A DNA stretch of 64,000 nucleotides, taken from Lutibacter sp. B1. GTDB taxonomy: Bacteria; Bacteroidota; Bacteroidia; Flavobacteriales; Flavobacteriaceae. A program made the position numbers and the translations under genes. The stretch spans positions 62,001 through 126,000 of the forward strand of contig NZ_JAAZUI010000006.1 of assembly GCF_012524075.1 (NCBI RefSeq), written 5' to 3'. Under the pieces are notes generated by a model. It saw only the letters and a program-made list of their open reading frames with translations. It did not search any database and was not told the origin of the DNA. Below are positions 1 to 64,000 of the stretch, one piece after another (within the stretch, counting starts at the first letter, position 1; each line of letters begins with the position of its first letter).

Positions 1-1005
1 CCCTTCCACCCAATGTTTGGTGCCATGCCAAATACACCTTTAATGATGGAATTTCAAATTACTCAAGAATATTTAGGCTTTAGTACGCACTTAGTGTATT
101 TACCAAAATTATATGAAGAAGTTTTAGAAGCCGATACCTATAGAAAAGGAAAAGGTTCAACTGTTGCTAAAGTAATTGACGGAACACTTAACCATAAAAA
201 ACTAACCGGTATTGCAGGAGTTTCAAATATAGGAAATGATATAAATTGGACAGGACACCCTTTTGCACAAGCAAACTGGTACGGTTTTGGACGTTTAGCA
301 TGGAACCCTTATTTAAAATCGGAAACTATTGCCGACGAATGGCTACGCTGTACATTTTCAAATGATAAAAATTTTATACAGCCTATAAAAGAAATGATGC
401 TAAAATCTCGAGAAACGGTTGTAAATTATATGACTCCTCTTGGTTTGCATCACATTATGGATACCGGTCATCATTATGGTCCGGGACCTTGGGTTAGTAA
501 TCTTTCTAGGCCGGAATGGAATCCTGTTTACTATCATAATGCCGATGAAAATGGCATCGGATTTAACAGAACAAGTACCGGAAGTTATGCAACAGAGCAA
601 TATGCCCCGGAAATTGCAGAAATGTATAACAACATAGAAACGTGCCCTGAAAAAGATTTATTATGGTTTCACCATGTTTCATGGGACTATACTTTAAAAA
701 ATGGAAAAACGCTTTGGGACAACATAGCTCTAAAATATCAAGAAGGAGTTAATGATGTTGAATACATGAGTACAACTTGGAATACCATGCAAAATTATGT
801 AGATAAAGAACGCTTCAATCAAGTAAAAATGTTATTAAATATTCAGCTTAAAGAAGCAAAATGGTGGCGTGATGCCTGTTTGTTGTATTTTCAACAATTT
901 TCAAAAAAAGAACTACCTATTGAGGTTAAAAAACCTGAACATACATTAGAATATTTTCAATCTTTGAAATTTCCGTACGCTCCGGGTATTAAACCCCAAT
1001 GGTAA
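1..1005 (+). CDS. aguA: GH67 alpha-glucuronidase, C-terminal part
   Basis: The reading frame is open from base 1, so the true start lies outside the window and the first ATG at 13 is internal. The protein resembles the C-terminal half of GH67 alpha-glucuronidases, which remove 4-O-methyl-glucuronic acid from the non-reducing end of aldouronic acids made by xylanases. Recognisable family stretches are LMMEFQITQEY, GNDINWTGHPFAQANWYGFG, HHIMDTGHHYGPGPW and LLWFHHVSWDY. The end is normal (...GIKPQW). It is followed after 34 bases by an SDR gene and then uxuA, so released glucuronate would feed directly into the hexuronate pathway encoded downstream. GH67 is clear; whether the enzyme is periplasmic or cytoplasmic cannot be seen because the N-terminus is missing. 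Confidence 0.93.
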   Translation, partial: PFHPMFGAMPNTPLMMEFQITQEYLGFSTHLVYLPKLYEEVLEADTYRKGKGSTVAKVIDGTLNHKKLTGIAGVSNIGNDINWTGHPFAQANWYGFGRLAWNPYLKSETIADEWLRCTFSNDKNFIQPIKEMMLKSRETVVNYMTPLGLHHIMDTGHHYGPGPWVSNLSRPEWNPVYYHNADENGIGFNRTSTGSYATEQYAPEIAEMYNNIETCPEKDLLWFHHVSWDYTLKNGKTLWDNIALKYQEGVNDVEYMSTTWNTMQNYVDKERFNQVKMLLNIQLKEAKWWRDACLLYFQQFSKKELPIEVKKPEHTLEYFQSLKFPYAPGIKPQW

Positions 1006-1039
1006 CAAAAACAGATTTACAGATTTAATATAATACCAA

Positions 1040-1771
1040 ATGAATAAAATAGCAATAGTGACCGGTGGTAATGCCGGCCTAGGTTATGCAACAGCAAAAA
1101 AATTCTGTGACAACGGAATTAAAACATACGTAATTGGAAGATCAAAAGAAAAGACAGAAAATGCTTGTTTAGAAATGGGAAGCAATGCTGTTCCTGTGAT
1201 TTTTGATCTAACAAATTTATCGGAAATCCCGCAATTAATTGAATCAATTGGAAAAAAAGGGACAATTGATATTTTAGTAAACAATGCCGGAATAAACTTA
1301 AAGAAAGATTTTATAGATGTTACTGACGAAGATTTTTCATCAATAATACACACCAACGTTCAAAGCGTATTTACTATTAGCAGAGAAGTTGTAAAAATTA
1401 TGAAAAATACAGGTGGAAGCATCATAAATATAAGTTCAATGGCTTCACAATATGGATTGCCAAAAGTAATTGCATATTCTGCAAGTAAAGGAGCAATTGA
1501 AGCTATGACACGTGCCATGGCTGTAGACTTAGCCTCTTTTGGAATTAGAGTAAATTGTATTGCTCCCGGTTTTATCGAAACAAAAATGTCTGCCAAAGCT
1601 TTAAATAATGATCCTGAAAGAAAAAATAAAGTACTTTCAAGAACTCCAATGGGCATTTTAGGTAAACCATCAGATATAGCTGATGCTGTTTATTATTTTG
1701 CGGGCAGTGAATCAAAATTTGTTACAGGTACCATTTTACCTGTAGATGGTGGAAATAGTATAGGATTTTAA
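1040..1771 (+). CDS. SDR-family oxidoreductase, probable D-mannonate (fructuronate) oxidoreductase
   Basis: A 243-residue classical short-chain dehydrogenase. It shows the Rossmann motif TGGNAGLG (residues 8-15), NNAG (81-84), and the catalytic Ser133, Tyr146 and Lys150 within YSASK. It ends in the usual PVDGGNSIGF. The family reduces or oxidises sugar-acid carbonyls with NAD(P)H. Its position between an alpha-glucuronidase and uxuA suggests it reduces fructuronate to mannonate, replacing the non-homologous long-chain UxuB. That assignment is inferred from context; close relatives annotated KduD or gluconate 5-dehydrogenase have the same motifs. It starts 34 bases after aguA and ends 13 bases before uxuA, consistent with one transcript. 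Confidence 0.85.
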   Translation: MNKIAIVTGGNAGLGYATAKKFCDNGIKTYVIGRSKEKTENACLEMGSNAVPVIFDLTNLSEIPQLIESIGKKGTIDILVNNAGINLKKDFIDVTDEDFSSIIHTNVQSVFTISREVVKIMKNTGGSIINISSMASQYGLPKVIAYSASKGAIEAMTRAMAVDLASFGIRVNCIAPGFIETKMSAKALNNDPERKNKVLSRTPMGILGKPSDIADAVYYFAGSESKFVTGTILPVDGGNSIGF

Positions 1772-1784
1772 TTCTTATTTATAA

Positions 1785-2954
1785 ATGATACGAATGCAAC
1801 AAACAATGCGATGGTACGGAGTGCACGATGCTACATCGCTTATTGATATAAAACAATGTGGAGTTACCGGTATTGTTACAGCTTTACATGAAGTACCTAT
1901 TGGCGAAATTTGGACAGTAGAAGCTATTAATGAACGTAAGCAAATTATTGAAAAAGTAGGTTTAGAATGGAAAGTAGTTGAAAGCCTTCCTGTACACGAA
2001 GATATTAAAAAACGAACAGGAAATTTTCAATTATATATTGAAAATTACAAACAAAGTTTATACAATCTTGCACAATGTGGTATTGAAATAGTTACCTATA
2101 ATTTTATGCCTATTTTAGATTGGGTTCGTACGCATCACGATTATAAAAATAATGATGGAACAAAATCATTATATTTCCACAAAGATGCATTTGTTTATTT
2201 TGATGTTTTTTTATTAAAAAGACCAAATGCGAAAGCTAACTATACGCCAGATCAAATTAATAAAGCAGTTAACTATGGAAAACAACTTAGCAGAGAAGAA
2301 AAAAGAAAACTATTTAAAAATGTATTATTAGGACTTCCTGGAAGCGATAAAAATTTTACGTCTAAGAAAGTTCTTCAGCTTTTAGACGAATACCAACATA
2401 TTGATGATAAAGCGTTACGACAAAATTTAGTCTTATTTCTTCGTGAAGTAGCTCCATTTGCTGAAAAAGTTGGCTTAAAATTAGCCATTCATCCAGACGA
2501 TCCTCCATATTCTATTTTAGGATTACCACGAATTGTAAGTACACTAGAAGATTTAGATTTCATATTTAATGAAGTTCCTTTGAAAGCTAATGGATTATGC
2601 TATTGCACAGGTTCTCTTGGAGCACATCCTTCAAATGATTTACTTGAAATATTAAACAAAACTGCTTCACGAGTTCACTTTTTACATTTAAGAAATGTTG
2701 TTAAAGATAAAAATGGAAATTTTAAAGAATCTGAACACCTTTATGGAGATAATCAAATGCCTAAAATTGTAGAAAAAATTATTACTATTATGCAAGAAAG
2801 GCAAATTAGTATTCCAATGCGGCCAGACCATGGTTTTTTACACGATGTAGAAAGTCGTAAAAAATTGTATCCGGGCTATTCACTAATAGGTCGTTTAAAA
2901 GGACTTTCGGAACTTAGAGGATTAGAACAAGGAATTATATATAAAATAAAGTAA
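1785..2954 (+). CDS. uxuA: mannonate dehydratase
   Basis: A 389-residue protein, close to the usual UxuA length of about 390. UxuA dehydrates D-mannonate to 2-keto-3-deoxygluconate in glucuronate breakdown. Family landmarks are MRWYG near the N-terminus, VTALHEVPIGEIW (31-43), the metal-site stretch HPDDPP (236-241), CYCTGSLGAHPSND (272-285) and MRPDHGF (345-351). The first ATG at 1785 gives MIRMQQTMRWYG; Met4 (1794) or Met8 could equally be the start, since family members begin only a few residues before RWYG. The gap to the SDR gene is 13 bases and the GH10 gene follows 32 bases later. Confidence 0.95.
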   Translation: MIRMQQTMRWYGVHDATSLIDIKQCGVTGIVTALHEVPIGEIWTVEAINERKQIIEKVGLEWKVVESLPVHEDIKKRTGNFQLYIENYKQSLYNLAQCGIEIVTYNFMPILDWVRTHHDYKNNDGTKSLYFHKDAFVYFDVFLLKRPNAKANYTPDQINKAVNYGKQLSREEKRKLFKNVLLGLPGSDKNFTSKKVLQLLDEYQHIDDKALRQNLVLFLREVAPFAEKVGLKLAIHPDDPPYSILGLPRIVSTLEDLDFIFNEVPLKANGLCYCTGSLGAHPSNDLLEILNKTASRVHFLHLRNVVKDKNGNFKESEHLYGDNQMPKIVEKIITIMQERQISIPMRPDHGFLHDVESRKKLYPGYSLIGRLKGLSELRGLEQGIIYKIK

Positions 2955-2986
2955 ATTTATAAACAATTAAATTCAAATTAAAACCC

Positions 2987-4141
2987 ATGAAAATAAACAA
3001 ATTCTTAACAATTTTAATTACAACTATTGCTATTAGTTGTGGAGGTGATGGAGATGGTCCAGATCCGGTTGGGCCAATTATTGGAGGACCTACAACAGGT
3101 GGAGGAACTACAGGGGGCACAACAGGAGAAACTGAATCTTTAGTATATACACCAACAAAAACCCTAAAAGGAACTGCTGATTTTCCAATAGGAACTGTAG
3201 TCTCAGCAAATAAACTTAGTTCCAGCAGTTATTCAACATTCCGAACAATTTTAAACGGTGAATTTAATAGTATTACTGCTGAAAATGATATGAAAATGGC
3301 AAGTATGTTTACAGGACCTGATACGTACAATTTTAACAATGGTGATGCCATAGTAACTTATGCTAAAGATAACAGAATGCGTGTGTTTGGCCATACATTA
3401 ATTTGGCATAGCTCTATACCAAGCTGGTTAAACAGTTATTCTGGTACTGATGAAGAGTTTGAAGCTCAAATTGAAGGTTATATTAAAGCAACGGTTTCTC
3501 ATTTTGCTGAATTCAAAAACTCAAATGGCGAACCCGTTGTTGCCGGTTGGGATGTAGTTAATGAAGCTTTTACTGATGATGCCAACAACGCAGTATTCAA
3601 AAAAAGAATGGGAGCTGATTATGTTGCTAAATGTTTTAAATGGGCAAGAGAAGCAAATGCTGATGTTAAATTATTTTATAACGATTATAATTTAGAAAGC
3701 CAAACATCAAAAGTTACAGAAGTTGTAAATATGGTTAACCGATTTAAAAGCGAAAGTGTTCCAATTGACGGAATCGGTTTACAAATGCATATCGATTATA
3801 AAGATCCTGATGTAAATACTATTTCAAACAATCTAAATACATTGGTTGATACTGATCTTTTAATTCATTTTTCTGAAATGGACATGACAGTTAATAGAGA
3901 TAAAGTTTTATCAGAATTAACTTATGAAAGAGCTGTTGAACAACAAAACAGATTTGAAGAAGTTGTTGCATTATACAATACAATACCGAATAATCAAAAA
4001 TTTGGTATTACACTTTGGGGAATGAGAGACAGTGACAGTTGGTTATTAAATTTCCATAATAACCAAAATGAATGGCCTTTATTATTTAACGCTGATTATG
4101 AATACAAAATAGCCCATAAAGGTTTTATTGAAGGATTGTAA
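2987..4141 (+). CDS. GH10 endo-1,4-beta-xylanase lipoprotein
   Basis: A 384-residue secreted xylanase. Residues 1-18 form a lipoprotein signal ending in AISC (lipidated Cys18). A Gly/Thr/Pro-rich tether (19-47) follows, then a GH10 barrel. The acid/base is Glu193 in WDVVNEAF and the nucleophile is Glu297 in HFSEMD, about 104 residues apart as usual for GH10. GHTLIWHSSIPSW (135-147) and ITLWGMRDSDSWL (341-353) are further family motifs. There is no inserted carbohydrate-binding module in the barrel; binding modules occur instead in the separate lipoprotein encoded at 4604-6556. The Cys is followed by GGDGDG, an acidic/Gly stretch like surface-export signals of Bacteroidota lipoproteins, so cell-surface display is likely. 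Last gene of the plus arm; a terminator follows. Confidence 0.95.
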   Translation: MKINKFLTILITTIAISCGGDGDGPDPVGPIIGGPTTGGGTTGGTTGETESLVYTPTKTLKGTADFPIGTVVSANKLSSSSYSTFRTILNGEFNSITAENDMKMASMFTGPDTYNFNNGDAIVTYAKDNRMRVFGHTLIWHSSIPSWLNSYSGTDEEFEAQIEGYIKATVSHFAEFKNSNGEPVVAGWDVVNEAFTDDANNAVFKKRMGADYVAKCFKWAREANADVKLFYNDYNLESQTSKVTEVVNMVNRFKSESVPIDGIGLQMHIDYKDPDVNTISNNLNTLVDTDLLIHFSEMDMTVNRDKVLSELTYERAVEQQNRFEEVVALYNTIPNNQKFGITLWGMRDSDSWLLNFHNNQNEWPLLFNADYEYKIAHKGFIEGL

Positions 4142-4164
4142 TAGTAAAAATAACTCAATTTTTA

Positions 4165-4197
4165 AAAAAACTCTCGCTAAATAGTGAGAGTTTTTTT
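4165..4197 (+). terminator. Rho-independent terminator of the xylanase arm
   Basis: The inverted repeat CTCTCGCT / AGTGAGAG (4171-4178 and 4183-4190) has a four-base loop and is followed by seven T. It lies 24 bases after the GH10 stop and ends the plus-strand arm. Confidence 0.9.
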
Positions 4198-4523
4198 ATT
4201 GTCGATACTAAAAAATAGTTATAAATAAACTTAATTTATAGTTATATTTTTTTTACTAATTGAAAACTCAAGTTAACAATTAATAATTTAAACAAGCTTT
4301 CAACAAGAGTTCGATGAATTAAAATAGTTAACTGTTAGTATTTATATTATATTTATTTCTACCTTCACAGGAATGACAAATTCTTAATCAGCAAAAAAAT
4401 CTAATTAATTTATCAGATACTTTTAAATTAAACTCATGTTGCTAATAAAAAACAATTAAATCTTTAATAATTTATCGTTAAAATCAAATACATAGATATT
4501 TCCAAATAAGTAAGATTCTTATT
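4198..4523. other. non-coding gap between convergent arms
   Basis: Very AT-rich sequence between the two facing terminators. I see no ORF of useful length, RNA gene, or TAnnTTTG promoter pointing at a gene. The gap is longer than needed for two terminators, but I could not recognise a decayed gene in it. Confidence 0.6.
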
Positions 4524-4556
4524 ACAAAAAAACCGAGAGTATTTACTCTCGGTTTA
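4524..4556 (-). terminator. Rho-independent terminator of the SusCD arm
   Basis: The inverted repeat AAACCGAGAGT / ACTCTCGGTTT (4530-4540 and 4545-4555) has a four-base loop. On the minus strand it is followed by a run of T (the A-run at 4526-4532). It lies about 50 bases past the stop of the CBM lipoprotein gene. Confidence 0.9.
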
Positions 4557-4603
4557 AATTTAACTTAATTCAAAAAATTTAAAGTAAATTATCAATTTAA
4601 ATA

Positions 4604-6556
4604 TTATTCACATGCATCATATTCAACAACTGCTACATCATCTACAAAAAATGTTTCTGTAGTAGCTCCCATATCAAATAGTAACCTATATACTCCTGAA
4701 GGAACTGCCGCTGCATTTACTATAAATGTGAAATACGTCCAATCTTCAGAAATTTCTAAATCTGATGAATAAAAGAAATCAGATCCATTTCCGTCATATT
4801 GAGACATAGAAATTCTAAATACACCATTTGGTCCAGCAGCTTTAGCCCAGAAACTGATTTTATAATCTCTACCTTCTATCATGTCCATAGGATCAGAAGC
4901 AATTTGTGTATCCCAAGGGTTACCACCTGCTCCAGTGGCTGTTAAAGATGCACCTCCAGAATGAAATTCAGAAGTAGAAACATCGTGAGTACCATTTAAT
5001 GATTCCCAACCTGTTAATCCATCTTCAAAACCACCGTTCACATTTAATCCTGTCGGAACTTCATATTCTTTCACACTTATTGCATCTACAAAGAAAGTTT
5101 GTACAGTAGCCCCCATATCAAATAGTAATCTATATACACCTGAAGGAACTGCTGCTGCTTCTACAACATGTGAAAAATAGGTCCAATCTTCTGGAATTTC
5201 CATATCTGCTGAATAAAAGAAATCAGATCCATTTCCATCATATTGAGACATTGAAATTCTAAATACACCATCTGGTCCAGCTGCTTTAGCCCAGAAACTA
5301 ATTTCATAAGTTGTACCTTCAACCAAGTCTAAAGGATCTGATGCAATTTGTGTATCCCAAGGATTAGCACCTGCTCCTGTGGCGGTCATAGATGTTGAAC
5401 CACAATAGAATTCTGAAGTAGAGACATCATGAGATCCATTAAGTGATTCCCATCCAGTCAAACCATCTTCAAAACTTCCATTTACAAGTAATTCTGGAGC
5501 TCCTATAGAACCACCTCCTCCAGCAATTAAGGTAATATTATCTACAAAGAAAGTGGTTGTAGTTGCCCCTAAATCTAAAACAAATCTTGTTTCAGGAGAA
5601 GTAGCGGTAAATGCCCATTGTACCTGTTGCCATTCAGTACCTATATCATAATTTCCTGAGTATTGTGCTCCAGCAGATTCATTAGTAGAAAAACGCATGT
5701 TTCCTCCTGCTGCTTCAGCTTTAATCCACATAAAAGCAGTATATTCAACACCAATAATAGTTTCTACAGGATCACTTACAAACTGAGTTCTCCAAGCGTC
5801 TCCCCCAGCACCTATTGCTTTTAAAGATCTACCTACATACACTTCATTTTCACTTGTTGTTGCAGTCATTCCTTCTCCTCCATTCCATTTACCCCAATTT
5901 GTAAAATTATCACCATCACCTAATTCAAGTTCTCCATTTAAAATCAAATTCTGTCCTATATAAAAAATTGATTCTGATTTTTCTATACCATGTATCGTTT
6001 CAAGTTCTATTTCAGCTAAACTATTCTCAGGTAAACCATCTGGAACAATAAGTTTTAATTCTGAAGCTGTTGAAGACGCTTCAACTTCAGCATCGGATCC
6101 GCCTATTTTTGCTGCAACTATATTCCCTAAATTAACACCTTTAATAGTAACAATTTCTCCAGATTGTGCTGCACTTGGGCTAATTTTTTCAAATACAGGT
6201 GTTGGTCTTAATAATACTTCAAAATCTACACTTACGCGATAGTTTTCAGCCATTGCTAAAGTAACAGTTGTTATACCTGCCTCCGCTTTTGAAGGAACAA
6301 CAAAATAAATTGTATCACCATCTAATTGAAATTCTGCTTGTAGATTTCCTACAAATACAAATTGTACTTCATTAAATCCGGTTCCTACAAGTGTAACAGT
6401 TTCATTAGGATATTCTGCTCCCGGACTAATACTAGCAATAGAAACATTTCCTGTTCCTTTTCCATTACCAGAAAATTCATCATCATCACAACTAACTATC
6501 GTAATCAATGTGAAAACTGCAATGAAACTAAATAAGAGTTTTATATATTTTTTCAT
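4604..6556 (-). CDS. surface glycan-binding lipoprotein with IPT/TIG and three CBM4/9-like modules
   Basis: A 650-residue lipoprotein encoded just after susD. Its signal ends in IVSC (Cys23), followed by DDDE, an acidic patch typical of surface-exposed Bacteroidota lipoproteins. Residues about 38-115 and 118-200 look like two IPT/TIG immunoglobulin-like domains (ISPGAEYPNETVTLVGTGF; ISPSAAQSGEIVTIKGVNL). Three jelly-roll modules of CBM4/9 type follow at about 203-345, 356-498 and 504-646. The first has diverged; the second and third are near copies, offset by 148 residues. There is no catalytic domain, so the likely role is capturing xylan at the surface for SusC/SusD, like SusE/F or SGBP-B. 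Glycan specificity is inferred from neighbours only. Confidence 0.85.
   Translation of the reverse strand: MKKYIKLLFSFIAVFTLITIVSCDDDEFSGNGKGTGNVSIASISPGAEYPNETVTLVGTGFNEVQFVFVGNLQAEFQLDGDTIYFVVPSKAEAGITTVTLAMAENYRVSVDFEVLLRPTPVFEKISPSAAQSGEIVTIKGVNLGNIVAAKIGGSDAEVEASSTASELKLIVPDGLPENSLAEIELETIHGIEKSESIFYIGQNLILNGELELGDGDNFTNWGKWNGGEGMTATTSENEVYVGRSLKAIGAGGDAWRTQFVSDPVETIIGVEYTAFMWIKAEAAGGNMRFSTNESAGAQYSGNYDIGTEWQQVQWAFTATSPETRFVLDLGATTTTFFVDNITLIAGGGGSIGAPELLVNGSFEDGLTGWESLNGSHDVSTSEFYCGSTSMTATGAGANPWDTQIASDPLDLVEGTTYEISFWAKAAGPDGVFRISMSQYDGNGSDFFYSADMEIPEDWTYFSHVVEAAAVPSGVYRLLFDMGATVQTFFVDAISVKEYEVPTGLNVNGGFEDGLTGWESLNGTHDVSTSEFHSGGASLTATGAGGNPWDTQIASDPMDMIEGRDYKISFWAKAAGPNGVFRISMSQYDGNGSDFFYSSDLEISEDWTYFTFIVNAAAVPSGVYRLLFDMGATTETFFVDDVAVVEYDACE
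4610..5491 (-). repeat. tandem intragenic duplication of a CBM module
   Basis: Within the lipoprotein gene, codons 356-498 and 504-646 are two copies of the same module with a 444-bp period. Both begin NG(S/G)FEDGLTGWESLNG and share RISMSQYDGNGSDFFYS and SGVYRLLFDMGAT. The proteins look roughly 80% identical by eye, while the DNA differs at many third positions, so the duplication is not very recent. Confidence 0.9.
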
Positions 6557-6577
6557 AATTAAAATTTTAATAATTAG

Positions 6578-8155
6578 TTAGTAACCTTCGTTTTGAGAAA
6601 CTTTAGCCAAATCAACAAAAGATTGAGGAATAGGCCATCTTACATGCTTAGGTTGAATGTTTGGAGCTGCATTTGGATTGTACATTTTTACTCTATCAAC
6701 TAACAACCCTAAACGTTTTAGCATTGCCCATCTGTGTCCTTCATGTCCTAATTCACGTGCATGTTCTTCTAAAATAGTTTCTTGATCTAAACTTGTCAAA
6801 TGATGAGTAGAATCACCATAAGCTCTATCTCTTATTGTGTTTATTAACTGTAATGCACGTCCTTCATCTCCATTTCTCCAATGAGCTTCAGCACCAATAA
6901 TAAAAGCTTCCGCATAACGATATACAATGATATTTCTATAACCTTCTGCTTCACCTACAGTTCTTCCATAAGTACCATCTTCCCAATGTTTAGTTGTAGT
7001 TGGTTCAATATATCTACGCTGTATAGCATCAACACCAAATTGTTCAATAACATCTTCATCGGTTACAATATCTCCTAATTGTTTTCCTTCAGGTAAATTA
7101 GCTTCATCATCAAAATACCAATGCAGTTTATGCCAAGCTTCTAATCTTCCATCTTCTTCATCAAAAAGTGACCAATAATAATCTGATGGAGAAAGCCTTG
7201 ACCAAGCTCTACCTCCTTGTTCCATAGTTCTTTGCACTCCACCTATTCTGTCATAAAGTGGTACATACATTTGAGATGTACGTTGAGCTCTATTACTTAT
7301 TGCAGGGTCGAAAACCCAAGATAAAATAATTTCATTATTGCTTTCTTCTCCGGTTTTTCCTCCATCAGTACCAAAGATATTATCTAAAGGTTGAAGTTCA
7401 TAAGATCCATCATTTACTACTGCATCAGCGGCTTTAGCTGCTTCAGCCCAATTACCTAAATCCATATATGCTTTAGCTAATAATAAATTAGCCAATCCTT
7501 TTGATGGCGCACCTACACCTGTTGTATTTGATCTAGGTTGTAACAATGGTATTGCTGCCTTACAATCTGAAATAATTAAATCATAAATCACAGATTTATC
7601 TTCTAAAGGTGCATCTGTAGTTGGCTCTTCGCCTTCAGGAAGTAATTTAGATAATGGAATATTATCCCATCTTTGTACTAATTCTAAATTCAAATAAGCT
7701 CTCATTGCGTAGGCTTCACCTATAAATCTTTGAATATTAGCTGCTTCAGCATCATCGTTTGGTACAATTTCGTTACCAATTACTCTATTACAATTAGCTA
7801 GTGATGCATAATAAGCATTCCAAATTTCTTCTATTTCACCACTTGAAGCAGATAATCCTGAATTATATTCATTCATACCTAACATACCTCCTGCATTAAC
7901 GTCTACCAAATTGGTACCACTTTTTACAAGATCAGTTCCACATTGCTTATACATTGAAATTTGCATATTTTCATGTACGGCTCTTGCTCTTTCATATACT
8001 TGAAACATTGTTGCTTCCAACCCTTCTATATTGTTTAAAACTAAACTAGCAGGAAGTCCATCTCGTTGCTCAAGATCAAGAATGTCATCTTCACAACTCG
8101 AAAGTAGAAAAACTACTGAGAGTGATAATATTATATATTTTGTTAAATTTTTCAT
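6578..8155 (-). CDS. SusD/RagB-family glycan-binding lipoprotein
   Basis: A 525-residue SusD-like protein, next to a SusC-like transporter as usual. The signal ends LLSSC (Cys21) followed by EDD, marking an outer-membrane lipoprotein on the cell surface. Features of the family are NNIEGLEATMFQVYERAR near the start, the TPR-rich helical region (IQRFIGEAYAMRAYLNLELVQRW and LANLLLAKAYMDLGNWAEAAKAADAVV), and the C-terminal ELGHEGHRWAMLKRLG. SusD proteins form a lid on the SusC barrel and bind oligosaccharides. Its operon with a CBM lipoprotein, facing GH10/GH67 genes, points to xylo-oligosaccharides or glucuronoxylan fragments; the ligand is not visible from the sequence. Gap to the downstream gene is 21 bases and to susC 25 bases. 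Confidence 0.95.
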   Translation of the reverse strand: MKNLTKYIILSLSVVFLLSSCEDDILDLEQRDGLPASLVLNNIEGLEATMFQVYERARAVHENMQISMYKQCGTDLVKSGTNLVDVNAGGMLGMNEYNSGLSASSGEIEEIWNAYYASLANCNRVIGNEIVPNDDAEAANIQRFIGEAYAMRAYLNLELVQRWDNIPLSKLLPEGEEPTTDAPLEDKSVIYDLIISDCKAAIPLLQPRSNTTGVGAPSKGLANLLLAKAYMDLGNWAEAAKAADAVVNDGSYELQPLDNIFGTDGGKTGEESNNEIILSWVFDPAISNRAQRTSQMYVPLYDRIGGVQRTMEQGGRAWSRLSPSDYYWSLFDEEDGRLEAWHKLHWYFDDEANLPEGKQLGDIVTDEDVIEQFGVDAIQRRYIEPTTTKHWEDGTYGRTVGEAEGYRNIIVYRYAEAFIIGAEAHWRNGDEGRALQLINTIRDRAYGDSTHHLTSLDQETILEEHARELGHEGHRWAMLKRLGLLVDRVKMYNPNAAPNIQPKHVRWPIPQSFVDLAKVSQNEGY

Positions 8156-8180
8156 TTTACTCTATTGTTTAATTTAATTA

Positions 8181-11100
8181 TTAGAAAGACGCTTTTACTC
8201 CAAAAGACCATGTACGAGTAATTGGATATGAACCAATAGAAGACTCTGGTGAGAATGCATCGTCATAATCAGTAAAATACTTTAAGTTATTTCCTCTTAT
8301 AAATAAAGACAAATCGCTTAAAGGAGTATTGTCAAGATATTTTTTAGGTAATGCATATCCTAAAGAAACGTTTCTTAATGCAACAAATGAAGCATCTTGC
8401 ACTTTAATTGCATTGGTGTAATTTCCTGAAGACATTGCTCCTCCAGTACCAACTCTAGGAAATTCATTGGAAGGATTGTCCGGTGTCCAATAATTTATAT
8501 TGATAGCATTGTTTCTACCTGAATAGCCTCCGTAAAAATTATTAACTCTTGTAACTCCCTCAACAACTTCTACTAAAACTGATAATTCAAATCCTTTATA
8601 TGTAAAAGTGTTGGTAATACCACCATACCAATCCGGTGTTGGATTACCTAAGAAAGTTCTGTCATCAGAATCAATTACATTATCTCCATTAATATCAGCA
8701 ATTTTAGGGTCTCCAGGTACTGCGCCATATACTGCAGCAGCTTCTTCTTCTCCAAATTGCCAAACTCCTTTATATTTATAATCGTATATTTCTTGGATAT
8801 CTTGTCCTATAAACCATCCGTTAGCGACGTTATCGATAGGTTTACCATCTTCATTAACATCTGCTCTACTTAATTTTACAATTTTATTTTTATCAGTTGC
8901 CCAGTTCACACTTGCATTCCAAGTAAAATCACTTGTTTGGATAATATTACCTTTAAGGTTAATTTCTAACCCTTTATTCTCAGTTTCTCCAATGTTAGAT
9001 GGATAGAATTCAAAACCGCTGTTTGCTGCCGGTATTATAGTTTCAAATAATAATAAATCAGTTGTGTTAGTTTTATAATAATCAACAGATCCACTTAATC
9101 TATTATTAAACAACCCAAAATCAACCCCAACATTAAACTGCTTACTAGCTTCCCATTTTAAATTAGGGTTTGCAGCTCTGGTTCCAACTCCATAACCATT
9201 AAATAAAATTTCTTCACCGGTTTCAGGGTCTACTCCTACTCCAATTTGAATATTTTGAGTGCTGGCTCTATAATAATACGCAGGAAAGTTATCATTACCT
9301 GTTTCACCATAACTAAGTCTTAATTTTAATAAATTCAGCTTATTGTTTGGTCCCCAGAAATTTTCGTTATGAGCATTCCATGCAAAAGATGCTGATGGAA
9401 AGTTACCCCATTGTTTATTTGAACCAAACTTAGAAGAACCATCTCTACGAATTGTAAATGTTGCATTATATCTATTATCAAAGCTATACCCTACTCTTCC
9501 AATGTAATAAACTTTTCCACTTTCGTTTGTTTGCCAATCTGTCCTGCTATCACTCGATACTGCATCACCTAATGCATTATAACTTAATAAATTTGTTGGA
9601 ATATTTTCTGCCTCAGATTGTAATTGCTCGTATTCATATTTTTGAAAACCATACACTAAAGTAACATCTAAATCGTGTTTTCCTAATTCTTTAGTATAAT
9701 TTACGATATTATCTACTAAATATGAAACATTAGTATTTTTTCTAATTTGTGCAAAACTAGGTTTTTGATCATCGTATAAAGTTGATTGAAATTCACCATA
9801 AAATTCATCTCTGTTTTCAGCATAGGTATTTAAAGTATACTTTAAACCTTTCATAATATTGATATCCACATAAGGATTAATATAAGATCTGGTAACGTTT
9901 CTATCAATTACAGATTCTTTATATCTATGTAATGGATTTATTTGAAATCTATCATTACGTATAAACTTAGTTAAATTACCATCAGCATCATAAACATCTC
10001 CAAGAGGTGTGTTATTGCTTATTGGAATAAATGGCGCAAATCCTCCATCAATATTGAATTCACTAATTACATTACTAGTTTCATCAGCAAAACTTTTGGT
10101 TAACTGAACTCTAGCTCCAATTTTTAACCAATCTTTTGCTGAATAATCTCCATTAAAACGTACAGAATATCTCTTATAATCCGATTCAACAACAATACCA
10201 TCTTCAGTATACATATCTCCACTTAAATAAAAATGGAACTTCTCTGTACCTCCTGAAGCTGTTAAGCTCAAATTATTTGAAATACCTGTTCTTAATAATA
10301 CATCTTGCCAATCTACATCTTTACCTGCTATATAATTTGCTACTTCATTGGCATCTAATAATGAATTTACTGTCGCTGTAGTATTACCTGCAGCAACTTC
10401 AGAATCAAAACGATATTTTAAATATTGCTCACCATTCATCATATTCAGTTCGTTAGCTATATTAATCATCCCTACTGATCCTTTTACAGTAATTTCAGAT
10501 TTTCCCGTTTTACCACTTTTAGTTGTTATTAAAACAACTCCATTCGCACCACTTGCACCATAAATTGCAGCTGACGCAGCATCTTTTAATATATTTACCG
10601 ACTCTATATCATCAGGGTTTAATTCGGCTAAATTTCCTCCTACAATAGGTACACCATCAACTACAATAGTAGCTTGGTTAGCTTCGTCAACATTACCTCC
10701 TTCGGTAGTACCACCAAATGAGTTTGTCCCACGTATTTTAAAAGAAACTCCTGATCCCGGCTGTCCACTGGTTTTAGTTATACGCAACCCTGAAACCTGA
10801 CCTCTTAATGCTTCAACAACATTAGGTACTGGAGTTTTCTCAATAGCTTCTACATCTACAGTAGTAATAGCTCCTGTAACGTTACCTCGTTCCATTGTAC
10901 CATAACCTACAACCACTACTTCTTCTAAAGTTGTTGTTGATAAGTCTAGTTGTACATTAATAGTAGTTTGGTTGTTTACGGCAACTTCTGCAGTATTGTA
11001 ACCCATAAAACTAAATACCAGAACTCCGCTAGATGGCACATTACTTATTGTGTAATTACCATCAAAATTTGTTGTTGTACCGTTATTAGTACCTTTTAAA

Positions 11101-11258
11101 ACCACATTTACCCCAGGTATAGGCCCATCAGCATCAGAAACACTTCCCGAAACTGTTATTTGAGCATTCATACCTACCGTAAACATTAGAAATAAAATAA
11201 AAAACTCTAAACGTTTGAAACGTTTTGATTTACTTTTTATAAATAAATAATGAGTCAT
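8181..11258 (-). CDS. SusC-like TonB-dependent outer-membrane transporter
   Basis: A 1025-residue SusC/RagA-family receptor, first gene of the minus arm. A long positively charged N-region leads into the signal peptide core (about 18-30) with likely cleavage near MNAQ (30-33). Next is a carboxypeptidase-regulatory-like domain (about 34-105; SGSVSDADGPIPGVNVVLKG), a TonB-box-like LEEVVVVGYG (111-120), and a plug domain containing VVEALRGQVSGL and GANGVVLITTKSG. The 22-strand barrel fills the rest and ends in the aromatic-terminal SFGVKASF. It imports oligosaccharides, energised by TonB-ExbBD. No STN or anti-sigma interaction domain precedes the plug, so it is not a signalling receptor. A promoter and palindrome lie upstream. 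Confidence 0.96.
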   Translation of the reverse strand: MTHYLFIKSKSKRFKRLEFFILFLMFTVGMNAQITVSGSVSDADGPIPGVNVVLKGTNNGTTTNFDGNYTISNVPSSGVLVFSFMGYNTAEVAVNNQTTINVQLDLSTTTLEEVVVVGYGTMERGNVTGAITTVDVEAIEKTPVPNVVEALRGQVSGLRITKTSGQPGSGVSFKIRGTNSFGGTTEGGNVDEANQATIVVDGVPIVGGNLAELNPDDIESVNILKDAASAAIYGASGANGVVLITTKSGKTGKSEITVKGSVGMINIANELNMMNGEQYLKYRFDSEVAAGNTTATVNSLLDANEVANYIAGKDVDWQDVLLRTGISNNLSLTASGGTEKFHFYLSGDMYTEDGIVVESDYKRYSVRFNGDYSAKDWLKIGARVQLTKSFADETSNVISEFNIDGGFAPFIPISNNTPLGDVYDADGNLTKFIRNDRFQINPLHRYKESVIDRNVTRSYINPYVDINIMKGLKYTLNTYAENRDEFYGEFQSTLYDDQKPSFAQIRKNTNVSYLVDNIVNYTKELGKHDLDVTLVYGFQKYEYEQLQSEAENIPTNLLSYNALGDAVSSDSRTDWQTNESGKVYYIGRVGYSFDNRYNATFTIRRDGSSKFGSNKQWGNFPSASFAWNAHNENFWGPNNKLNLLKLRLSYGETGNDNFPAYYYRASTQNIQIGVGVDPETGEEILFNGYGVGTRAANPNLKWEASKQFNVGVDFGLFNNRLSGSVDYYKTNTTDLLLFETIIPAANSGFEFYPSNIGETENKGLEINLKGNIIQTSDFTWNASVNWATDKNKIVKLSRADVNEDGKPIDNVANGWFIGQDIQEIYDYKYKGVWQFGEEEAAAVYGAVPGDPKIADINGDNVIDSDDRTFLGNPTPDWYGGITNTFTYKGFELSVLVEVVEGVTRVNNFYGGYSGRNNAININYWTPDNPSNEFPRVGTGGAMSSGNYTNAIKVQDASFVALRNVSLGYALPKKYLDNTPLSDLSLFIRGNNLKYFTDYDDAFSPESSIGSYPITRTWSFGVKASF

Positions 11259-11381
11259 AGTTAATTGATTTAAAAAATTAAATTTGAATAATGTTCCTCA
11301 ATTAGTTAATCGCCAATAATTTTTAAACTACTTCTTTTTTAAATAGCTTAAATAATAGTTTTGATAAAAAACTAATTTCTA

Positions 11382-11411
11382 CAAATTTAAAAAAAATAAT
11401 AATATGCGCAA
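11382..11411 (-). promoter_or_regulatory. putative susC promoter
   Basis: On the minus strand TAAATTTG (11389-11382) fits the Bacteroidota -7 consensus TAnnTTTG. A TTG (11411-11409) lies 19 bases upstream, matching the -33 element. It would give a leader of roughly 115-120 bases before the susC ATG. Confidence 0.6.
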
Positions 11412-11420
11412 TCGATTGCG
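11407..11420. promoter_or_regulatory. perfect 14-bp palindrome overlapping the susC -33 element, candidate operator
   Basis: CGCAATCGATTGCG is a perfect palindrome with a central CG, the layout of LacI-family operators. It contains the TTG of the putative susC -33 element, so a bound protein could block the promoter. A second half-site-like CGATTG occurs at 11444-11449, 31 bp away. No regulator gene is encoded nearby in the window. Confidence 0.5.
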
Positions 11421-11636
11421 TTAATTTTTTTAAAAAACGAAAACGATTGAAATAGGATTATTTTAAACTAGTCTTATTAAGAGTCTTTAGTATTCTATTT
11501 TTTTAGTTTAATACTAAATTAAGTAAATAGTGGCTAAATAATTAAGAACTCATTAAGCAACATAAACCTCTTCACAAATAAAAAATATTTTATCTATTGA
11601 ACTTAATTTATAGTTTTATGAAGTATTTTTCTAAAA
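11421..11636. other. AT-rich upstream region of susC
   Basis: Apart from the CGATTG half-site at 11444, I see no gene or recognisable RNA between the palindrome and the glycosyltransferase remnant. Together with the promoter region this makes a gap of about 380 bases without a gene. Confidence 0.5.
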
Positions 11637-12035
11637 TTAGCAACTATAATTTTTAAAAGGGTTATTTATAAAAGTTACATAATCTAAATTCTGACGCTCA
11701 TGTATATAAAACATACCTATAGTAATTGCATCTTCTTTAGAGGTCTTTTCATCACAATTAACTATTGTAATGTAGTTTTCTCTTCCTCTTCTTAATTCTT
11801 TTAAAACAGCAAACGTATTATCATTACTTCCATAATTTACAAAACAAAAGTGGTAATTGTTATTTGTATTTAAAAAAATTTGAAAATCATTATTTAACAA
11901 TTCATATTCAACATTAAAACATGGTATAACCAATCCTTTTTTATTCCTCTTTAAACTTTGTGACTGATAATTTTTATGTCCATATAGATTTAATTCTTCT
12001 ATTTTAAGTTTTGGTTTTTGCACTAAAATTTTCAT
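11637..12035 (-). pseudogene. truncated, diverged family-2 glycosyltransferase remnant
   Basis: A 132-residue ORF that resembles only the N-terminal quarter of a GT2 glycosyltransferase. LVIPCFNVEYELLN corresponds to the VIPCYNEE nucleotide-binding strand, and FCFVNYGSNDNTFAVLKELR to the (L/F)FVNDGSTDNT region. KTSKEDAITIGMFY fits the GK-EAVR-GM helix. Where the DxD metal motif should follow (YIGYFDADLAT in relatives) it reads YVTFINNPFKN and then stops. Conserved Asp and Glu residues are replaced throughout (NYGSND for NDGSTD, CFNVE for CYNEE). The catalytic half is absent downstream in any frame I could see. Most likely a decaying gene; a short expressed protein cannot be excluded. Confidence 0.6.
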
Positions 12036-12287
12036 AATTTTTTGCTTAAGTTTTTAAATACACTACTAAAACTATCTTTTTTGGAGTTTTAACTTTATAT
12101 ATTTTGTTAAACAGTACCTTTTTATAGTTAAAATGCTCATTTAATTAGACAAATAAAGTTATCTATCTAAAAATTATTTTCTCTTCTGAAAAAATTTGAG
12201 GTTATCTCTTTTTTGTATATTCTACTTAAAATTCAATAATTTTAAAATGATATTATTTAAGTAACTTGCACCGTCAAATACATTTTT

Positions 12288-13100
12288 GTGGAAAAAAACA
12301 ACGAAAATTCAGTTAATTTAAATAAATACATCAGTAGTACAGGAATTTGCTCTCGGAGAGAAGCTGAAAAACTGATTATTGAAGGTAAAGTTACAATTAA
12401 CAACAAACCAACTCAATTGGGAAATAGGGTTTTTGAAGGTGATATTGTTAAAATTAATGGTGAACTTTTAAAAACAAAACCAAAAATACTTTACATTGCT
12501 TTTAATAAACCTATTGGAATTGTTTGTACTACCGATAGTAAGGAACGAAAAAATATTATTAGATATATAAATCATTCCGAAAGACTTTTCCCAATTGGTC
12601 GTTTAGACAAGCCATCTCAGGGTTTAATTTTTTTAACGAACGATGGAGATATTGTAAATAAAATTTTAAGAGCCGGCAATAAACACGAAAAAGAATATAT
12701 AGTTACAGTTAATAAAACTATTACAAACGAATTCATTAAAAAAATGAGTAATGGAATTCCCATTTTAAACACCATTACAAAAAAGTGCAACGTAATCCAA
12801 CTAAATGAATTTACTTTTAAAATAATATTGACCCAAGGTTTGAACAGGCAAATTAGAAGAATGTGTGATTATTTAGATTATGAAGTTACCAAACTAAAAC
12901 GTGTTAGAATTATGAATGTTAGTTTAGGTAATTTAGAAATTGGCCAATGGAGAGAACTTACTGAAAAAGAAATGCTACAAATAAACAATATGATTATAAC
13001 TTCTTCCAAAACTGAAGAAGCTTCTAAAGACATTCATAAAAAAGGTAATACTCCTAAAAGAAAAGTTTCATTTCAAAATAAAAGAAAATATAGAAAATAA
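12288..13100 (+). CDS. rluF: 23S rRNA pseudouridine synthase, RluF/RsuA family
   Basis: A 270-residue protein with an N-terminal S4 RNA-binding domain ([22 protein letters not shown], about 9-30) and the catalytic domain. The catalytic Asp lies in [17 protein letters not shown], where the SQGL wording matches RluF (position 2604 of 23S rRNA) better than RluB or RsuA. The conserved [13 protein letters not shown] is also present. The C-terminal 40 residues are Lys/Ser rich and probably disordered. The start is GTG at 12288; no in-frame ATG precedes the S4 domain. A weak -7-like TAACTTGC lies at 12262-12269, about 19 bases before the start. Confidence 0.9.
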
Positions 13101-13283
13101 GTTTTATCATTAACTTTCAGAATTTCATTTCATAAAAATATCTCCATTTCTTAATAAAAATGACTGTAAATTAAACTTATATGGGAATATTATAACTTAT
13201 TCCTAAAATCATGAAACACTTTATTTGTTAAAACTCCACACCTTTACACTATAGAAATTTAATAACTTTTTAATAGAAAAATT

Positions 13284-13502
13284 ATGAAAACAAAAACTAT
13301 AGGATTAGTAGCAATTGTAATAGGTATAATTATGATGGTATTTACAAGTATTAATTTTAAAACTAAAGAAGAAGTAGTTGACTTGGGTGCTGTTAAAATT
13401 AATAAAGAAAAAAATCACCCTGTAAAATGGTCACCAATTATTGGTGCTGTATTAATAATTGGAGGAATTGTAGTAGTTGCTACAGCTAAAAAAAGCAGTT
13501 AG
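13284..13502 (+). CDS. small two-helix membrane protein, DUF3185-like
   Basis: A 72-residue protein with two predicted membrane helices (about 5-24 and 51-66) separated by a charged loop (residues 26-47). The layout and the GxVxIVIGIIMMV and PIIGAVLIIGGIVVVA segments resemble small DUF3185-type proteins, whose function is unknown. The gene stands alone: it has 183 bases of non-coding DNA before it and its own terminator after it. ATG at 13284 is preceded by an A-rich stretch, the usual Bacteroidota start context. Confidence 0.65.
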   Translation: MKTKTIGLVAIVIGIIMMVFTSINFKTKEEVVDLGAVKINKEKNHPVKWSPIIGAVLIIGGIVVVATAKKSS

Positions 13503-13556
13503 AGTTAGTAAAGATTAACTAAAAATAGGTTATCTAACCTTTTCTTAAATTAATAT

Positions 13557-13588
13557 AAAATCAGCTTTTAAAAAGCTGATTTTTTTTA
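13557..13588 (+). terminator. Rho-independent terminator
   Basis: Inverted repeat AATCAGCTTTT / AAAAAGCTGATT followed by eight T, about 55 bases after the stop of the small membrane protein gene. Confidence 0.88.
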
Positions 13589-13678
13589 GCTATTTCAACA
13601 TAAAAAGATATAAAATTTAAAAAAGAAAAAGAATTAATAAGCTTCTCATATATTTTTTTTCAAACAAAACGTATTCTG

Positions 13679-13686
13679 TATCTTTG
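13679..13686 (+). promoter_or_regulatory. tgt promoter -7 element, leaderless arrangement
   Basis: TATCTTTG is an exact match to TAnnTTTG and is followed by C as in many flavobacterial promoters. It ends only six bases before the tgt ATG at 13693, so transcription would begin at or within a few bases of the start codon. Confidence 0.7.
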
Positions 13687-13692
13687 CCGCCT

Positions 13693-14823
13693 ATGCAATT
13701 TGAATTAAAAACAACCGATGCTCAAAGCAAGGCAAGAGCTGGAGTAATAACAACTGATCACGGCGCAATTGAAACTCCAATTTTTATGCCTGTTGGTACT
13801 GTTGGTACAGTAAAAGGTGTACATCAAACAGAGTTAAAAACCGAAATAAATCCTGATATTATTTTAGGGAATACGTATCATTTATATTTACGTCCACAAA
13901 CTAATATTTTGGAACAAGCCGGAGGTTTACATAAATTTATGAATTGGGACCGTAATATTTTAACTGATAGTGGTGGTTACCAAGTTTATTCATTATCGGA
14001 AAGAAGAAAAATTAACGAAGAAGGTGTTAAATTTAAAAGTCATATAGACGGCTCTTACCATACTTTCACACCGGAAAGTGTAATGGAAATTCAACGTTCC
14101 ATAGGTGCTGATATAATTATGGCTTTTGATGAATGTACTCCTTATCCTTGTGATTACAGCTATGCAAAACGCTCTATGCACATGACTCATCGTTGGTTAA
14201 AGCGTTGTGTTACACATTTAGAAAAAACTCCTTTTAAATATAACTATAGCCAAGCTTTATTTCCTATTGTACAAGGAAGCACTTATAAAGATTTAAGAAT
14301 ACAATCGGCAGAATTTATAGCTTCTGTTGGAGCTGATGGTAATGCCATTGGTGGACTTTCGGTAGGTGAACCTGCTGAAGAAATGTATGAAATGACTGAA
14401 ATTGTTACAGATATTTTGCCTAAAGACAAACCTCGATATTTAATGGGAGTTGGTACACCTATTAATATTTTAGAAAACATTGCCTTAGGAGTTGATATGT
14501 TTGATTGTGTTATGCCAACTCGTAATGCTCGTAACGGAATGTTATTTACAGCACATGGTACTATAAATATAAAAAATAAAAAGTGGGAAAATGATTTCTC
14601 TCCTATTGACGAAATGGATATAACTTTTGTTGATACTATGTATTCAAAAGCATATTTACGTCATTTGTTTACATCGAGAGAATTATTAGGTAAACAAATA
14701 GCTTCAATTCACAATTTAGGTTTTTATTTGTGGTTGGTTCGTGAAGCCAGAAAGCATATATTAGCAGGAGATTTTACTGAATGGAAAAACAAAATGGTAA
14801 AACAAATGGACAAAAGGTTATAA
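13693..14823 (+). CDS. tgt: queuine/preQ1 tRNA-guanine transglycosylase
   Basis: A 376-residue Tgt, which swaps guanine-34 of GUN tRNAs for preQ1. The catalytic Asp of LTDSGGYQVYSL (Asp92), GGLSVGEP, and the nucleophile region FDCVMPTRNARNG (Asp271) are all present. ATG at 13693 gives the expected N-terminus MQFELKTTD; an upstream in-frame TTG overlaps the promoter and is unlikely. Oddity: the zinc-binding CxCxxC that normally follows SPID is replaced by SPIDEMDITFVDTMYSKAYL, with no cysteines, while the fourth ligand (His340 in SIHNLGFYLW) remains. I believe related Bacteroidota Tgt proteins share this but could not check. The lptG gene follows after 33 bases. Confidence 0.95.
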   Translation: MQFELKTTDAQSKARAGVITTDHGAIETPIFMPVGTVGTVKGVHQTELKTEINPDIILGNTYHLYLRPQTNILEQAGGLHKFMNWDRNILTDSGGYQVYSLSERRKINEEGVKFKSHIDGSYHTFTPESVMEIQRSIGADIIMAFDECTPYPCDYSYAKRSMHMTHRWLKRCVTHLEKTPFKYNYSQALFPIVQGSTYKDLRIQSAEFIASVGADGNAIGGLSVGEPAEEMYEMTEIVTDILPKDKPRYLMGVGTPINILENIALGVDMFDCVMPTRNARNGMLFTAHGTINIKNKKWENDFSPIDEMDITFVDTMYSKAYLRHLFTSRELLGKQIASIHNLGFYLWLVREARKHILAGDFTEWKNKMVKQMDKRL

Positions 14824-14856
14824 TCAACACTTTTTATTTTACATTAATCTATTAAT

Positions 14857-15945
14857 TTGAGAATATTAGATAAATACATATTAAAAAAATATTTAAGCTC
14901 TTTTGCCTTAGTATTAACTTTATTAATACCCATTGCCATTGCAATTGATGTATCTGAAAAAGTTGATAGATTTTTACGCCATACAGATTTATCTTTAGGT
15001 GAAATTATTCAAGATTATTATTTAAATTTTATAGTAATTTATGGCAACACTTTTATGCCATTGGCTTTGTTTATTGCTGTTATTTTTTTTACATCAAAAT
15101 TAGCAGGTGATACTGAAATTATTGCAATCCATTCAGCTAAAATTTCATTTACAAGATTTTTAAGACCTTACTTTATTGGTGCAACTCTTGTAACTTTATT
15201 TGCTTTAGCCATGAATCATTTTGTTGTGCCAAGAAGTAATAAAATTTTTGATGAATTTGACAGAACCTATTTAAAGAAGAAACAATTAAACACCAGTTAT
15301 TTAACCAACATCAACCTTCAATTAGGTCCTAACGACTATATTTTCTTTAAAAGTTATAATACTGACAGAGATATTGGCTATAATTTTTCCTATGAAAAGT
15401 TTGAAGGAAACAAATTGAAATATAAACTTTTTGCCAATAATATTAGATGGATCGAGAAAGACAGTGTTTTTAAATTAATCAATTATAAAAAAAGAACCCT
15501 TTTAGAAGATAAAGATATTATTGAATCTGGCTCAAAATTAGATACAGCTTTTAGTTTTACACCTAAAGATTTAATAAATGTTGATTATTTGGCCAAAGAA
15601 ATGAATTCTTTTAAATTAAAAGAATATATTGAACAAGCCAAACACAGAGGTATTAGCAATTTAAACGCTTATTTAGTAGAATATTATAAACGAACCAGTT
15701 TACCTATTTCATCTTATATATTAACATTTATAGCTGTAACACTATCTTCAAGAAAACGAAGAGGTGGAATGGGAGTTAATTTAGCTATTGGTATTACTTT
15801 AATGTTTATTTATGTATTTTTCTTAAAAGTTGCAGAAGTGTTGGGTGCAGGAGCCGAAACAAATGCTTTTATAATGGTTTGGCTGCCTAATTTAGTTTTT
15901 GGTGCTTTAGCCATTTATCTATACTTTAAAAATGCCAAAAACTAA
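14857..15945 (+). CDS. lptG: LptF/LptG-family lipopolysaccharide export permease
   Basis: A 362-residue inner-membrane protein of the YjgP/YjgQ family. Three N-terminal membrane helices (about 12-32, 52-76, 98-118), a soluble beta-jellyroll periplasmic domain (about 125-270) and three C-terminal helices (about 277-358) match the LptF/G topology. With LptB these proteins extract LPS from the inner membrane. The start is TTG at 14857, giving MRILDKYILKKYL, the normal N-terminus of the family; no ATG fits. It lies 33 bases after tgt and overlaps the next gene by 14 bases, so the three are probably one operon. LptF versus LptG cannot be settled from sequence alone. Confidence 0.88.
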   Translation: MRILDKYILKKYLSSFALVLTLLIPIAIAIDVSEKVDRFLRHTDLSLGEIIQDYYLNFIVIYGNTFMPLALFIAVIFFTSKLAGDTEIIAIHSAKISFTRFLRPYFIGATLVTLFALAMNHFVVPRSNKIFDEFDRTYLKKKQLNTSYLTNINLQLGPNDYIFFKSYNTDRDIGYNFSYEKFEGNKLKYKLFANNIRWIEKDSVFKLINYKKRTLLEDKDIIESGSKLDTAFSFTPKDLINVDYLAKEMNSFKLKEYIEQAKHRGISNLNAYLVEYYKRTSLPISSYILTFIAVTLSSRKRRGGMGVNLAIGITLMFIYVFFLKVAEVLGAGAETNAFIMVWLPNLVFGALAIYLYFKNAKN

Positions 15946-16807
15946 ACTAAAAAACTACCTACATCTCCATTTATTAGTTTTTATTTGGGGTTTTACAGCA
16001 ATTTTAGGTGCTTTAATTAGTATTGATGCTATTCCTTTAGTTTGGTATAGAATGCTTTTTGCCGTTATAATTGTTTTTATTTACTTTTTAATAAAGAAAA
16101 AATCATTAAAAATTCCACCAAAAGCAATACTGAAATTTTTAATTTCAGGTATAATAATTGCTGTACATTGGATTTTCTTTTTTTTGTCGATTAAAGTTTC
16201 TAATGTATCTGTTGCACTTATTGGACTTAGCACAGGAGCCTTATTTACTTCATTTATTGAGCCTTTATTTTTTAAAAGAAGACTTATCTTTTTAGAAATA
16301 TTTTTTGGTTTAATTGTTATATCGGGCTTATTTATCATCTTTAATGTAGAAAGTGGTTACACATTAGGTATTTTATATTCATTAATAGCCGCTTTTTTAT
16401 CAGCTTTATTTTCGGTTTTAAATGGCTTATTCATAAGACAACATAACGCGGAACAAATTTCATTTTACCAGTTACTTTTTGGTGTTGGTTTTATTACTAT
16501 ATATGTACTGGCTACTACCGGTTTTACAAATAAAGATTTTACGCTAACCAGCTCAGATATCATCTATTTATTAATTTTAAGTAGTATTTGTACTGCTTAT
16601 GCATTTATAGTTTCCGTAAAAATTATGAAGTATCTATCGCCTTACACAGTAATGCTAACCGTAAATTTGGAACCCGTTTATGGTATTATTTTAGCGGTTA
16701 TTATTTTTGGTGAAAAAGAAAAAATGAGTCCACAATTTTATATAGGAGCATTAATTATACTCCTCACAGTTATTATTAATGGAATACTAAAAAATAAAAA
16801 AAGTTAA
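15932..16807 (+). CDS. EamA/DMT-superfamily transporter
   Basis: A 291-residue protein with about ten hydrophobic helices arranged as two EamA repeats (roughly 8-138 and 148-287). VHWIFFFLSIKVSNVSVALIGL in the first half and the second-half NLEPVYGIILAVIIFGE are typical of drug/metabolite exporters. The substrate is not predictable. The ATG at 15932 lies inside the end of lptG (14-base overlap), and the N-terminus begins with a short Lys-rich segment before the first helix. Translational coupling with lptG is likely. Confidence 0.85.
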   Translation: MPKTKLKNYLHLHLLVFIWGFTAILGALISIDAIPLVWYRMLFAVIIVFIYFLIKKKSLKIPPKAILKFLISGIIIAVHWIFFFLSIKVSNVSVALIGLSTGALFTSFIEPLFFKRRLIFLEIFFGLIVISGLFIIFNVESGYTLGILYSLIAAFLSALFSVLNGLFIRQHNAEQISFYQLLFGVGFITIYVLATTGFTNKDFTLTSSDIIYLLILSSICTAYAFIVSVKIMKYLSPYTVMLTVNLEPVYGIILAVIIFGEKEKMSPQFYIGALIILLTVIINGILKNKKS

Positions 16808-16836
16808 TATCTTATCATTAAAAATTGATAAGTTAC

Positions 16837-16844
16837 TATATTTG
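16837..16844 (+). promoter_or_regulatory. accA promoter -7 element
   Basis: TATATTTG matches TAnnTTTG and lies 25 bases before the accA ATG. No clear -33 TTG is at the usual distance. Confidence 0.55.
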
Positions 16845-16869
16845 TAGTTAGATCCAAATTTAAAAAAAC

Positions 16870-17823
16870 ATGGAATATTTAGATTTTGAATTACCAATTA
16901 AAGAGTTAGAAGAACAACTTGATAAATGTATTTTAATTGGTAAAGAAAGTGAGGTTGATATGACTGAAAGTTGTAAAAACATTGAAAAGAAATTGCTGAA
17001 AACAAAAAATGATATTTACAAAAACCTAACAGCATGGCAACGTGTTCAACTTTCGCGTCATCCAAATAGACCGTATACATTAGATCATATAAATGCATTA
17101 GCTGGTGATACATTTATGGAGCTACACGGTGATAGAACAGTTAAAGACGATAAAGCCATGGTAGGTGGTTTAGGTAAAATTGGAGACCAATCTTTTATGT
17201 TCATCGGTCAACAAAAAGGGTACAATACCAAAACTCGTCAGTACAGAAATTTTGGTATGTCAAATCCTGAAGGTTATCGAAAAGCTTTACGTTTAATGAA
17301 AATGGCCGAAAAATTTAGAATTCCGATAGTAACTTTATTAGACACTCCCGGAGCTTATCCAGGATTGGAAGCTGAAGAACGCGGACAAGGTGAAGCTATT
17401 GCCCGAAATATTTTTGAAATGACACGCTTAAAAACTCCAATTATTACAGTAGTTATTGGTGAAGGAGCATCAGGTGGTGCAGTGGGTATTGGTGTTGGTG
17501 ATAGAGTTTATATGATGGAAAATACTTGGTATACAGTTATTTCTCCTGAATCATGCTCTTCAATTTTATGGAGAAGTTGGGAATACAAAGAAGTTGCTGC
17601 AGAAGCACTGAAACTTACTGCTGAAGATATGAAAAAGCAAAAGTTGATAGATGGCATCATAAAAGAACCTTTAGGAGGTGCTCATTACGACCGAGAAACT
17701 GCCTTTTTAGAGGTTAAAAAAACAATACTTAAAGCTTTTAATGAATTAAAAGATTTATCTGAAGAAGAACTTGTTAAACAGCGTATGGAAAAATACGACA
17801 ATATGGGTGTTTATAAAGGATAA
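16870..17823 (+). CDS. accA: acetyl-CoA carboxylase carboxyltransferase subunit alpha
   Basis: A 317-residue AccA of normal length. It forms the alpha2beta2 carboxyltransferase with AccD and makes malonyl-CoA for fatty acid synthesis. Landmarks are the N-terminal helical segment ([17 protein letters not shown]), [28 protein letters not shown], and the crotonase-fold active region [20 protein letters not shown] and [15 protein letters not shown]. accD is not in the window. It has its own -7 element upstream and a terminator 21 bases downstream, so it appears monocistronic. Confidence 0.97.
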
Positions 17824-17843
17824 AAAATTAAATATAACTATTA

Positions 17844-17870
17844 AACCTCTCAATTTAGAGAGGTTTTTTT
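17844..17870 (+). terminator. Rho-independent terminator after accA
   Basis: Inverted repeat AACCTCTC / GAGAGGTT with a six-base loop followed by a T-run, between accA and nnr. Confidence 0.88.
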
Positions 17871-17885
17871 ATTAATTTTATTGTT

Positions 17886-19433
17886 ATGTATATACTCTCT
17901 CCAAAACAAATATCATTAGCTGATAAAGCAACAATAGAAAATAACAATATTGCTTCCATTGATTTAATGGAACATGCCGCAACACTTTGCTTTCAATGGT
18001 TACACAATAGGTTACAAGGTCAAAAAATCAAAATACATATTTTTTGTGGTATTGGAAATAATGGCGGTGATGGTTTAGTAATGGCAAGACTTCTTTATCA
18101 ACACGACTACAATGTACAGTGTAATGTTGTTAATTTTAGCGAAAAACGGACCGAAGAATTTTTAACAAACTACAACAGATTAAAGGAATTAGGAGAATGG
18201 CCTAATGTAATTACAAATAAAGAAGAATTTCCTGAAGTTGCTTACGGTGATATTGTGGTTGATGCTATTTTTGGAAATGGATTAACCAGAAAACCTGAAG
18301 GTTTTACTAAAGAATTAATTCAGTACTTAAATAATACTGAAGCATTTATTCTTTCCATAGATTTTCCGTCCGGTTTATTTGGTGATAAAACTGTTGTTGA
18401 TACAGATTCTGTAATTAAATCGAATCATATTTTAACATTTCAATCACCTAAATTGGCTTTTTTACTTCCAGAAAATAAACAATATGTAAATACTTGGGAA
18501 GTAATTGATATAGGTTTAGACGCCAATTTCATCAATAGTTTAGAGCCTGAAAATCATTTAGTTACAAAAAATGAAATTTTAGACATTTATCAACCTCGAA
18601 ATAAATGGAGCCACAAAGGCACTTATGGTCACTCATTAATTATTGGTGGTAGTTTTGGGAAAATTGGAGCAGTTACTTTAGCCACAAAAGGAGCTTTAAA
18701 AATTGGAAGCGGATTGGTTTCTACTTACTTACCAAAATGCGGATATGATATTTTACAAATTTCAGTACCTGAAGCAATGGTTGAAGTTGATGATGATACT
18801 GCTTTAGAATATTTTAATATTAAAACCAAAGCAACTGTAATTGGTGTTGGACCTGGAATGGGAATTGCCGAAAAAACGGCTTTAGGATTCGAAAATTTTA
18901 TCAAAGAAAATAAACTTCCTTTGGTTATTGATGCCGATGCAATTAATTTATTGTCACAAAATTTAGATTTAATAAAATATTTGCCAAAAAACTCTATTCT
19001 TACTCCACACCCAAAAGAGTTGGAAAGATTATTAGGCACTTGGAAAAACGACTACGATAAAATTGAAAAAGCAACTAACTTCTCGAAAGAAAATGACGTT
19101 ATTATTGTTATAAAAGGAGCAAATACGCTTATTATTGATGGAGATTATAAATATTTCAATTCAACAGGAAATCCGGCCTTAGCAACCGGTGGCAGCGGAG
19201 ATGTTTTAACCGGAATTATTACCGGACTAATAGCGCAAGGTTACAAACCCAAAAATGCAGCTATTTTAGGTGTTTACTTACACGGTAAAACGGCTGATAT
19301 TGCAATTCAGGAAACCGGATACGAAACTTTTACAGCTTCTTCCATTTTAGAGTATTTACCTGATGCTATTTTAGATTTATTCAGACAAGAAAACACAACT
19401 CAAACTGATACTCAAAATCAACCTTCACAATAA
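17886..19433 (+). CDS. nnr: bifunctional NAD(P)H-hydrate epimerase / ADP-dependent dehydratase
   Basis: A 515-residue fusion that repairs hydrated NAD(P)H. The N-terminal YjeF-N epimerase domain (about 1-215) carries GIGNNGGDGLVMARLL (55-70) and VDAIFGNGL. The C-terminal ribokinase-like dehydratase domain (about 230-500) carries GVGPGMG, the VIDADAINLL strand and NPALATGGSGDVLTGII, which holds the catalytic Asp. The family's usual length is about 500. The last 15 residues are Gln/Thr/Asn rich and probably disordered. It lies between two terminators, so it is likely transcribed alone. Confidence 0.95.
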   Translation: MYILSPKQISLADKATIENNNIASIDLMEHAATLCFQWLHNRLQGQKIKIHIFCGIGNNGGDGLVMARLLYQHDYNVQCNVVNFSEKRTEEFLTNYNRLKELGEWPNVITNKEEFPEVAYGDIVVDAIFGNGLTRKPEGFTKELIQYLNNTEAFILSIDFPSGLFGDKTVVDTDSVIKSNHILTFQSPKLAFLLPENKQYVNTWEVIDIGLDANFINSLEPENHLVTKNEILDIYQPRNKWSHKGTYGHSLIIGGSFGKIGAVTLATKGALKIGSGLVSTYLPKCGYDILQISVPEAMVEVDDDTALEYFNIKTKATVIGVGPGMGIAEKTALGFENFIKENKLPLVIDADAINLLSQNLDLIKYLPKNSILTPHPKELERLLGTWKNDYDKIEKATNFSKENDVIIVIKGANTLIIDGDYKYFNSTGNPALATGGSGDVLTGIITGLIAQGYKPKNAAILGVYLHGKTADIAIQETGYETFTASSILEYLPDAILDLFRQENTTQTDTQNQPSQ

Positions 19434-19445
19434 AAAAATAGAATA

Positions 19446-19478
19446 AAAAAAGCGTTGAGATTTTCAACGCTTTTTTTA
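19446..19478. terminator. bidirectional terminator between nnr and the thioredoxin-like gene
   Basis: Inverted repeat AGCGTTGA / TCAACGCT (19451-19458 and 19464-19471), with a T-run on the right and an A-run on the left. It can serve both convergent genes. Confidence 0.88.
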
Positions 19479-19493
19479 TATTCAACTATAGGA

Positions 19494-20504
19494 TTAAACT
19501 CCTAATTCGTTTAAAAATTCTTTAAGTTTAGGATCTGAAGGTCTGTAAACATCAGCATCAACAATTTTTCCGTCAGGATCTAATAAAATAAATCTTGGTA
19601 TAGCATTAATTCCATAAGCAACAATAAAATCCGATTCAAAATTATTATCTGCAAATAATTGAACTCCTTTTAATTCTTTTTCTTTAACCATTTGTTTCCA
19701 AGTTTCATAAGCATTATCCTTATCTACCGAAATACTTACGAACTCAATATTTTTTCCATTGAATTCACTTTCCAATTCTTTTAAATAAGGAATTTCAGCT
19801 TTACAAGGTGCGCACCATGTTGCCCAAACATCAATATAAACATATTTTCCTTTTAAATCGGATAATGACGTTTTACCTCCTTTAAAATTTTCATAATTTT
19901 CAAAAATAGGAGAAACTGTACCTTTAGCCAAACGCTTTAAAGTTTCGTGCATTTTATCGTAATTAGAATCTAAATAACCAAAAAACATTTTTTCATTTCT
20001 ATCATACATCATTTCAACAATAGAATCTAAATCAACAGCTTTCTCTTTATAACTTGCTAACATAGATTTTGCTTCACTAATTTTGTTATCATATTCCTCT
20101 TTATCTAAAATAAAATATGCTTTTGGATCTCCATGATCACCTACAAAAAAAGATCGTTGATTATCCATAAAGTTATTCGTTTCGGCTCCTTCGCCTTCAA
20201 AAGAAATACCTTCAGAAATTTTATTTCCTTTAAAATTTAAAACCAAATCGTAACCATTCTTTAAAAATATGTTAGTTCCATCAGCTCCACTTCTTAAAGC
20301 ATGTAAACCGTCTGTAACTTTTAACGTATCAGAAAAAGTTCCATCGTCATTTACAGCTATTTCTTTTGAAAAACCGTTACTTTGAATGGTTAATTTTTCA
20401 ATATCAGACGTGTTAAGTTTTCCTTTTAATGTAACATAATCCTTACTTTCATTTTTACATGAAATCATTAAAATTACACAAAAAAATAATATTATTTTTT
20501 TCAT
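19494..20504 (-). CDS. TlpA/ResA-like thioredoxin-domain lipoprotein with DUF4369-like N-terminus
   Basis: A 336-residue lipoprotein with signal ending MISC (Cys16). Residues about 22-120 form a beta-rich domain resembling the DUF4369 region found before thioredoxin domains in Bacteroidota (VTLKGKLN...DGTFSDTLKV). A helical linker follows. The C-terminal domain (about 205-336) is AhpC/TSA-TlpA type with active site WCAPC (230-234) in DVWATWCAPC, and the cis-Pro loop near INAIPRFILLD. These proteins reduce or oxidise disulfides in the periplasm, for example in cytochrome c maturation or envelope stress; the partner is unknown here. A TATCTTTG promoter element lies 29 bases upstream of the start. 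Confidence 0.88.
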   Translation of the reverse strand: MKKIILFFCVILMISCKNESKDYVTLKGKLNTSDIEKLTIQSNGFSKEIAVNDDGTFSDTLKVTDGLHALRSGADGTNIFLKNGYDLVLNFKGNKISEGISFEGEGAETNNFMDNQRSFFVGDHGDPKAYFILDKEEYDNKISEAKSMLASYKEKAVDLDSIVEMMYDRNEKMFFGYLDSNYDKMHETLKRLAKGTVSPIFENYENFKGGKTSLSDLKGKYVYIDVWATWCAPCKAEIPYLKELESEFNGKNIEFVSISVDKDNAYETWKQMVKEKELKGVQLFADNNFESDFIVAYGINAIPRFILLDPDGKIVDADVYRPSDPKLKEFLNELGV

Positions 20505-20532
20505 TGTTATCTATAGATTAATTAATAATTTC

Positions 20533-20540
20533 CAAAGATA
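20533..20540 (-). promoter_or_regulatory. promoter -7 element of the thioredoxin-like lipoprotein gene
   Basis: TATCTTTG on the minus strand, an exact TAnnTTTG match, 29 bases upstream of the ATG at 20504. No -33 TTG is obvious at 19-20 bases. Confidence 0.6.
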
Positions 20541-20636
20541 AAATTTATTATACAATAAAATAAAAATAGGTTTACTTTAACAAATTATTTGCATATATTG
20601 GTTTGATTATTGAATTTTGAAATTCAAATTTTATAC

Positions 20637-22148
20637 ATGAACAACCTACATTATATTGACCATAAATTATTGGATTTCGAAACTTTAAACGAAATCATTT
20701 CTACAGGTAAAAAATTAAAGCTTTCAATTGAAGCAATTGAAAAAATTGAAAATTGCAGAAAGTATCTTGATAAAAAGATTAAAAATAACACCTCTCCTAT
20801 TTATGGTATCAACACAGGTTTTGGCTCTTTATGTAATGTAAAAATTAATAACGAAAATTTACAATTATTACAAGAAAATCTTGTTATGAGCCACGCTTGC
20901 GGTACGGGTAGTGAAGTACCTCAAGACATAGTAAAAACAATGTTATTGCTTAAAATTCAATCTTTAAGTTATGGACATTCAGGTGTACAACTTAAAACAG
21001 TTGAACGTTTGATCGATTTTTACAATAACAATATTATTCCGGTTGTTTATACACAAGGTTCGTTAGGTGCTTCGGGAGATTTAGCTCCACTAGCCCATTT
21101 ATCTTTACCTTTAATTGGCAAAGGTGAAGTTTATTATAAAAATAAGAAAACCAGTGGTGAAGCCATTTTAAAAAAATTCAACTGGGAAAAAATTGAATTA
21201 AAATCTAAAGAAGGATTGGCTCTTTTAAATGGTACGCAGTTTATGAGTGCTTACGGAGTACATCTTATTTTAAAATCATTAAAACTGTCTTATATGGCAG
21301 ATTTAATAGGAACCCTTTCTTTGGAAGCTTTTGACGGTAGAATTTCTCCTTTCAATGAATTAATTCACTTTATTAGACCTCATAATGGACAAATTAAAAC
21401 TGCAAAACGCATTAAAGAATTTTTAGAGGGAAGCGAACTTATAAGCCAGTATAAAGAACACGTTCAAGACCCTTATTCATTTAGGTGTATGCCTCAGGTA
21501 CATGGAGCCAGTAAAGATGCTTTAGAGTATTGCAAAAAAGTATTTTTAACAGAAATCAATTCAGTAACCGATAATCCAAATATTTTTATTGAAGCCGATG
21601 AAATTATTTCGGGAGGCAATTTTCACGGACAACCTTTAGCTTTAGCATTTGACTTTTTAAGCATTGCAATGTCCGAAATTGGTAGTATTTCTGAAAGAAG
21701 AACTTTTCAACTTGTATCCGGTCAACGAAACTTACCACCTTTTTTGGTTAAAAATCCAGGATTAAATAGCGGTTTTATGATTCCTCAATATACTGCTGCC
21801 AGTATTGTGAGTCAAAACAAACAATTTGCTACTCCGGCTTCTGTTGATTCAATAGTTTCAAGTAACGGACAAGAAGACCATGTAAGCATGGGCGCTAATG
21901 GTGCCACAAAAGCTAAACAAATAGTGGATAATATTGAGACCATTTTAGCTATCGAATTGCTAAATGCATCACAGGCTTTACATTTTAGATTACCTGTTAA
22001 AACCTCTCCTTTTTTAGAATCATTTTTAAAAATATTTAGAAGTGAGGTTCCTTTTGTTGAAAATGATACCGTTTTAAGTTTAGAAATAAAAAAGACTATT
22101 TCATTTTTACAAAATATAAATATTGATGTTGAAGAAATTTTTGGATAA
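20637..22148 (+). CDS. hutH: histidine ammonia-lyase
   Basis: A 503-residue aromatic amino acid lyase. The tripeptide Ala145-Ser146-Gly147 in QGSLGASGDLAPLAHL would cyclise to the MIO cofactor that removes ammonia from histidine to give urocanate. Tyr56 in YGINTGFG and His86 in MSHACGTG match active-site positions; the SHA wording is that of histidine rather than tyrosine or phenylalanine lyases. YTAASIVSQNK and SNGQEDHVSMGANGATK are further family blocks. ATG at 20637 is chosen because relatives start at NNLHYI; an in-frame TTG 27 bases upstream would add an unconserved extension. No hutU, hutI or hutG lies within the window. Confidence 0.93.
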   Translation: MNNLHYIDHKLLDFETLNEIISTGKKLKLSIEAIEKIENCRKYLDKKIKNNTSPIYGINTGFGSLCNVKINNENLQLLQENLVMSHACGTGSEVPQDIVKTMLLLKIQSLSYGHSGVQLKTVERLIDFYNNNIIPVVYTQGSLGASGDLAPLAHLSLPLIGKGEVYYKNKKTSGEAILKKFNWEKIELKSKEGLALLNGTQFMSAYGVHLILKSLKLSYMADLIGTLSLEAFDGRISPFNELIHFIRPHNGQIKTAKRIKEFLEGSELISQYKEHVQDPYSFRCMPQVHGASKDALEYCKKVFLTEINSVTDNPNIFIEADEIISGGNFHGQPLALAFDFLSIAMSEIGSISERRTFQLVSGQRNLPPFLVKNPGLNSGFMIPQYTAASIVSQNKQFATPASVDSIVSSNGQEDHVSMGANGATKAKQIVDNIETILAIELLNASQALHFRLPVKTSPFLESFLKIFRSEVPFVENDTVLSLEIKKTISFLQNINIDVEEIFG

Positions 22149-22169
22149 AATTAATTGCTTAATAACTAA

Positions 22170-22198
22170 AAAGCGATGGGTATGCCCATCGCTTTTTT
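22170..22198 (+). terminator. Rho-independent terminator after hutH
   Basis: Strong inverted repeat AAAGCGATGGG / CCCATCGCTTT with a four-base loop, followed by a T-run, about 20 bases after the stop. Confidence 0.92.
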
Positions 22199-22561
22199 AA
22201 TTCAAATAATTTTACAATGTGTTTTGTTTAATCTTATATCTAATATTTTATCAATTATTATTCTTAATTTTTCACAGCTAAAAAATCCAACTTTTATTTA
22301 AAGTATTATTGATTTTTTATACTACGAATATACAAAAAACTTCACTTTCTAACAAAATTATAATTATGTATTTAATATTATTTTAACACACAAACAACTA
22401 ATATTTAAAAAATTGTTAAATTAAAAACCTATTTTTTAACACTTATTTAATATTTATAACAAACAAGTATTAATTACAAGTAAATATTATTTAAAATATT
22501 ATTCCATTTATAAATCTAAAAAATTAAGTATTTTTATTTTTTACAATAAATATTATGTCCT
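22199..22561. other. long AT-rich non-coding region upstream of the YCII gene
   Basis: About 360 bases of extreme AT content with many A/T runs. I see no ORF, tRNA, riboswitch-like conserved core, or clean TAnnTTTG element. It is probably the regulatory region of the following gene, but nothing specific can be pointed out. Confidence 0.5.
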
Positions 22562-23044
22562 ATGAAAAATTTAATTTACTTCGTTTTATTACTAATTACA
22601 TTAACAGCTTGTTTTCAACCTAACAAAAACATTTCAAAAACAATTGAAAATGAAAAGAGTTACTATAATGAAGAATTAGCTAAAAAATATGGTGCTGATG
22701 AATATGGAATGAAAAAATATGTGATTGCTTTTTTAAAAAGAGGTCCAAACAGAGATCAAGATTCAATAACGAAGGCTAATTTACAAAGAGCACACTTAAA
22801 CAATATAGAAAAATTAGCTAAAGAAGGTAAACTTGTTTTAGCTGGTCCTTTTTTTGGTAATGACGATTTAAGAGGGATTTATGTTTTTGATGTGCAAACT
22901 ATTGAAGATGCAAAAAAATTAACTGAAACAGATCCTGCAATACAAGCAGGTTCTTTAATAATGGAATTGAAAGAATGGTATGGATCAGCAGCTTTAATGA
23001 TGGTAAATGATATTCATAAAAAATTAGCAAAAACTGAAATATAA
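22562..23044 (+). CDS. YCII-domain lipoprotein
   Basis: A 160-residue protein with a lipoprotein signal (LITLTAC, Cys17). The ferredoxin-like YCII domain spans about 51-140: KKYVIAFLKRGPNRDQDS, HLNNIEKLAKEGKLVLAGPFFGNDDLRGIYVFDV and the DPAIQAGSLIMELKEWYG end. YCII proteins are small, mostly uncharacterised enzymes or binding proteins. A conserved His-Asp pair is often proposed as active site; here the His of AHLNNIEKLAKEG and the Asp of TETDPAIQAG fit. Being exported as a lipoprotein is the notable feature. Monocistronic, with a terminator right after the stop. Confidence 0.8.
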   Translation: MKNLIYFVLLLITLTACFQPNKNISKTIENEKSYYNEELAKKYGADEYGMKKYVIAFLKRGPNRDQDSITKANLQRAHLNNIEKLAKEGKLVLAGPFFGNDDLRGIYVFDVQTIEDAKKLTETDPAIQAGSLIMELKEWYGSAALMMVNDIHKKLAKTEI

Positions 23045-23074
23045 AAAAGCCGAACTCAATGTTCGGTTTTTTTA
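23044..23074. terminator. bidirectional terminator between YCII gene and TonB receptor gene
   Basis: Inverted repeat CCGAAC / GTTCGG (23050-23055 and 23061-23066) flanked by A6 on the left and T7 on the right. It serves two convergent genes. Confidence 0.87.
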
Positions 23075-23087
23075 TTCTATTCAAAAA

Positions 23088-24893
23088 TTAATAAATTCTA
23101 TATTTTAAACCCAACATAACATTCCCTTTTGGCATTGGCACTAAATTGGTTTCAGTATATTCAGCATTAAAAATATTATTTGCTTTAAGTGAAACTTCGA
23201 ATTCTTCTTTTAAATTAGCTACAATACTTGCATCAACAACATTATAACTCTCACCATCGGTTCTTTCAACATATTTATAAGAGATATATTGACTTAAAAC
23301 CGAACTAAACTTAGTACTAAAACCAGAGGTAAATTGATGTTTAATACTATTTAATGAATAACGTGTGTATTCCACATTGTTATCTTTAATATCATCATCA
23401 ATAAAAGTATATCCAAAATTTAATTTTTGATTGTATTTACCTAAATTAAAATTATATGTAAAGGAAGTTTCAACACCTTGAGTAATTACCTCACTAAAAT
23501 TTCTTGTTTCCCATTTATCGTCAACATTATCTTTAGTCCAGTCAATTAAATCATCAGATTTTCTATTAAAAGCAGCCACATCAATTTGAAAATTAGTTGA
23601 AATATATTTAAATCCTAATTCTTCAGATAATGCTGATTCCGGCTCTAATTCAGAGTTTCCTATTGTTGTTGGACCAACATAATATAGATCTGTAAAAGTT
23701 GGCACACGATAGGTATATCCTATATTTCCATATAACTTTATTTTATCGGAAAACTTATAGCCAATATCTAATCCCGGGAATGCTTTTGTGTCAAAATCAG
23801 AATAATAACCAATAGCTATACCGGGAGTTATATCTAACTTATTATTAAGTAATTCCAGGCGATGTTCTAAAAACCCTGTAATTGCAGTTCTATTGTGATT
23901 TCCTAAATTATTACTTACTAAAAATACTCTGGAAACATCTAAACCAACACCGGTTTTCCCAAGTTTAGAATTCAAAACAATATTAGTTTCTGCTCCTATT
24001 TTATTTGAAATATGTAAATTTCGGTAATATGAAGGTTCATCTCTTATAAGTAAATACGTATCTTGATTTCTTCTCCAATATAACCGTGGCTTTATTATGG
24101 CATTTGATAATAAATATTTTGAAGATATAGCAACCAAACTGGTTTGCATTTCTTCATATTGATTTTCATAACTAGGACTGGCATAAAAACCATTTGCACC
24201 AAATTTACGTTCAGTATATGTTGAAGTTAAATTGTAATTATTAAAATCTGCTTTTATTAAAGTTGAGAAAGTTGAAAAATCGGTATTAAATCTATACCCA
24301 TCAGATTCCTGATAATTAACTGAAGCTAAAATACTATTTTCGTTAAGCTTTTGAGTAACTATAATTCCTCCTTTCTTATTTTCATAAGAGCCATAATTTA
24401 AATTTAAAGCTAAAGAATTTACTTCAACCTTTTTGGTAATTATATTTATTGCTCCAGTAAAAGCATTTTGACCATAAATACGAGCTGCAGGACCTTTAAT
24501 AATTTCAATTCTTTCTATATTATCAAGTGATAGTATAGCATTCATTGTATGATGTCCTGTTTGAGCATCATCCATTTTAACTCCATCAATTAATAACAAA
24601 GTTTGGTCAAAATTACCTCCTCTAATATACAAATCAGACTGCATTCCATCAATTCCTCTTCTTCTTATATCAATTCCTGTAATATTTTGCAACAAATCTG
24701 TTGTATTAGTTGCTGCTGATTTAATAATATCATCAGATGTTATAACTGTAATTGTTTTTGAAATTTTTGAAAAAGGTAGTGTAATTCTATTCGATGTTAC
24801 TAATACTTCTTTTAATTTTATGGTATCATTCTGTGCTTTTACTGATAAATTCAATGTTAATAACACAATAAGTAATTTAAGGCCTAATCTCAT
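23088..24893 (-). CDS. TonB-dependent outer-membrane receptor, BtuB-like size class
   Basis: A 601-residue TonB-dependent receptor with signal peptide (cleavage near SVKAQ, about 17-21). A TonB-box-like IKLKEVLVTSNR (about 25-36) precedes a plug with TDLLQNITGIDIRRRG, DLYIRGGNFDQTLLLIDGVK and IERIEIIKGPAARIYGQNAFTGAINIITKK. The C-terminal barrel ends in YRIY, with a terminal aromatic. It has no carboxypeptidase-like domain and no SusD partner, and is the size of BtuB/siderophore/heme receptors. The ligand is not visible; I saw no cobalamin riboswitch upstream. A TAGATTTG promoter element lies 28 bases before the ATG. Confidence 0.9.
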   Translation of the reverse strand: MRLGLKLLIVLLTLNLSVKAQNDTIKLKEVLVTSNRITLPFSKISKTITVITSDDIIKSAATNTTDLLQNITGIDIRRRGIDGMQSDLYIRGGNFDQTLLLIDGVKMDDAQTGHHTMNAILSLDNIERIEIIKGPAARIYGQNAFTGAINIITKKVEVNSLALNLNYGSYENKKGGIIVTQKLNENSILASVNYQESDGYRFNTDFSTFSTLIKADFNNYNLTSTYTERKFGANGFYASPSYENQYEEMQTSLVAISSKYLLSNAIIKPRLYWRRNQDTYLLIRDEPSYYRNLHISNKIGAETNIVLNSKLGKTGVGLDVSRVFLVSNNLGNHNRTAITGFLEHRLELLNNKLDITPGIAIGYYSDFDTKAFPGLDIGYKFSDKIKLYGNIGYTYRVPTFTDLYYVGPTTIGNSELEPESALSEELGFKYISTNFQIDVAAFNRKSDDLIDWTKDNVDDKWETRNFSEVITQGVETSFTYNFNLGKYNQKLNFGYTFIDDDIKDNNVEYTRYSLNSIKHQFTSGFSTKFSSVLSQYISYKYVERTDGESYNVVDASIVANLKEEFEVSLKANNIFNAEYTETNLVPMPKGNVMLGLKYRIY

Positions 24894-24920
24894 TTATTTA
24901 AAATCATTTTTAATAAGCCG

Positions 24921-24928
24921 CAAATCTA
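24921..24928 (-). promoter_or_regulatory. promoter -7 element of the TonB receptor gene
   Basis: TAGATTTG followed by C on the minus strand fits TAnnTTTG and lies 28 bases upstream of the start codon. No -33 TTG is evident. Confidence 0.5.
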
Positions 24929-24962
24929 AAAAATAAGAATGTAATTTAGGTAGTGTTTGTAT

Positions 24963-24997
24963 AAAAAAAAGCGTTGAACTTAAGTTCAACGCTTTTA
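24963..24997 (-). terminator. terminator of the rpo operon
   Basis: A perfect 30-bp palindrome at 24967-24996 (AAAAGCGTTGAACT and its complement), five bases past the DUF3467 stop. On the minus strand it is followed by a T-run, making a strong intrinsic terminator for the long rplKAJL-rpoBC-DUF3467 transcript. Confidence 0.9.
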
Positions 24998-25000
24998 ATT

Positions 25001-25315
25001 TTATGCTTCTCCAGCTGGTCCAAAATTCATTGGAATTGGAGGTTGTTCATAGTCTTTTATTTCACCATGACTTTTCTCAAACCTACTTACATTGTCTGCC
25101 AAAGCCTTTACCAAGCGTTTTGCATGTTGCGGCGTTAAAATTATTCTTGATTTTACTTTAGCCTTTGGTTGCCCAGGCATAACACTTATAAAATCAATAA
25201 TAAATTCAGAAACCGAATGGTTAATAATTGCCAAGTTAGAATAAGTTCCTTCAGCAGTTTTATCATCCAATTCAATATTTATTTGCCCTTCGTTTTTAGG
25301 TTTTTGATTACTCAT
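25001..25315 (-). CDS. DUF3467 family protein
   Basis: A 104-residue cytoplasmic protein of a conserved uncharacterised family. Visible conserved parts are INIELDDKTAEGTYSNLAII, HSVSEFIIDFISVMPGQPKAKVKSRIILTP and HAKRLVKALADNVSRFEKSHG. The shape (beta-strands then one long helix) resembles small DUF3467 proteins seen across Bacteroidota and some archaea. The start codon lies two bases after the rpoC stop, so the gene is translated from the RNA polymerase operon mRNA; the operon terminator follows it. A role near transcription is suggested by position only. No catalytic residues or metal motifs are apparent. Confidence 0.85.
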   Translation of the reverse strand: MSNQKPKNEGQINIELDDKTAEGTYSNLAIINHSVSEFIIDFISVMPGQPKAKVKSRIILTPQHAKRLVKALADNVSRFEKSHGEIKDYEQPPIPMNFGPAGEA

Positions 25316-25317
25316 AA

Positions 25318-28300
25318 TTATAAATTTGAATCCATTTCTTCTTTAGAACCAACAATAATATTATCGTATATTCTCATTCCTGTACCTGCAGGTATACGTT
25401 TACCTACAATTACATTCTCTTTCAATCCTTCTAAATCATCAACTTTACCACTAACTGCAGCTTCATTTAATACTTTAGTAGTTTCCTGGAATGATGCAGC
25501 CGAAATAAACGACTTAGTTTGTAATGACGCTCTAGTGATACCTTGTAAAATTTGCTCAGCTGTTGCTGGTTTGGCATCTCTAGCTTCTACTAAAACTTTA
25601 TCTTCTCTACGTAAAACTGAATTTTCATCACGTAATTGACGAGGAGAAATAATTTGTCCTTCCTTTAAATTTACAGAATCTCCGGCGCTTTCCACAACTT
25701 TCATTCCATAAATTTCATCATTTTCTTCAATAAAGTCATTTTTATGAACCAATTGATTTTCTAAGAATAATGTATCTCCAGAATCAATAATTCTAACTTT
25801 ACGCATCATTTGACGTACTACAACTTCAAAATGCTTATCATTGATTTTTACACCTTGTAAACGGTAAACTTCTTGAATCTCGTTAACTAAATATTCTTGT
25901 ACTCTTGCAGGTCCTTCAATATTTAATATATCATCTGGCGTAACAGCACCTTCAGATAAAGGCATACCGGCTTTTATAAAGTCGTTTTCCTGAACCAAAA
26001 TTTGGTTAGAAAGTTTTATTAAATATTTTTTAACTTCACCTAACTTAGACTCAACTATAATTTCTCTATTACCACGCTTAATTTTTCCGAAAGACACAAC
26101 ACCGTCAATTTCAGATACAACCGCTGGGTTTGATGGGTTACGAGCTTCAAATAACTCTGTTACACGTGGTAAACCACCTGTAATATCTCCTGCTTTACCT
26201 GATTTACGAGGAATTTTAACAATTACTTTACCAGAAGTAATTTTATCTCCATCTTCAATAATTAAATGAGCTCCTACAGGTAAATTATAAGATCTAATTA
26301 CATTGTCATTATCATCCTTCAATAATAATGTTGGAATTGTTTTCTTATTTTTAGATTCGATAATAACTTTTTCTTGGAATCCGGTTTGTTCATCAATTTC
26401 AACAAGATAATTAACACCTTTTTCAATATTATCAAACTCGATTGTGCCTGCAAATTCAGAAATAATTACACCATTAAAAGGATCCCATTGACAAATTAAA
26501 TCGTTTCTCTTAAGTTTTTGTCCATCAGCAACAAAAATTGTAGAACCATAAGGAATATTGTTTGTACTTAAAGTAATTCCAGATTTTTCATCAATAATTT
26601 TAATTTCAGATGTTCTTGAAATTACAATATCAATATCATTACCATCATTATCCTTACCTTTTACAGTTCTTAAATCTTCAATCACAGCTTTACCTGCAAA
26701 TTTAGAAATCAAACTGTTATCTTCAGAGATATTACCTGCAACACCACCCACGTGGAACGTTCTTAATGTTAACTGCGTACCCGGCTCTCCAATTGATTGA
26801 GCTGCAACAACTCCAACTGCCTCACCAATTTGCACCATTTTTTTACTTGATAAACTTTGTCCGTAACATTTTGCACAAATACCTTTTTTAGCTTCACAAG
26901 TCAATGCTGAACGAACTTCTACACTTTCAATCTGAGAATTTTCGATACGTGCAGCAATTTCTCCTGAAATTTCTTGTCCTGAATGTACTAAAACTTCATC
27001 TGTTAATGGATCAATTACATCATGTAAAGACACACGCCCTTCAATTCTTTCACTCAAAGTTTCTACAATCTCATCATTCTTTTTAAGTGGTTGTACATTT
27101 AAACCTCTTAAAGTACCACAATCATCCTCATTAATAATAACATCTTGAGAAACATCCACTAAACGTCTGGTTAAATATCCTGCATCGGCTGTTTTTAAAG
27201 CTGTATCTGCCAAACCTTTACGAGCACCGTGAGTAGAGATAAAGTATTCAAGAATTGATAGTCCTTCTTTAAAGTTCGATAAAATTGGGTTTTCAATAAT
27301 TTCTCCACCGCCTGCTGTAGATTTTTTTGGTTTTGCCATCAATCCACGCATACCTGTCAACTGTCTAATTTGCTCTTTAGAACCCCTTGCTCCAGAATCT
27401 AACATCATAAATACTGAGTTAAATCCTTGTTGGTCTTCACGTAAGCGTTTCATTGAAAGTTCAGTTAAACGGTTGTTAGTAGAACCCCAAATATCAATTA
27501 CCTGATTGTAACGTTCTTTGTTAGTTAACATACCCATATTATAGTTTGCTATAATAGAGTCAACCTGTTCGTTTGCATCAGCAATCATTTTATGTTTTTC
27601 CGGTGGAATAATTATATCACCTAAACTAAATGATAATCCGCCTTGGAATGCAAACTTATATCCCATATCTTTAATATCATCAAGGAATTTACCTGTTGTA
27701 GGTACATCAGTAACTTTTAATATTTTACCAATAATATCTCTTAATGATTTTTTATTTAATACCTCATTTATATAACCTGCTTTTTCAGGTACTACTTCAT
27801 TAAATAAAACTCTACCAACTGTGGTTTCTATTATTTTAGCAACCAATTCACCATCTTCATTAAAATCTTTAGTTCTAACTTTTATACTGGCATTTAAGTC
27901 AACCGCTTTTTCATTAAAAGCAATTGTTACTTCTTCAGGTGAATAGAAAGTTAATCCCTCTCCATTTACTTTATGTTCCGGAGTAGATTTACGTTCCTTT
28001 GTCATATAGTACAATCCAAGTACCATATCTTGTGAAGGTACTGTAATTGGAGCACCGTTTGCAGGATTCAATATATTATGAGAAGCTAACATTAATAATT
28101 GAGCTTCTAAAATTGCCTCTGGTCCTAAAGGTAAATGCACTGCCATTTGGTCACCATCAAAATCGGCATTAAATGCAGTACACACCAATGGGTGTAATTG
28201 AATTGCTTTGCCTTCAATTAATTTAGGTTGAAATGCTTGAATACCTAAACGGTGTAATGTAGGAGCACGGTTTAATAGTACTGGATGTCCTTTTAATACA

Positions 28301-29592
28301 TTTTCTAAAATATCCCATACAACCGGTTCTCTTTTATCTATAATTTTCTTTGCAGATTTTACTGTTTTAACAATACCTCTTTCAATTAATTTTCTAATTA
28401 CAAAAGGTTTGTATAATTCAGCAGCCATATCTTTTGGCAATCCACACTCGTATAATTTTAATTCAGGCCCAACAACAATTACTGAACGTGCAGAATAATC
28501 AACACGTTTACCAAGTAAGTTTTGACGGAAACGTCCTTGTTTACCTTTTAATGAATCTGATAATGATTTTAAAGGACGGTTAGATTCTGTTTTTACTGCT
28601 GAAGATTTACGCGTGTTGTCAAATAATGAATCAACCGATTCTTGTAACATACGTTTTTCATTACGTAAAATTACTTCAGGAGCTTTAATTTCCATCAATC
28701 GTTTTAAACGATTGTTTCTAATAATTACTCTACGATATAAATCATTTAAATCTGAGGTAGCAAATCTACCACCGTCTAATGGAACTAATGGGCGTAATTC
28801 TGGTGGTGTTACCGGAATTACCTTCATAATCATCCATTCCGGACGATTTTCTCTATTTTTATTTGCATCTCTAAAAGATTCAACAACGTTTAACCTTTTT
28901 AATGCTTCTGTTTTACGTTGCTTAGATGTTTCTGTGTTTGCTTTATGACGAAGTTCATATGATAATTCATCTAAATCTAAACGATTAAATAAATCAATTA
29001 AACACTCAGCTCCCATTTTAGCAATAAATTTTTCTGGGTCAGAGTCATCTAAATATTGATTTTCAACCGGGAACGTTTCAAGAATATCCAAATATTCTTC
29101 TTCTGTTAAGAAATCCATTTTTTGTAATGGTTCTCCTTCTGCATTTTTAGCTCCTGCTGGTTGAATTACTACGTAACGCTCGTAGTAAATAATCATATCT
29201 AATTTTTTTGATGGTAAACCTAAAAGGTATCCCATTTTATTTGGTAATGATTTAAAATACCAAATATGAGCAACAGGTACAACTAAATTAATATGTCCTA
29301 CTCTATCTCTACGTACTTTTTTCTCTGTTACTTCTACACCACAACGGTCGCAAACTATACCTTTATAACGAATTCTTTTGTATTTACCACAGGCACATTC
29401 ATAATCTTTTATAGGTCCAAAAATTCGCTCACAAAACAATCCATCTCTTTCAGGTTTATGAGTTCGGTAATTTATAGTTTCCGGTTTTAAAACTTCTCCG
29501 TTTGATTTCTCAAGAATTGCTTCTGGAGATGCTAAACCTATTGAAATTTTATTAAATTTTTTTACAGTGTATTTATCGGTTTTTCTTGCCAT
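25318..29592 (-). CDS. rpoC: DNA-directed RNA polymerase subunit beta-prime
   Basis: A 1424-residue RpoC. The N-terminal zinc ribbon reads CACGKYKR...[10 protein letters not shown], and the active-site Mg loop reads [15 protein letters not shown] with three catalytic Asp. The second zinc cluster [14 protein letters not shown] lies in the C-terminal half, followed by the bridge/trigger-loop block [20 protein letters not shown]. The C-terminus ends with [19 protein letters not shown]. The length is typical for Bacteroidota, which carry lineage-specific insertions in beta-prime. The ATG at 29592 is 83 bases downstream of the rpoB stop; that spacer contains a strong hairpin. Confidence 0.98.
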
Positions 29593-29636
29593 AATAATAT
29601 TGATGGATTCGAATTTAAAAATGTAAAAATATATTT

Positions 29637-29664
29637 ATCGAAAGGAGATTTCTCTCCTTTCGAT
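29637..29664 (-). other. perfect 12-bp hairpin in the rpoB-rpoC spacer
   Basis: ATCGAAAGGAGA pairs perfectly with TCTCCTTTCGAT across a four-base loop. On the transcribed strand the left arm begins 12 bases after the rpoB stop and the structure ends about 45 bases before rpoC. The transcript arm contains the purine stretch GAAAGGAGA, hidden in the stem. Possible processing, stabilising or attenuator element. Confidence 0.75.
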
Positions 29665-29675
29665 TTTTTTAATTG

Positions 29676-32600
29676 TTATTCCTCTAATCTAACGTCTAAT
29701 CCAAGACCTCTAAGTTCATGCATTAATACGTTAAATGATTCTGGTAATCCTGGTTCAGGCATTTCATCACCTTTCACAATAGATTCGTATGTTTTTGCTC
29801 TTCCTAAAACATCATCAGATTTTACTGTTAATATTTCACGTAAGGTACTTGATGCACCATAAGCTTCAAGAGCCCAAACCTCCATCTCACCAAAACGTTG
29901 ACCACCAAATTGTGCTTTACCACCTAATGGTTGTTGAGTAATTAATGAGTAAGGACCTATAGAACGAGCGTGCATTTTGTCGTCAATCATATGTCCTAAT
30001 TTAATCATATAAATTACACCAACTGTTGCAGGCTGATCAAAACGTTGTCCGGTTCCACCATCATATAAATAAGTATGTCCAAATTCAGGTACACCTGCTT
30101 CATTAGTCAATTTAGTAATTTGATCAATAGTTGCACCATCAAAAATAGGTGTTGCAAACTTCTTGTCAAGTTTTTGACCGGCCCAACCTAATACGGTTTC
30201 ATATATCTGACCAATATTCATACGAGAAGGTACACCTAGTGGATTCAATACAATATCTACAGGAGTTCCATCTTCTAAAAACGGCATATCTTCTTGACGA
30301 ACTATACGAGCAACAATACCTTTGTTTCCGTGTCGTCCAGCCATTTTATCTCCAACTTTTAATTTACGTTTTTTAGCAATATAAATTTTAGCTAATTTTA
30401 AAATCCCTGCAGGTAATTCATCTCCAACCGAAATAGTAAATTTTTCACGTCTTAATGACCCTTGTAAATCGTTTACTTTAATTTTATAGTTATGAATTAA
30501 CTCAGCAACAAGAACATTAAGATGATCATCAGTAGTCCAAACACCTTTAGTTAAATAACTAAAATCAGGTACAGCATTTAACATTTTTAATGTAAACTTT
30601 TTACCTTTTTGAAGAATTTCCTCTCCAAGATCGTTCATAACACCTTGCGATGTTTTTCCACTAATTAGTGTAAACAATTTCTCAATTAATTCGGAGCGTA
30701 ATTCTTCAAATTTCGCAGTAAACTTACTTTCCAGATTAGCGATACTTACTTTATCTTTTGCTCTCTTAGACTTGTCTTTTACAGCGCGTTCGAATAATTT
30801 TTTATCAATAACAACTCCTCTTAATGAAGGTGAAGCTTTCAATGATGCATCTTTTACATCACCGGCTTTATCTCCAAAAATTGCTCTTAATAATTTTTCT
30901 TCTGGTGTTGGGTCAGATTCACCTTTAGGTGTAATTTTACCAATTAATATATCACCTGGTTTCACTTCAGCACCAATACGAATCATTCCATTTTCATCTA
31001 AATCTTTAGTAGCTTCTTCTGAAACATTTGGTATATCGTTTGTTAATTCTTCAGCACCCAGTTTAGTATCTCTAACTTCAAGAGAATATTCATCAATATG
31101 AATTGATGTAAATATATCTTCTCTTACCACTTTTTCAGAAATTACAATCGCATCCTCAAAATTATATCCTTTCCAAGGCATAAAAGCAACTTTCATATTT
31201 CTACCTAAAGCTAATTCTCCACTTTGAGTTGCATAGCCTTCACAAAGTACTTGACCTTCTTCAACTCTATCACCTTTTTTTACAATTGGTTTTAGGTTTA
31301 TTGAAGTTCCTTGATTTGTTTTTCTAAATTTAATTAAGTCATATGTTTTACTATCTCCATCAAAACTCACCATTCTTTCTTCATCAGTTCTATCATACTT
31401 AATTATAATGGTGTTTGCATCAACATATTCAACAACTCCTGCTCCTTCTGCATTCATCAAAATACGTGAATCTTTTGCAACTCTACGTTCTAAACCTGTA
31501 CCTACAATTGGAGACTCTGGTCGTAACAAAGGTACTGCCTGACGCATCATGTTTGATCCCATTAATGCACGGTTTGCATCATCATGCTCTAAGAAAGGTA
31601 TTAATGATGCTGATATAGATGCTATTTGATTAGGAGCTACATCCATATAATTGACATTTGTAGGTTCAACTACAGGATAATCTGCTTCTTCACGAACAAT
31701 AACTCTATCACTTGTAAAATTACCTTCATTATCCAAAGGAAGATTCGACTGAGCAAATTTCATTCCTTCTTCTTCTTCAGCACTTAAATATTTTGGTTCA
31801 TCAGTAATATTAACTTTACCTTCTGTAACTTCTCGATATGGTGTTTCAATAAATCCTAAGTTATTAACTTTTGCAAAAACTGCTAATGAAGATATCAAAC
31901 CAATGTTTGGACCCTCTGGAGTTTCAATAGGACATAAACGACCGTAGTGAGTGTAGTGAACGTCACGAACCTCAAAACCTGCTCTTTCTCTTGATAGACC
32001 CCCTGGTCCTAATGCAGATAATCTACGCTTATGGGTAATCTCTGCTAATGGATTTGTTTGATCCATAAATTGAGATAACTGATTGGTTCCAAAGAATGAG
32101 TTTATTACAGATGACAATGTTTTAGCATTAATCAAATCAATAGGTGTAAACACTTCATTATCACGAACATTCATACGTTCACGAATGGTACGAGCCATAC
32201 GAGATAAACCAACACCAAATTGACTTGCTAATTGTTCACCTACTGTACGTACACGACGGTTAGATAAGTGGTCAATATCATCAACTTCAGCTTTTGAGTT
32301 AACTAACTTTATCAAGTTTTTGATAATAGTTATAATATCTTCTTTTGTTAAAACTTTTTCGTCAATACTAACATTTAAGTTTAATTTTTTATTCATTCTG
32401 TAACGTCCAACTTCACCTAAGTTATAACGTTGTTCAGAAAAGAATAATTTATCAATAATACCTTTTGCGGTTTCAAAATCTGGCGGTTCAGCATTACGCA
32501 ACTGTCTGTAAATATGTTCAACAGCCTCTTTTTCAGAGTTTGTTGGATCTTTTTGCAGGGTATTATGAATTATGGCATAATCTGCCATTTGATTATCTTC

Positions 32601-33491
32601 TTTATGAAGTAAAATAGTTTTTGAACCAGATTCTACAATTTCTTCTATTTGATCTTTTTCTAAAATTGTATCACGGTCAAGTATAATCTCGTTTCTTTCT
32701 ATAGATACTACTTCTCCAGTATCTTCATCAACAAAATCTTCAAACCATGTTTTTAATACACGTGCAGCTAATTTTCTTCCTAAATATTTTTTTAGCCCAC
32801 TTTTTGAAACTTTAATCTCTTCTGCAAGATTAAATATTTCAAGAATATCTTTATCTCTTTCATAACCTATTGCTCTAAATAATGTGGTTACAGGTAATTT
32901 TTTCTTTCTATCAATATAAGCATACATTACTTGATTGATATCTGTAGCAAATTCAATCCAAGAACCTTTAAAAGGAATTACTCTGGCTGAATATAATTTT
33001 GTTCCATTTGCATGGAACGATTGCCCAAAGAACACACCCGGAGAACGGTGTAGTTGAGATACTACAACTCTCTCTGCACCATTAATTACAAAAGTACCGC
33101 TATGTGTCATATAAGGAATTGTACCTAGATAAACATCTTGTACTATTGTTTCAAAATCTTCATGTTCCGGATCGGTACAATAAAGTTTTAAACGAGCTTT
33201 TAAAGGAACACTATATGTTAATCCTCTTTCAATACATTCTTGAATTGTATATCTTGGTGGGTCAACAAAGTAATCTAAAAACTCAAGTACAAATTGATTT
33301 CTAGTATCAGTAATTGGGAAGTTGTCGAGGAAGGTTTTATATAATCCTTCGGTACTTCGTTCGTCAGCTTTGGTTTTTAATTGGAAAAAATCTTGAAACG
33401 ATTTTACTTGAATATCTAAAAAATCAGGATATTCAGTTATTAATTTAGCTGATGCAAAGTTTATTCTTTCGGTGAATTTTTTTGTGGCCAA
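29676..33491 (-). CDS. rpoB: DNA-directed RNA polymerase subunit beta
   Basis: A 1271-residue RpoB. The N-terminus [18 protein letters not shown], the rifampicin region [39 protein letters not shown], the [15 protein letters not shown] block and the C-terminal [18 protein letters not shown] are all clear. In the rifampicin cluster the usual sensitive residues (Gln, Asp, His, Arg, Ser) are present, so no resistance substitution is visible. The start is TTG at 33491 ([12 protein letters not shown]); no in-frame ATG lies upstream before the rplL-rpoB hairpin. It is 120 bases downstream of rplL. Confidence 0.98.
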
Positions 33492-33552
33492 TGGACAAAA
33501 ACTTTAGGTTAAAAAAACTATTAAAATATAAGAACGAATATATACGCAAAAT

Positions 33553-33587
33553 GGTTTAGGTCTAAGGATTGTACCCAGACCTAAACC
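33553..33587 (-). other. perfect 11-bp hairpin in the rplL-rpoB spacer
   Basis: GGTTTAGGTCT (33553-33563) is perfectly complementary to AGACCTAAACC (33577-33587) with a 13-base spacer that can add two more G-C pairs. The transcribed strand is not followed by a T-run, so it is not an ordinary terminator. It sits 24 bases after the rplL stop, where other bacteria carry an attenuator and RNase III processing site. Confidence 0.75.
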
Positions 33588-33611
33588 TAAAATTGTTTTA
33601 GATATTAAAGC

Positions 33612-33983
33612 TTACTTAAGCTCAACCTCTGCTCCAGCTTCTTCTAATGAAGCTTTTAATCCTTCTGCTTCGTCTTTAGAAATTCCTTCTTTTATTGGTG
33701 CTGGTGCGCTATCTACAATACCTTTAGCTTCTTTTAATCCTAAACCAGTTAATTCTTTAACTAATTTAACAACTGCTAATTTAGATGCTCCTGCTGCTTT
33801 TAAAATCACATCAAATTCTGATTTTTCTTCTTCTGCTTCTGCTGCTGCAGCTGGACCTGCAACTGCTACTGCTGCTGCAGCTGGTTCAATACCATATTCT
33901 TCTTTTAAAATATTAGCTAACTCGTTTACTTCTTTAACTGTTAAGTTAACAAGTTGTTCTGCGAAATCTTTTAAATCTGCCAT
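33612..33983 (-). CDS. rplL: 50S ribosomal protein L7/L12
   Basis: A 123-residue bL12. The N-terminal dimerisation helix region ([26 protein letters not shown]), an Ala/Glu-rich hinge (about 33-54) and the globular C-terminal domain ([35 protein letters not shown]) are complete. L12 forms the stalk that recruits translation factors. It follows rplJ by 45 bases and is separated from rpoB by the hairpin described above, which may set the ratio between the abundant stalk protein and RNA polymerase. Confidence 0.97.
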
Positions 33984-34028
33984 TTCTCTTTGTTTAAATT
34001 TTATTATTTAGTTTATTAGTGCACTTAA

Positions 34029-34544
34029 TTATTTCTCTGATAATGTTTTAAGAATACCGCTTAATTTATTACCTCCAGACTGTAATGCTGAAACAACATT
34101 TTTAGCTGGTGATTGTAATAAAGTAATAACATCTCCAATAAGCTCTTCTTTAGATTTTATATTTACTAAAGCATCTAATTGGTCATCACCAATATAAATT
34201 GCCTCTTCAACATAAGCTCCTTTTAATAAAGGTTTCTTAGATTTTTTACGAAATTCTTTAATTAATTTTGCTGGAGCATTCCCTGTTTCTGAAAACATTA
34301 AAGAAGTATTTCCTTTTAATGTTGTTGGTAATTCTCCAAAATCTTTATCAGATTTTTTCATTGCTTTTTCAAGCAATGTATTTTTAACAACTGCTAGTTT
34401 GATATTTGCTTTAAAACACGCTCTACGTAAATTAGATGTTTCTAATGCATTTAATCCTGATATATCTGCTAAATAGATAATACTACCATCAGTTAACTGC
34501 GTTGTTAAAGCTTCTATTACTTGTGATTTTTCTTCTCTCGTCAT
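34029..34544 (-). CDS. rplJ: 50S ribosomal protein L10
   Basis: A 171-residue uL10, the stalk base that anchors L12 dimers. MTREEKSQVIEALTTQL, IYLADISGLNALETSNLRR and IKLAVVKNTLLEKAMKK are the typical N-terminal rRNA-binding part, and VVSALQSGGNKLSGILKTLSEK is the C-terminal L12-binding helix. Only 22 bases separate it from rplA, leaving little room for the long autoregulatory leader found before rplJ in enterobacteria. Confidence 0.97.
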   Translation of the reverse strand: MTREEKSQVIEALTTQLTDGSIIYLADISGLNALETSNLRRACFKANIKLAVVKNTLLEKAMKKSDKDFGELPTTLKGNTSLMFSETGNAPAKLIKEFRKKSKKPLLKGAYVEEAIYIGDDQLDALVNIKSKEELIGDVITLLQSPAKNVVSALQSGGNKLSGILKTLSEK

Positions 34545-34566
34545 AATTACTAAGTTTTAACTTTAA

Positions 34567-35256
34567 TTAAACTGATTTTGTATCTACACCTATTCCAGGA
34601 CTCATTGTACTAGATAAGTAAATACTTTTAATATATGTTCCTTTTGCAGCAGTTGGCTTTAATTTTATTAAAGTCTGTATTAATTCATTTGCATTTTCAG
34701 CAATTTTATTAACGTCAAATGATGCTTTTCCAATTGCAGCATGTACTATTCCTGTTTTATCAACTCTAAAGTCAATTTTACCAGCTTTTACATCTTGAAC
34801 TGCTTTTGCTACATCCATAGTTACCGTACCTGTTTTTGGGTTTGGCATTAAACCTCTTGGCCCTAAAATACGACCTAAAGGACCTAATTTACCCATAACA
34901 CTAGGCATTGTAATAATTACGTCAACATCTGTCCAACCTTCTTTAATTTTTTGAAGGTATTCATCTAATCCAACATAATCAGCTCCTGCTTCTTTAGCAT
35001 CTGCTTCTTTATCTGGAGTTACTAATGCTAATACTTTAACATCTTTTCCTGTTCCGTGTGGTAATGTAACCACCCCTCTAACCATTTGATTAGCTTTACG
35101 AGGATCTACTCCCAACCTAACAGCTATATCAATAGATGCATCAAAATTTACATTAGTAATTTCTTTTACTAAAGCAGAAGCATCTTTTAAAGAATATGCT
35201 TGATTTTTATCAACCTTAGCATGTGCTTCCTTTTGCTTTTTAGTTAATTTTGCCAT
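34567..35256 (-). CDS. rplA: 50S ribosomal protein L1
   Basis: A 229-residue uL1 of normal length. [39 protein letters not shown], and [19 protein letters not shown] are the family blocks. L1 shapes the E-site stalk of 23S rRNA and is a classic autogenous repressor of its own operon. It lies 15 bases after rplK, in the universal rplK-rplA order. Confidence 0.97.
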
Positions 35257-35271
35257 TTTTAAATAACTGTT

Positions 35272-35715
35272 TTATTGTTTTACTGGAGCTTCTCCACTCA
35301 CTTTAATACCCATTGATCTTGCTGTACCTGCCATCATTAACATAGCAGATTCGATAGTAAATGCATTCAAATCTGGCATTTTATCTTCAGCAATTGCTCT
35401 CAATTGATCCCAAGTTACTGTAGCTACTTTCTTACGGTTTGGTTCAGATGAACCTTTTTTTACTTTAGCTGCTTCTAAAATTTGAACAGCGGCTGGAGGA
35501 GTTTTTACAACAAATTCGAAAGATTTATCTTTATAAACAGTAATTGCTACTGGTAAAACCTTTCCTTGTTTATCTTGAGTTCTTGCATTAAATTGCTTAC
35601 AGAACTCCATAATATTAACTCCGGCAGCACCTAAAGCAGGTCCAACTGGTGGTGATGGGTTTGCAGCACCTCCACGTACTTGTAATTTTACTACCTTACT
35701 TACTTCTTTTGCCAT
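35272..35715 (-). CDS. rplK: 50S ribosomal protein L11
   Basis: A 147-residue uL11. [33 protein letters not shown] is the thiostrepton-region N-terminal domain (residues about 10-42), and [10 protein letters not shown] is in the rRNA-binding C-terminal domain. It binds the GTPase-associated centre of 23S rRNA. The gene is 74 bases downstream of nusG. Confidence 0.97.
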
Positions 35716-35789
35716 TTTTTAATCTTAAATTAGATATTACACATAAATTGGAAGCAAACATGTAATATCATTTATTATATATGTAACAA

Positions 35790-36341
35790 TTATGAAATCT
35801 TTTCTACTTGCATATAACTTAGTTCTAATGGTGTTTTTCTTCCAAAAATCTTAACCATAACTTCAAGTTTACGCTTTTCTTCATTTATCTTTTCTATAGT
35901 ACCGTCAAAACCATTAAAAGGTCCATCAATTACTTTTACTGTTTCGCCAATTACATAAGGAATAGCAACATTATCATTCTGTACTGATAATTCATCAACC
36001 TTACCTAACATTCTGTTGATTTCTGACTTTCTCATTGGCACAGGATCTCCTCCCTTAACTTCACCTAAAAAACCAATAACCCCTGGAATTGCTTTAATTA
36101 TATGAGGTAATTCGCCACTTAAATTGGCTTCAATCATAACATAACCCGGAAAATAAACACGTTCTTTATGTATTTTTTTTCCGTTACGTACTTGAATAAC
36201 TTTTTCTGTAGGCACCAATACTCTATCAACATAATCAGTCATACCTAAACGAGCTATTTCATTTTCAATATAAGTTTTAACCTTATTTTCTTGACCTCCA
36301 ATAGCCCTAACAACATACCATTTTTTTACAGAATCAGTCAT
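35790..36341 (-). CDS. nusG: transcription termination/antitermination factor NusG
   Basis: A 183-residue NusG. The NGN domain (KWYVVRAIGGQENKVKTYIENEI; YFPGYVMIEANL; GVIGFLGE) is followed by a KOW domain (VIGETVKVIDGPFNGFDGTIEKINEEKRKLEVMVKIFGR). It binds RNA polymerase and links it to ribosomes or Rho. It is separated from secE by nine bases, the standard order. The ATG at 36341 gives MTDSVKKWYVV. Confidence 0.97.
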   Translation of the reverse strand: MTDSVKKWYVVRAIGGQENKVKTYIENEIARLGMTDYVDRVLVPTEKVIQVRNGKKIHKERVYFPGYVMIEANLSGELPHIIKAIPGVIGFLGEVKGGDPVPMRKSEINRMLGKVDELSVQNDNVAIPYVIGETVKVIDGPFNGFDGTIEKINEEKRKLEVMVKIFGRKTPLELSYMQVEKIS

Positions 36342-36350
36342 ATACTTTAA

Positions 36351-36539
36351 TTAAAATAGTTTAAAATATTCACTTAAACCTGTTTGAAAAACTTTATCTA
36401 CCAAAAAAACTGCTAATGCAAATAATACAGTAAATACAGCAACAACTACCGTAGATTTTTGTGCTTCTTCCCAAGAAATCCAAGATACTTTATTACGCAA
36501 CTCTTCAAATGAGTCTTTTATATATTTAACTAAATTCAT
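36351..36539 (-). CDS. secE: preprotein translocase subunit SecE
   Basis: A 62-residue single-helix SecE. MNLVKYIKDSFEELRNKVSW is the conserved amphipathic cytoplasmic part and VVVAVFTVLFALAVFLVDKVF is the membrane helix. It forms the SecYEG channel. The reading frame stays open 72 bases further upstream into the tRNA-Trp gene, but the ATG at 36539 is the start: everything before it is tRNA sequence and would encode an unrelated extension. Confidence 0.95.
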   Translation of the reverse strand: MNLVKYIKDSFEELRNKVSWISWEEAQKSTVVVAVFTVLFALAVFLVDKVFQTGLSEYFKLF

Positions 36540-36553
36540 TTTTTCAAATTTTG

Positions 36554-36626
36554 CACGGGTGGAGAGACTCGAACTCCCGACACCTGGTTTTGGAGACCAG
36601 TGCTCTACCAACTGAGCTACACCCGT
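36554..36626 (-). tRNA. tRNA-Trp (anticodon CCA)
   Basis: A 73-base cloverleaf on the minus strand: acceptor ACGGGTG pairs with CACCCGT, D-arm GTAGCTCAGTTGGTAGAGC, anticodon stem CTGGT/ACCAG with loop containing CCA, T-arm GGGAGTTCGAGTCTCCC-like. Discriminator G. No CCA end is encoded. It sits between tuf and secE. Confidence 0.97.
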
Positions 36627-36633
36627 AAAGACA

Positions 36634-36660
36634 AGGTGCTCCTCTAAATAAGAAGCACCT
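36634..36660 (-). other. hairpin between tuf and tRNA-Trp
   Basis: AGGTGCT (36634-36640) and AGCACCT (36654-36660) form a seven-base perfect stem with a 13-base loop. On the minus strand it begins 25 bases after the tuf stop and is followed by TTGTC rather than a T-run, so it is more likely a processing or partial stop signal than a full terminator. Confidence 0.6.
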
Positions 36661-36685
36661 ATTTTATTATATTATTAGGTGTAAA

Positions 36686-37873
36686 TTAGTCTAACAATTC
36701 AGTTACCTGACCAGCACCTACTGTTCTACCACCTTCACGAATTGCAAAACGCAAACCTGCATTTAATGCAATTGGCTGATGTAAATCAACAGTAATTGTT
36801 AAGTTATCACCTGGCATTACCATTTCAACTCCTTCAGGTAAGTTAATAGTACCTGTTACGTCAGTTGTACGTACATAGAACTGTGGACGGTAATTGTTAT
36901 GGAATGGTGTATGACGACCACCCTCTTCTTTTTTAAGAATATAAACCTCAGCTTTAAATTTAGCATGTGGAGTAATAGAACCCGGCTTACAGATTACCAT
37001 ACCTCTTTTAATATCAGTTTTATCAATACCTCTTAATAAAAGACCTACGTTATCTCCTGCTTCACCTCTATCTAATATTTTACGGAACATTTCAACCCCA
37101 GTAATAGTAGAAGTTAATTTTTCAGCACCCATACCAATAATATCTACAGCATCACCTGTATTAGCAACACCAGTTTCAATACGTCCTGTAGCTACAGTAC
37201 CACGACCAGTAATTGAGAATACGTCTTCTACCGGCATTAAGAATGGTTTGTCAACATCACGTTGTGGTAATTCAATCCAAGTATCCACAGCATCCATTAA
37301 TTCCATTATTTTTTCCATCCATTTAGGTTCTTTATTTAAACCACCTAAAGCAGATCCTTGAATTACAGGTGTATTATCTCCATCATACTCATAGAATGAT
37401 AATAAATCTCTAATTTCCATTTCTACCAATTCTAATAGCTCTTCATCATCAACCATATCCACTTTATTCATGAATACAACTAATCTAGGAATACCTACTT
37501 GACGACCTAATAAGATATGCTCTCTAGTTTGTGGCATTGGACCATCTGTTGCAGCAACAACAATAATAGCTCCGTCCATTTGAGCAGCACCAGTTACCAT
37601 ATTCTTAACATAATCCGCGTGACCTGGACAGTCAACATGAGCATAGTGACGATTAGCTGTTTGATATTCAACGTGAGCAGTATTAATTGTAATACCTCTT
37701 TCTTTCTCCTCTGGAGCATTATCTATTTGATCAAAGTCTTTTATTTCTGAAAGACCTTTCTCTGCTAATACAACTGTAATAGCTGCAGTTAAAGTTGTTT
37801 TACCGTGGTCTACGTGTCCAATAGTACCAATATTTAAGTGTGGTTTGGAACGATCAAAGATTTCTTTTGCCAT
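36686..37873 (-). CDS. tuf: translation elongation factor Tu
   Basis: A 395-residue EF-Tu. G1 [13 protein letters not shown], switch-I block [36 protein letters not shown] (G3), and [10 protein letters not shown] (G4) are all present, followed by the beta-barrel domains 2 and 3 ending in [14 protein letters not shown]. It delivers aminoacyl-tRNA to the ribosome. It lies between four upstream tRNA genes and tRNA-Trp, so tRNAs and tuf probably share one precursor transcript from the promoter near 38354-38386. Confidence 0.98.
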
Positions 37874-37935
37874 GATTATTTAATTTTAATTTTTAAATCT
37901 TAGTTATATATAGTGTTAAATTCAATTCTATTTTG

Positions 37936-38007
37936 AGCCAATGACGGGAATTGAACCCGTGACCTCTTCCTTACCAAGGAAACGCTCTACCCCTGAGCTA
38001 CACCGGC
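37936..38007 (-). tRNA. tRNA-Thr (anticodon GGT)
   Basis: A 72-base cloverleaf: acceptor GCCGGTG pairs with CATTGGC (two G-U pairs), anticodon loop CTTGGTA within TTTCC...GGAAG context, T-arm ACGGGTTCAATTCCCGT. Discriminator T. Third-position G reads ACC/ACT codons. Confidence 0.96.
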
Positions 38008-38017
38008 CAAAAAAAAG

Positions 38018-38090
38018 AGCGGGAGACCGGGCTCGAACCGGCGACAGTCAGCTTGGAAGGCTGAAGCTCTACCAACTGAGCTACTCCCGC
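38018..38090 (-). tRNA. tRNA-Gly (anticodon TCC)
   Basis: A 73-base cloverleaf: acceptor GCGGGAG pairs with CTCCCGC, D-arm GTAGCTCAGTTGGTAGAGC, anticodon stem TCAGC/GCTGA with loop CTTCCAA, T-arm GCCGGTTCGAGCCCGGT-like. Discriminator T, usual for tRNA-Gly. Confidence 0.97.
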
Positions 38091-38140
38091 AATATTTTTT
38101 TCAATTCCTCGTTAATTTACATTTCTATAAATTAAATTTG

Positions 38141-38221
<81 letters not shown>

Positions 38222-38238
38222 ATTGTTTCAAAGATCTG

Positions 38239-38312
38239 AGCCGATAGAGGGACTCGAACCCACGACCTGCTGATTACAAATCAGCTGCTCTAGCCAGCTG
38301 AGCTACATCGGC
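38239..38312 (-). tRNA. tRNA-Thr (anticodon TGT)
   Basis: A 74-base cloverleaf: acceptor GCCGATG pairs with TATCGGC (one G-T wobble), D-arm GTAGCTCAGCTGGCTAGAGC, anticodon stem CTGAT/ATCAG with loop TTGTA, T-arm GTGGGTTCGAGTCCCTC-like. Discriminator T. First gene of the tRNA cluster. Confidence 0.96.
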
Positions 38313-38353
38313 AATTTGCTCCACAAAAGAAGCCCGCTATTTCTAACGGACTG

Positions 38354-38386
38354 CAAATGTATTAAAGTTTTTATTTTTATACAAAA
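38354..38386 (-). promoter_or_regulatory. promoter of the tRNA-tuf operon
   Basis: On the minus strand TTTTG (38386-38382) is separated by 20 bases from TACATTTG (38361-38354), a full -33/-7 Bacteroidota promoter. It is about 40 bases upstream of tRNA-Thr(TGT). Confidence 0.75.
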
Positions 38387-38408
38387 CTTTTTTAAGTATT
38401 TTTTATTT

Positions 38409-38708
38409 TTATTTTGCTCTTACTTTTTCTTTTGTTTTAGTTAGTTGTCTTTTTAATGAATCTACAGCCAACATTACACCTTCTTCAAATGTTTTACACT
38501 GCTTTTTTACTACCATTTCGTTACCCGGTACATTAATTTTTACATCAACCAATTTATTTTCCTTTTCGCTTGTTTGTTGAACCTTCAAAAACACTTCAGA
38601 ATCAACTATTTTGTCATAATATTTTTCTAAACCATTTACTTTTTTCTCAATAAATTCAATAAGACCTTTGTCTGCATTAAAATTAACAGATTGCACAAAT
38701 ACTTTCAT
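38409..38708 (-). CDS. hpf: short-form ribosome hibernation promoting factor (HPF/RaiA family)
   Basis: A 99-residue protein with the ribosome-associated Sigma54-modulation domain fold: MKVFVQSVNFNADKGLIEFIEKKVNGLEKYYDKI, VFLKVQQTSEKENKLVDVKINVPGNEMVVKKQ and TFEEGVMLAVDSLKRQLTKTKEKVRAK. It lacks the C-terminal dimerisation domain of long HPF. These proteins bind the 30S decoding site when growth stops. The gene follows xerC by six bases, so it should be co-transcribed. Confidence 0.9.
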   Translation of the reverse strand: MKVFVQSVNFNADKGLIEFIEKKVNGLEKYYDKIVDSEVFLKVQQTSEKENKLVDVKINVPGNEMVVKKQCKTFEEGVMLAVDSLKRQLTKTKEKVRAK

Positions 38709-38714
38709 AATAAA

Positions 38715-39602
38715 TTAGTTTTTTCGGCTCCTTGGGTGAGCTTGGTTATATACTTCTTTTAATTTACCCAAACTACTATGGGTATAAACTTGAGTTGACG
38801 CTAAACTAGAATGCCCAAGTAATTCTTTAACGGAGTTTAAATCTGCGCCTTCGTTCAATAAATGAGTCGCAAAAGAATGCCTAATAACATGGGGACTCTT
38901 TTTAACTTTTGACGACACTGTACTAAAATAATTATTTATTACTCTATAAACAAGTGTATCGTACATTTTTTTACCTTTTTTTGTAAGTAATAAATATGGT
39001 TGATTAGTTTGTATATCAACCCTGTTTCTAATATATATTTTTAAAGTTGATTGAACCGATTTTAATAACGGTATGTATCTTTCTTTATTTCGTTTTCCTA
39101 AAACTTTAATTGTTTCATTTCCAAAATCTACATCTATTAATTTAATATTGATTAATTCACTTCTACGCATTCCTGTTGAATATAGTAACTCAACAATTAA
39201 TTTATTTCTTATGGTTTCAAAGTTACTTTCTTCTTCAATTATATTTAATACACTTAATATTTCTTTTTCAGAAAAAGGAACTTGAACCTGTTTTGCTACT
39301 TTTAAAGCTTTATGTTTAGCTAATGGACTTACATCAATCTGCTTTGTTTTTTGCAAAAACTTATAGAACGATTTTAATGAAGATACTTTTCTGTTTATTG
39401 AACGGTTTGAAATATTTAAATTAACCAAACTTACTATCCAACTTCTAACTTGAGAATAATTTACGCCTACAATACTTTGATTATTATATTCGTTATTACA
39501 AAATTCTTGAAATGAAATTAAATCATTTTTATAAGCAATTGCTGTATGCTTAGAATATTTTTTTTCTAGTACTAGGTAATCTAAAAAAGAATTTATAGGC
39601 AT
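38715..39602 (-). CDS. xerC: tyrosine recombinase XerC-like
   Basis: A 295-residue site-specific recombinase. The N-terminal SAM-like domain (INSFLDYLVLEKKYSKHTAIAYKNDLISFQEFC) is followed by the catalytic domain with Arg in LLYSTGMRRSELI, the Lys hairpin KVLGKRNKERYIPL, HVIRHSFATHLLNEGADL, LLGHSSLASTQVYTH. It fits chromosomal Xer recombinases that resolve dimers at dif, and its conserved setting beside rpsU and hpf argues against a phage integrase. ATG at 39602 (MPINSFLDYL) is chosen over an upstream in-frame ATG at 39623 that lies inside the rpsU terminator. The start codon directly follows the terminator T-run. Confidence 0.9.
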   Translation of the reverse strand: MPINSFLDYLVLEKKYSKHTAIAYKNDLISFQEFCNNEYNNQSIVGVNYSQVRSWIVSLVNLNISNRSINRKVSSLKSFYKFLQKTKQIDVSPLAKHKALKVAKQVQVPFSEKEILSVLNIIEEESNFETIRNKLIVELLYSTGMRRSELINIKLIDVDFGNETIKVLGKRNKERYIPLLKSVQSTLKIYIRNRVDIQTNQPYLLLTKKGKKMYDTLVYRVINNYFSTVSSKVKKSPHVIRHSFATHLLNEGADLNSVKELLGHSSLASTQVYTHSSLGKLKEVYNQAHPRSRKN

Positions 39603-39655
39603 AAAAAAACCGTTAGTATACAAACTTACGAATTGTTATTTGTAATTACTAACGG
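39603..39655 (-). terminator. rpsU terminator abutting the xerC start
   Basis: On the minus strand CCGTTAGTA (39655-39647) pairs perfectly with TACTAACGG (39618-39610), followed by seven T that run directly into the xerC ATG at 39602. The loop is long (28 bases) and contains a promoter-like element. Confidence 0.75.
39621..39628 (-). promoter_or_regulatory. candidate xerC promoter -7 element inside the terminator loop
   Basis: TAAGTTTG on the minus strand matches TAnnTTTG and lies in the loop of the rpsU terminator. A transcript starting 5-8 bases later would have a leader of about 10-13 bases before the xerC ATG. No clear -33 TTG is present. Confidence 0.45.
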
Positions 39656-39677
39656 CTAAATTGTTTTTGGCTAAAAA

Positions 39678-39875
39678 TTAACCTTGCTCTTCTTCTGTTC
39701 TTAATTTTTGAACATACTGAGCTTTTATATTTTGTGCACGCTTTGAAACTGAAGGTTTTGTGAATTGTTTACGGTCACGTAAAGTCTTCATTGTTTTTGT
39801 ACGATCGAATTTTCTTTTGTAACGTTTTAACGCTCTATCAATGTTTTCTCCGTCTTTAACTGGTATAATTAACAT
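39678..39875 (-). CDS. rpsU: 30S ribosomal protein S21
   Basis: A 65-residue bS21: MLIIPVKDGENIDRALKRYKRKFDRTKTMKTLRDRKQFTKPSVSKRAQ, with the usual basic helices. In Bacteroidota ribosomes bS21, with bS6 and bS18, sequesters the anti-Shine-Dalgarno end of 16S rRNA, explaining why the phylum barely uses Shine-Dalgarno sequences. The gene itself carries a ten-base perfect Shine-Dalgarno, a strong promoter and a terminator, consistent with autoregulation in which ribosomes lacking bS21 preferentially translate it. The sequence shows the signals; the autoregulation is known from Flavobacterium johnsoniae work. Confidence 0.97.
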   Translation of the reverse strand: MLIIPVKDGENIDRALKRYKRKFDRTKTMKTLRDRKQFTKPSVSKRAQNIKAQYVQKLRTEEEQG

Positions 39876-39882
39876 ATTTTAG

Positions 39883-39892
39883 CACCTCCTTT
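39883..39892 (-). promoter_or_regulatory. exceptionally strong Shine-Dalgarno of rpsU
   Basis: AAAGGAGGTG on the minus strand is fully complementary to the CACCUCCUUU 3' end of 16S rRNA. Nine bases separate GGAGG from the ATG. I saw no comparable Shine-Dalgarno before any other gene in this window. Confidence 0.9.
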
Positions 39893-39921
39893 CAAACTGT
39901 TCTATTTTTAAATTTGGACTG

Positions 39922-39951
39922 CAAAGATACAAATTTATTGATTATCAACAA
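39922..39951 (-). promoter_or_regulatory. rpsU promoter
   Basis: TATCTTTG (39929-39922, minus strand), followed by C, with TTG at 39951-39949 spaced by 19 bases: a full Bacteroidota promoter. The leader to rpsU would be about 40 bases and includes the Shine-Dalgarno. Confidence 0.8.
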
Positions 39952-39966
39952 TAAATTATTAAAAAA

Positions 39967-41106
39967 TTATTTTAGTATATCTCTCGCTATAACAAGCTTT
40001 TGTATTTCTGTAGTACCTTCTCCAATAGTACATAACTTAGAGTCTCTATAAAACTTCTCTACAGGAAAGTCTTTTGTATAACCATAACCTCCATGTATTT
40101 GAATTGCTTCACTTGCAATTTTAACACAAACTTCAGAAGCATACATTTTAGCCATTGCCCCAAGTTTGGTTATTCTTTCTCCTTTATTTTTTAAATACGC
40201 AGCTTTATGTAACAATAATTCAGATGCCTCAATTTCTGTTGCCATATCTGCTAATTTAAATGATATAGCTTGAAACTTACTTATTGGTTTTCCAAATTGT
40301 TCACGTTCTTTAGAATATTTTAAAGAAGCTTCATACGAGCCTTTTGCAATACCTAACGCTAAAGCTCCAATAGATATTCTTCCACCATCTAAAACTTTTA
40401 AAGCTTGTACAAAACCTTCTCCTTCTTCACCTAATAAATTATCTTTATGAATCCTACAGTTGTCAAAAATCATTTCTGCAGTTTCTGAAGCTCTCATCCC
40501 TAATTTATTTTCTTTTTTACCGGATGAAAATCCTTTAGTTCCTCTTTCAATTACAAAAGCTGACATTCCATGTGAATCTCCTTTTTCACCTGTACGTGTC
40601 ATAACAACTGCTATATCGCCACTTTTACCATGCGTTGTGAAATTTTTAGCGCCATTAATAATGTAGTAGTCTCCATCTTTAACTGCTGTAGTGCTCATAC
40701 CTCCGGCATCAGACCCTGTATTATGTTCTGTTAATCCCCAAGCTCCAATCCATTCTCCTGAAGCTAGTTTTGGTAACCATTTTTGCTTTTGCGCTTCATT
40801 ACCAAACTCTAATATATGATTTGTGCACAATGAATTATGCGCTGCTACTGATAACCCTATTGATGAATCTATTTTTGAAATTTCATCAAGAATAACAATA
40901 TAATCATGATAATCTAACTCTGAACCTCCATATTTATGTGGTACTAACACTCCCATAAATCCCATTTCACCTAATTTTCTAAATAATTCAACCGGGAAAG
41001 TTTGTTTTTCATCCCAATCCATCATATAAGGTTTAATATGCGTTTCACCAAACTTTTTAATACTTTCCGCAATTAGCTCTTGAGTTTCAGTAATGTCAAA
41101 ATTCAT
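39967..41106 (-). CDS. acyl-CoA dehydrogenase
   Basis: A 379-residue short/branched-chain acyl-CoA dehydrogenase. FAD/substrate motifs include WGLTEHNTGSDAGGM, GRISIGALALGIA, QIHGGYGYTKDFPVEKFYRDSK and the catalytic Glu region IGEGTTEIQKLVIARDIL. It introduces the alpha-beta double bond in acyl-CoA during beta-oxidation or branched-chain amino acid breakdown. Substrate range cannot be read from sequence. It lies seven bases after the helix-hairpin-helix gene and may share its transcript, although no functional link is obvious. Confidence 0.92.
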   Translation of the reverse strand: MNFDITETQELIAESIKKFGETHIKPYMMDWDEKQTFPVELFRKLGEMGFMGVLVPHKYGGSELDYHDYIVILDEISKIDSSIGLSVAAHNSLCTNHILEFGNEAQKQKWLPKLASGEWIGAWGLTEHNTGSDAGGMSTTAVKDGDYYIINGAKNFTTHGKSGDIAVVMTRTGEKGDSHGMSAFVIERGTKGFSSGKKENKLGMRASETAEMIFDNCRIHKDNLLGEEGEGFVQALKVLDGGRISIGALALGIAKGSYEASLKYSKEREQFGKPISKFQAISFKLADMATEIEASELLLHKAAYLKNKGERITKLGAMAKMYASEVCVKIASEAIQIHGGYGYTKDFPVEKFYRDSKLCTIGEGTTEIQKLVIARDILK

Positions 41107-41113
41107 ACGTAAT

Positions 41114-41986
41114 TTATTTAGCCTCCAAATATAAGGCTATTCTATTAAATTTTTCTAGTGGAAATCCATCAATTTTTTTCAATTCTTCAATTGTCTGAAT
41201 TTCAATAACTTCATTTTTATAATTGAATATCCTCTTGGTAAGCTCATAATCTATATAAGGAATAGCTAAAACTTGTTTAAATGTAGCTTGGTTGATATTA
41301 ATTTTCTGAATTATAGGAAGATTTTTTACTTCATAGACTTCTAAAATTCTATTTGCAACTTCTTTATCTAAATACCAAACCTCAAAAATTTGATTATTTT
41401 CAGAAAATCCTTGCAACTTGGTTCTGTAATTAACAATTCTATTGGCTAATTTCTCACCTACTCCTTTAATTTTTTCGAAATCTTGATTGGTAGCTGTATT
41501 AATATCTTGTTTTGCAATTACTTTTTTTGAATAAACTTGTTCTTTACTTTTTAGATTATCCTTCTTTAAATTTACCCAATCAGGAAATTTAAAATAAGGA
41601 CTAATATTATTTATTAAACTATCACTTACTTGAGTAACATCTTGAAATTGTTTAATAGAATTAATAAATTTTCCTTCTTTACGAAACTTATGTAACCTAT
41701 CAATTTCTTCAACACTCATCCCTAATTGATACCCTTTAAAATCTGTTATATAATTAGGATTAAAGGAATAAATTTTAAGTTTTGTATTTTCTAATTCCAC
41801 CGAATTTAATGAATCTATTTCAGAATTAAAAGCCTCAAAATCACTATTAGTAAGAGTTGTTGTTTCTTTTGAAGAAAAATCACTTAAGAAAAAAAATAAT
41901 TGGAGAGATACAATAATTATAACTAAAAATAAAATCCCACTTCTTTGGCTTTTATTGTACCTGAAATGGGATTTAAATACGTTCAT
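41114..41986 (-). CDS. helix-hairpin-helix protein, ComEA-like
   Basis: A 290-residue protein with one N-terminal membrane anchor (about 18-35: GILFLVIIIVSLQLFFFL) and then a charged extracytoplasmic part. At least three helix-hairpin-helix repeats can be seen: YQLGMSVEEIDRLHKFRKEGKFINSI, INTATNQDFEKIKGVGEKLANRIVNYR and ININQATFKQVLAIPYIDYELTKRI. In ComEA such motifs bind DNA during uptake, but the Bacteroidota version is mostly anonymous. The gene is between a symporter gene (14-base gap) and an acyl-CoA dehydrogenase gene (7-base gap). I would call it HhH protein of unknown role. Confidence 0.8.
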   Translation of the reverse strand: MNVFKSHFRYNKSQRSGILFLVIIIVSLQLFFFLSDFSSKETTTLTNSDFEAFNSEIDSLNSVELENTKLKIYSFNPNYITDFKGYQLGMSVEEIDRLHKFRKEGKFINSIKQFQDVTQVSDSLINNISPYFKFPDWVNLKKDNLKSKEQVYSKKVIAKQDINTATNQDFEKIKGVGEKLANRIVNYRTKLQGFSENNQIFEVWYLDKEVANRILEVYEVKNLPIIQKININQATFKQVLAIPYIDYELTKRIFNYKNEVIEIQTIEELKKIDGFPLEKFNRIALYLEAK

Positions 41987-42000
41987 GTCAATAAAAAATC

Positions 42001-43590
42001 TTAGCTTTTTTTAACTTTTATTGCTTTTAAATATTTGTTAAGTTCTTGTCTAATTTTTGGTGTTAACAACACTGCTCCTATCATATTTGGTACTACCATT
42101 GCAAAAATCATAGCATCAGAAAAATCAATTACAGCTCCTAAACTTATACTAGAACCTACAATTACAAAAAATAAGAATAATATTTTATAAACTAAATCGG
42201 TAAATTTTCCTTTTCCAAATAAAAATTTCCAGCCTTGCATTCCGTAATAAGACCAAGAAATCATAGTAGAAAAAGCAAATAAAATAACCGCAATTGTAAG
42301 TACTATTGAAAAATGAGGTATCACAGAGTCGAAAGCCGTAGCAGTTATTTCTACACCTTGTTTAATTTCTACACCATATTCAAAAAATCCCCCTTTAATA
42401 TTTGTAATAACTAAAACTAAAGCAGTCATAGTACAAATTACAACTGTGTCAATAAAAGGTTCTAATAAAGCTACTATACCTTCACTAGCCGGATATTTTG
42501 TTTTAACCGCCGAGTGTGCAATTGCTGCAGAACCTACACCTGCTTCATTTGAGAAAGTTCCCCTCCTAAATCCTTGGACTAAAACACCTATAAAACCACC
42601 TCCAATACCCATTGGAGAAAATGCACCTTCAAGTATTAATTTAAAAGCATCAGGCACCAATTTAAAATCTAGTATTATAATTACTAATGCAGCACCTACA
42701 TATATAATTGCCATAAATGGAACAATTTTTTCGGTTACAGATGCTATTCTTTTAATTCCTCCAATAATTACAACAGCTACAATAACTGCCATTATAATTC
42801 CAAAAAACAAACCGGCATTTTCATTTGTTATAGCAAACAGTTCTACAAATTGAGCAGCAGCTTGATTTGCTTGAAACATATTCCCGCCACCAAAAGAACC
42901 TCCTACAACCATAACTGCGAAAAATACTGCTAAAACCTTACCAAAACCACCCATACCTTTTTCTTTTAACCCTTTGGTTAAATAGTACATTGGTCCACCA
43001 TAAACGGTTCCGTCAGAGTCTACATCACGATATTTAACACCCAACGTACATTCTGCAAATTTTGAGGCCATACCTAACAATCCGGCTAAAATCATCCAAA
43101 ATGTTGCGCCAGGACCTCCAATAGATAATGCAACTGCTACACCTGCAATATTACCAAGACCAACTGTAGCAGATAAAGCTGCAGTTAATGCCTGAAAATG
43201 TGATACTTCACCATGGTGACCTTCAACTTTTATTGTTTCAGGTAAATCTCCATCAATCATAGTTAAATCATCTTCCGATGGATGTACATCCTGAGCGCCC
43301 TTCTTATCAATTGTATCATAATCTCCTTTAACTACTTTTATTGATGTTTTTAATAATCTGATTTGTGCAAAATTAAAAGTCAGTGTAAAATAAATTGCTC
43401 CCCCAATAAGTACAATTAAAACCCATGGTATTTGAACAGATTCTGTAAATGGTATTGCGTAAAATATTGCTTCAACAAACCAACCCGTATAACTTCTAAA
43501 TGTTTCATCAATTATTTGAGAAGTACTTTGATTTTGTGCTAAAGTTATAAACGGTGTTGCTAATAATAATAGGAGGAGTTTACTCTTCAT
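42001..43590 (-). CDS. alanine/glycine:cation symporter (AGCS family)
   Basis: A 529-residue sodium/alanine symporter. It begins with a cleavable-looking signal (MKSKLLLLLLATPFITLAQN), then a membrane segment and an acidic soluble stretch (about 91-125, including HPSEDDLTMIDGDLPETI) before the core. Family blocks are ALSATVGLGNIAGVAVALSIGGPGA, GGPMYYLTKG, FRRGTFSNEAGVGSAAIAHS and FAFSTMISWSYYGMQGWKFLFG. The extra N-terminal signal-like helix and acidic insertion are more than the basic 11-helix family needs. It is preceded by 109 bases without a clear promoter motif. Confidence 0.92.
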   Translation of the reverse strand: MKSKLLLLLLATPFITLAQNQSTSQIIDETFRSYTGWFVEAIFYAIPFTESVQIPWVLIVLIGGAIYFTLTFNFAQIRLLKTSIKVVKGDYDTIDKKGAQDVHPSEDDLTMIDGDLPETIKVEGHHGEVSHFQALTAALSATVGLGNIAGVAVALSIGGPGATFWMILAGLLGMASKFAECTLGVKYRDVDSDGTVYGGPMYYLTKGLKEKGMGGFGKVLAVFFAVMVVGGSFGGGNMFQANQAAAQFVELFAITNENAGLFFGIIMAVIVAVVIIGGIKRIASVTEKIVPFMAIIYVGAALVIIILDFKLVPDAFKLILEGAFSPMGIGGGFIGVLVQGFRRGTFSNEAGVGSAAIAHSAVKTKYPASEGIVALLEPFIDTVVICTMTALVLVITNIKGGFFEYGVEIKQGVEITATAFDSVIPHFSIVLTIAVILFAFSTMISWSYYGMQGWKFLFGKGKFTDLVYKILFLFFVIVGSSISLGAVIDFSDAMIFAMVVPNMIGAVLLTPKIRQELNKYLKAIKVKKS

Positions 43591-43699
43591 AATTTGGATG
43601 TTTTATAAAAATCGTCGCAATATGGTGAAAAAATGAGCATACAGCAAGTATTTAACATAAAACTTATTATTTAGTTATCTAAACAAATAATTTATTATG

Positions 43700-44701
43700 T
43701 TATAAAATTTTATGTAATTTTTCTATTTGGTTTGCTCTTCCCAAAATAATCAAATGCGATCCGGGAGTGAGTTTTGTAGTTGATTCAGGATTTATAATAT
43801 ACTCATTATCAATAGTTTTAAATCCTATAACGGTACAACCTGTTTTTTTACGTAAATCTAAATCCAATATAGTTTTATTCAAATATTCTGAAGGTAAATC
43901 ATCAATAGAAATTTCTTTTAAATTTGTTGATTTTTTATCTGAAATGGTCAATCTTTCTGAAAACTCAACCAAATCCGGAGTTACAACCAATGATGCCATA
44001 TGAGCTCCCCCTAATTTATCAGGCATTATAACATTAGTTGCTCCTGCAAACTTTAATTTTCCGTATGATGTTTCATTTGAAGCTCTACTTATAATAGTAA
44101 AATCTTTATTGTACTGCCTTGCAGTTAATACTACAAATAAATTATCAGCATCAGATGGTAAAGCGGTAATTAAACTTTTAGCCTTATCTAACGATAATTT
44201 AGTTAAATCATCATCGTTGGTAGCATCACCTTCTATATACAATATGTTATCCCTTTCTAAATCGGCTATTTCATCTTTTCTTTTTTCAATTACCACACAA
44301 GGCTGATTGAATTGTTTGAGTTTTGCTACTGCTTGTTTCCCATTTCTACCATAGCCACATACTATGGTATGATTTTCTAATTGATCAATTCTTTGTTGCA
44401 CTTTTTTAATTTTTAATTTTTCAAAAAAATCACCGCTTGCTATATATTCGGTTAAAATACTTACAGTAAAACCATAAGTACTAATGCTTATAATAATTAG
44501 AAAAATAGTAAATAATTTTTCTACTTCACTTAATGGATGCACTTCACCAAAACCAACAGTTGTCATGGTAATAATTGTCATATATAAAGCATTGATAAAT
44601 GTATCTCCTGAAAGATACATATAGCCAATAACTCCAATTGCAATTACAATTAGTAATAATACAACTGCTCTGTATAATCTCGGTCTTAAGTATAAATTCA
44701 T
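43700..44701 (-). CDS. two-TM potassium channel with RCK (TrkA-N/TrkA-C) domains
   Basis: A 333-residue ion channel. Two membrane helices (about 11-29 and 63-85) flank the pore loop with selectivity filter TTVGFGE (47-53), a variant of TVGYGD. The cytoplasmic RCK domain starts at HTIVCGYGRNGKQAV (about 112-126), a Rossmann fold with GRNG. A TrkA-C domain forms the C-terminus (KTGCTVIGFKTIDNEYIINP...LIILGRANQIEKL). This is the MthK/Kch architecture; gating ligand (Ca, nucleotides) is not predictable. Its ATG directly follows the stop of the PspC-like gene with no spacer, so translation is coupled. Confidence 0.9.
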   Translation of the reverse strand: MNLYLRPRLYRAVVLLLIVIAIGVIGYMYLSGDTFINALYMTIITMTTVGFGEVHPLSEVEKLFTIFLIIISISTYGFTVSILTEYIASGDFFEKLKIKKVQQRIDQLENHTIVCGYGRNGKQAVAKLKQFNQPCVVIEKRKDEIADLERDNILYIEGDATNDDDLTKLSLDKAKSLITALPSDADNLFVVLTARQYNKDFTIISRASNETSYGKLKFAGATNVIMPDKLGGAHMASLVVTPDLVEFSERLTISDKKSTNLKEISIDDLPSEYLNKTILDLDLRKKTGCTVIGFKTIDNEYIINPESTTKLTPGSHLIILGRANQIEKLHKIL

Positions 44702-44929
44702 TTATAGATCAAAAACAGATTTTCTTTTAGTATATACCATATCTTTTAAACGCAATAAAAAAGCAAGAGTTAAATATATTCCAAACGAAAAACCTAACGT
44801 TACAAAAGATATATAAATAAAAAATAATCGAACATCAGAAGCACTCATTCCTAATCTATCTGCAAATCTGGAAGAAACAGCAAAACCATGTTTTTCAAAA
44901 AAATGACGTAAAGAATCTATCAACTTCAT
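44702..44929 (-). CDS. PspC-domain small membrane protein
   Basis: A 75-residue protein resembling the PspC domain (KHGFAVSSRFADRLGMSASDVRLFFIYISFVTLGFSFGIYLTLAFLLRLKD), with one or two membrane-spanning stretches (about 34-60). PspC domains are linked to envelope stress responses and phage shock regulation. The K+ channel gene begins immediately after its stop. Divergent to uvrA, with 104 bases between. Confidence 0.75.
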   Translation of the reverse strand: MKLIDSLRHFFEKHGFAVSSRFADRLGMSASDVRLFFIYISFVTLGFSFGIYLTLAFLLRLKDMVYTKRKSVFDL

Positions 44930-45007
44930 AGAGTATTATTTTTAACGCAATATACTAATTTTCAAAATAAGATATTATTCTATATTAAATTTATAGCTAC
45001 ATTTTTT

Positions 45008-45015
45008 TAACTTTG
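45008..45015 (+). promoter_or_regulatory. uvrA promoter -7 element
   Basis: TAACTTTG followed by C is an exact TAnnTTTG match, 18 bases before the uvrA ATG; the leader would be about 12 bases. No -33 TTG at the usual spacing. Confidence 0.65.
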
Positions 45016-45033
45016 CAACTTTCCTAAAAACCA

Positions 45034-47859
45034 ATGGCAAAACAAGAAGAGTATATTGAAGTTCTTGGAGCACGAGTTCATAATTTAAAAAATATAGATG
45101 TTCGTATTCCAAGAGAAAAATTAGTTGTAATTACAGGTCTAAGCGGAAGCGGTAAATCCTCTTTGGCTTTTGACACTATTTATGCTGAAGGCCAACGAAG
45201 ATATATTGAAACTTTCTCAGCGTATGCCAGACAATTTTTAGGCGGATTAGAAAGACCTGATGTGGATAAAATTGAAGGATTATCACCGGTTATTTCTATT
45301 GAACAAAAAACTACCAATAAAAGTCCAAGGTCTACTGTAGGAACAATTACTGAAATTTATGATTTTTTACGATTATTATATGCGCGTGCTGCCGATGCTT
45401 ACTCATATAATACGAACGAAAAAATGGTGAATTATAGCGATGAGCAAATTAAAGAGCTTATTTTAAAAGAATTTGATGGTAAAAAAATAGTTGTTTTAGC
45501 TCCTGTAATTAAATCGAGAAAAGGGCATTACAGAGAGTTGTTCGAACAAATTTCAAAACAAGGTTTTTTGAGAGTTCGTGTTGATGGCAAGATTAGAGAA
45601 ATAGAAAAAGGAATGCGACTTGACCGTTATAAAACTCATGATATTGAGATAGTTATAGACCGACTATTAATTAATCAATCTTCAGAAAAAAGGTTAGAAG
45701 AAACCATAACAACTACATTATATTCAGGCGATAATATTCTAATGATTTTAGAGCATAATTCAAACTCGCCCAGATATTTTAGTAGAGATTTAATGTGTCC
45801 AACAACAGGCATATCTTACCCAAGTCCCGAGCCCAATAGCTTTTCATTCAACTCACCTAAAGGAGCTTGCGAAACATGTAACGGTTTGGGTAAAATTAAC
45901 AAGGTAAATATTAATAAAATAATTCCTGACACCTCCGTTTCTATCAAAAATGGAGGTATTACACCCATTGGAGAACAAAAAAATAGTTGGATTTTTAAAC
46001 AATTGCAATTAATTGCAGAAAGATATAAATTTCAATTAAACGACCCTATTTCTAAAATTCCTACTGAAGCTTTAGATATTATTTTAAATGGTGGTAATGA
46101 AAAATTTGAAGTTGTTTCAAAAGCTATGGGCATAACCCGCAATTATGAGATTGATTTTGAAGGAATTGTGAATTTCATTGAAAATCAATATAAATCAAAC
46201 GACTCTACTTCTATAAAACGTTGGGCTAAAGATTTTATGGATGAGATTGATTGTGAAACCTGTCACGGAAAAAGACTAAAAAAAGAAGCTTTATATTTCA
46301 AAATAAACAATAAAAATATATCAGAATTAGCTCAGTTTGATATATCAGAACTTGAAAATTGGTTTTCAAAACTTGAAGACAAATTATCAGAAAAACAGCT
46401 AAAAATAGCTTCAGAAATACTAAAAGAAATTAGAACAAGAATACAGTTTTTATCAGATGTTGGCTTAAATTATTTAACTCTCGATCGCACATCTAAGTCA
46501 TTATCAGGTGGCGAAGCGCAACGTATTAGATTAGCCACACAAATTGGCTCGCAATTAGTTGGTGTTCTATATATTTTAGACGAACCGAGTATTGGTTTGC
46601 ATCAAAGGGACAATCAAAAACTGATAAATTCTTTAATAAATTTAAGAGATGTTGGCAACTCGGTTATTGTTGTTGAACACGATAAGGATATGATTGAACA
46701 TGCCGATTTTGTACTCGATATTGGTCCGGGAGCCGGTATACATGGAGGTGAAATTGTAAGTGAAGGAACCTACGAAGAGTTAAAAACACATAGCACTTTA
46801 ACAGCCGATTATTTAAACGGAACCAAAAAGATTGAAATCCCTAAAAAGAGAAGGCAAGGAAACGGCAAAAAAATTGTTTTAAAAGGGGCTACAGGTAATA
46901 ATTTAAAAAACCTTACCGTTGAATTTCCCTTAGGCAAACTGATTTGTGTTACAGGAGTATCTGGTAGTGGAAAATCAACTTTAATAAACGAAACACTCTA
47001 TCCTATTTTAAATAAACATATTTATAACGGTGTAAAAAAACCAATGCCTTATAAATCCATTGAAGGATTAGAACATATTGACAAAGTTATTGCTATTGAT
47101 CAATCACCTATCGGAAGAACTCCTCGTTCAAATCCAGCCACTTATACCGGTGTTTTTGGTGAGATAAGAAGCTTGTATTCAAAAACTAACGAAGCGTCAA
47201 TTAGAGGTTATAAACCCGGCCGTTTTTCATTCAACGTAAAAGGCGGAAGGTGCAAAACATGTCAAGGCGGTGGAGTTCGTGTTATTGAAATGAATTTTTT
47301 ACCCGATGTACAAGTTGAATGTGAAACCTGCCAAGGTAAAAGATTTAATAGAGAAACATTAGAAATTAGATATAAAGGAAAGTCAATTTCTGATGTTTTA
47401 AATATGACCATTGAAGAAGCTACCCAGTTTTTTGAACATATCCCAAAAATATATCGCAAACTAAAAACAATAAATAATGTTGGTCTAAGTTATATTACAT
47501 TGGGGCAGCAATCTACAACTCTTTCTGGAGGTGAAGCTCAACGAATTAAGCTGGCATCTGAATTATCTAAACGTGATACAGGAAATACTTTTTATATTCT
47601 GGATGAACCAACAACAGGGTTGCATTTTGAAGATATTAGAGTATTAATGCAGGTAATAAATAAACTAACAAATAAAGGCAATACCGTTGTAATTATTGAA
47701 CATAATTTAGATGTAATAAAATTAGCTGATTATGTTATAGATATTGGGATGGAAGGCGGTAAAAAAGGCGGTGAATTAATTTGTTTTGGCTCTCCGGAAG
47801 AAGTAAGTAAGCATAAAAAAAGCTATACTGCACAATTCTTGAAAAAAGAACTAAATTAG
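45034..47859 (+). CDS. uvrA: excinuclease ABC subunit A
   Basis: A 941-residue UvrA, the damage-recognition ATPase of nucleotide excision repair. First Walker A is GLSGSGKSSLAFDT (about 34-47), first zinc module CPTT...CETCNGLG, and first signature LSGGEAQRIRLA. A second set follows: GVSGSGKSTLINET, CKTCQGGGVRVIEMNFLP with CETCQGKR, and LSGGEAQRIKLASEL. An insertion zinc knuckle DCETCHGKRLKKEAL lies between. All key motifs are intact and length is standard. Own promoter upstream; followed after 60 bases by the LOG-family gene. Confidence 0.98.
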   Translation: MAKQEEYIEVLGARVHNLKNIDVRIPREKLVVITGLSGSGKSSLAFDTIYAEGQRRYIETFSAYARQFLGGLERPDVDKIEGLSPVISIEQKTTNKSPRSTVGTITEIYDFLRLLYARAADAYSYNTNEKMVNYSDEQIKELILKEFDGKKIVVLAPVIKSRKGHYRELFEQISKQGFLRVRVDGKIREIEKGMRLDRYKTHDIEIVIDRLLINQSSEKRLEETITTTLYSGDNILMILEHNSNSPRYFSRDLMCPTTGISYPSPEPNSFSFNSPKGACETCNGLGKINKVNINKIIPDTSVSIKNGGITPIGEQKNSWIFKQLQLIAERYKFQLNDPISKIPTEALDIILNGGNEKFEVVSKAMGITRNYEIDFEGIVNFIENQYKSNDSTSIKRWAKDFMDEIDCETCHGKRLKKEALYFKINNKNISELAQFDISELENWFSKLEDKLSEKQLKIASEILKEIRTRIQFLSDVGLNYLTLDRTSKSLSGGEAQRIRLATQIGSQLVGVLYILDEPSIGLHQRDNQKLINSLINLRDVGNSVIVVEHDKDMIEHADFVLDIGPGAGIHGGEIVSEGTYEELKTHSTLTADYLNGTKKIEIPKKRRQGNGKKIVLKGATGNNLKNLTVEFPLGKLICVTGVSGSGKSTLINETLYPILNKHIYNGVKKPMPYKSIEGLEHIDKVIAIDQSPIGRTPRSNPATYTGVFGEIRSLYSKTNEASIRGYKPGRFSFNVKGGRCKTCQGGGVRVIEMNFLPDVQVECETCQGKRFNRETLEIRYKGKSISDVLNMTIEEATQFFEHIPKIYRKLKTINNVGLSYITLGQQSTTLSGGEAQRIKLASELSKRDTGNTFYILDEPTTGLHFEDIRVLMQVINKLTNKGNTVVIIEHNLDVIKLADYVIDIGMEGGKKGGELICFGSPEEVSKHKKSYTAQFLKKELN

Positions 47860-47919
47860 CCGACCAGTTTTTCAAAAAACTGATCTTTACTAAATTAATA
47901 AAAAAATTATCAAATATAA

Positions 47920-48630
47920 ATGACACCCAACGAAGACAGAAAAATACGAGAAAAATTTAAACAAAAAACTTGGAATGAAATTAAAACAAACGACTCTTGG
48001 GCTATATTTAAAATTATGGCAGAGTTTGTTGAAGGTTTTGAACGTTTAAGTAAAATTGGACCTTGTGTAAGTATTTTTGGTTCAGCTCGAACAAAGCCAA
48101 ACGATGAATATTATAAACTAGCAGAAAATATTGCCTACAAACTAACCAAACATGGATATGGTGTTGTTACCGGAGGCGGTCCCGGTATTATGGAAGCAGG
48201 TAATAAAGGAGCGAATAGAGGAAAAGGAACTTCTGTTGGTTTAAATATTGAATTACCATTTGAGCAACATGATAATCCGTATATTGATCCTGATAAAAGT
48301 TTAGATTTCGATTACTTTTTTGTTAGAAAAGTAATGTTTGTAAAATATTCTCAAGGTTTTGTAGTAATGCCCGGAGGTTTTGGAACCTTAGATGAATTAT
48401 TTGAAGCCATAACATTAATCCAAACTAAAAAGATTGGAAAATTCCCAATAGTTTTGGTAGGAAGAAATTATTGGTCCGGATTATTTGATTGGATTACAAA
48501 TACCTTGCTTAAAGAAGGTAGTATAAGTGAAAAAGATTTAGATTTAATATCATTAGTTGATACAGAAGATGAAGTTTTGGAAGTAATTGATATTTTCTAC
48601 AAAAAATATAGTTTAAGCCCTAACTTCTAA
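47920..48630 (+). CDS. LOG-family protein (TIGR00730), probable nucleotide 5'-monophosphate phosphoribohydrolase
   Basis: A 236-residue Rossmann protein. The family signature GVVTGGGPGIMEAGNKGA (about 85-102) and PGGFGTLDELFEA (about 149-161) with the catalytic Arg/Glu are both present. LOG proteins cleave ribose 5-phosphate from cytokinin-type or other nucleoside monophosphates; many bacterial members are general purine nucleotide hydrolases (PpnN-like). An N-terminal helical extension of about 45 residues precedes the core. Specific substrate unknown. Confidence 0.88.
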   Translation: MTPNEDRKIREKFKQKTWNEIKTNDSWAIFKIMAEFVEGFERLSKIGPCVSIFGSARTKPNDEYYKLAENIAYKLTKHGYGVVTGGGPGIMEAGNKGANRGKGTSVGLNIELPFEQHDNPYIDPDKSLDFDYFFVRKVMFVKYSQGFVVMPGGFGTLDELFEAITLIQTKKIGKFPIVLVGRNYWSGLFDWITNTLLKEGSISEKDLDLISLVDTEDEVLEVIDIFYKKYSLSPNF

Positions 48631-48642
48631 AAAAATAACTGT

Positions 48643-51459
48643 TTGAAAAAGTATGTATTTTTATTATTGGTATGCTTATTATTTGTTTCGGCTGTAAACT
48701 ACAGTCAAACCAACAATATTAAAATATCCGCAATTTTAAATACTGAAAATAATGAACTTAAAATTCAACAAGAAATTGATTTTTTTAATAATTCAAATAA
48801 AACACTTAATGAAGTCTATTTTCACAATTGGCCAAACTCTTTCAAAGATAAATACACACCACTAGCTAAACGTTTTGTTGAAAATTACTCCAAAACATTT
48901 CATTTTGCCAAAGAAGAAGAAAGAGGTAGCACATATATTTCTAGTATTTCTGCCAACTACGAAATTTCAACATGGGAAATAACCGATAAAAATCCTGATA
49001 TTTTAAAAGTTAGCCTCAATCAACCTCTAAATCCAAAAGATTCGGTTAAAATAATAGCTACTTATTCGGTCAAAATCCCTAAAGATAAATTTACCAAGTA
49101 TGGAGTAAATAATACCACTTATAATTTACGTTATTGGTATTTAATCCCGGCTGTAATAGATACCAAATGGCATTTAATGAATAATTTGGACATGGATGAT
49201 TTGTATGTAGATTTCACAAATTATACTATCGATATAAGTATTCCAAATGATTTTATATTGGCAAGTGATTTAGATACACAAGTTCTTCCTTTCAAAAACT
49301 TTAATAAATATACACTCACAGGAAAAAATAAATTTGATATTGAATTACATATTTGTAAACAAAACGATTTTATAGAGTTCAATCCAATTCCGTTCAAAAT
49401 TATCACAAATTTAGATTCGGATAAACTTGAAATTGATGTAAAAACTGATATACTTAACAGGGAATTGCTGTTTATAGAATCCTATTTAGGTGAATTTCCT
49501 TCAGAAAAATTATTAATCAATAAAATTGAATACGACAAAAATCCGGTTTATGGTTTTAACCAATTACCTTCATTTTTAGCCCCTTTTAATGATGCTTTTG
49601 AGTGGGACATTAAAATGTTTAAAATTCTTACAAAAAAATATATCGATAATTTATTCTTATACAACCAACGAGAAGATTCTTGGTTAACCAGCGGTTTACA
49701 AACCTACTTAATGATTAAATATGTTGAAACATATTATCCTGAAAAAAAGGCAATAGGAGAACTTTCTAAAATTTGGGGTGTAAGAAGTTTTAATTTAGCT
49801 AAAATTGATTTTAATGGTAAATATCCTTATGTTTATCAATTTGCCGCTAGAAAAAACTTAGATCAAGCTTTAACCACACCTTTGGATTCATTATCTAACT
49901 TTAACCGAAAAATTGTAAATAAATACAAGGCAGGTATCGGATTACGATTTTTAGAAAATTATTTAGAAAAAGATGTTTTAAAAAAGGCTATCGTAAATTT
50001 TTCAAAAAACAGTTCAGGAAAAAAAATATACAGCAATTACTTTTTCGATTATTTGGAAACATCAAAAGATTTAACATGGTTTAGAAAAGACTTTGTAAAA
50101 ACCAATAAAAGAGTTGATTATACTATTAAAAAAGTAGTAAAAAAGAAAGATTCTGTTGATGTTACCATCCTCAATAAAAGGAATATGACTACTCCTATTC
50201 AACTCTACGGAATTAATAAAAAAGAAGAAATTATTTTTAAAAAATGGCTGACAAATATTGACTCTTCAAAAACAATAACGGTTCCAAAAAAAGGAGTTGA
50301 CAGATTATCATTAAATTATGAGTTAGATTTACCCGAATACAATTTAAGAAACAATTGGAAAAATGTAGATAAATTTTTATTTAACAGACCATTACAATTT
50401 AAATTTTTTAAAGATATTGAAAACCCTTATTACAACCAGCTGTTTTATACTCCTGTATTTAGATATAATTATTATGATGGTGTTGTTTTGGGAGTTTCAT
50501 TATCCAACCAACCTATTATAAAAAAGAATTATAATTATAAAATTTCTCCTTCATACAGTACAAAAAGTAGAAGTTTGTCCGGCTCATATTCTTTTGCTTA
50601 CGAATATTTACCCGAAAATAAAAAAGTGAATTTAATTTCTGCCGGTATAGCAGGAAGTAATTATCACTATGATGAAGATTTAACTTACAGTATGATTACC
50701 CCTTTTGCTTTAATTGAATTCAAAAGAAAAAGTTTAAGAGATATAGAAAGCAAAGCAATTTCGGCTTCGTACACAATGGTTAACAAAGAAAAATCTCCTA
50801 CACAAAAAGAACATCCTGAATCAAATAAATATAAAGTCTTTAATTTAAATTTTGGCTACACAAAACCCGATATTATTGAAGATATCCATTTTTCAACAGG
50901 ATTACAAATTGCTGATAAGTTTAGTAAAGTTTCACTTACAGGCCGTTACAGAATACTTACCGACAAAAACAACAGACAATTTGATTTTAGGTTTTTTGCT
51001 GGCGCATTTATAAATAACAATACAAAAAGTAATTACTTTAGTTTTTCTTTAGACAGACCTACAGATTATTTATTTCAATATGATTATATAGGTAGATCAG
51101 AAACCACCGGTTTTTTTAGCCAACAAGTTATTATAAATGAAGGTGGTTTTAAATCAAAATTACCTGTAGCCTACGCAAACCAATGGATGTCTACAATAAA
51201 CACCAATATTGGATTATGGCGTTGGTTAGAAATTTATAACGATGTTGGATTTGTAAAAAACAGAAATGAAAAAGTTTATTTTGCACATGACAATGGTATA
51301 CGACTAAATTTTATACAAGATATTTTAGAAGTTTATTTTCCGCTTTATTCAAATAATGGTTGGGAAATTTCTGAACCAAGTTATGCTTCTAGAATCAGAT
51401 TTGTGTTAGTTATCAAGCCAAAAAAGATCTACAATTTTGTAAAAAGAGGCTTTTATTAA
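48643..51459 (+). CDS. M1-peptidase-like outer-membrane protein lacking zinc ligands
   Basis: A 938-residue exported protein. A signal peptide (about 1-21, ending NYSQT) is followed by a beta-rich N-terminal domain like the M1 aminopeptidase N-domain, then a catalytic-like helical domain. Where M1 enzymes have HExxH and a second Glu, this protein has KILTKKYIDNLFLYNQ (about 327-342) then REDSWLTSGLQTYLM (343-357): no HExxH, and Ser replaces the zinc Glu of WLxEG. The C-terminal 370 residues are rich in alternating strands (PVFRYNYYDGVVLGVSLSNQP onward) and end KRGFY, suggesting a membrane beta-barrel. Start is TTG at 48643. Function unknown; probably not a peptidase. Confidence 0.7.
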   Translation: MKKYVFLLLVCLLFVSAVNYSQTNNIKISAILNTENNELKIQQEIDFFNNSNKTLNEVYFHNWPNSFKDKYTPLAKRFVENYSKTFHFAKEEERGSTYISSISANYEISTWEITDKNPDILKVSLNQPLNPKDSVKIIATYSVKIPKDKFTKYGVNNTTYNLRYWYLIPAVIDTKWHLMNNLDMDDLYVDFTNYTIDISIPNDFILASDLDTQVLPFKNFNKYTLTGKNKFDIELHICKQNDFIEFNPIPFKIITNLDSDKLEIDVKTDILNRELLFIESYLGEFPSEKLLINKIEYDKNPVYGFNQLPSFLAPFNDAFEWDIKMFKILTKKYIDNLFLYNQREDSWLTSGLQTYLMIKYVETYYPEKKAIGELSKIWGVRSFNLAKIDFNGKYPYVYQFAARKNLDQALTTPLDSLSNFNRKIVNKYKAGIGLRFLENYLEKDVLKKAIVNFSKNSSGKKIYSNYFFDYLETSKDLTWFRKDFVKTNKRVDYTIKKVVKKKDSVDVTILNKRNMTTPIQLYGINKKEEIIFKKWLTNIDSSKTITVPKKGVDRLSLNYELDLPEYNLRNNWKNVDKFLFNRPLQFKFFKDIENPYYNQLFYTPVFRYNYYDGVVLGVSLSNQPIIKKNYNYKISPSYSTKSRSLSGSYSFAYEYLPENKKVNLISAGIAGSNYHYDEDLTYSMITPFALIEFKRKSLRDIESKAISASYTMVNKEKSPTQKEHPESNKYKVFNLNFGYTKPDIIEDIHFSTGLQIADKFSKVSLTGRYRILTDKNNRQFDFRFFAGAFINNNTKSNYFSFSLDRPTDYLFQYDYIGRSETTGFFSQQVIINEGGFKSKLPVAYANQWMSTINTNIGLWRWLEIYNDVGFVKNRNEKVYFAHDNGIRLNFIQDILEVYFPLYSNNGWEISEPSYASRIRFVLVIKPKKIYNFVKRGFY

Positions 51460-51532
51460 TCATTATTTTGATTGAATATTTTAAATAAAATAGTAGAATT
51501 TCATCTACCTTTTTATATACCGTATAAATTTA

Positions 51533-51540
51533 TACCTTTG
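51533..51540 (+). promoter_or_regulatory. promoter -7 element of the fused E1 gene
   Basis: TACCTTTG followed by C, exact TAnnTTTG, 22 bases before the ATG at 51563. Confidence 0.65.
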
Positions 51541-51562
51541 CATAGCTAAAAATTTCGAAAAT

Positions 51563-54013
51563 ATGCATGTAAAATCTTCATCTGCAAATCAAGATCAACT
51601 TTCATTCGCTCAATTTAAAAAAGAAGTTTTACACGACTTTAAAGTTGCTGTAATAAGTAGAGAATGTAGTTTATTGGGTCGTAGAGAAGTATTAACTGGT
51701 AAAGCAAAATTTGGAATTTTTGGTGATGGTAAAGAAGTACCTCAACTTGCCATGGCAAAGGCTTTTAAAAAGGGAGATTTTAGATCGGGTTATTACCGAG
51801 ATCAAACTTTTATGATGGCAATTGGAGAGCTTACTCCTCAACAATTTTTTGCAGGTTTATACGCTAATCCTGATATCAATGCAGATCCTATGTCGGCAGG
51901 CAGACAAATGGGCGGACATTTTGCCACTCACAGTTTGGACGAGAACGGAAAATTCAAAAACCTTACCGAACAATACAATTCGAGCAGCGATATTTCTCCA
52001 ACAGCCGGGCAAATGCCTCGTATGCTTGGTTTAGCACAAGCTTCAAAATTATTTAGAGAAGTTCCCGAATTTAAAAATCAAAAATTTTCTAATAACGGAA
52101 ATGAAATTTCATGGGGAACTATTGGAAATGCCAGCACATCAGAAGGTATATTTTTTGAAACATTTAATGCTGCAGGCGTATTACAAGTTCCTTTGGTAAT
52201 TAGTGTTTGGGATGATGATTATGGCATATCCGTTCCGGCAAAATTTCAAACAACAAAAGAAAATATTTCTGAAATATTAAAAGGATTTCAACGTGATGAA
52301 AATGGAAATGGGTACGAAATTTTTGTTGTTAAAGGTTGGGATTATCCGCAATTAATTGATGTTTACAATAAAGCAGCTAAAATTGCTCGTGAAGAGCATG
52401 TTCCGGTTTTAATTCATGTTAAAGATTTAACGCAACCTCAAGGTCATTCAACTTCCGGTTCCCACGAACGTTACAAATCTAAAGAACGATTGACTTGGGA
52501 AAAACAACACGACTGTATTGCTAAAATGCGCGATTGGATTATTGAGTTTGAATTGACTGGTGAAAATAATAACTCATTACGGTTTGTTGATTCGGAAGAA
52601 GAGTTAATTAAAATTGAAAAAGAAGCCAAAAAGGAAGTACATCAGGCAAAAAGAGACGCTTGGAACGCATTTTTAAATCCAATTAAGGATCAAAAAAACA
52701 AACTAACTCTTTTACTTGAAAATATAGCATTAAAAAGCCATAACAAAGCTTTTATCATCAAACTGAAAAATGATTTAGCTTCTATTATAGATCCTTCCAG
52801 AAAAGATATTCTTGCTATTGCAAGAAGAGCTATTGTGTATACTAGAAATGAAAGTTCAAAAGAAAAAGTTCAACTTCAAAACTGGATTACCGGCTATTTA
52901 AATTCTGAACAATCTAAGTACAGTTCTTATCTAAACAGCCAAACCGACAAAAAAGTTAGTCATATAAAAGAAATTTTACCAACTTATAATGAAAATGCTG
53001 AATTGGTTGATGGACGAATTATTATTAGAGATAATTTTGACATTCTATTTTCAAAAAACAACAAACTGTTAATTTTTGGAGAAGATTCTGGTAATATTGG
53101 TGATGTTAATCAAGGCTTAGTTGGCCTTCAAGATAAATATGGAAAACTTAGAGTTTCCGATACCGGAATTAGAGAAGCAACCATTATAGGACAAGGTATA
53201 GGATTGGCATTAAGAGGATTACGCCCTATTGCCGAAATTCAGTATTTAGATTATTTATTGTATGGACTTCAAATTTTAAGTGATGATTTAGCAACACTTC
53301 ATTATAGAACCGCAGGCAAACAAAAAGCTCCTTTAATTGTTAGAACACGTGGTCACCGTTTAGAAGGTATTTGGCATTCCGGTTCACCTATGGGAGCAAT
53401 TATTCATTTACTAAGAGGTATTAATATTTTAGTTCCAAGAAATATGACAAAAGCTGCCGGTTTTTATAATACCCTATTAGAATGTGATGAACCGGCGTTG
53501 ATTGTAGAAAATCTGAACGGATATAGATTAAAAGAAAAACTACCTAACAACTTAGGAGAATTTAAAACACCAATTGGCATTGTAGAAACTATTAAAGAAG
53601 GTAGTGATATTACCGTTTTATCATACGGTTCTACTTTAAAAATTGTTCAAGATGTTGTGAATCATTTAAATGAAGTAGATATTGATATTGAAATTATTGA
53701 TGCACAATCTTTACTACCGTTTGACATTACTAAAGATGTTGTAAAAAGTATTGAAAAAACAAATCGCTTGATTATAATTGATGAAGATGTGCCCGGAGGA
53801 GCTTCAGCTTATCTATTAAACGAAATTCTCGAAAAGCAAAATGCATATATGTATTTAGACAGTAAACCTGTTACACTTACAGCTAAAGCCCATCGCCCTG
53901 CTTATGGAACTGATGGAGATTATTTCTCAAAACCAAATGCAGAGGATATTTTTGAAACAATTTATAGTATTATGCACGAAGTAAACCCTTCGAAATATAA
54001 AAAACTCTATTAA
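51563..54013 (+). CDS. fused alpha/beta E1 of a 2-oxoacid (branched-chain type) dehydrogenase complex
   Basis: An 816-residue fusion. Residues about 20-400 form the thiamine-diphosphate-binding alpha part (LLGRREVLTGKAKFGIFGDGKEVPQLAMA; YYRDQTFMMAIGELTPQQFFAGL; MGGHFATH). Residues about 470-816 form the beta part (IFGEDSGNIGDVNQGLVGLQDKYG; RVSDTGIREATIIGQGIGLALRGLRPIAEIQYLDY). The complex decarboxylates branched 2-oxoacids (or similar) and passes acyl groups to a lipoyl E2, not in this window. Oddity: the cofactor motif GDG...NN of typical E1-alpha reads TIGNASTSEG...WDDDYGISVP. Fusion of both E1 chains is common in Bacteroidota. It is followed by the ferredoxin-linked KOR operon. Confidence 0.9.
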   Translation: MHVKSSSANQDQLSFAQFKKEVLHDFKVAVISRECSLLGRREVLTGKAKFGIFGDGKEVPQLAMAKAFKKGDFRSGYYRDQTFMMAIGELTPQQFFAGLYANPDINADPMSAGRQMGGHFATHSLDENGKFKNLTEQYNSSSDISPTAGQMPRMLGLAQASKLFREVPEFKNQKFSNNGNEISWGTIGNASTSEGIFFETFNAAGVLQVPLVISVWDDDYGISVPAKFQTTKENISEILKGFQRDENGNGYEIFVVKGWDYPQLIDVYNKAAKIAREEHVPVLIHVKDLTQPQGHSTSGSHERYKSKERLTWEKQHDCIAKMRDWIIEFELTGENNNSLRFVDSEEELIKIEKEAKKEVHQAKRDAWNAFLNPIKDQKNKLTLLLENIALKSHNKAFIIKLKNDLASIIDPSRKDILAIARRAIVYTRNESSKEKVQLQNWITGYLNSEQSKYSSYLNSQTDKKVSHIKEILPTYNENAELVDGRIIIRDNFDILFSKNNKLLIFGEDSGNIGDVNQGLVGLQDKYGKLRVSDTGIREATIIGQGIGLALRGLRPIAEIQYLDYLLYGLQILSDDLATLHYRTAGKQKAPLIVRTRGHRLEGIWHSGSPMGAIIHLLRGINILVPRNMTKAAGFYNTLLECDEPALIVENLNGYRLKEKLPNNLGEFKTPIGIVETIKEGSDITVLSYGSTLKIVQDVVNHLNEVDIDIEIIDAQSLLPFDITKDVVKSIEKTNRLIIIDEDVPGGASAYLLNEILEKQNAYMYLDSKPVTLTAKAHRPAYGTDGDYFSKPNAEDIFETIYSIMHEVNPSKYKKLY

Positions 54014-54110
54014 AAATTAAAATAACTTCATCAAAAAACATAAATAAACTCCTGTATTGGCGTCTTTTTATGTGCAACTCTCCTATTACACTAAAATATC
54101 TAAAATAAAA

Positions 54111-54140
54111 TGACAATTATCATTAATTGACAATTATCAT
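54111..54140 (+). promoter_or_regulatory. tandem operator-like repeats upstream of korD
   Basis: The 13-mer TGACAATTATCAT occurs twice, at 54111-54123 and 54128-54140, with a 17-bp period. With flanking bases each is a near-palindrome, (A/T)TGAC-AATT-(A)TCAT, similar to CRP/FNR-type TTGAT-N4-ATCAA sites. The proximal copy is centred about 42 bases before the likely transcription start, the class II activator position. Confidence 0.5.
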
Positions 54141-54162
54141 GCTTTTTATAAAAAAATAGGTT

Positions 54163-54170
54163 TAACTTTG
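54163..54170 (+). promoter_or_regulatory. kor operon promoter -7 element
   Basis: TAACTTTG, an exact TAnnTTTG match, 46 bases before the korD ATG. There is no -33 TTG at 17-23 bases, which would fit an activator-dependent promoter. Confidence 0.65.
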
Positions 54171-54216
54171 AGAATAACAGAATTATAAGTTATTAAAAAC
54201 CTATAAAATTATCAAA

Positions 54217-54447
54217 ATGGCAAAAGTTAAAGGAGCTATCGTAGTAGATACTCAAGCATGTAAGGGTTGCGAAGTATGCATACCTGTATGTCCTGAAGAT
54301 GTTATTGGCATGACCAAAGAAGTAAATCGAAAAGGATACCACTATGCCTATATGAAAAATCCTGAAGCTTGTACCGGTTGCACCAATTGCGCAATTGTTT
54401 GTCCAGACAGAGCAATATCTGTGTACAGAGTTAAAGTTTCAGTATAA
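54217..54447 (+). CDS. korD: 2-oxoacid:ferredoxin oxidoreductase ferredoxin (delta) subunit
   Basis: A 76-residue dicluster ferredoxin. Two CxxCxxCxxxC motifs are present: CKGCEVCIPVCPED (14-27) and CTGCTNCAIVCPDRA (about 52-66), each of which binds a [4Fe-4S] cluster. As subunit of a KOR/VOR enzyme it carries electrons from the thiamine site to external ferredoxin. First gene of a four-gene operon (order D-A-B-C) with its own promoter. 19 bases to korA. Confidence 0.93.
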   Translation: MAKVKGAIVVDTQACKGCEVCIPVCPEDVIGMTKEVNRKGYHYAYMKNPEACTGCTNCAIVCPDRAISVYRVKVSV

Positions 54448-54466
54448 CTAAATTAAAATATTTGTA

Positions 54467-55591
54467 ATGTCAGAATTAAAATTAATGAAAGGTAACGAAG
54501 CATTGGCTGAAGCAGCTATTAGAGCCGGCGCAGATGCTTATTTCGGTTATCCTATCACACCACAATCAGAAGTTATAGAATATTTAATGAGTGAACGCCC
54601 GGAACAAAGAACCGGAATGGTTGTTTTACAAGCTGAAAGCGAAATTGCAGCCATTAATATGGTTTATGGAGCTGCCAGTACAGCTAAAAGGGTAATGACC
54701 TCATCATCTAGTCCCGGAATTTCACTTAAACTGGAAGGAATATCGTATTTAGCAGGAGCAGAATTACCTGCCGTAATTGTAAATGTTGTTAGAGGTGGAC
54801 CTGGTTTAGGTACCATACAACCATCACAAGCAGATTATTTTCAATCGGTAAAAGGTGGCGGACATGGAGATTATAAATTATATGTTCTTGCTCCGGCATC
54901 GGTACAAGAAATGGCAGATTTTGTTGAAGATGCATTTGAAATGGCTTTTAAATACCGAAATCCGGTATTAATTCTATCAGATGGATTAATTGGTCAAATG
55001 ATGGAAAAAGTGGTTTTAAAAGATCAGAAAAAAAGATTAACAAACGAAGAGATAATTGAAAAATATGGCAGTTGGGCTGTAACAGGAAAAAAAGGAAGAG
55101 AGCGTAATATTATAACATCTTTAGACCTTCAATCTGAAAAAATGGAAGCACGTGTTCATAGATTAATGAAAAAATATGAACAAATGGAAAAAGAAGATCT
55201 TCGGTATGAAAAAATACTTTGCGATGATGCCGATTATTTAATTGTAGCCTATGGTTCAAGCGCCCGTATTTCTCAAAAAGCTGTTGAATTAGCTCGAGAA
55301 AAAGGCATAAAAGTTGGTCTTTTACGCCCTATAACTTTATTCCCTTATCCTAAAAAACCTTTATTCGAATTAGCAGATCAGGTTAAAGGAATTTTAAGTG
55401 TTGAACTGAATGCAGGTCAAATGGTAGAAGATGTAAAATTAGCTGTTGAACACAAAGTACCTGTAGAACATTTTGGTAGAACTGGTGGTATTATTCATAC
55501 ACCTGAAGAAATTTTAGAAGCTTTAGAACAAAAAATTATAAAAAATGGAAGTGTTAGATATCATAAAACCCGAGAATCAAGTATATTGTAA
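54467..55591 (+). CDS. korA: 2-oxoacid:ferredoxin oxidoreductase alpha subunit
   Basis: A 374-residue alpha subunit without a fused gamma domain. KGNEALAEAAIRAGADAYFGYPITPQSEVIEYL (about 8-40) is the conserved start. The pyrimidine-binding domain contains QAESEIAAINMVYGAAS and SSSPGISLKLEGISYLAGAELP. The transketolase C-like part contains LIVAYGSSARI and VGLLRPITLFPYPKK. Subunits of this type occur in 2-oxoglutarate and 2-oxoisovalerate ferredoxin oxidoreductases; the substrate cannot be assigned firmly. Its 3' end overlaps korB by 47 bases. Confidence 0.92.
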   Translation: MSELKLMKGNEALAEAAIRAGADAYFGYPITPQSEVIEYLMSERPEQRTGMVVLQAESEIAAINMVYGAASTAKRVMTSSSSPGISLKLEGISYLAGAELPAVIVNVVRGGPGLGTIQPSQADYFQSVKGGGHGDYKLYVLAPASVQEMADFVEDAFEMAFKYRNPVLILSDGLIGQMMEKVVLKDQKKRLTNEEIIEKYGSWAVTGKKGRERNIITSLDLQSEKMEARVHRLMKKYEQMEKEDLRYEKILCDDADYLIVAYGSSARISQKAVELAREKGIKVGLLRPITLFPYPKKPLFELADQVKGILSVELNAGQMVEDVKLAVEHKVPVEHFGRTGGIIHTPEEILEALEQKIIKNGSVRYHKTRESSIL

Positions 55592-56318
55592 AACTCCATT
55601 AATGACGGATGCAACCTTGTCGTATTGCCCCGGTTGCGGCCATGGAACAGCTCATAACTTAACTATGGAAGTTATTGATGAATTAGGTATAGCAGAAGAT
55701 ACTATTGGTGTTGCTCCGGTTGGTTGTTCGGTATTGGCTTATGATTTTATGAATATCGACATGACACAAGCTGCACACGGAAGAGCTCCTGCTGTTGCTA
55801 CAGCTATTGCAAGAACTTGGCCTGAAAAATATGTTTTTACCTACCAAGGCGACGGAGATTTAGCCGCTATTGGTACCGCAGAAACTATTCACGCTTGTAA
55901 CAGAGGCGAAAACATTGTAATTATATTTATAAATAACGGTATTTATGGTATGACAGGCGGTCAAATGGCTCCAACTACTTTAGAAGGTATGCGTTCATCA
56001 ACTTCACCTTACGGAAGAGAAATCAAAACTATGGGATCTCCTATTAAAATGACTGAACTTATCGCAAATCTTCCGGGAGTTTATTACGCAACAAGACAAG
56101 CTGTACATACACATAAACATGTGAGAAAAGCAAAAAAAGCAATTAAAACTGCTTTTGAAAATGTAAAAAATAAAAAAGGATTGTCTTTTATTGAAATTGT
56201 ATCAAACTGTAATTCCGGTTGGAAAATGACACCTAATGATGCAAATATTTGGATGGAAGAAAATATGTTTCCTTATTTTCCTTTAGGTGATATTAAAGTG
56301 AACGGAAAACTAAAATAA
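55545..56318 (+). CDS. korB: 2-oxoacid:ferredoxin oxidoreductase beta subunit
   Basis: A 257-residue thiamine-diphosphate-binding beta subunit. YCPGCGHGTAHNL (27-39) is the family cysteine motif; VAPVGCSVLAYDF follows; the TPP motif is GDGDLAAIGTAETIHA...IFINNGIYGMTGGQMAPTT; and EIVSNCNSGWKMTPNDANIWMEENMFPYFPLGD ends the domain. The ATG at 55545 overlaps korA by 47 bases but gives the expected N-terminus (IIKPENQVY before the CPGC motif); the next ATG at 55602 would cut conserved residues. Confidence 0.92.
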   Translation: MEVLDIIKPENQVYCKTPLMTDATLSYCPGCGHGTAHNLTMEVIDELGIAEDTIGVAPVGCSVLAYDFMNIDMTQAAHGRAPAVATAIARTWPEKYVFTYQGDGDLAAIGTAETIHACNRGENIVIIFINNGIYGMTGGQMAPTTLEGMRSSTSPYGREIKTMGSPIKMTELIANLPGVYYATRQAVHTHKHVRKAKKAIKTAFENVKNKKGLSFIEIVSNCNSGWKMTPNDANIWMEENMFPYFPLGDIKVNGKLK

Positions 56319-56324
56319 TAAATT

Positions 56325-56894
56325 ATGACAGAAGAAATTATTATAGCAGGCTTTGGCGGACAGGGTGTTCTTTCAATGGGGAAAATTTTAGCATATTCTG
56401 GCATAATGCAAAATCAAGAAGTTAGCTGGATGCCCTCTTATGGTCCGGAAATGCGTGGAGGAACTGCAAATGTTACCGTAATTTTAAGTGATGACAGAAT
56501 TAGTTCTCCTTATTTAAAAGTGTACGATACCGCTATTATTTTGAATCAACAATCAATGGATAAGTTTGAAGCATCGGTTAAGCCCGGCGGTTTATTAATT
56601 TACGATCCAAATGGTATTAGCAGTCACCCTAAAAGAACCGACATTAATATTTATCAAATTGAAGGAAATAGATTAGCTGCAGAAATGGGCAATAAAAAAA
56701 TATTCAATATGATAGTTTTAGGAGCTTTCTTAAAAATAAAACCTATTGTTAAATTAGAAAATGTTATTGAAGGATTGAAAAAATCGTTACCGGAACGTTA
56801 TCATCATTTAATACCTTTAAACAAAGAAGCTATTACAAAAGGAATGAATAACCCAATTCCTTTTGAAGTGGAAAAAGAAATTTTTCATAATTGA
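56325..56894 (+). CDS. korC: 2-oxoacid:ferredoxin oxidoreductase gamma subunit
   Basis: A 189-residue gamma subunit. GFGGQGVLSMGKILAYSGIM (8-27), MPSYGPEMRGGTANVTVILSD (44-64) and FNMIVLGAFLKIKP are typical of the coenzyme A-binding gamma domain. It lies six bases after korB and closes the korDABC operon. A long hairpin terminator follows. The whole enzyme oxidises a 2-oxoacid with CoA to an acyl-CoA, reducing ferredoxin; oxygen sensitivity of such enzymes suggests use under low oxygen, but that is inference. Confidence 0.92.
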   Translation: MTEEIIIAGFGGQGVLSMGKILAYSGIMQNQEVSWMPSYGPEMRGGTANVTVILSDDRISSPYLKVYDTAIILNQQSMDKFEASVKPGGLLIYDPNGISSHPKRTDINIYQIEGNRLAAEMGNKKIFNMIVLGAFLKIKPIVKLENVIEGLKKSLPERYHHLIPLNKEAITKGMNNPIPFEVEKEIFHN

Positions 56895-56919
56895 TTTAAA
56901 TCGTTCTTAATTTTAAAAG

Positions 56920-56965
56920 TTCGGTTATTTTTTAGTATTTTTTACTATTCAATAACCGAATTTTT
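56920..56965 (+). terminator. terminator of the kor operon, abutting the next start codon
   Basis: TTCGGTTATT (56920-56929) pairs perfectly with AATAACCGAA (56951-56960), with an inner stem TAGTA/TACTA, followed by TTTTT. It ends two bases before the ATG of the epimerase gene at 56968. Confidence 0.82.
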
Positions 56966-56967
56966 AT

Positions 56968-57870
56968 ATGGCAACAGTTTTAGTAACAGGAGGTACAGGT
57001 TTAATAGGCAAAAATCTTTGCAAATTACTTCAAAATAAAGGTTACAAAGTTTTTATCCTCAGCAGAAATAAAAATAATACAAACAAAAATAGTTTTTATT
57101 GGAATATTGATAGTGAGTACATTGAGCCGGACGCTATAAAAAATGCTGATTATATTATTCACTTGGCAGGAACAAATATTTCTGAAAAAAGATGGACTAA
57201 AAAGCAAAAAGACTTACTTATAAACAGTCGCGTTAAAACAGCAAACCTGTTATTTAAAAACGTTCAAAAATTCAATCCTAATCTTAAAGGGTTTATTGCC
57301 GCATCGGGAATTGGTTACTATGGAACAATTACTTCTGATAAAATTTTTAATGAAAATGATAAAGCCGGAGCAGATTTTTTAAGCAAGGTATGTGTTTTAT
57401 GGGAAAATTCATCACAACAATTCAACTCATTGAACATCAAAACCGTAATTTTTAGAACCGGTGTTGTTTTATCTGAAAAAGGAGGTGCATTAGCTAAAAT
57501 AAGTAAACCTGTTAAAATGGGATTTGGAAGTCCAATTGGCAGTGGAAACCAATATATGCCATGGATTCACATTAATGATTTATGCGAAATGTATGTAAAT
57601 GCTATTGAAAAAATAGAAATGAAAGGGATTTACAATGCTGTTGCTCCTGAGCATATAACTAACAAAAATCTTACAAAAACTATTGCTAAAAAACTTAATA
57701 AAAGAATTTGGCTTCCAAACACACCTTCATTTGTGTTAAAATTACTATTTGGTGAAATGGCAAGTATTTTATTAGAAGGAAGCAGAGCTTCTTCAGAAAA
57801 AATAACTGATACAGGTTTTAAATTTGAATTTAAAACCTTGAATGATGCTTTAAATAATTTATTAAATTAA
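56968..57870 (+). CDS. TIGR01777-family NAD-dependent epimerase (YfcH-like)
   Basis: A 300-residue extended-SDR-like protein. VTGGTGLIGKNLCKLL (6-21) is the nucleotide-binding motif; DYIIHLAGTNISEKRWTKKQKDLLINSRVKT and GFIAASGIGYYGT are the family blocks, and the DUF1731-type C-terminal domain contains IWLPNTPSFVLKLLFGEMASILLEGSRASSEK. Function of the family is uncertain (nucleotide-sugar epimerase-like). Its start codon lies directly behind the kor terminator, and no promoter motif is visible. Its stop overlaps the stop of the convergent ndh gene by four bases (TTAA). Confidence 0.85.
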   Translation: MATVLVTGGTGLIGKNLCKLLQNKGYKVFILSRNKNNTNKNSFYWNIDSEYIEPDAIKNADYIIHLAGTNISEKRWTKKQKDLLINSRVKTANLLFKNVQKFNPNLKGFIAASGIGYYGTITSDKIFNENDKAGADFLSKVCVLWENSSQQFNSLNIKTVIFRTGVVLSEKGGALAKISKPVKMGFGSPIGSGNQYMPWIHINDLCEMYVNAIEKIEMKGIYNAVAPEHITNKNLTKTIAKKLNKRIWLPNTPSFVLKLLFGEMASILLEGSRASSEKITDTGFKFEFKTLNDALNNLLN

Positions 57871-59171
57871 AGATCCTGACTTGAAAAAGAATCTTTATTT
57901 TTTCTTTTAAAAGGCCTTATAATTAAGCGTGTTTCCCTATCAAAACGAATGTAATTATATACCCAATTTAGAAAAACGATGGCTTTATTTCTAAATCCGA
58001 TAAGTGAAAATAAGTGAACAAACATCCATACAAACCAAGCAAAAAATCCTTGGAAACGGACTTTTTTTAAGTCAACTACTGCTTTATTTCTCCCAATAGT
58101 TGCCATAGAGCCTTTATCGGTATATTCAAAAGATTTTAAAGGTTCATTTTCAATAATGGCAATTATATTTTTAGCTAATTGTTTTCCTTGCTGTATTGCC
58201 GGTTGTGCCATCATTGGATGTCCTTTTGGATATTGTTCAGTATTCATACAAGCAATATCTCCAATAGCAAAAATATTTTTATACCCTTTTACTTTATTAA
58301 ATTCATCAACTTTAAAGCGTTCTACACGCTCAATAACACATTCATTTTCTAATCCATTTATTTTTGCTCCCTTTACTCCTGCAGCCCAAATAACAGTTGC
58401 TGATTCAAATTTCAAATCTGTTGCGGTACTTACTATTTTACCATCGTAGTTGGTAACCTTAACATTTTTCCATACACTTACACCTGCTTTTATTAAAAAA
58501 TCTTCTGCTTTTTTTGAGGCAATTTCACTCATACCTTTCAATAAACAATTACCTCCCTGCACTAAGTTAATTTGCATTTTTCGAATATCTAAGTCAGGAT
58601 AATCTTTTGGTAAAATTTCATTTTTCATTTCAGCTAAAGCTCCTGCCAACTCTACTCCTGTTGGACCTCCACCAACAATCACAAAATTCATAAGTGCATT
58701 TCGTTCTTCATAATTAGAGGTAAGTAACGCATCTTCAAAATTTTCAATAATTAAACTTCTGAGATTTAGCGATTGTGGCACCGATTTCATCGCCATACTA
58801 AATTTCTCAATATTTGTATTACCAAAATAATTAGTTGTTGAACCTGTTGCAATAACTAAATAATCGTACTTTAAATTACCAATGGTAGTTTCAATAGTAT
58901 CATTTTTACTATCAATATTGGTAACTTCTGCTAATCTAAAATAAAAGTTAGGTAAATCTGCAATCACTTTTCTAATAGGAAAAGCAATAGAATCAGGTTC
59001 TAAACCACCAGTTGCAACTTGATATAATAAAGGTTGAAATGTATGATAGTTATGTTTATCAATTAAAACTACTTGTAGTTCTAAATTTCGTAATCCTTTT
59101 ACCAAAGTAATTCCGGCAAAACCTCCTCCAATTATAACAACTCTGGGGAAACTTGTAGTAGGTATATTCAT
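57867..59171 (-). CDS. ndh: type II NADH dehydrogenase (NDH-2)
   Basis: A 434-residue membrane-associated flavoprotein. RVVIIGGGFAGITLVKGL (10-27) binds FAD, and FVIVGGGPTGVELAGALAEM (about 161-180) binds NADH. LLYQVATGGLEPDSIAFPIR and FAIGDIACM (second FAD contact) are typical of NDH-2. A C-terminal hydrophobic/amphipathic helix pair (GFFAWFVWMFVHLFSLIGF) anchors it to the membrane. It transfers electrons from NADH to quinone without pumping protons. It is three bases downstream of the GNAT gene on the same strand, so probably co-transcribed. Confidence 0.92.
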   Translation of the reverse strand: MNIPTTSFPRVVIIGGGFAGITLVKGLRNLELQVVLIDKHNYHTFQPLLYQVATGGLEPDSIAFPIRKVIADLPNFYFRLAEVTNIDSKNDTIETTIGNLKYDYLVIATGSTTNYFGNTNIEKFSMAMKSVPQSLNLRSLIIENFEDALLTSNYEERNALMNFVIVGGGPTGVELAGALAEMKNEILPKDYPDLDIRKMQINLVQGGNCLLKGMSEIASKKAEDFLIKAGVSVWKNVKVTNYDGKIVSTATDLKFESATVIWAAGVKGAKINGLENECVIERVERFKVDEFNKVKGYKNIFAIGDIACMNTEQYPKGHPMMAQPAIQQGKQLAKNIIAIIENEPLKSFEYTDKGSMATIGRNKAVVDLKKVRFQGFFAWFVWMFVHLFSLIGFRNKAIVFLNWVYNYIRFDRETRLIIRPFKRKNKDSFSSQDL

Positions 59172-59174
59172 ATA

Positions 59175-59678
59175 TTAATTTTCTTTTTCCAGTAATATGC
59201 GTTGCATAAAAACAACGTCTAACCATGTATTAAATTTATAACCAACTTCCTTTAACCTGCCAACTTCTTTAAAACCAAGTTTTTTATGAAATTCTATGCT
59301 TCCTTTATTTTTGGCATCAATACCGGCAATCATTGTATGAAATCCTTTTTTGGTTGCAATTTTTATCAGCTCTTCCAATACTAATTTCCCTACTCCTTTT
59401 CCTTGAAAACCTTTAGCAACATATACTGAATGTTCAACTGTATATTTATAACCAATTCTTGGTCTAAAATAATCAAATGTACCATAACCTATCACTTCAC
59501 TTTCGTATTCAGCAATAATTACCGGCATATTTTTATCCATTTTCTGCTGAAACCATTCTACTTGCTCTTCCTTTGTTTTTATTTCATAATCATAAACTGC
59601 AGTTGTATGTAAAATAGCATCATTAATTATGTTTAAAATACTTGAAATATCTTCTAAAGTTGCACCTCTAATTTTCAT
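59175..59678 (-). CDS. GNAT-family N-acetyltransferase, phosphinothricin-acetyltransferase-like
   Basis: A 167-residue GNAT protein. MKIRGATLEDISSILNIINDAILHTTAVYDYE is the N-terminal beta1-alpha1 region typical of the PAT/MddA group; acetyl-CoA pyrophosphate loop QGKGVGKLVLEELI (about 95-108); GIDAKNKGSIEFHKKLGFKEVGRLKEVGYKF is the C-terminal signature. Relatives acetylate phosphinothricin, methionine sulfoximine or other amino acid analogues; the real substrate is unknown. Gene precedes ndh on the minus strand. Confidence 0.87.
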   Translation of the reverse strand: MKIRGATLEDISSILNIINDAILHTTAVYDYEIKTKEEQVEWFQQKMDKNMPVIIAEYESEVIGYGTFDYFRPRIGYKYTVEHSVYVAKGFQGKGVGKLVLEELIKIATKKGFHTMIAGIDAKNKGSIEFHKKLGFKEVGRLKEVGYKFNTWLDVVFMQRILLEKEN

Positions 59679-59742
59679 TTGCTATTTGATAAACGGCTAA
59701 TTTACAAATTTGAAAATACACTATTACAAAAATGTTTTACAT

Positions 59743-59772
59743 AAAAAAAACCTCCATTTTGGAGGCTTTTTT
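59743..59772 (-). terminator. terminator of dnaK
   Basis: CCTCC / GGAGG stem with five-base loop, flanked on the minus strand by T8. It lies about 20 bases past the dnaK stop. Confidence 0.82.
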
Positions 59773-59790
59773 TATTATTTCAACTAAAAG

Positions 59791-61701
59791 TTAGTCTTCT
59801 TTTACTTCTTCAAAGTCAACATCTTCTACATTATCTCCTTCGCTTTTTGGTTGTGCAGTTTCTGCTTCACCTGTTGGAGCTCCTTGTGCTTGTGCTTCTT
59901 GTTGTGCTTTGTACATTTCTTCACTTGCAACTTTCCATGCTTCATTTATCTTTTCCATTGCAGCATCAATTTGTGCAAGATCTTTTGATTCATGAGCCTT
60001 TTTAAGTTCTTCAAGTGCAGATTCTATTGGAGCTTTTTTATCAGCTGATAATTTATCTCCAAATTCTTTCAATTGCTTTTCTGTTTGGAAAATCATTGAA
60101 TCTGCTGCGTTAATTTTTTCAGCAGTTTCTTTAGCTTTTTTATCTGCATCGGCATTTGCTTCAGCATCAGCTTTCATTTTCTTGATTTCATCTTCGGTTA
60201 AACCGGAAGAAGCTTCAATTCTGATGTCTTGAGATTTTCCTGTTGCTTTATCACTTGCTGTTACATGAATTATACCGTTTGCATCAATATCAAAAGTTAC
60301 TTCAATTTGAGGTACACCTCTTGGTGCCGGTGGTATTCCGTCTAAATGGAAACGTCCAATTGTTTTATTATCAGCTGCCATTGCACGTTCACCTTGTAAT
60401 ACGTGTATTTCTACAGAAGGTTGATTATCGGCTGCTGTAGAGAATACTTGTGACTTTTTAGTTGGAATTGTAGTATTAGCTTCAATTAACTTAGTCATTA
60501 CATTCCCCATAGTTTCAATACCTAATGAAAGTGGTGTAACATCTAACAACAATACATCTTTTACATGACCAGTTAATACACCTCCTTGAATAGCTGCACC
60601 TATTGCAACAACTTCATCCGGATTTACACCTTTTGATGGTGCTTTACCAAAGAATTTTTCAACAGCTTCTACTACAGCAGGAATACGAGTTGAACCTCCT
60701 ACTAAAATAATTTCATCAATGTCAGAAGTTGTTAAACCTGCTGCATCTAGAGCAGTTTTACAAGGTTCAATAGTTCTTTTAATCAAATCATCAATCAATT
60801 GCTCAAATTTTGATTTTGATAAGTTACGAACCAAGTGTTTTGGACCACTTGCAGTTGCTGTGATATAAGGTAGGTTAATTTCAGTACTTGCAGAAGATGA
60901 TAATTCAATTTTTGCTTTTTCAGCGGCTTCTTTTAAACGTTGTAATGCCATAGCATCTTTACGTAAGTCGATACCTTCTTCAGCATTAAATTCTTCAGCC
61001 AACCAATCAATAATTTTTTGATCAACATCATCACCACCTAAATGTGTATCACCATCAGTAGACAATACTTCAAATACACCATCACCTAATTCTAAGATTG
61101 AAACATCGTGAGTACCACCACCAAAGTCAAAAACAACTATTTTTTGATCGTGTCCTTTTTTATCTAAACCATATGCTAACGCTGCAGCAGTAGGCTCGTT
61201 GATAATACGACTTACTTTTAACCCGGCAATTTCTCCGGCTTCTTTAGTTGCCTGACGTTGAGAATCGTTAAAATATGCAGGTACTGTTACAACAGCTTCA
61301 GTTACTTCTGTTCCTAAATAATCTTCAGCAGTTTTTTTCATTTTTTGAAGTACCATTGCTGAGATTTCTTGAGGAGTATATAATCTTCCGTCAATATCAA
61401 CACGTGGTGTATCGTTATCACCTTTAACTACTTTATAAGGTACTCTTTCTGCCTCCATTTTAGATTCAGAATACTTATTACCCATAAAACGCTTAATTGA
61501 ATAAACTGTTTTTAAAGGGTTAGTAACTGCTTGCCGTTTTGCAGGATCACCAACTTTACGCTCGCCTCCTTCAATAAATGCTACAATAGAAGGAGTAGTT
61601 CTTTTTCCTTCAGCATTAGGAATTACAACTGGCTCATTTCCTTCCATCACAGAAACACAAGAGTTGGTTGTTCCTAAATCTATTCCTATAATTTTACTCA
61701 T
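59791..61701 (-). CDS. dnaK: molecular chaperone DnaK (Hsp70)
   Basis: A 636-residue Hsp70. N-terminal [60 protein letters not shown] and the linker/substrate-binding region [17 protein letters not shown] are normal. The lid ends with a Gln/Ala-rich tail and the acidic terminus [12 protein letters not shown] typical of DnaK. dnaJ and grpE are not adjacent; the gene is alone between a divergent serine dehydratase and a terminator. No CIRCE repeat is visible upstream. Confidence 0.98.
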
Positions 61702-61914
61702 AATTATATATTTTATTTTTGTTCTTAATTTTTTTAAACTCTCATGTTCAAATAGTCAATGATTGTGCCATTAGAAAAAATATGTCAAGATGTCATAAAT
61801 AACAGCACATATCTATTAATTTGTCATTTAAAATATGAATAATTTATTTTAAAAATGAAGTTTCTCTTTTCTCAAAAGCATATATTTATACACTAATTTT
61901 TATATAAAAATTTA

Positions 61915-63339
61915 ATGGAGTGTATTTCGGTTTTTGATATGTTGAAAATTGGCATTGGACCTTCAAGTTCACATACTTTGGGACCTTGGCGTGCTGCCGA
62001 AAGATGGATAAATCATCTTAAAAAAGAAAATATTTTTGATAGAATTACCGCTGTAAAGGTGGATTTGTACGGTTCACTCTCGTTAACCGGAAAAGGACAT
62101 GCTACAGATTTAGCCGTAATTTTAGGTTTAGCAGGCACTGATCCGGAAGATATCCCAACAAATGAAATCTCAACTTTAGTCAACTCAATTCAAAAAAGCC
62201 ATAAAATTAAATTTGGAAATAATCATTTCATAAATTTTAACCCGGAAAATAACATCATTTTTAATAAAGAATTTTTACCATTCCATGCAAATGGTATAAA
62301 ATTTACCGGATTTAACGATACTGCTGAAATTTCTTCAGATACTTACTACTCTATTGGTGGAGGTTTTGTTGTTAGAGAAGAACTTATTCATGCAAAAGAG
62401 AATATAGAAATTCATAAAACATTTCCATACCCTATCCAAAAGGCAAAAGAACTTGAAACCTATTGTACACAAACTAATTTAAAAATATCGGACATAGTAC
62501 TTGAGAATGAAAAATCGTTAAGAACGGAAAATGAGATTGATTTTCAGCTTCAACGAATTTGGGACACCATGTTAGAGTGCATGTATATTGGCTGCCATAC
62601 TGAAGGAACTTTACCCGGAGGTTTAAATGTTAGAAGAAGAGCTTTTGATATTCATCAAAAATTAAAAGGAGATCTACCTTATAACTCACCAAATGAATGG
62701 TTAAACACCATTAGAAAGACCGAAGTTAAATTTCGTCAAATACTAAAATGGGTAAGTTGTTTTGCTTTAGGTGTAAACGAAGTTAATGCTTCATTAGGCA
62801 GAGTTGTAACTGCTCCAACAAATGGAAGCGCAGGTGTTATACCTGCTGTTTTAATGTATTATATGGTTATTGAAAACCATGAAGCAACTTTTAAGCATAT
62901 CAAACAATTTTTATTGGTTGCCGGTGAAATTGGCAGTATTTTTAAAAAAGGCGCTACTATTTCTGCTGCAATGGGTGGTTGCCAAGCTGAAATTGGAGTT
63001 TCATCTGCAATGGCAGCAGGTGCTTTAACGGAATTACTTGGAGGTACACCTGAACAAGTTTTAATGGCTAGCGAAATTGCTATGGAACATCATTTAGGTT
63101 TAACTTGTGATCCTATTGCGGGTTTAGTGCAAATACCTTGTATTGAAAGAAATGCTATGGGTGCCATAAAAGCTATTAATGCTGCCGAATTAGCTTTAGA
63201 ATCTGATATTAAAAATGCTAAAGTTCCTTTAGATAAAGTAATATCAACCATGTGGGAAACTGCAAAGGATATGAACTCTAAATATAAAGAAACCTCCGAA
63301 GGCGGTTTAGCTGTTAGTGTAAATATCTCAGATTGTTAA
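61915..63339 (+). CDS. sdaA: L-serine ammonia-lyase (iron-sulfur type)
   Basis: A 474-residue single-chain L-serine dehydratase, with beta and alpha domains fused as in enterobacterial SdaA. SVFDMLKIGIGPSSSHTLGPWRAA (5-28) is the family start. Cluster cysteines lie in MGGCQAEIGVSSAMAAGALTELL and LTCDPIAGLVQIPCIERNAMGAI, and VTAPTNGSAGVIPAVL is the conserved catalytic loop. It converts serine to pyruvate and ammonia using a [4Fe-4S] cluster. The ATG at 61915 gives MECISVFDML. Divergent from dnaK. Confidence 0.95.
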   Translation: MECISVFDMLKIGIGPSSSHTLGPWRAAERWINHLKKENIFDRITAVKVDLYGSLSLTGKGHATDLAVILGLAGTDPEDIPTNEISTLVNSIQKSHKIKFGNNHFINFNPENNIIFNKEFLPFHANGIKFTGFNDTAEISSDTYYSIGGGFVVREELIHAKENIEIHKTFPYPIQKAKELETYCTQTNLKISDIVLENEKSLRTENEIDFQLQRIWDTMLECMYIGCHTEGTLPGGLNVRRRAFDIHQKLKGDLPYNSPNEWLNTIRKTEVKFRQILKWVSCFALGVNEVNASLGRVVTAPTNGSAGVIPAVLMYYMVIENHEATFKHIKQFLLVAGEIGSIFKKGATISAAMGGCQAEIGVSSAMAAGALTELLGGTPEQVLMASEIAMEHHLGLTCDPIAGLVQIPCIERNAMGAIKAINAAELALESDIKNAKVPLDKVISTMWETAKDMNSKYKETSEGGLAVSVNISDC

Positions 63340-63370
63340 AATAAATTTATTTTAACAAAAAATATTTCTT

Positions 63371-63378
63371 TATATTTG
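63371..63378 (+). promoter_or_regulatory. promoter -7 element of the DUF2853 gene
   Basis: TATATTTG matches TAnnTTTG, 41 bases before the ATG at 63420. Confidence 0.5.
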
Positions 63379-63419
63379 ATACAAAAGAATTATACTAATA
63401 ATAAAAAAATTCGTTACCT

Positions 63420-63755
63420 ATGAGTAAATTTGATGAAAAAATAGCACTTTACAAAAGTGAAATGGAAAAGTTAGGATTAAGTTATAATGCTGAATTGCTA
63501 ACAGCTGTAACAAAAGGTTTAGGTCCTTCAATTTACAAAGCTGACGCTGAAACCGTATCTGGTTCAGATGAAAAAGAGCTTGAAACAGTTAAAAAGAATT
63601 TTCTAATAAAAAAATTAGGTTTAGCTGATGGACCTAAATTAGATGCTGCTATTAGTTCAGTTATTGAAAAAATTGGAAAATCAAACAGAAATAAATATCG
63701 AGCAATTTTTTACTATTTATTAGTTAAAGAATTGGGACAAGAGTCTAAATATTAA
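63420..63755 (+). CDS. DUF2853 family protein
   Basis: A 111-residue helical cytoplasmic protein. MSKFDEKIALYKSEMEKLG, LLTAVTKGLGPSIYKADAETVS, and ELETVKKNFLIKKLGL with NRNKYRAIFYYLLVKELG fit the DUF2853 pattern (four to five helices). Function unknown. The gene has its own promoter-like element and terminator and no operon partner. No signal peptide, membrane helix or catalytic motif. Confidence 0.85.
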   Translation: MSKFDEKIALYKSEMEKLGLSYNAELLTAVTKGLGPSIYKADAETVSGSDEKELETVKKNFLIKKLGLADGPKLDAAISSVIEKIGKSNRNKYRAIFYYLLVKELGQESKY

Positions 63756-63777
63756 TTTATCATTCTTACTAAAAAAT

Positions 63778-63801
63778 AAAACCCGCTTAAAGCGGGTTTT
63801 A
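63778..63801. terminator. bidirectional terminator
   Basis: AAAACCCGCTT / AGCGGGTTTT inverted repeat with A- and T-rich flanks, between the convergent DUF2853 gene and the fragment at the window's end. Confidence 0.9.
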
Positions 63802-63820
63802 TTTTGATTCTACATTTAAT

Positions 63821-64000
63821 TTAATCTTCAATATCTTCGTCTGGTATTTCTTCTAAATCAGCATCATTATCATACACCTCGTCAAAATTATCTTCATCAG
63901 CATCATAATCTTCCATAGTCTCTTCCAATTTTAAGCTTATTTTAACTAGGTACACAGTATCATCTGTTCTAACTTCAACAGCTCTAACTGTTTCGTCTTT
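63821..64000 (-). CDS. C-terminal fragment of an acidic protein, unrecognised
   Basis: The frame is open from the window edge at 64000 down to a TAA at 63821: 59 residues. It reads KDETVRAVEVRTDDTVYLVK then turns into a very acidic tail rich in Asp and Glu (YDADEDNFDEVYDND, then EIPDEDIED). The start lies outside the window. I do not recognise the family. The acidic tail could be a disordered regulatory end. It is convergent with the DUF2853 gene and shares its terminator. Confidence 0.7.
   Translation of the reverse strand, partial: KDETVRAVEVRTDDTVYLVKISLKLEETMEDYDADEDNFDEVYDNDADLEEIPDEDIED

Follow-up and report, generated by a model that had tools for sequence, protein, structure and literature searches.

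The rpsU1 locus

The window analysed here is the whole 64,000-nucleotide stretch of Lutibacter sp. B1 DNA. Its minus strand carries rpsU, which encodes bS21 and which we call rpsU1 to distinguish it from a second bS21 gene described below, followed by a xerC-type tyrosine recombinase gene and a hibernation-factor gene (Table 1). The leader of rpsU1, read on the minus strand, is GTTTGAAAGGAGGTGCTAAAATATG. An earlier note on this DNA had described a ten-base perfect Shine-Dalgarno sequence nine bases before the rpsU ATG. The signal is real, but the perfect run is 11 bases long and its last G is separated by 7 bases from the ATG at 39875; the figure of nine holds if the spacing is counted from GGAGG. 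The duplex of this element with the 16S tail of the genus has an energy of -19.9 kcal/mol.

Table 1 Features of the rpsU1 locus in the window
Feature	Position	Strand	Remarks
Extended Shine-Dalgarno sequence GAAAGGAGGTG	39883-39893	minus	11 contiguous Watson-Crick pairs with CACCUCCUUUC, the 16S tail of two same-genus genomes
rpsU (rpsU1), bS21, 65 aa, Tyr54	39678-39875	minus	PF01165; best PDB match 7jil_z
TATCTTTG, probable promoter -7 element	39922-39929	minus	46 nt between box and rpsU1 ATG
Imperfect inverted repeat, then T run; possible terminator	39603-39655	minus	Between rpsU and xerC, by reading
xerC-type tyrosine recombinase gene	38715-39602, ATG at 39602	minus	PF00589, PF02899
Hibernation-factor (S30AE) gene, second neighbour of rpsU	38409-38708	minus	PF02482

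The probable promoter box was recognized by its match to the -7 consensus TAnnTTTG, and this promoter type is outside the coverage of our sigma-70-type promoter scan. The same motif lies at most 120 nt upstream of rpsU in 79 of 80 relatives (the best 80 of 575 bS21 loci). Downstream of rpsU1, a terminator scan of the gap before xerC detected none; among the same best 80 of 575 loci, 55 have a perfect stem of at least 6 with a T-rich tail 3' of rpsU. The stretch from 38409 to 39875 thus places two ribosome-state genes, rpsU and the hibernation-factor gene, in one conserved row with xerC. Five tRNA genes (36553-36626 and 37935-38312) surround tuf, in a stretch flanked by a nusG-like gene on one side and the hibernation-factor gene on the other.

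Pairing with the 16S tail

The element had also been described as fully complementary to the 3' end of 16S rRNA. The 16S tails of two same-genus genomes both read GGAACACCTCCTTTCT and are complementary to the rpsU1 element; the organism's own 16S gene, sought three times in its assembly, was not found. That absence carries little weight because the 16S family search gave matches in just 3 of 31 genus genomes. Of 24 additional flavobacterial genomes, 8 had the same tail GGAACACCTCCTTTCT and the remaining 16 gave no match. Energies for relatives were computed with the tail as read in the genus, replacing an assumed tail with GGAUCACC. Some relatives read GGTGAT in their leaders, and we considered covariation of the leader with the 16S base before CACC. 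This idea was rejected because both GGTGAT genomes whose tail was located (G046, locus L113, and G047, locus L114) retain GGAACACC.

The rpsU1 signal is an outlier in its genome

The earlier note had proposed that a strong Shine-Dalgarno sequence occurs only at rpsU and that the genome's genes be scored for complementarity to the anti-Shine-Dalgarno. We scored 733 ORF starts against ACACCUCCUUUCU; they come from 864 kb, made up of the window and 40 stretches and amounting to 25% of the genome. rpsU ranks first at -19.9 kcal/mol, and the best other credible start reaches -10.1 kcal/mol. The nominal second start (L138, -15.0 kcal/mol) was rejected: its ATG has 51 open codons upstream and lies among internal codons of a longer open frame, LGGGSN, presumably a MurB motif, so the next credible start is the one at -10.1 kcal/mol. 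Within the window, 52 starts were scored, and the 51 other than rpsU lie at -5.0 kcal/mol or weaker, bar one at 41106 (-9.3 kcal/mol), where GGAGG stands 15 nt from the ATG. Other ribosomal protein genes of this genome have leaders at -9.9 (rplI), -1.9 (rpsR) and +1.8 kcal/mol (rpsF).

A reversed-tail control gave the following numbers of starts: 27 real against 38 control starts at -5 kcal/mol, 18 against 16 at -6, 10 against 12 at -7, 7 against 3 at -8, 5 against 3 at -9 and 3 against 0 at -10, the control having no primary start at this last level among the 733. These counts show no general use of Shine-Dalgarno sequences in the 25% scored, and rpsU is an outlier. When the starts were extended to every in-frame ATG within the leading 30% of an ORF, -13 kcal/mol was reached by 4 against 3 in the control, and -18 kcal/mol by 1 against 0. 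Fitted with an exponential, the remaining starts predict, for the whole genome, one gene at -13.2 kcal/mol and 0.024 genes at -19.9 kcal/mol.

Three patterns were searched in the whole genome. AAAGGAGGTG occurs at 11 sites, against 3 for the reversed pattern, and stands at a gene start only at rpsU; of the other ten sites, seven are in same-strand ORFs, two are antisense to ORFs and one is outside ORFs. AGGAGGTGN3-10ATG occurs at 15 places (11 reversed), again at a gene start only at rpsU. AAAGGAGGN4-12ATG occurs at 23 places (21 reversed); besides rpsU, one of these (L228, -12.0 kcal/mol) precedes a plausible ORF, of 192 codons, and the AAAGGAGG found there forms the final codons (KGGY-stop) of the preceding gene. 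The long element is unique within the reach of these searches, and shorter purine-rich leaders are not. Many genes with equally strong signals, which would speak against the proposal, were found neither among the 733 starts nor with the genome-wide patterns, and the restriction of the strong signal to rpsU holds up over 25% of the genome by scoring and over all of it by pattern. As a separate observation, the one AAAGGAGGTG site outside ORFs (L031, near position 23693 of contig C58 of this genome) forms one half of a hairpin that a T run follows, and looks terminator-like by eye.

Conservation of the rpsU1 leader

We compared the leaders of the best 80 of 575 bS21 loci in the genome collection, as the earlier note had also suggested. 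The closest named relatives of the protein, among the matches listed, are from Lutibacter (92% identity), in the family Flavobacteriaceae. The strong signal is kept: 79 of these best 80 of 575 loci have a Shine-Dalgarno sequence at -16.3 kcal/mol or stronger. In many leaders a G-U pair interrupts the Watson-Crick run with strength retained, as in GAAGGGAGGTG from Polaribacter. Tyr54 is kept in all 80 (best 80 of 575), and xerC and the hibernation-factor gene lie downstream in all 78 relatives with at least 1 kb of downstream sequence. The lone weak leader of the 80, L108 near 3001, is a first-class rpsU with a weakened Shine-Dalgarno sequence (-11.4 kcal/mol). Because these loci were picked by their similarity to rpsU1, they are uninformative on other bS21 copies.

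The conservation bears on whether the rpsU match could have arisen by chance. Ten of the 11 genomic AAAGGAGGTG sites do lie away from gene starts, but only about 0.04 start matches are expected (from 11 sites and 8 spacings, with 3000 genes assumed), and a chance match is refuted because the element is conserved, strong pairing being kept in 79 of the best 80 of 575 relatives. We regard this explanation as having almost no probability.

Relationship to the Flavobacterium johnsoniae system

The best PDB matches of the organism's own bS21, bS18 and bS6 are chains of 7jil, from F. johnsoniae; Tyr54 was assigned by position. Of the 7jil sequences, those of bS18 and bS6 recur in 8 PDB entries and that of bS21 in 5, so the entries 9oyv, 9ozz and 9p0e may be ribosomes without bS21.

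In F. johnsoniae, a pocket formed by bS21, bS18 and bS6 is described as holding the 16S tail, and mutation or depletion of bS21 raises expression of reporters with a strong Shine-Dalgarno sequence (PMC9976891). Without bS21, ribosomes start translation of rpsU more quickly and that of other mRNAs more slowly, and intact ribosomes translate rpsU poorly, bS21-mutant ribosomes doing so 3 to 5 times better (PMC9976891). McNutt 2023 credits the model of rpsU autoregulation to Jha 2021, and its authors state that ~80% of Flavobacteriales fulfil their criteria (PMC9976891). The pairing threshold for an rpsU of the F. johnsoniae type is beyond -13 kcal/mol; rpsU1 lies at -19.9 kcal/mol, a value that is comparable to the paper's values and not identical with them, as the paper's program differs.

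As far as the published account describes it, the F. johnsoniae system resembles the one here in an extended Shine-Dalgarno sequence near -20 kcal/mol at rpsU that is the one exceptional case in its genome. The two also share Tyr54 and close bS18 and bS6, and the anti-Shine-Dalgarno is canonical in two genomes of the Lutibacter strain's genus. They differ in that the Lutibacter genome has an additional bS21 gene, which lacks a Shine-Dalgarno sequence. The earlier note had suggested a bS21 feedback at this locus. The near-unique extended Shine-Dalgarno sequence, the genus 16S tail, Tyr54 and the 7jil-like bS18 and bS6 all agree with that suggestion, the feedback itself being known from F. johnsoniae. 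On this comparison we consider the feedback reading well founded by homology as a prediction for this organism.

rpsU2, a further bS21 gene whose leader lacks a Shine-Dalgarno sequence

A Pfam S21 search of the organism's own genome gave two matches over the cut-off, the window gene and a gene at C116:12562-12723, which we call rpsU2. rpsU2 (PF01165) is intact, with no stops, and encodes 64 residues including Tyr54; the two proteins are ~52% identical. The contig is 34 kb long and its other ORFs look like ordinary chromosomal genes. The leader of rpsU2, CATACAACTATAATATTAAAATAATAT, scores +1.8 kcal/mol and has no Shine-Dalgarno sequence, so this gene should be readable by complete ribosomes. 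With a second gene present, the supply of bS21 need not rest on the feedback gene alone. bS21 thus seems to be supplied by two genes of opposite translational logic, where we infer the role of rpsU2; this gene could also be barely expressed.

The surroundings of rpsU2 are constant across the genus. The same GNAT gene lies downstream in 24 of 24 genus copies and the same MarR-family gene upstream in 22 of 24. A GTTTCN4GAAAC palindrome is present in the promoter region of all 24, its first base being 49 to 60 bases upstream of the ATG. Its 20-base form, ATWGTTTCYNNRGAAACWAT, was found at 23 of 364 loci, always at rpsU2 (three of these are the same place in the organism's own genome), and is present in 21 of the 24 copies; a search of the window for its 16-base core, with one mismatch allowed, gave no match. 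This palindrome is likely a repressor site. The adjacent MarR protein may bind it, and ATTGTTTCTATAGAAACAAT is a candidate operator for this neighbouring protein.

We found no paper describing a flavobacterial second bS21 gene in the open-access literature, the scope of our search. In the accessible text of McNutt 2023, the lineages with extra bS21 are other phyla and phages, Bacteroidota being named only via phages, and the survey drew its genes from annotation (PMC9976891). Extra S21 in Bacteroidota is likewise not named in the accessible text of Yutin 2012.

Two classes of bS21 gene in the Flavobacteriaceae

Among 395 genomes of the order, at least two bS21 matches were found in 98 of the 239 that belong to the family, compared to 2 of the 156 from other families. 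Within the family they occur in 23 of 38 genomes of the genus (the organism's own included) and in 75 of 201 others. The two multi-match genomes outside the family, G345 and G415, have listed contamination of 7% and 6%.

We read 110 bS21 copies from 94 genomes (30 best loci plus 80 places chosen among the matches listed) and sorted them by whether xerC lies at most 1.1 kb downstream, a criterion that does not draw on the leader. All 23 xerC-linked copies, the first class, have a signal at -17.5 kcal/mol or stronger, and 86 of the 87 copies with no such link are weaker than -13 kcal/mol. L255 has a strong signal and no xerC within 1.1 kb; its genome gave no other match, and by its protein it belongs with the first class. 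Partial signals occur in the second class at L246 (-9.8 kcal/mol) and L253 (-6.8 kcal/mol). Tyr54 is present in all 110 copies read. Both classes were read in 13 genomes, in all of which the xerC rule holds, and the organism's own genome is a 14th. Of 16 single-match genomes read, 10 have a signal-bearing copy and 6 have only a signal-less or weak one: G016 (62% complete), G083 (88%), G113, G151, G217 and G255 (99% each). The G217 assembly is a single contig, and its one match carries no signal. In these six either rpsU1 was missed by the search or the feedback gene is lacking.

The presence of two genes raises the question of whether the strong Shine-Dalgarno sequence merely boosts rpsU output, the feedback lying idle because, for example, rpsU2 keeps ribosomes filled with bS21 and the tail hidden. 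A second bS21 gene with Tyr54 in the same genome fits this explanation. On the other hand, the element is retained in all 13 genomes for which a copy of each class was read, and the 3- to 5-fold better translation of rpsU by bS21-mutant ribosomes of F. johnsoniae speaks against it (PMC9976891). Since intact F. johnsoniae ribosomes are described as poor on rpsU, the element is no plain booster there. We consider simple boosting improbable in Lutibacter, and prefer the feedback reading for rpsU1.

A single sigma-70-type gene family lies upstream of 30 of the 84 unlinked copies that have an upstream ORF (one representative was Pfam-checked), and a convergent DUF2797 family makes up 40 of the 87 downstream ORFs of unlinked copies. 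The signal-less bS21 genes directly 3' of a sigma-70-type gene (30 loci, e.g. L324, L333 and L345) recall the rpsU-rpoD linkage of the E. coli operon, yet they are separate from the xerC-linked copy. L357, L342 and L251 represent a third kind of bS21 gene, directly 3' of a cold-shock-domain gene (one representative checked). Several leaders have a hairpin and T run ~20 bases before the ATG, and the leaders of L322 and L306 are similar. Among second-class copies from other genera, 13 of 62 have a TTAGG...CCTAA repeat upstream, compared to 0 of 24 signal-bearing copies. It resembled an operator but was rejected as one because, in the leaders, it runs over the 3' end of the sigma-factor gene upstream, stop codon included.

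In a protein tree of 160 distinct proteins and 64 columns, in which L255 was labelled by its leader, many forks are open and the bootstrap was not settled. In this tree 61 signal-bearing rows and one viral row form one branch (support 100/99), and 50 signal-less copies form another (99/80), which is free of viral rows. The rpsU2 copies of the genus fall outside both branches, partly unresolved, also against the viral rows. Among the viral loci, 0 of 46 (23 distinct) have a bS21 leader at -9 kcal/mol or stronger.

Bacteroidetes phages carry extra bS21 with an aromatic residue at position 54 (PMC9723584), and the viral loci read here have no Shine-Dalgarno sequence. One could take rpsU2 for a passing phage acquisition with no settled role, phage bS21 genes being common and likewise signal-less. 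We think this quite unlikely: rpsU2 is chromosomal, with conserved bacterial neighbours that are fixed across the genus and a promoter palindrome in 24 of 24 genus copies, and the 50-row signal-less branch (99/80) contains no viral rows.

A further explanation, which we consider less likely than not, is that rpsU2 encodes a specialised bS21 whose ribosomes would select different mRNAs, as proposed for Francisella and phage bS21. The rpsU2 proteins form a lineage distinct from rpsU1, the organism's own pair is ~52% identical, none of the 46 phage-type loci (23 distinct) has the signal either, and bS21 heterogeneity has a described precedent (PMC9578407). Francisella tularensis, too, has more than one bS21 gene per genome, but Francisella mRNAs are described as commonly having Shine-Dalgarno-like sequences and its bS21 a different C-terminus (PMC9578407). 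Here, in contrast, the two genes differ by the presence of the Shine-Dalgarno sequence itself, in a group that hides the anti-Shine-Dalgarno. Against a specialised bS21, Tyr54 in all 110 copies argues for the same tail-hiding role.

Discussion

The rpsU1 element is a new instance of a known autoregulation, which the literature offers as a clear case of bacterial ribosome specialisation. We explain its translation by a Shine-Dalgarno/anti-Shine-Dalgarno helix of exceptional length; this pairing, its near-uniqueness, its conservation and the conserved partner proteins are seen in the sequences. bS21, bS18 and bS6 hide the 16S tail in this group, so that 30S subunits without bS21 should form the helix most readily, and bS21 would thereby limit its own synthesis; by analogy with F. 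johnsoniae, where the feedback was demonstrated, it presumably works in the same way in this organism. The leader of rpsU2, in turn, should suit ordinary ribosomes that contain bS21, control lying at the promoter, and the gene may provide bS21 or a variant of it in conditions that transcription determines, independently of the translational feedback. Taken together, we think it quite probable that rpsU1 is autoregulated through the long helix and that rpsU2 is a transcription-controlled source of bS21.

rpsU2 is the weightier of the two, in that it reveals natural genomes that could make bS21 with no feedback element. Surveys that use one annotated S21 gene per genome may score the wrong copy. 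More tentatively, and with somewhat less than even confidence, we suggest that in many Flavobacteriaceae rpsU1 would be read best when bS21 is missing, rpsU2 would be read by complete ribosomes under a promoter switch, and exchange of the two bS21 proteins would alter the ribosomes. The switch would be a MarR-type site in this genus, and elsewhere the gene often lies beside a sigma-70 gene. With Tyr54 kept in its protein, an induced rpsU2 would occupy the pocket and thereby silence rpsU1, and the cell could in this way swap one kind of bS21 for the other and change its ribosome population. Two-gene genomes allow one to ask whether ribosomes with each bS21 differ, and whether the loop is insulated from the second gene or overridden by it.
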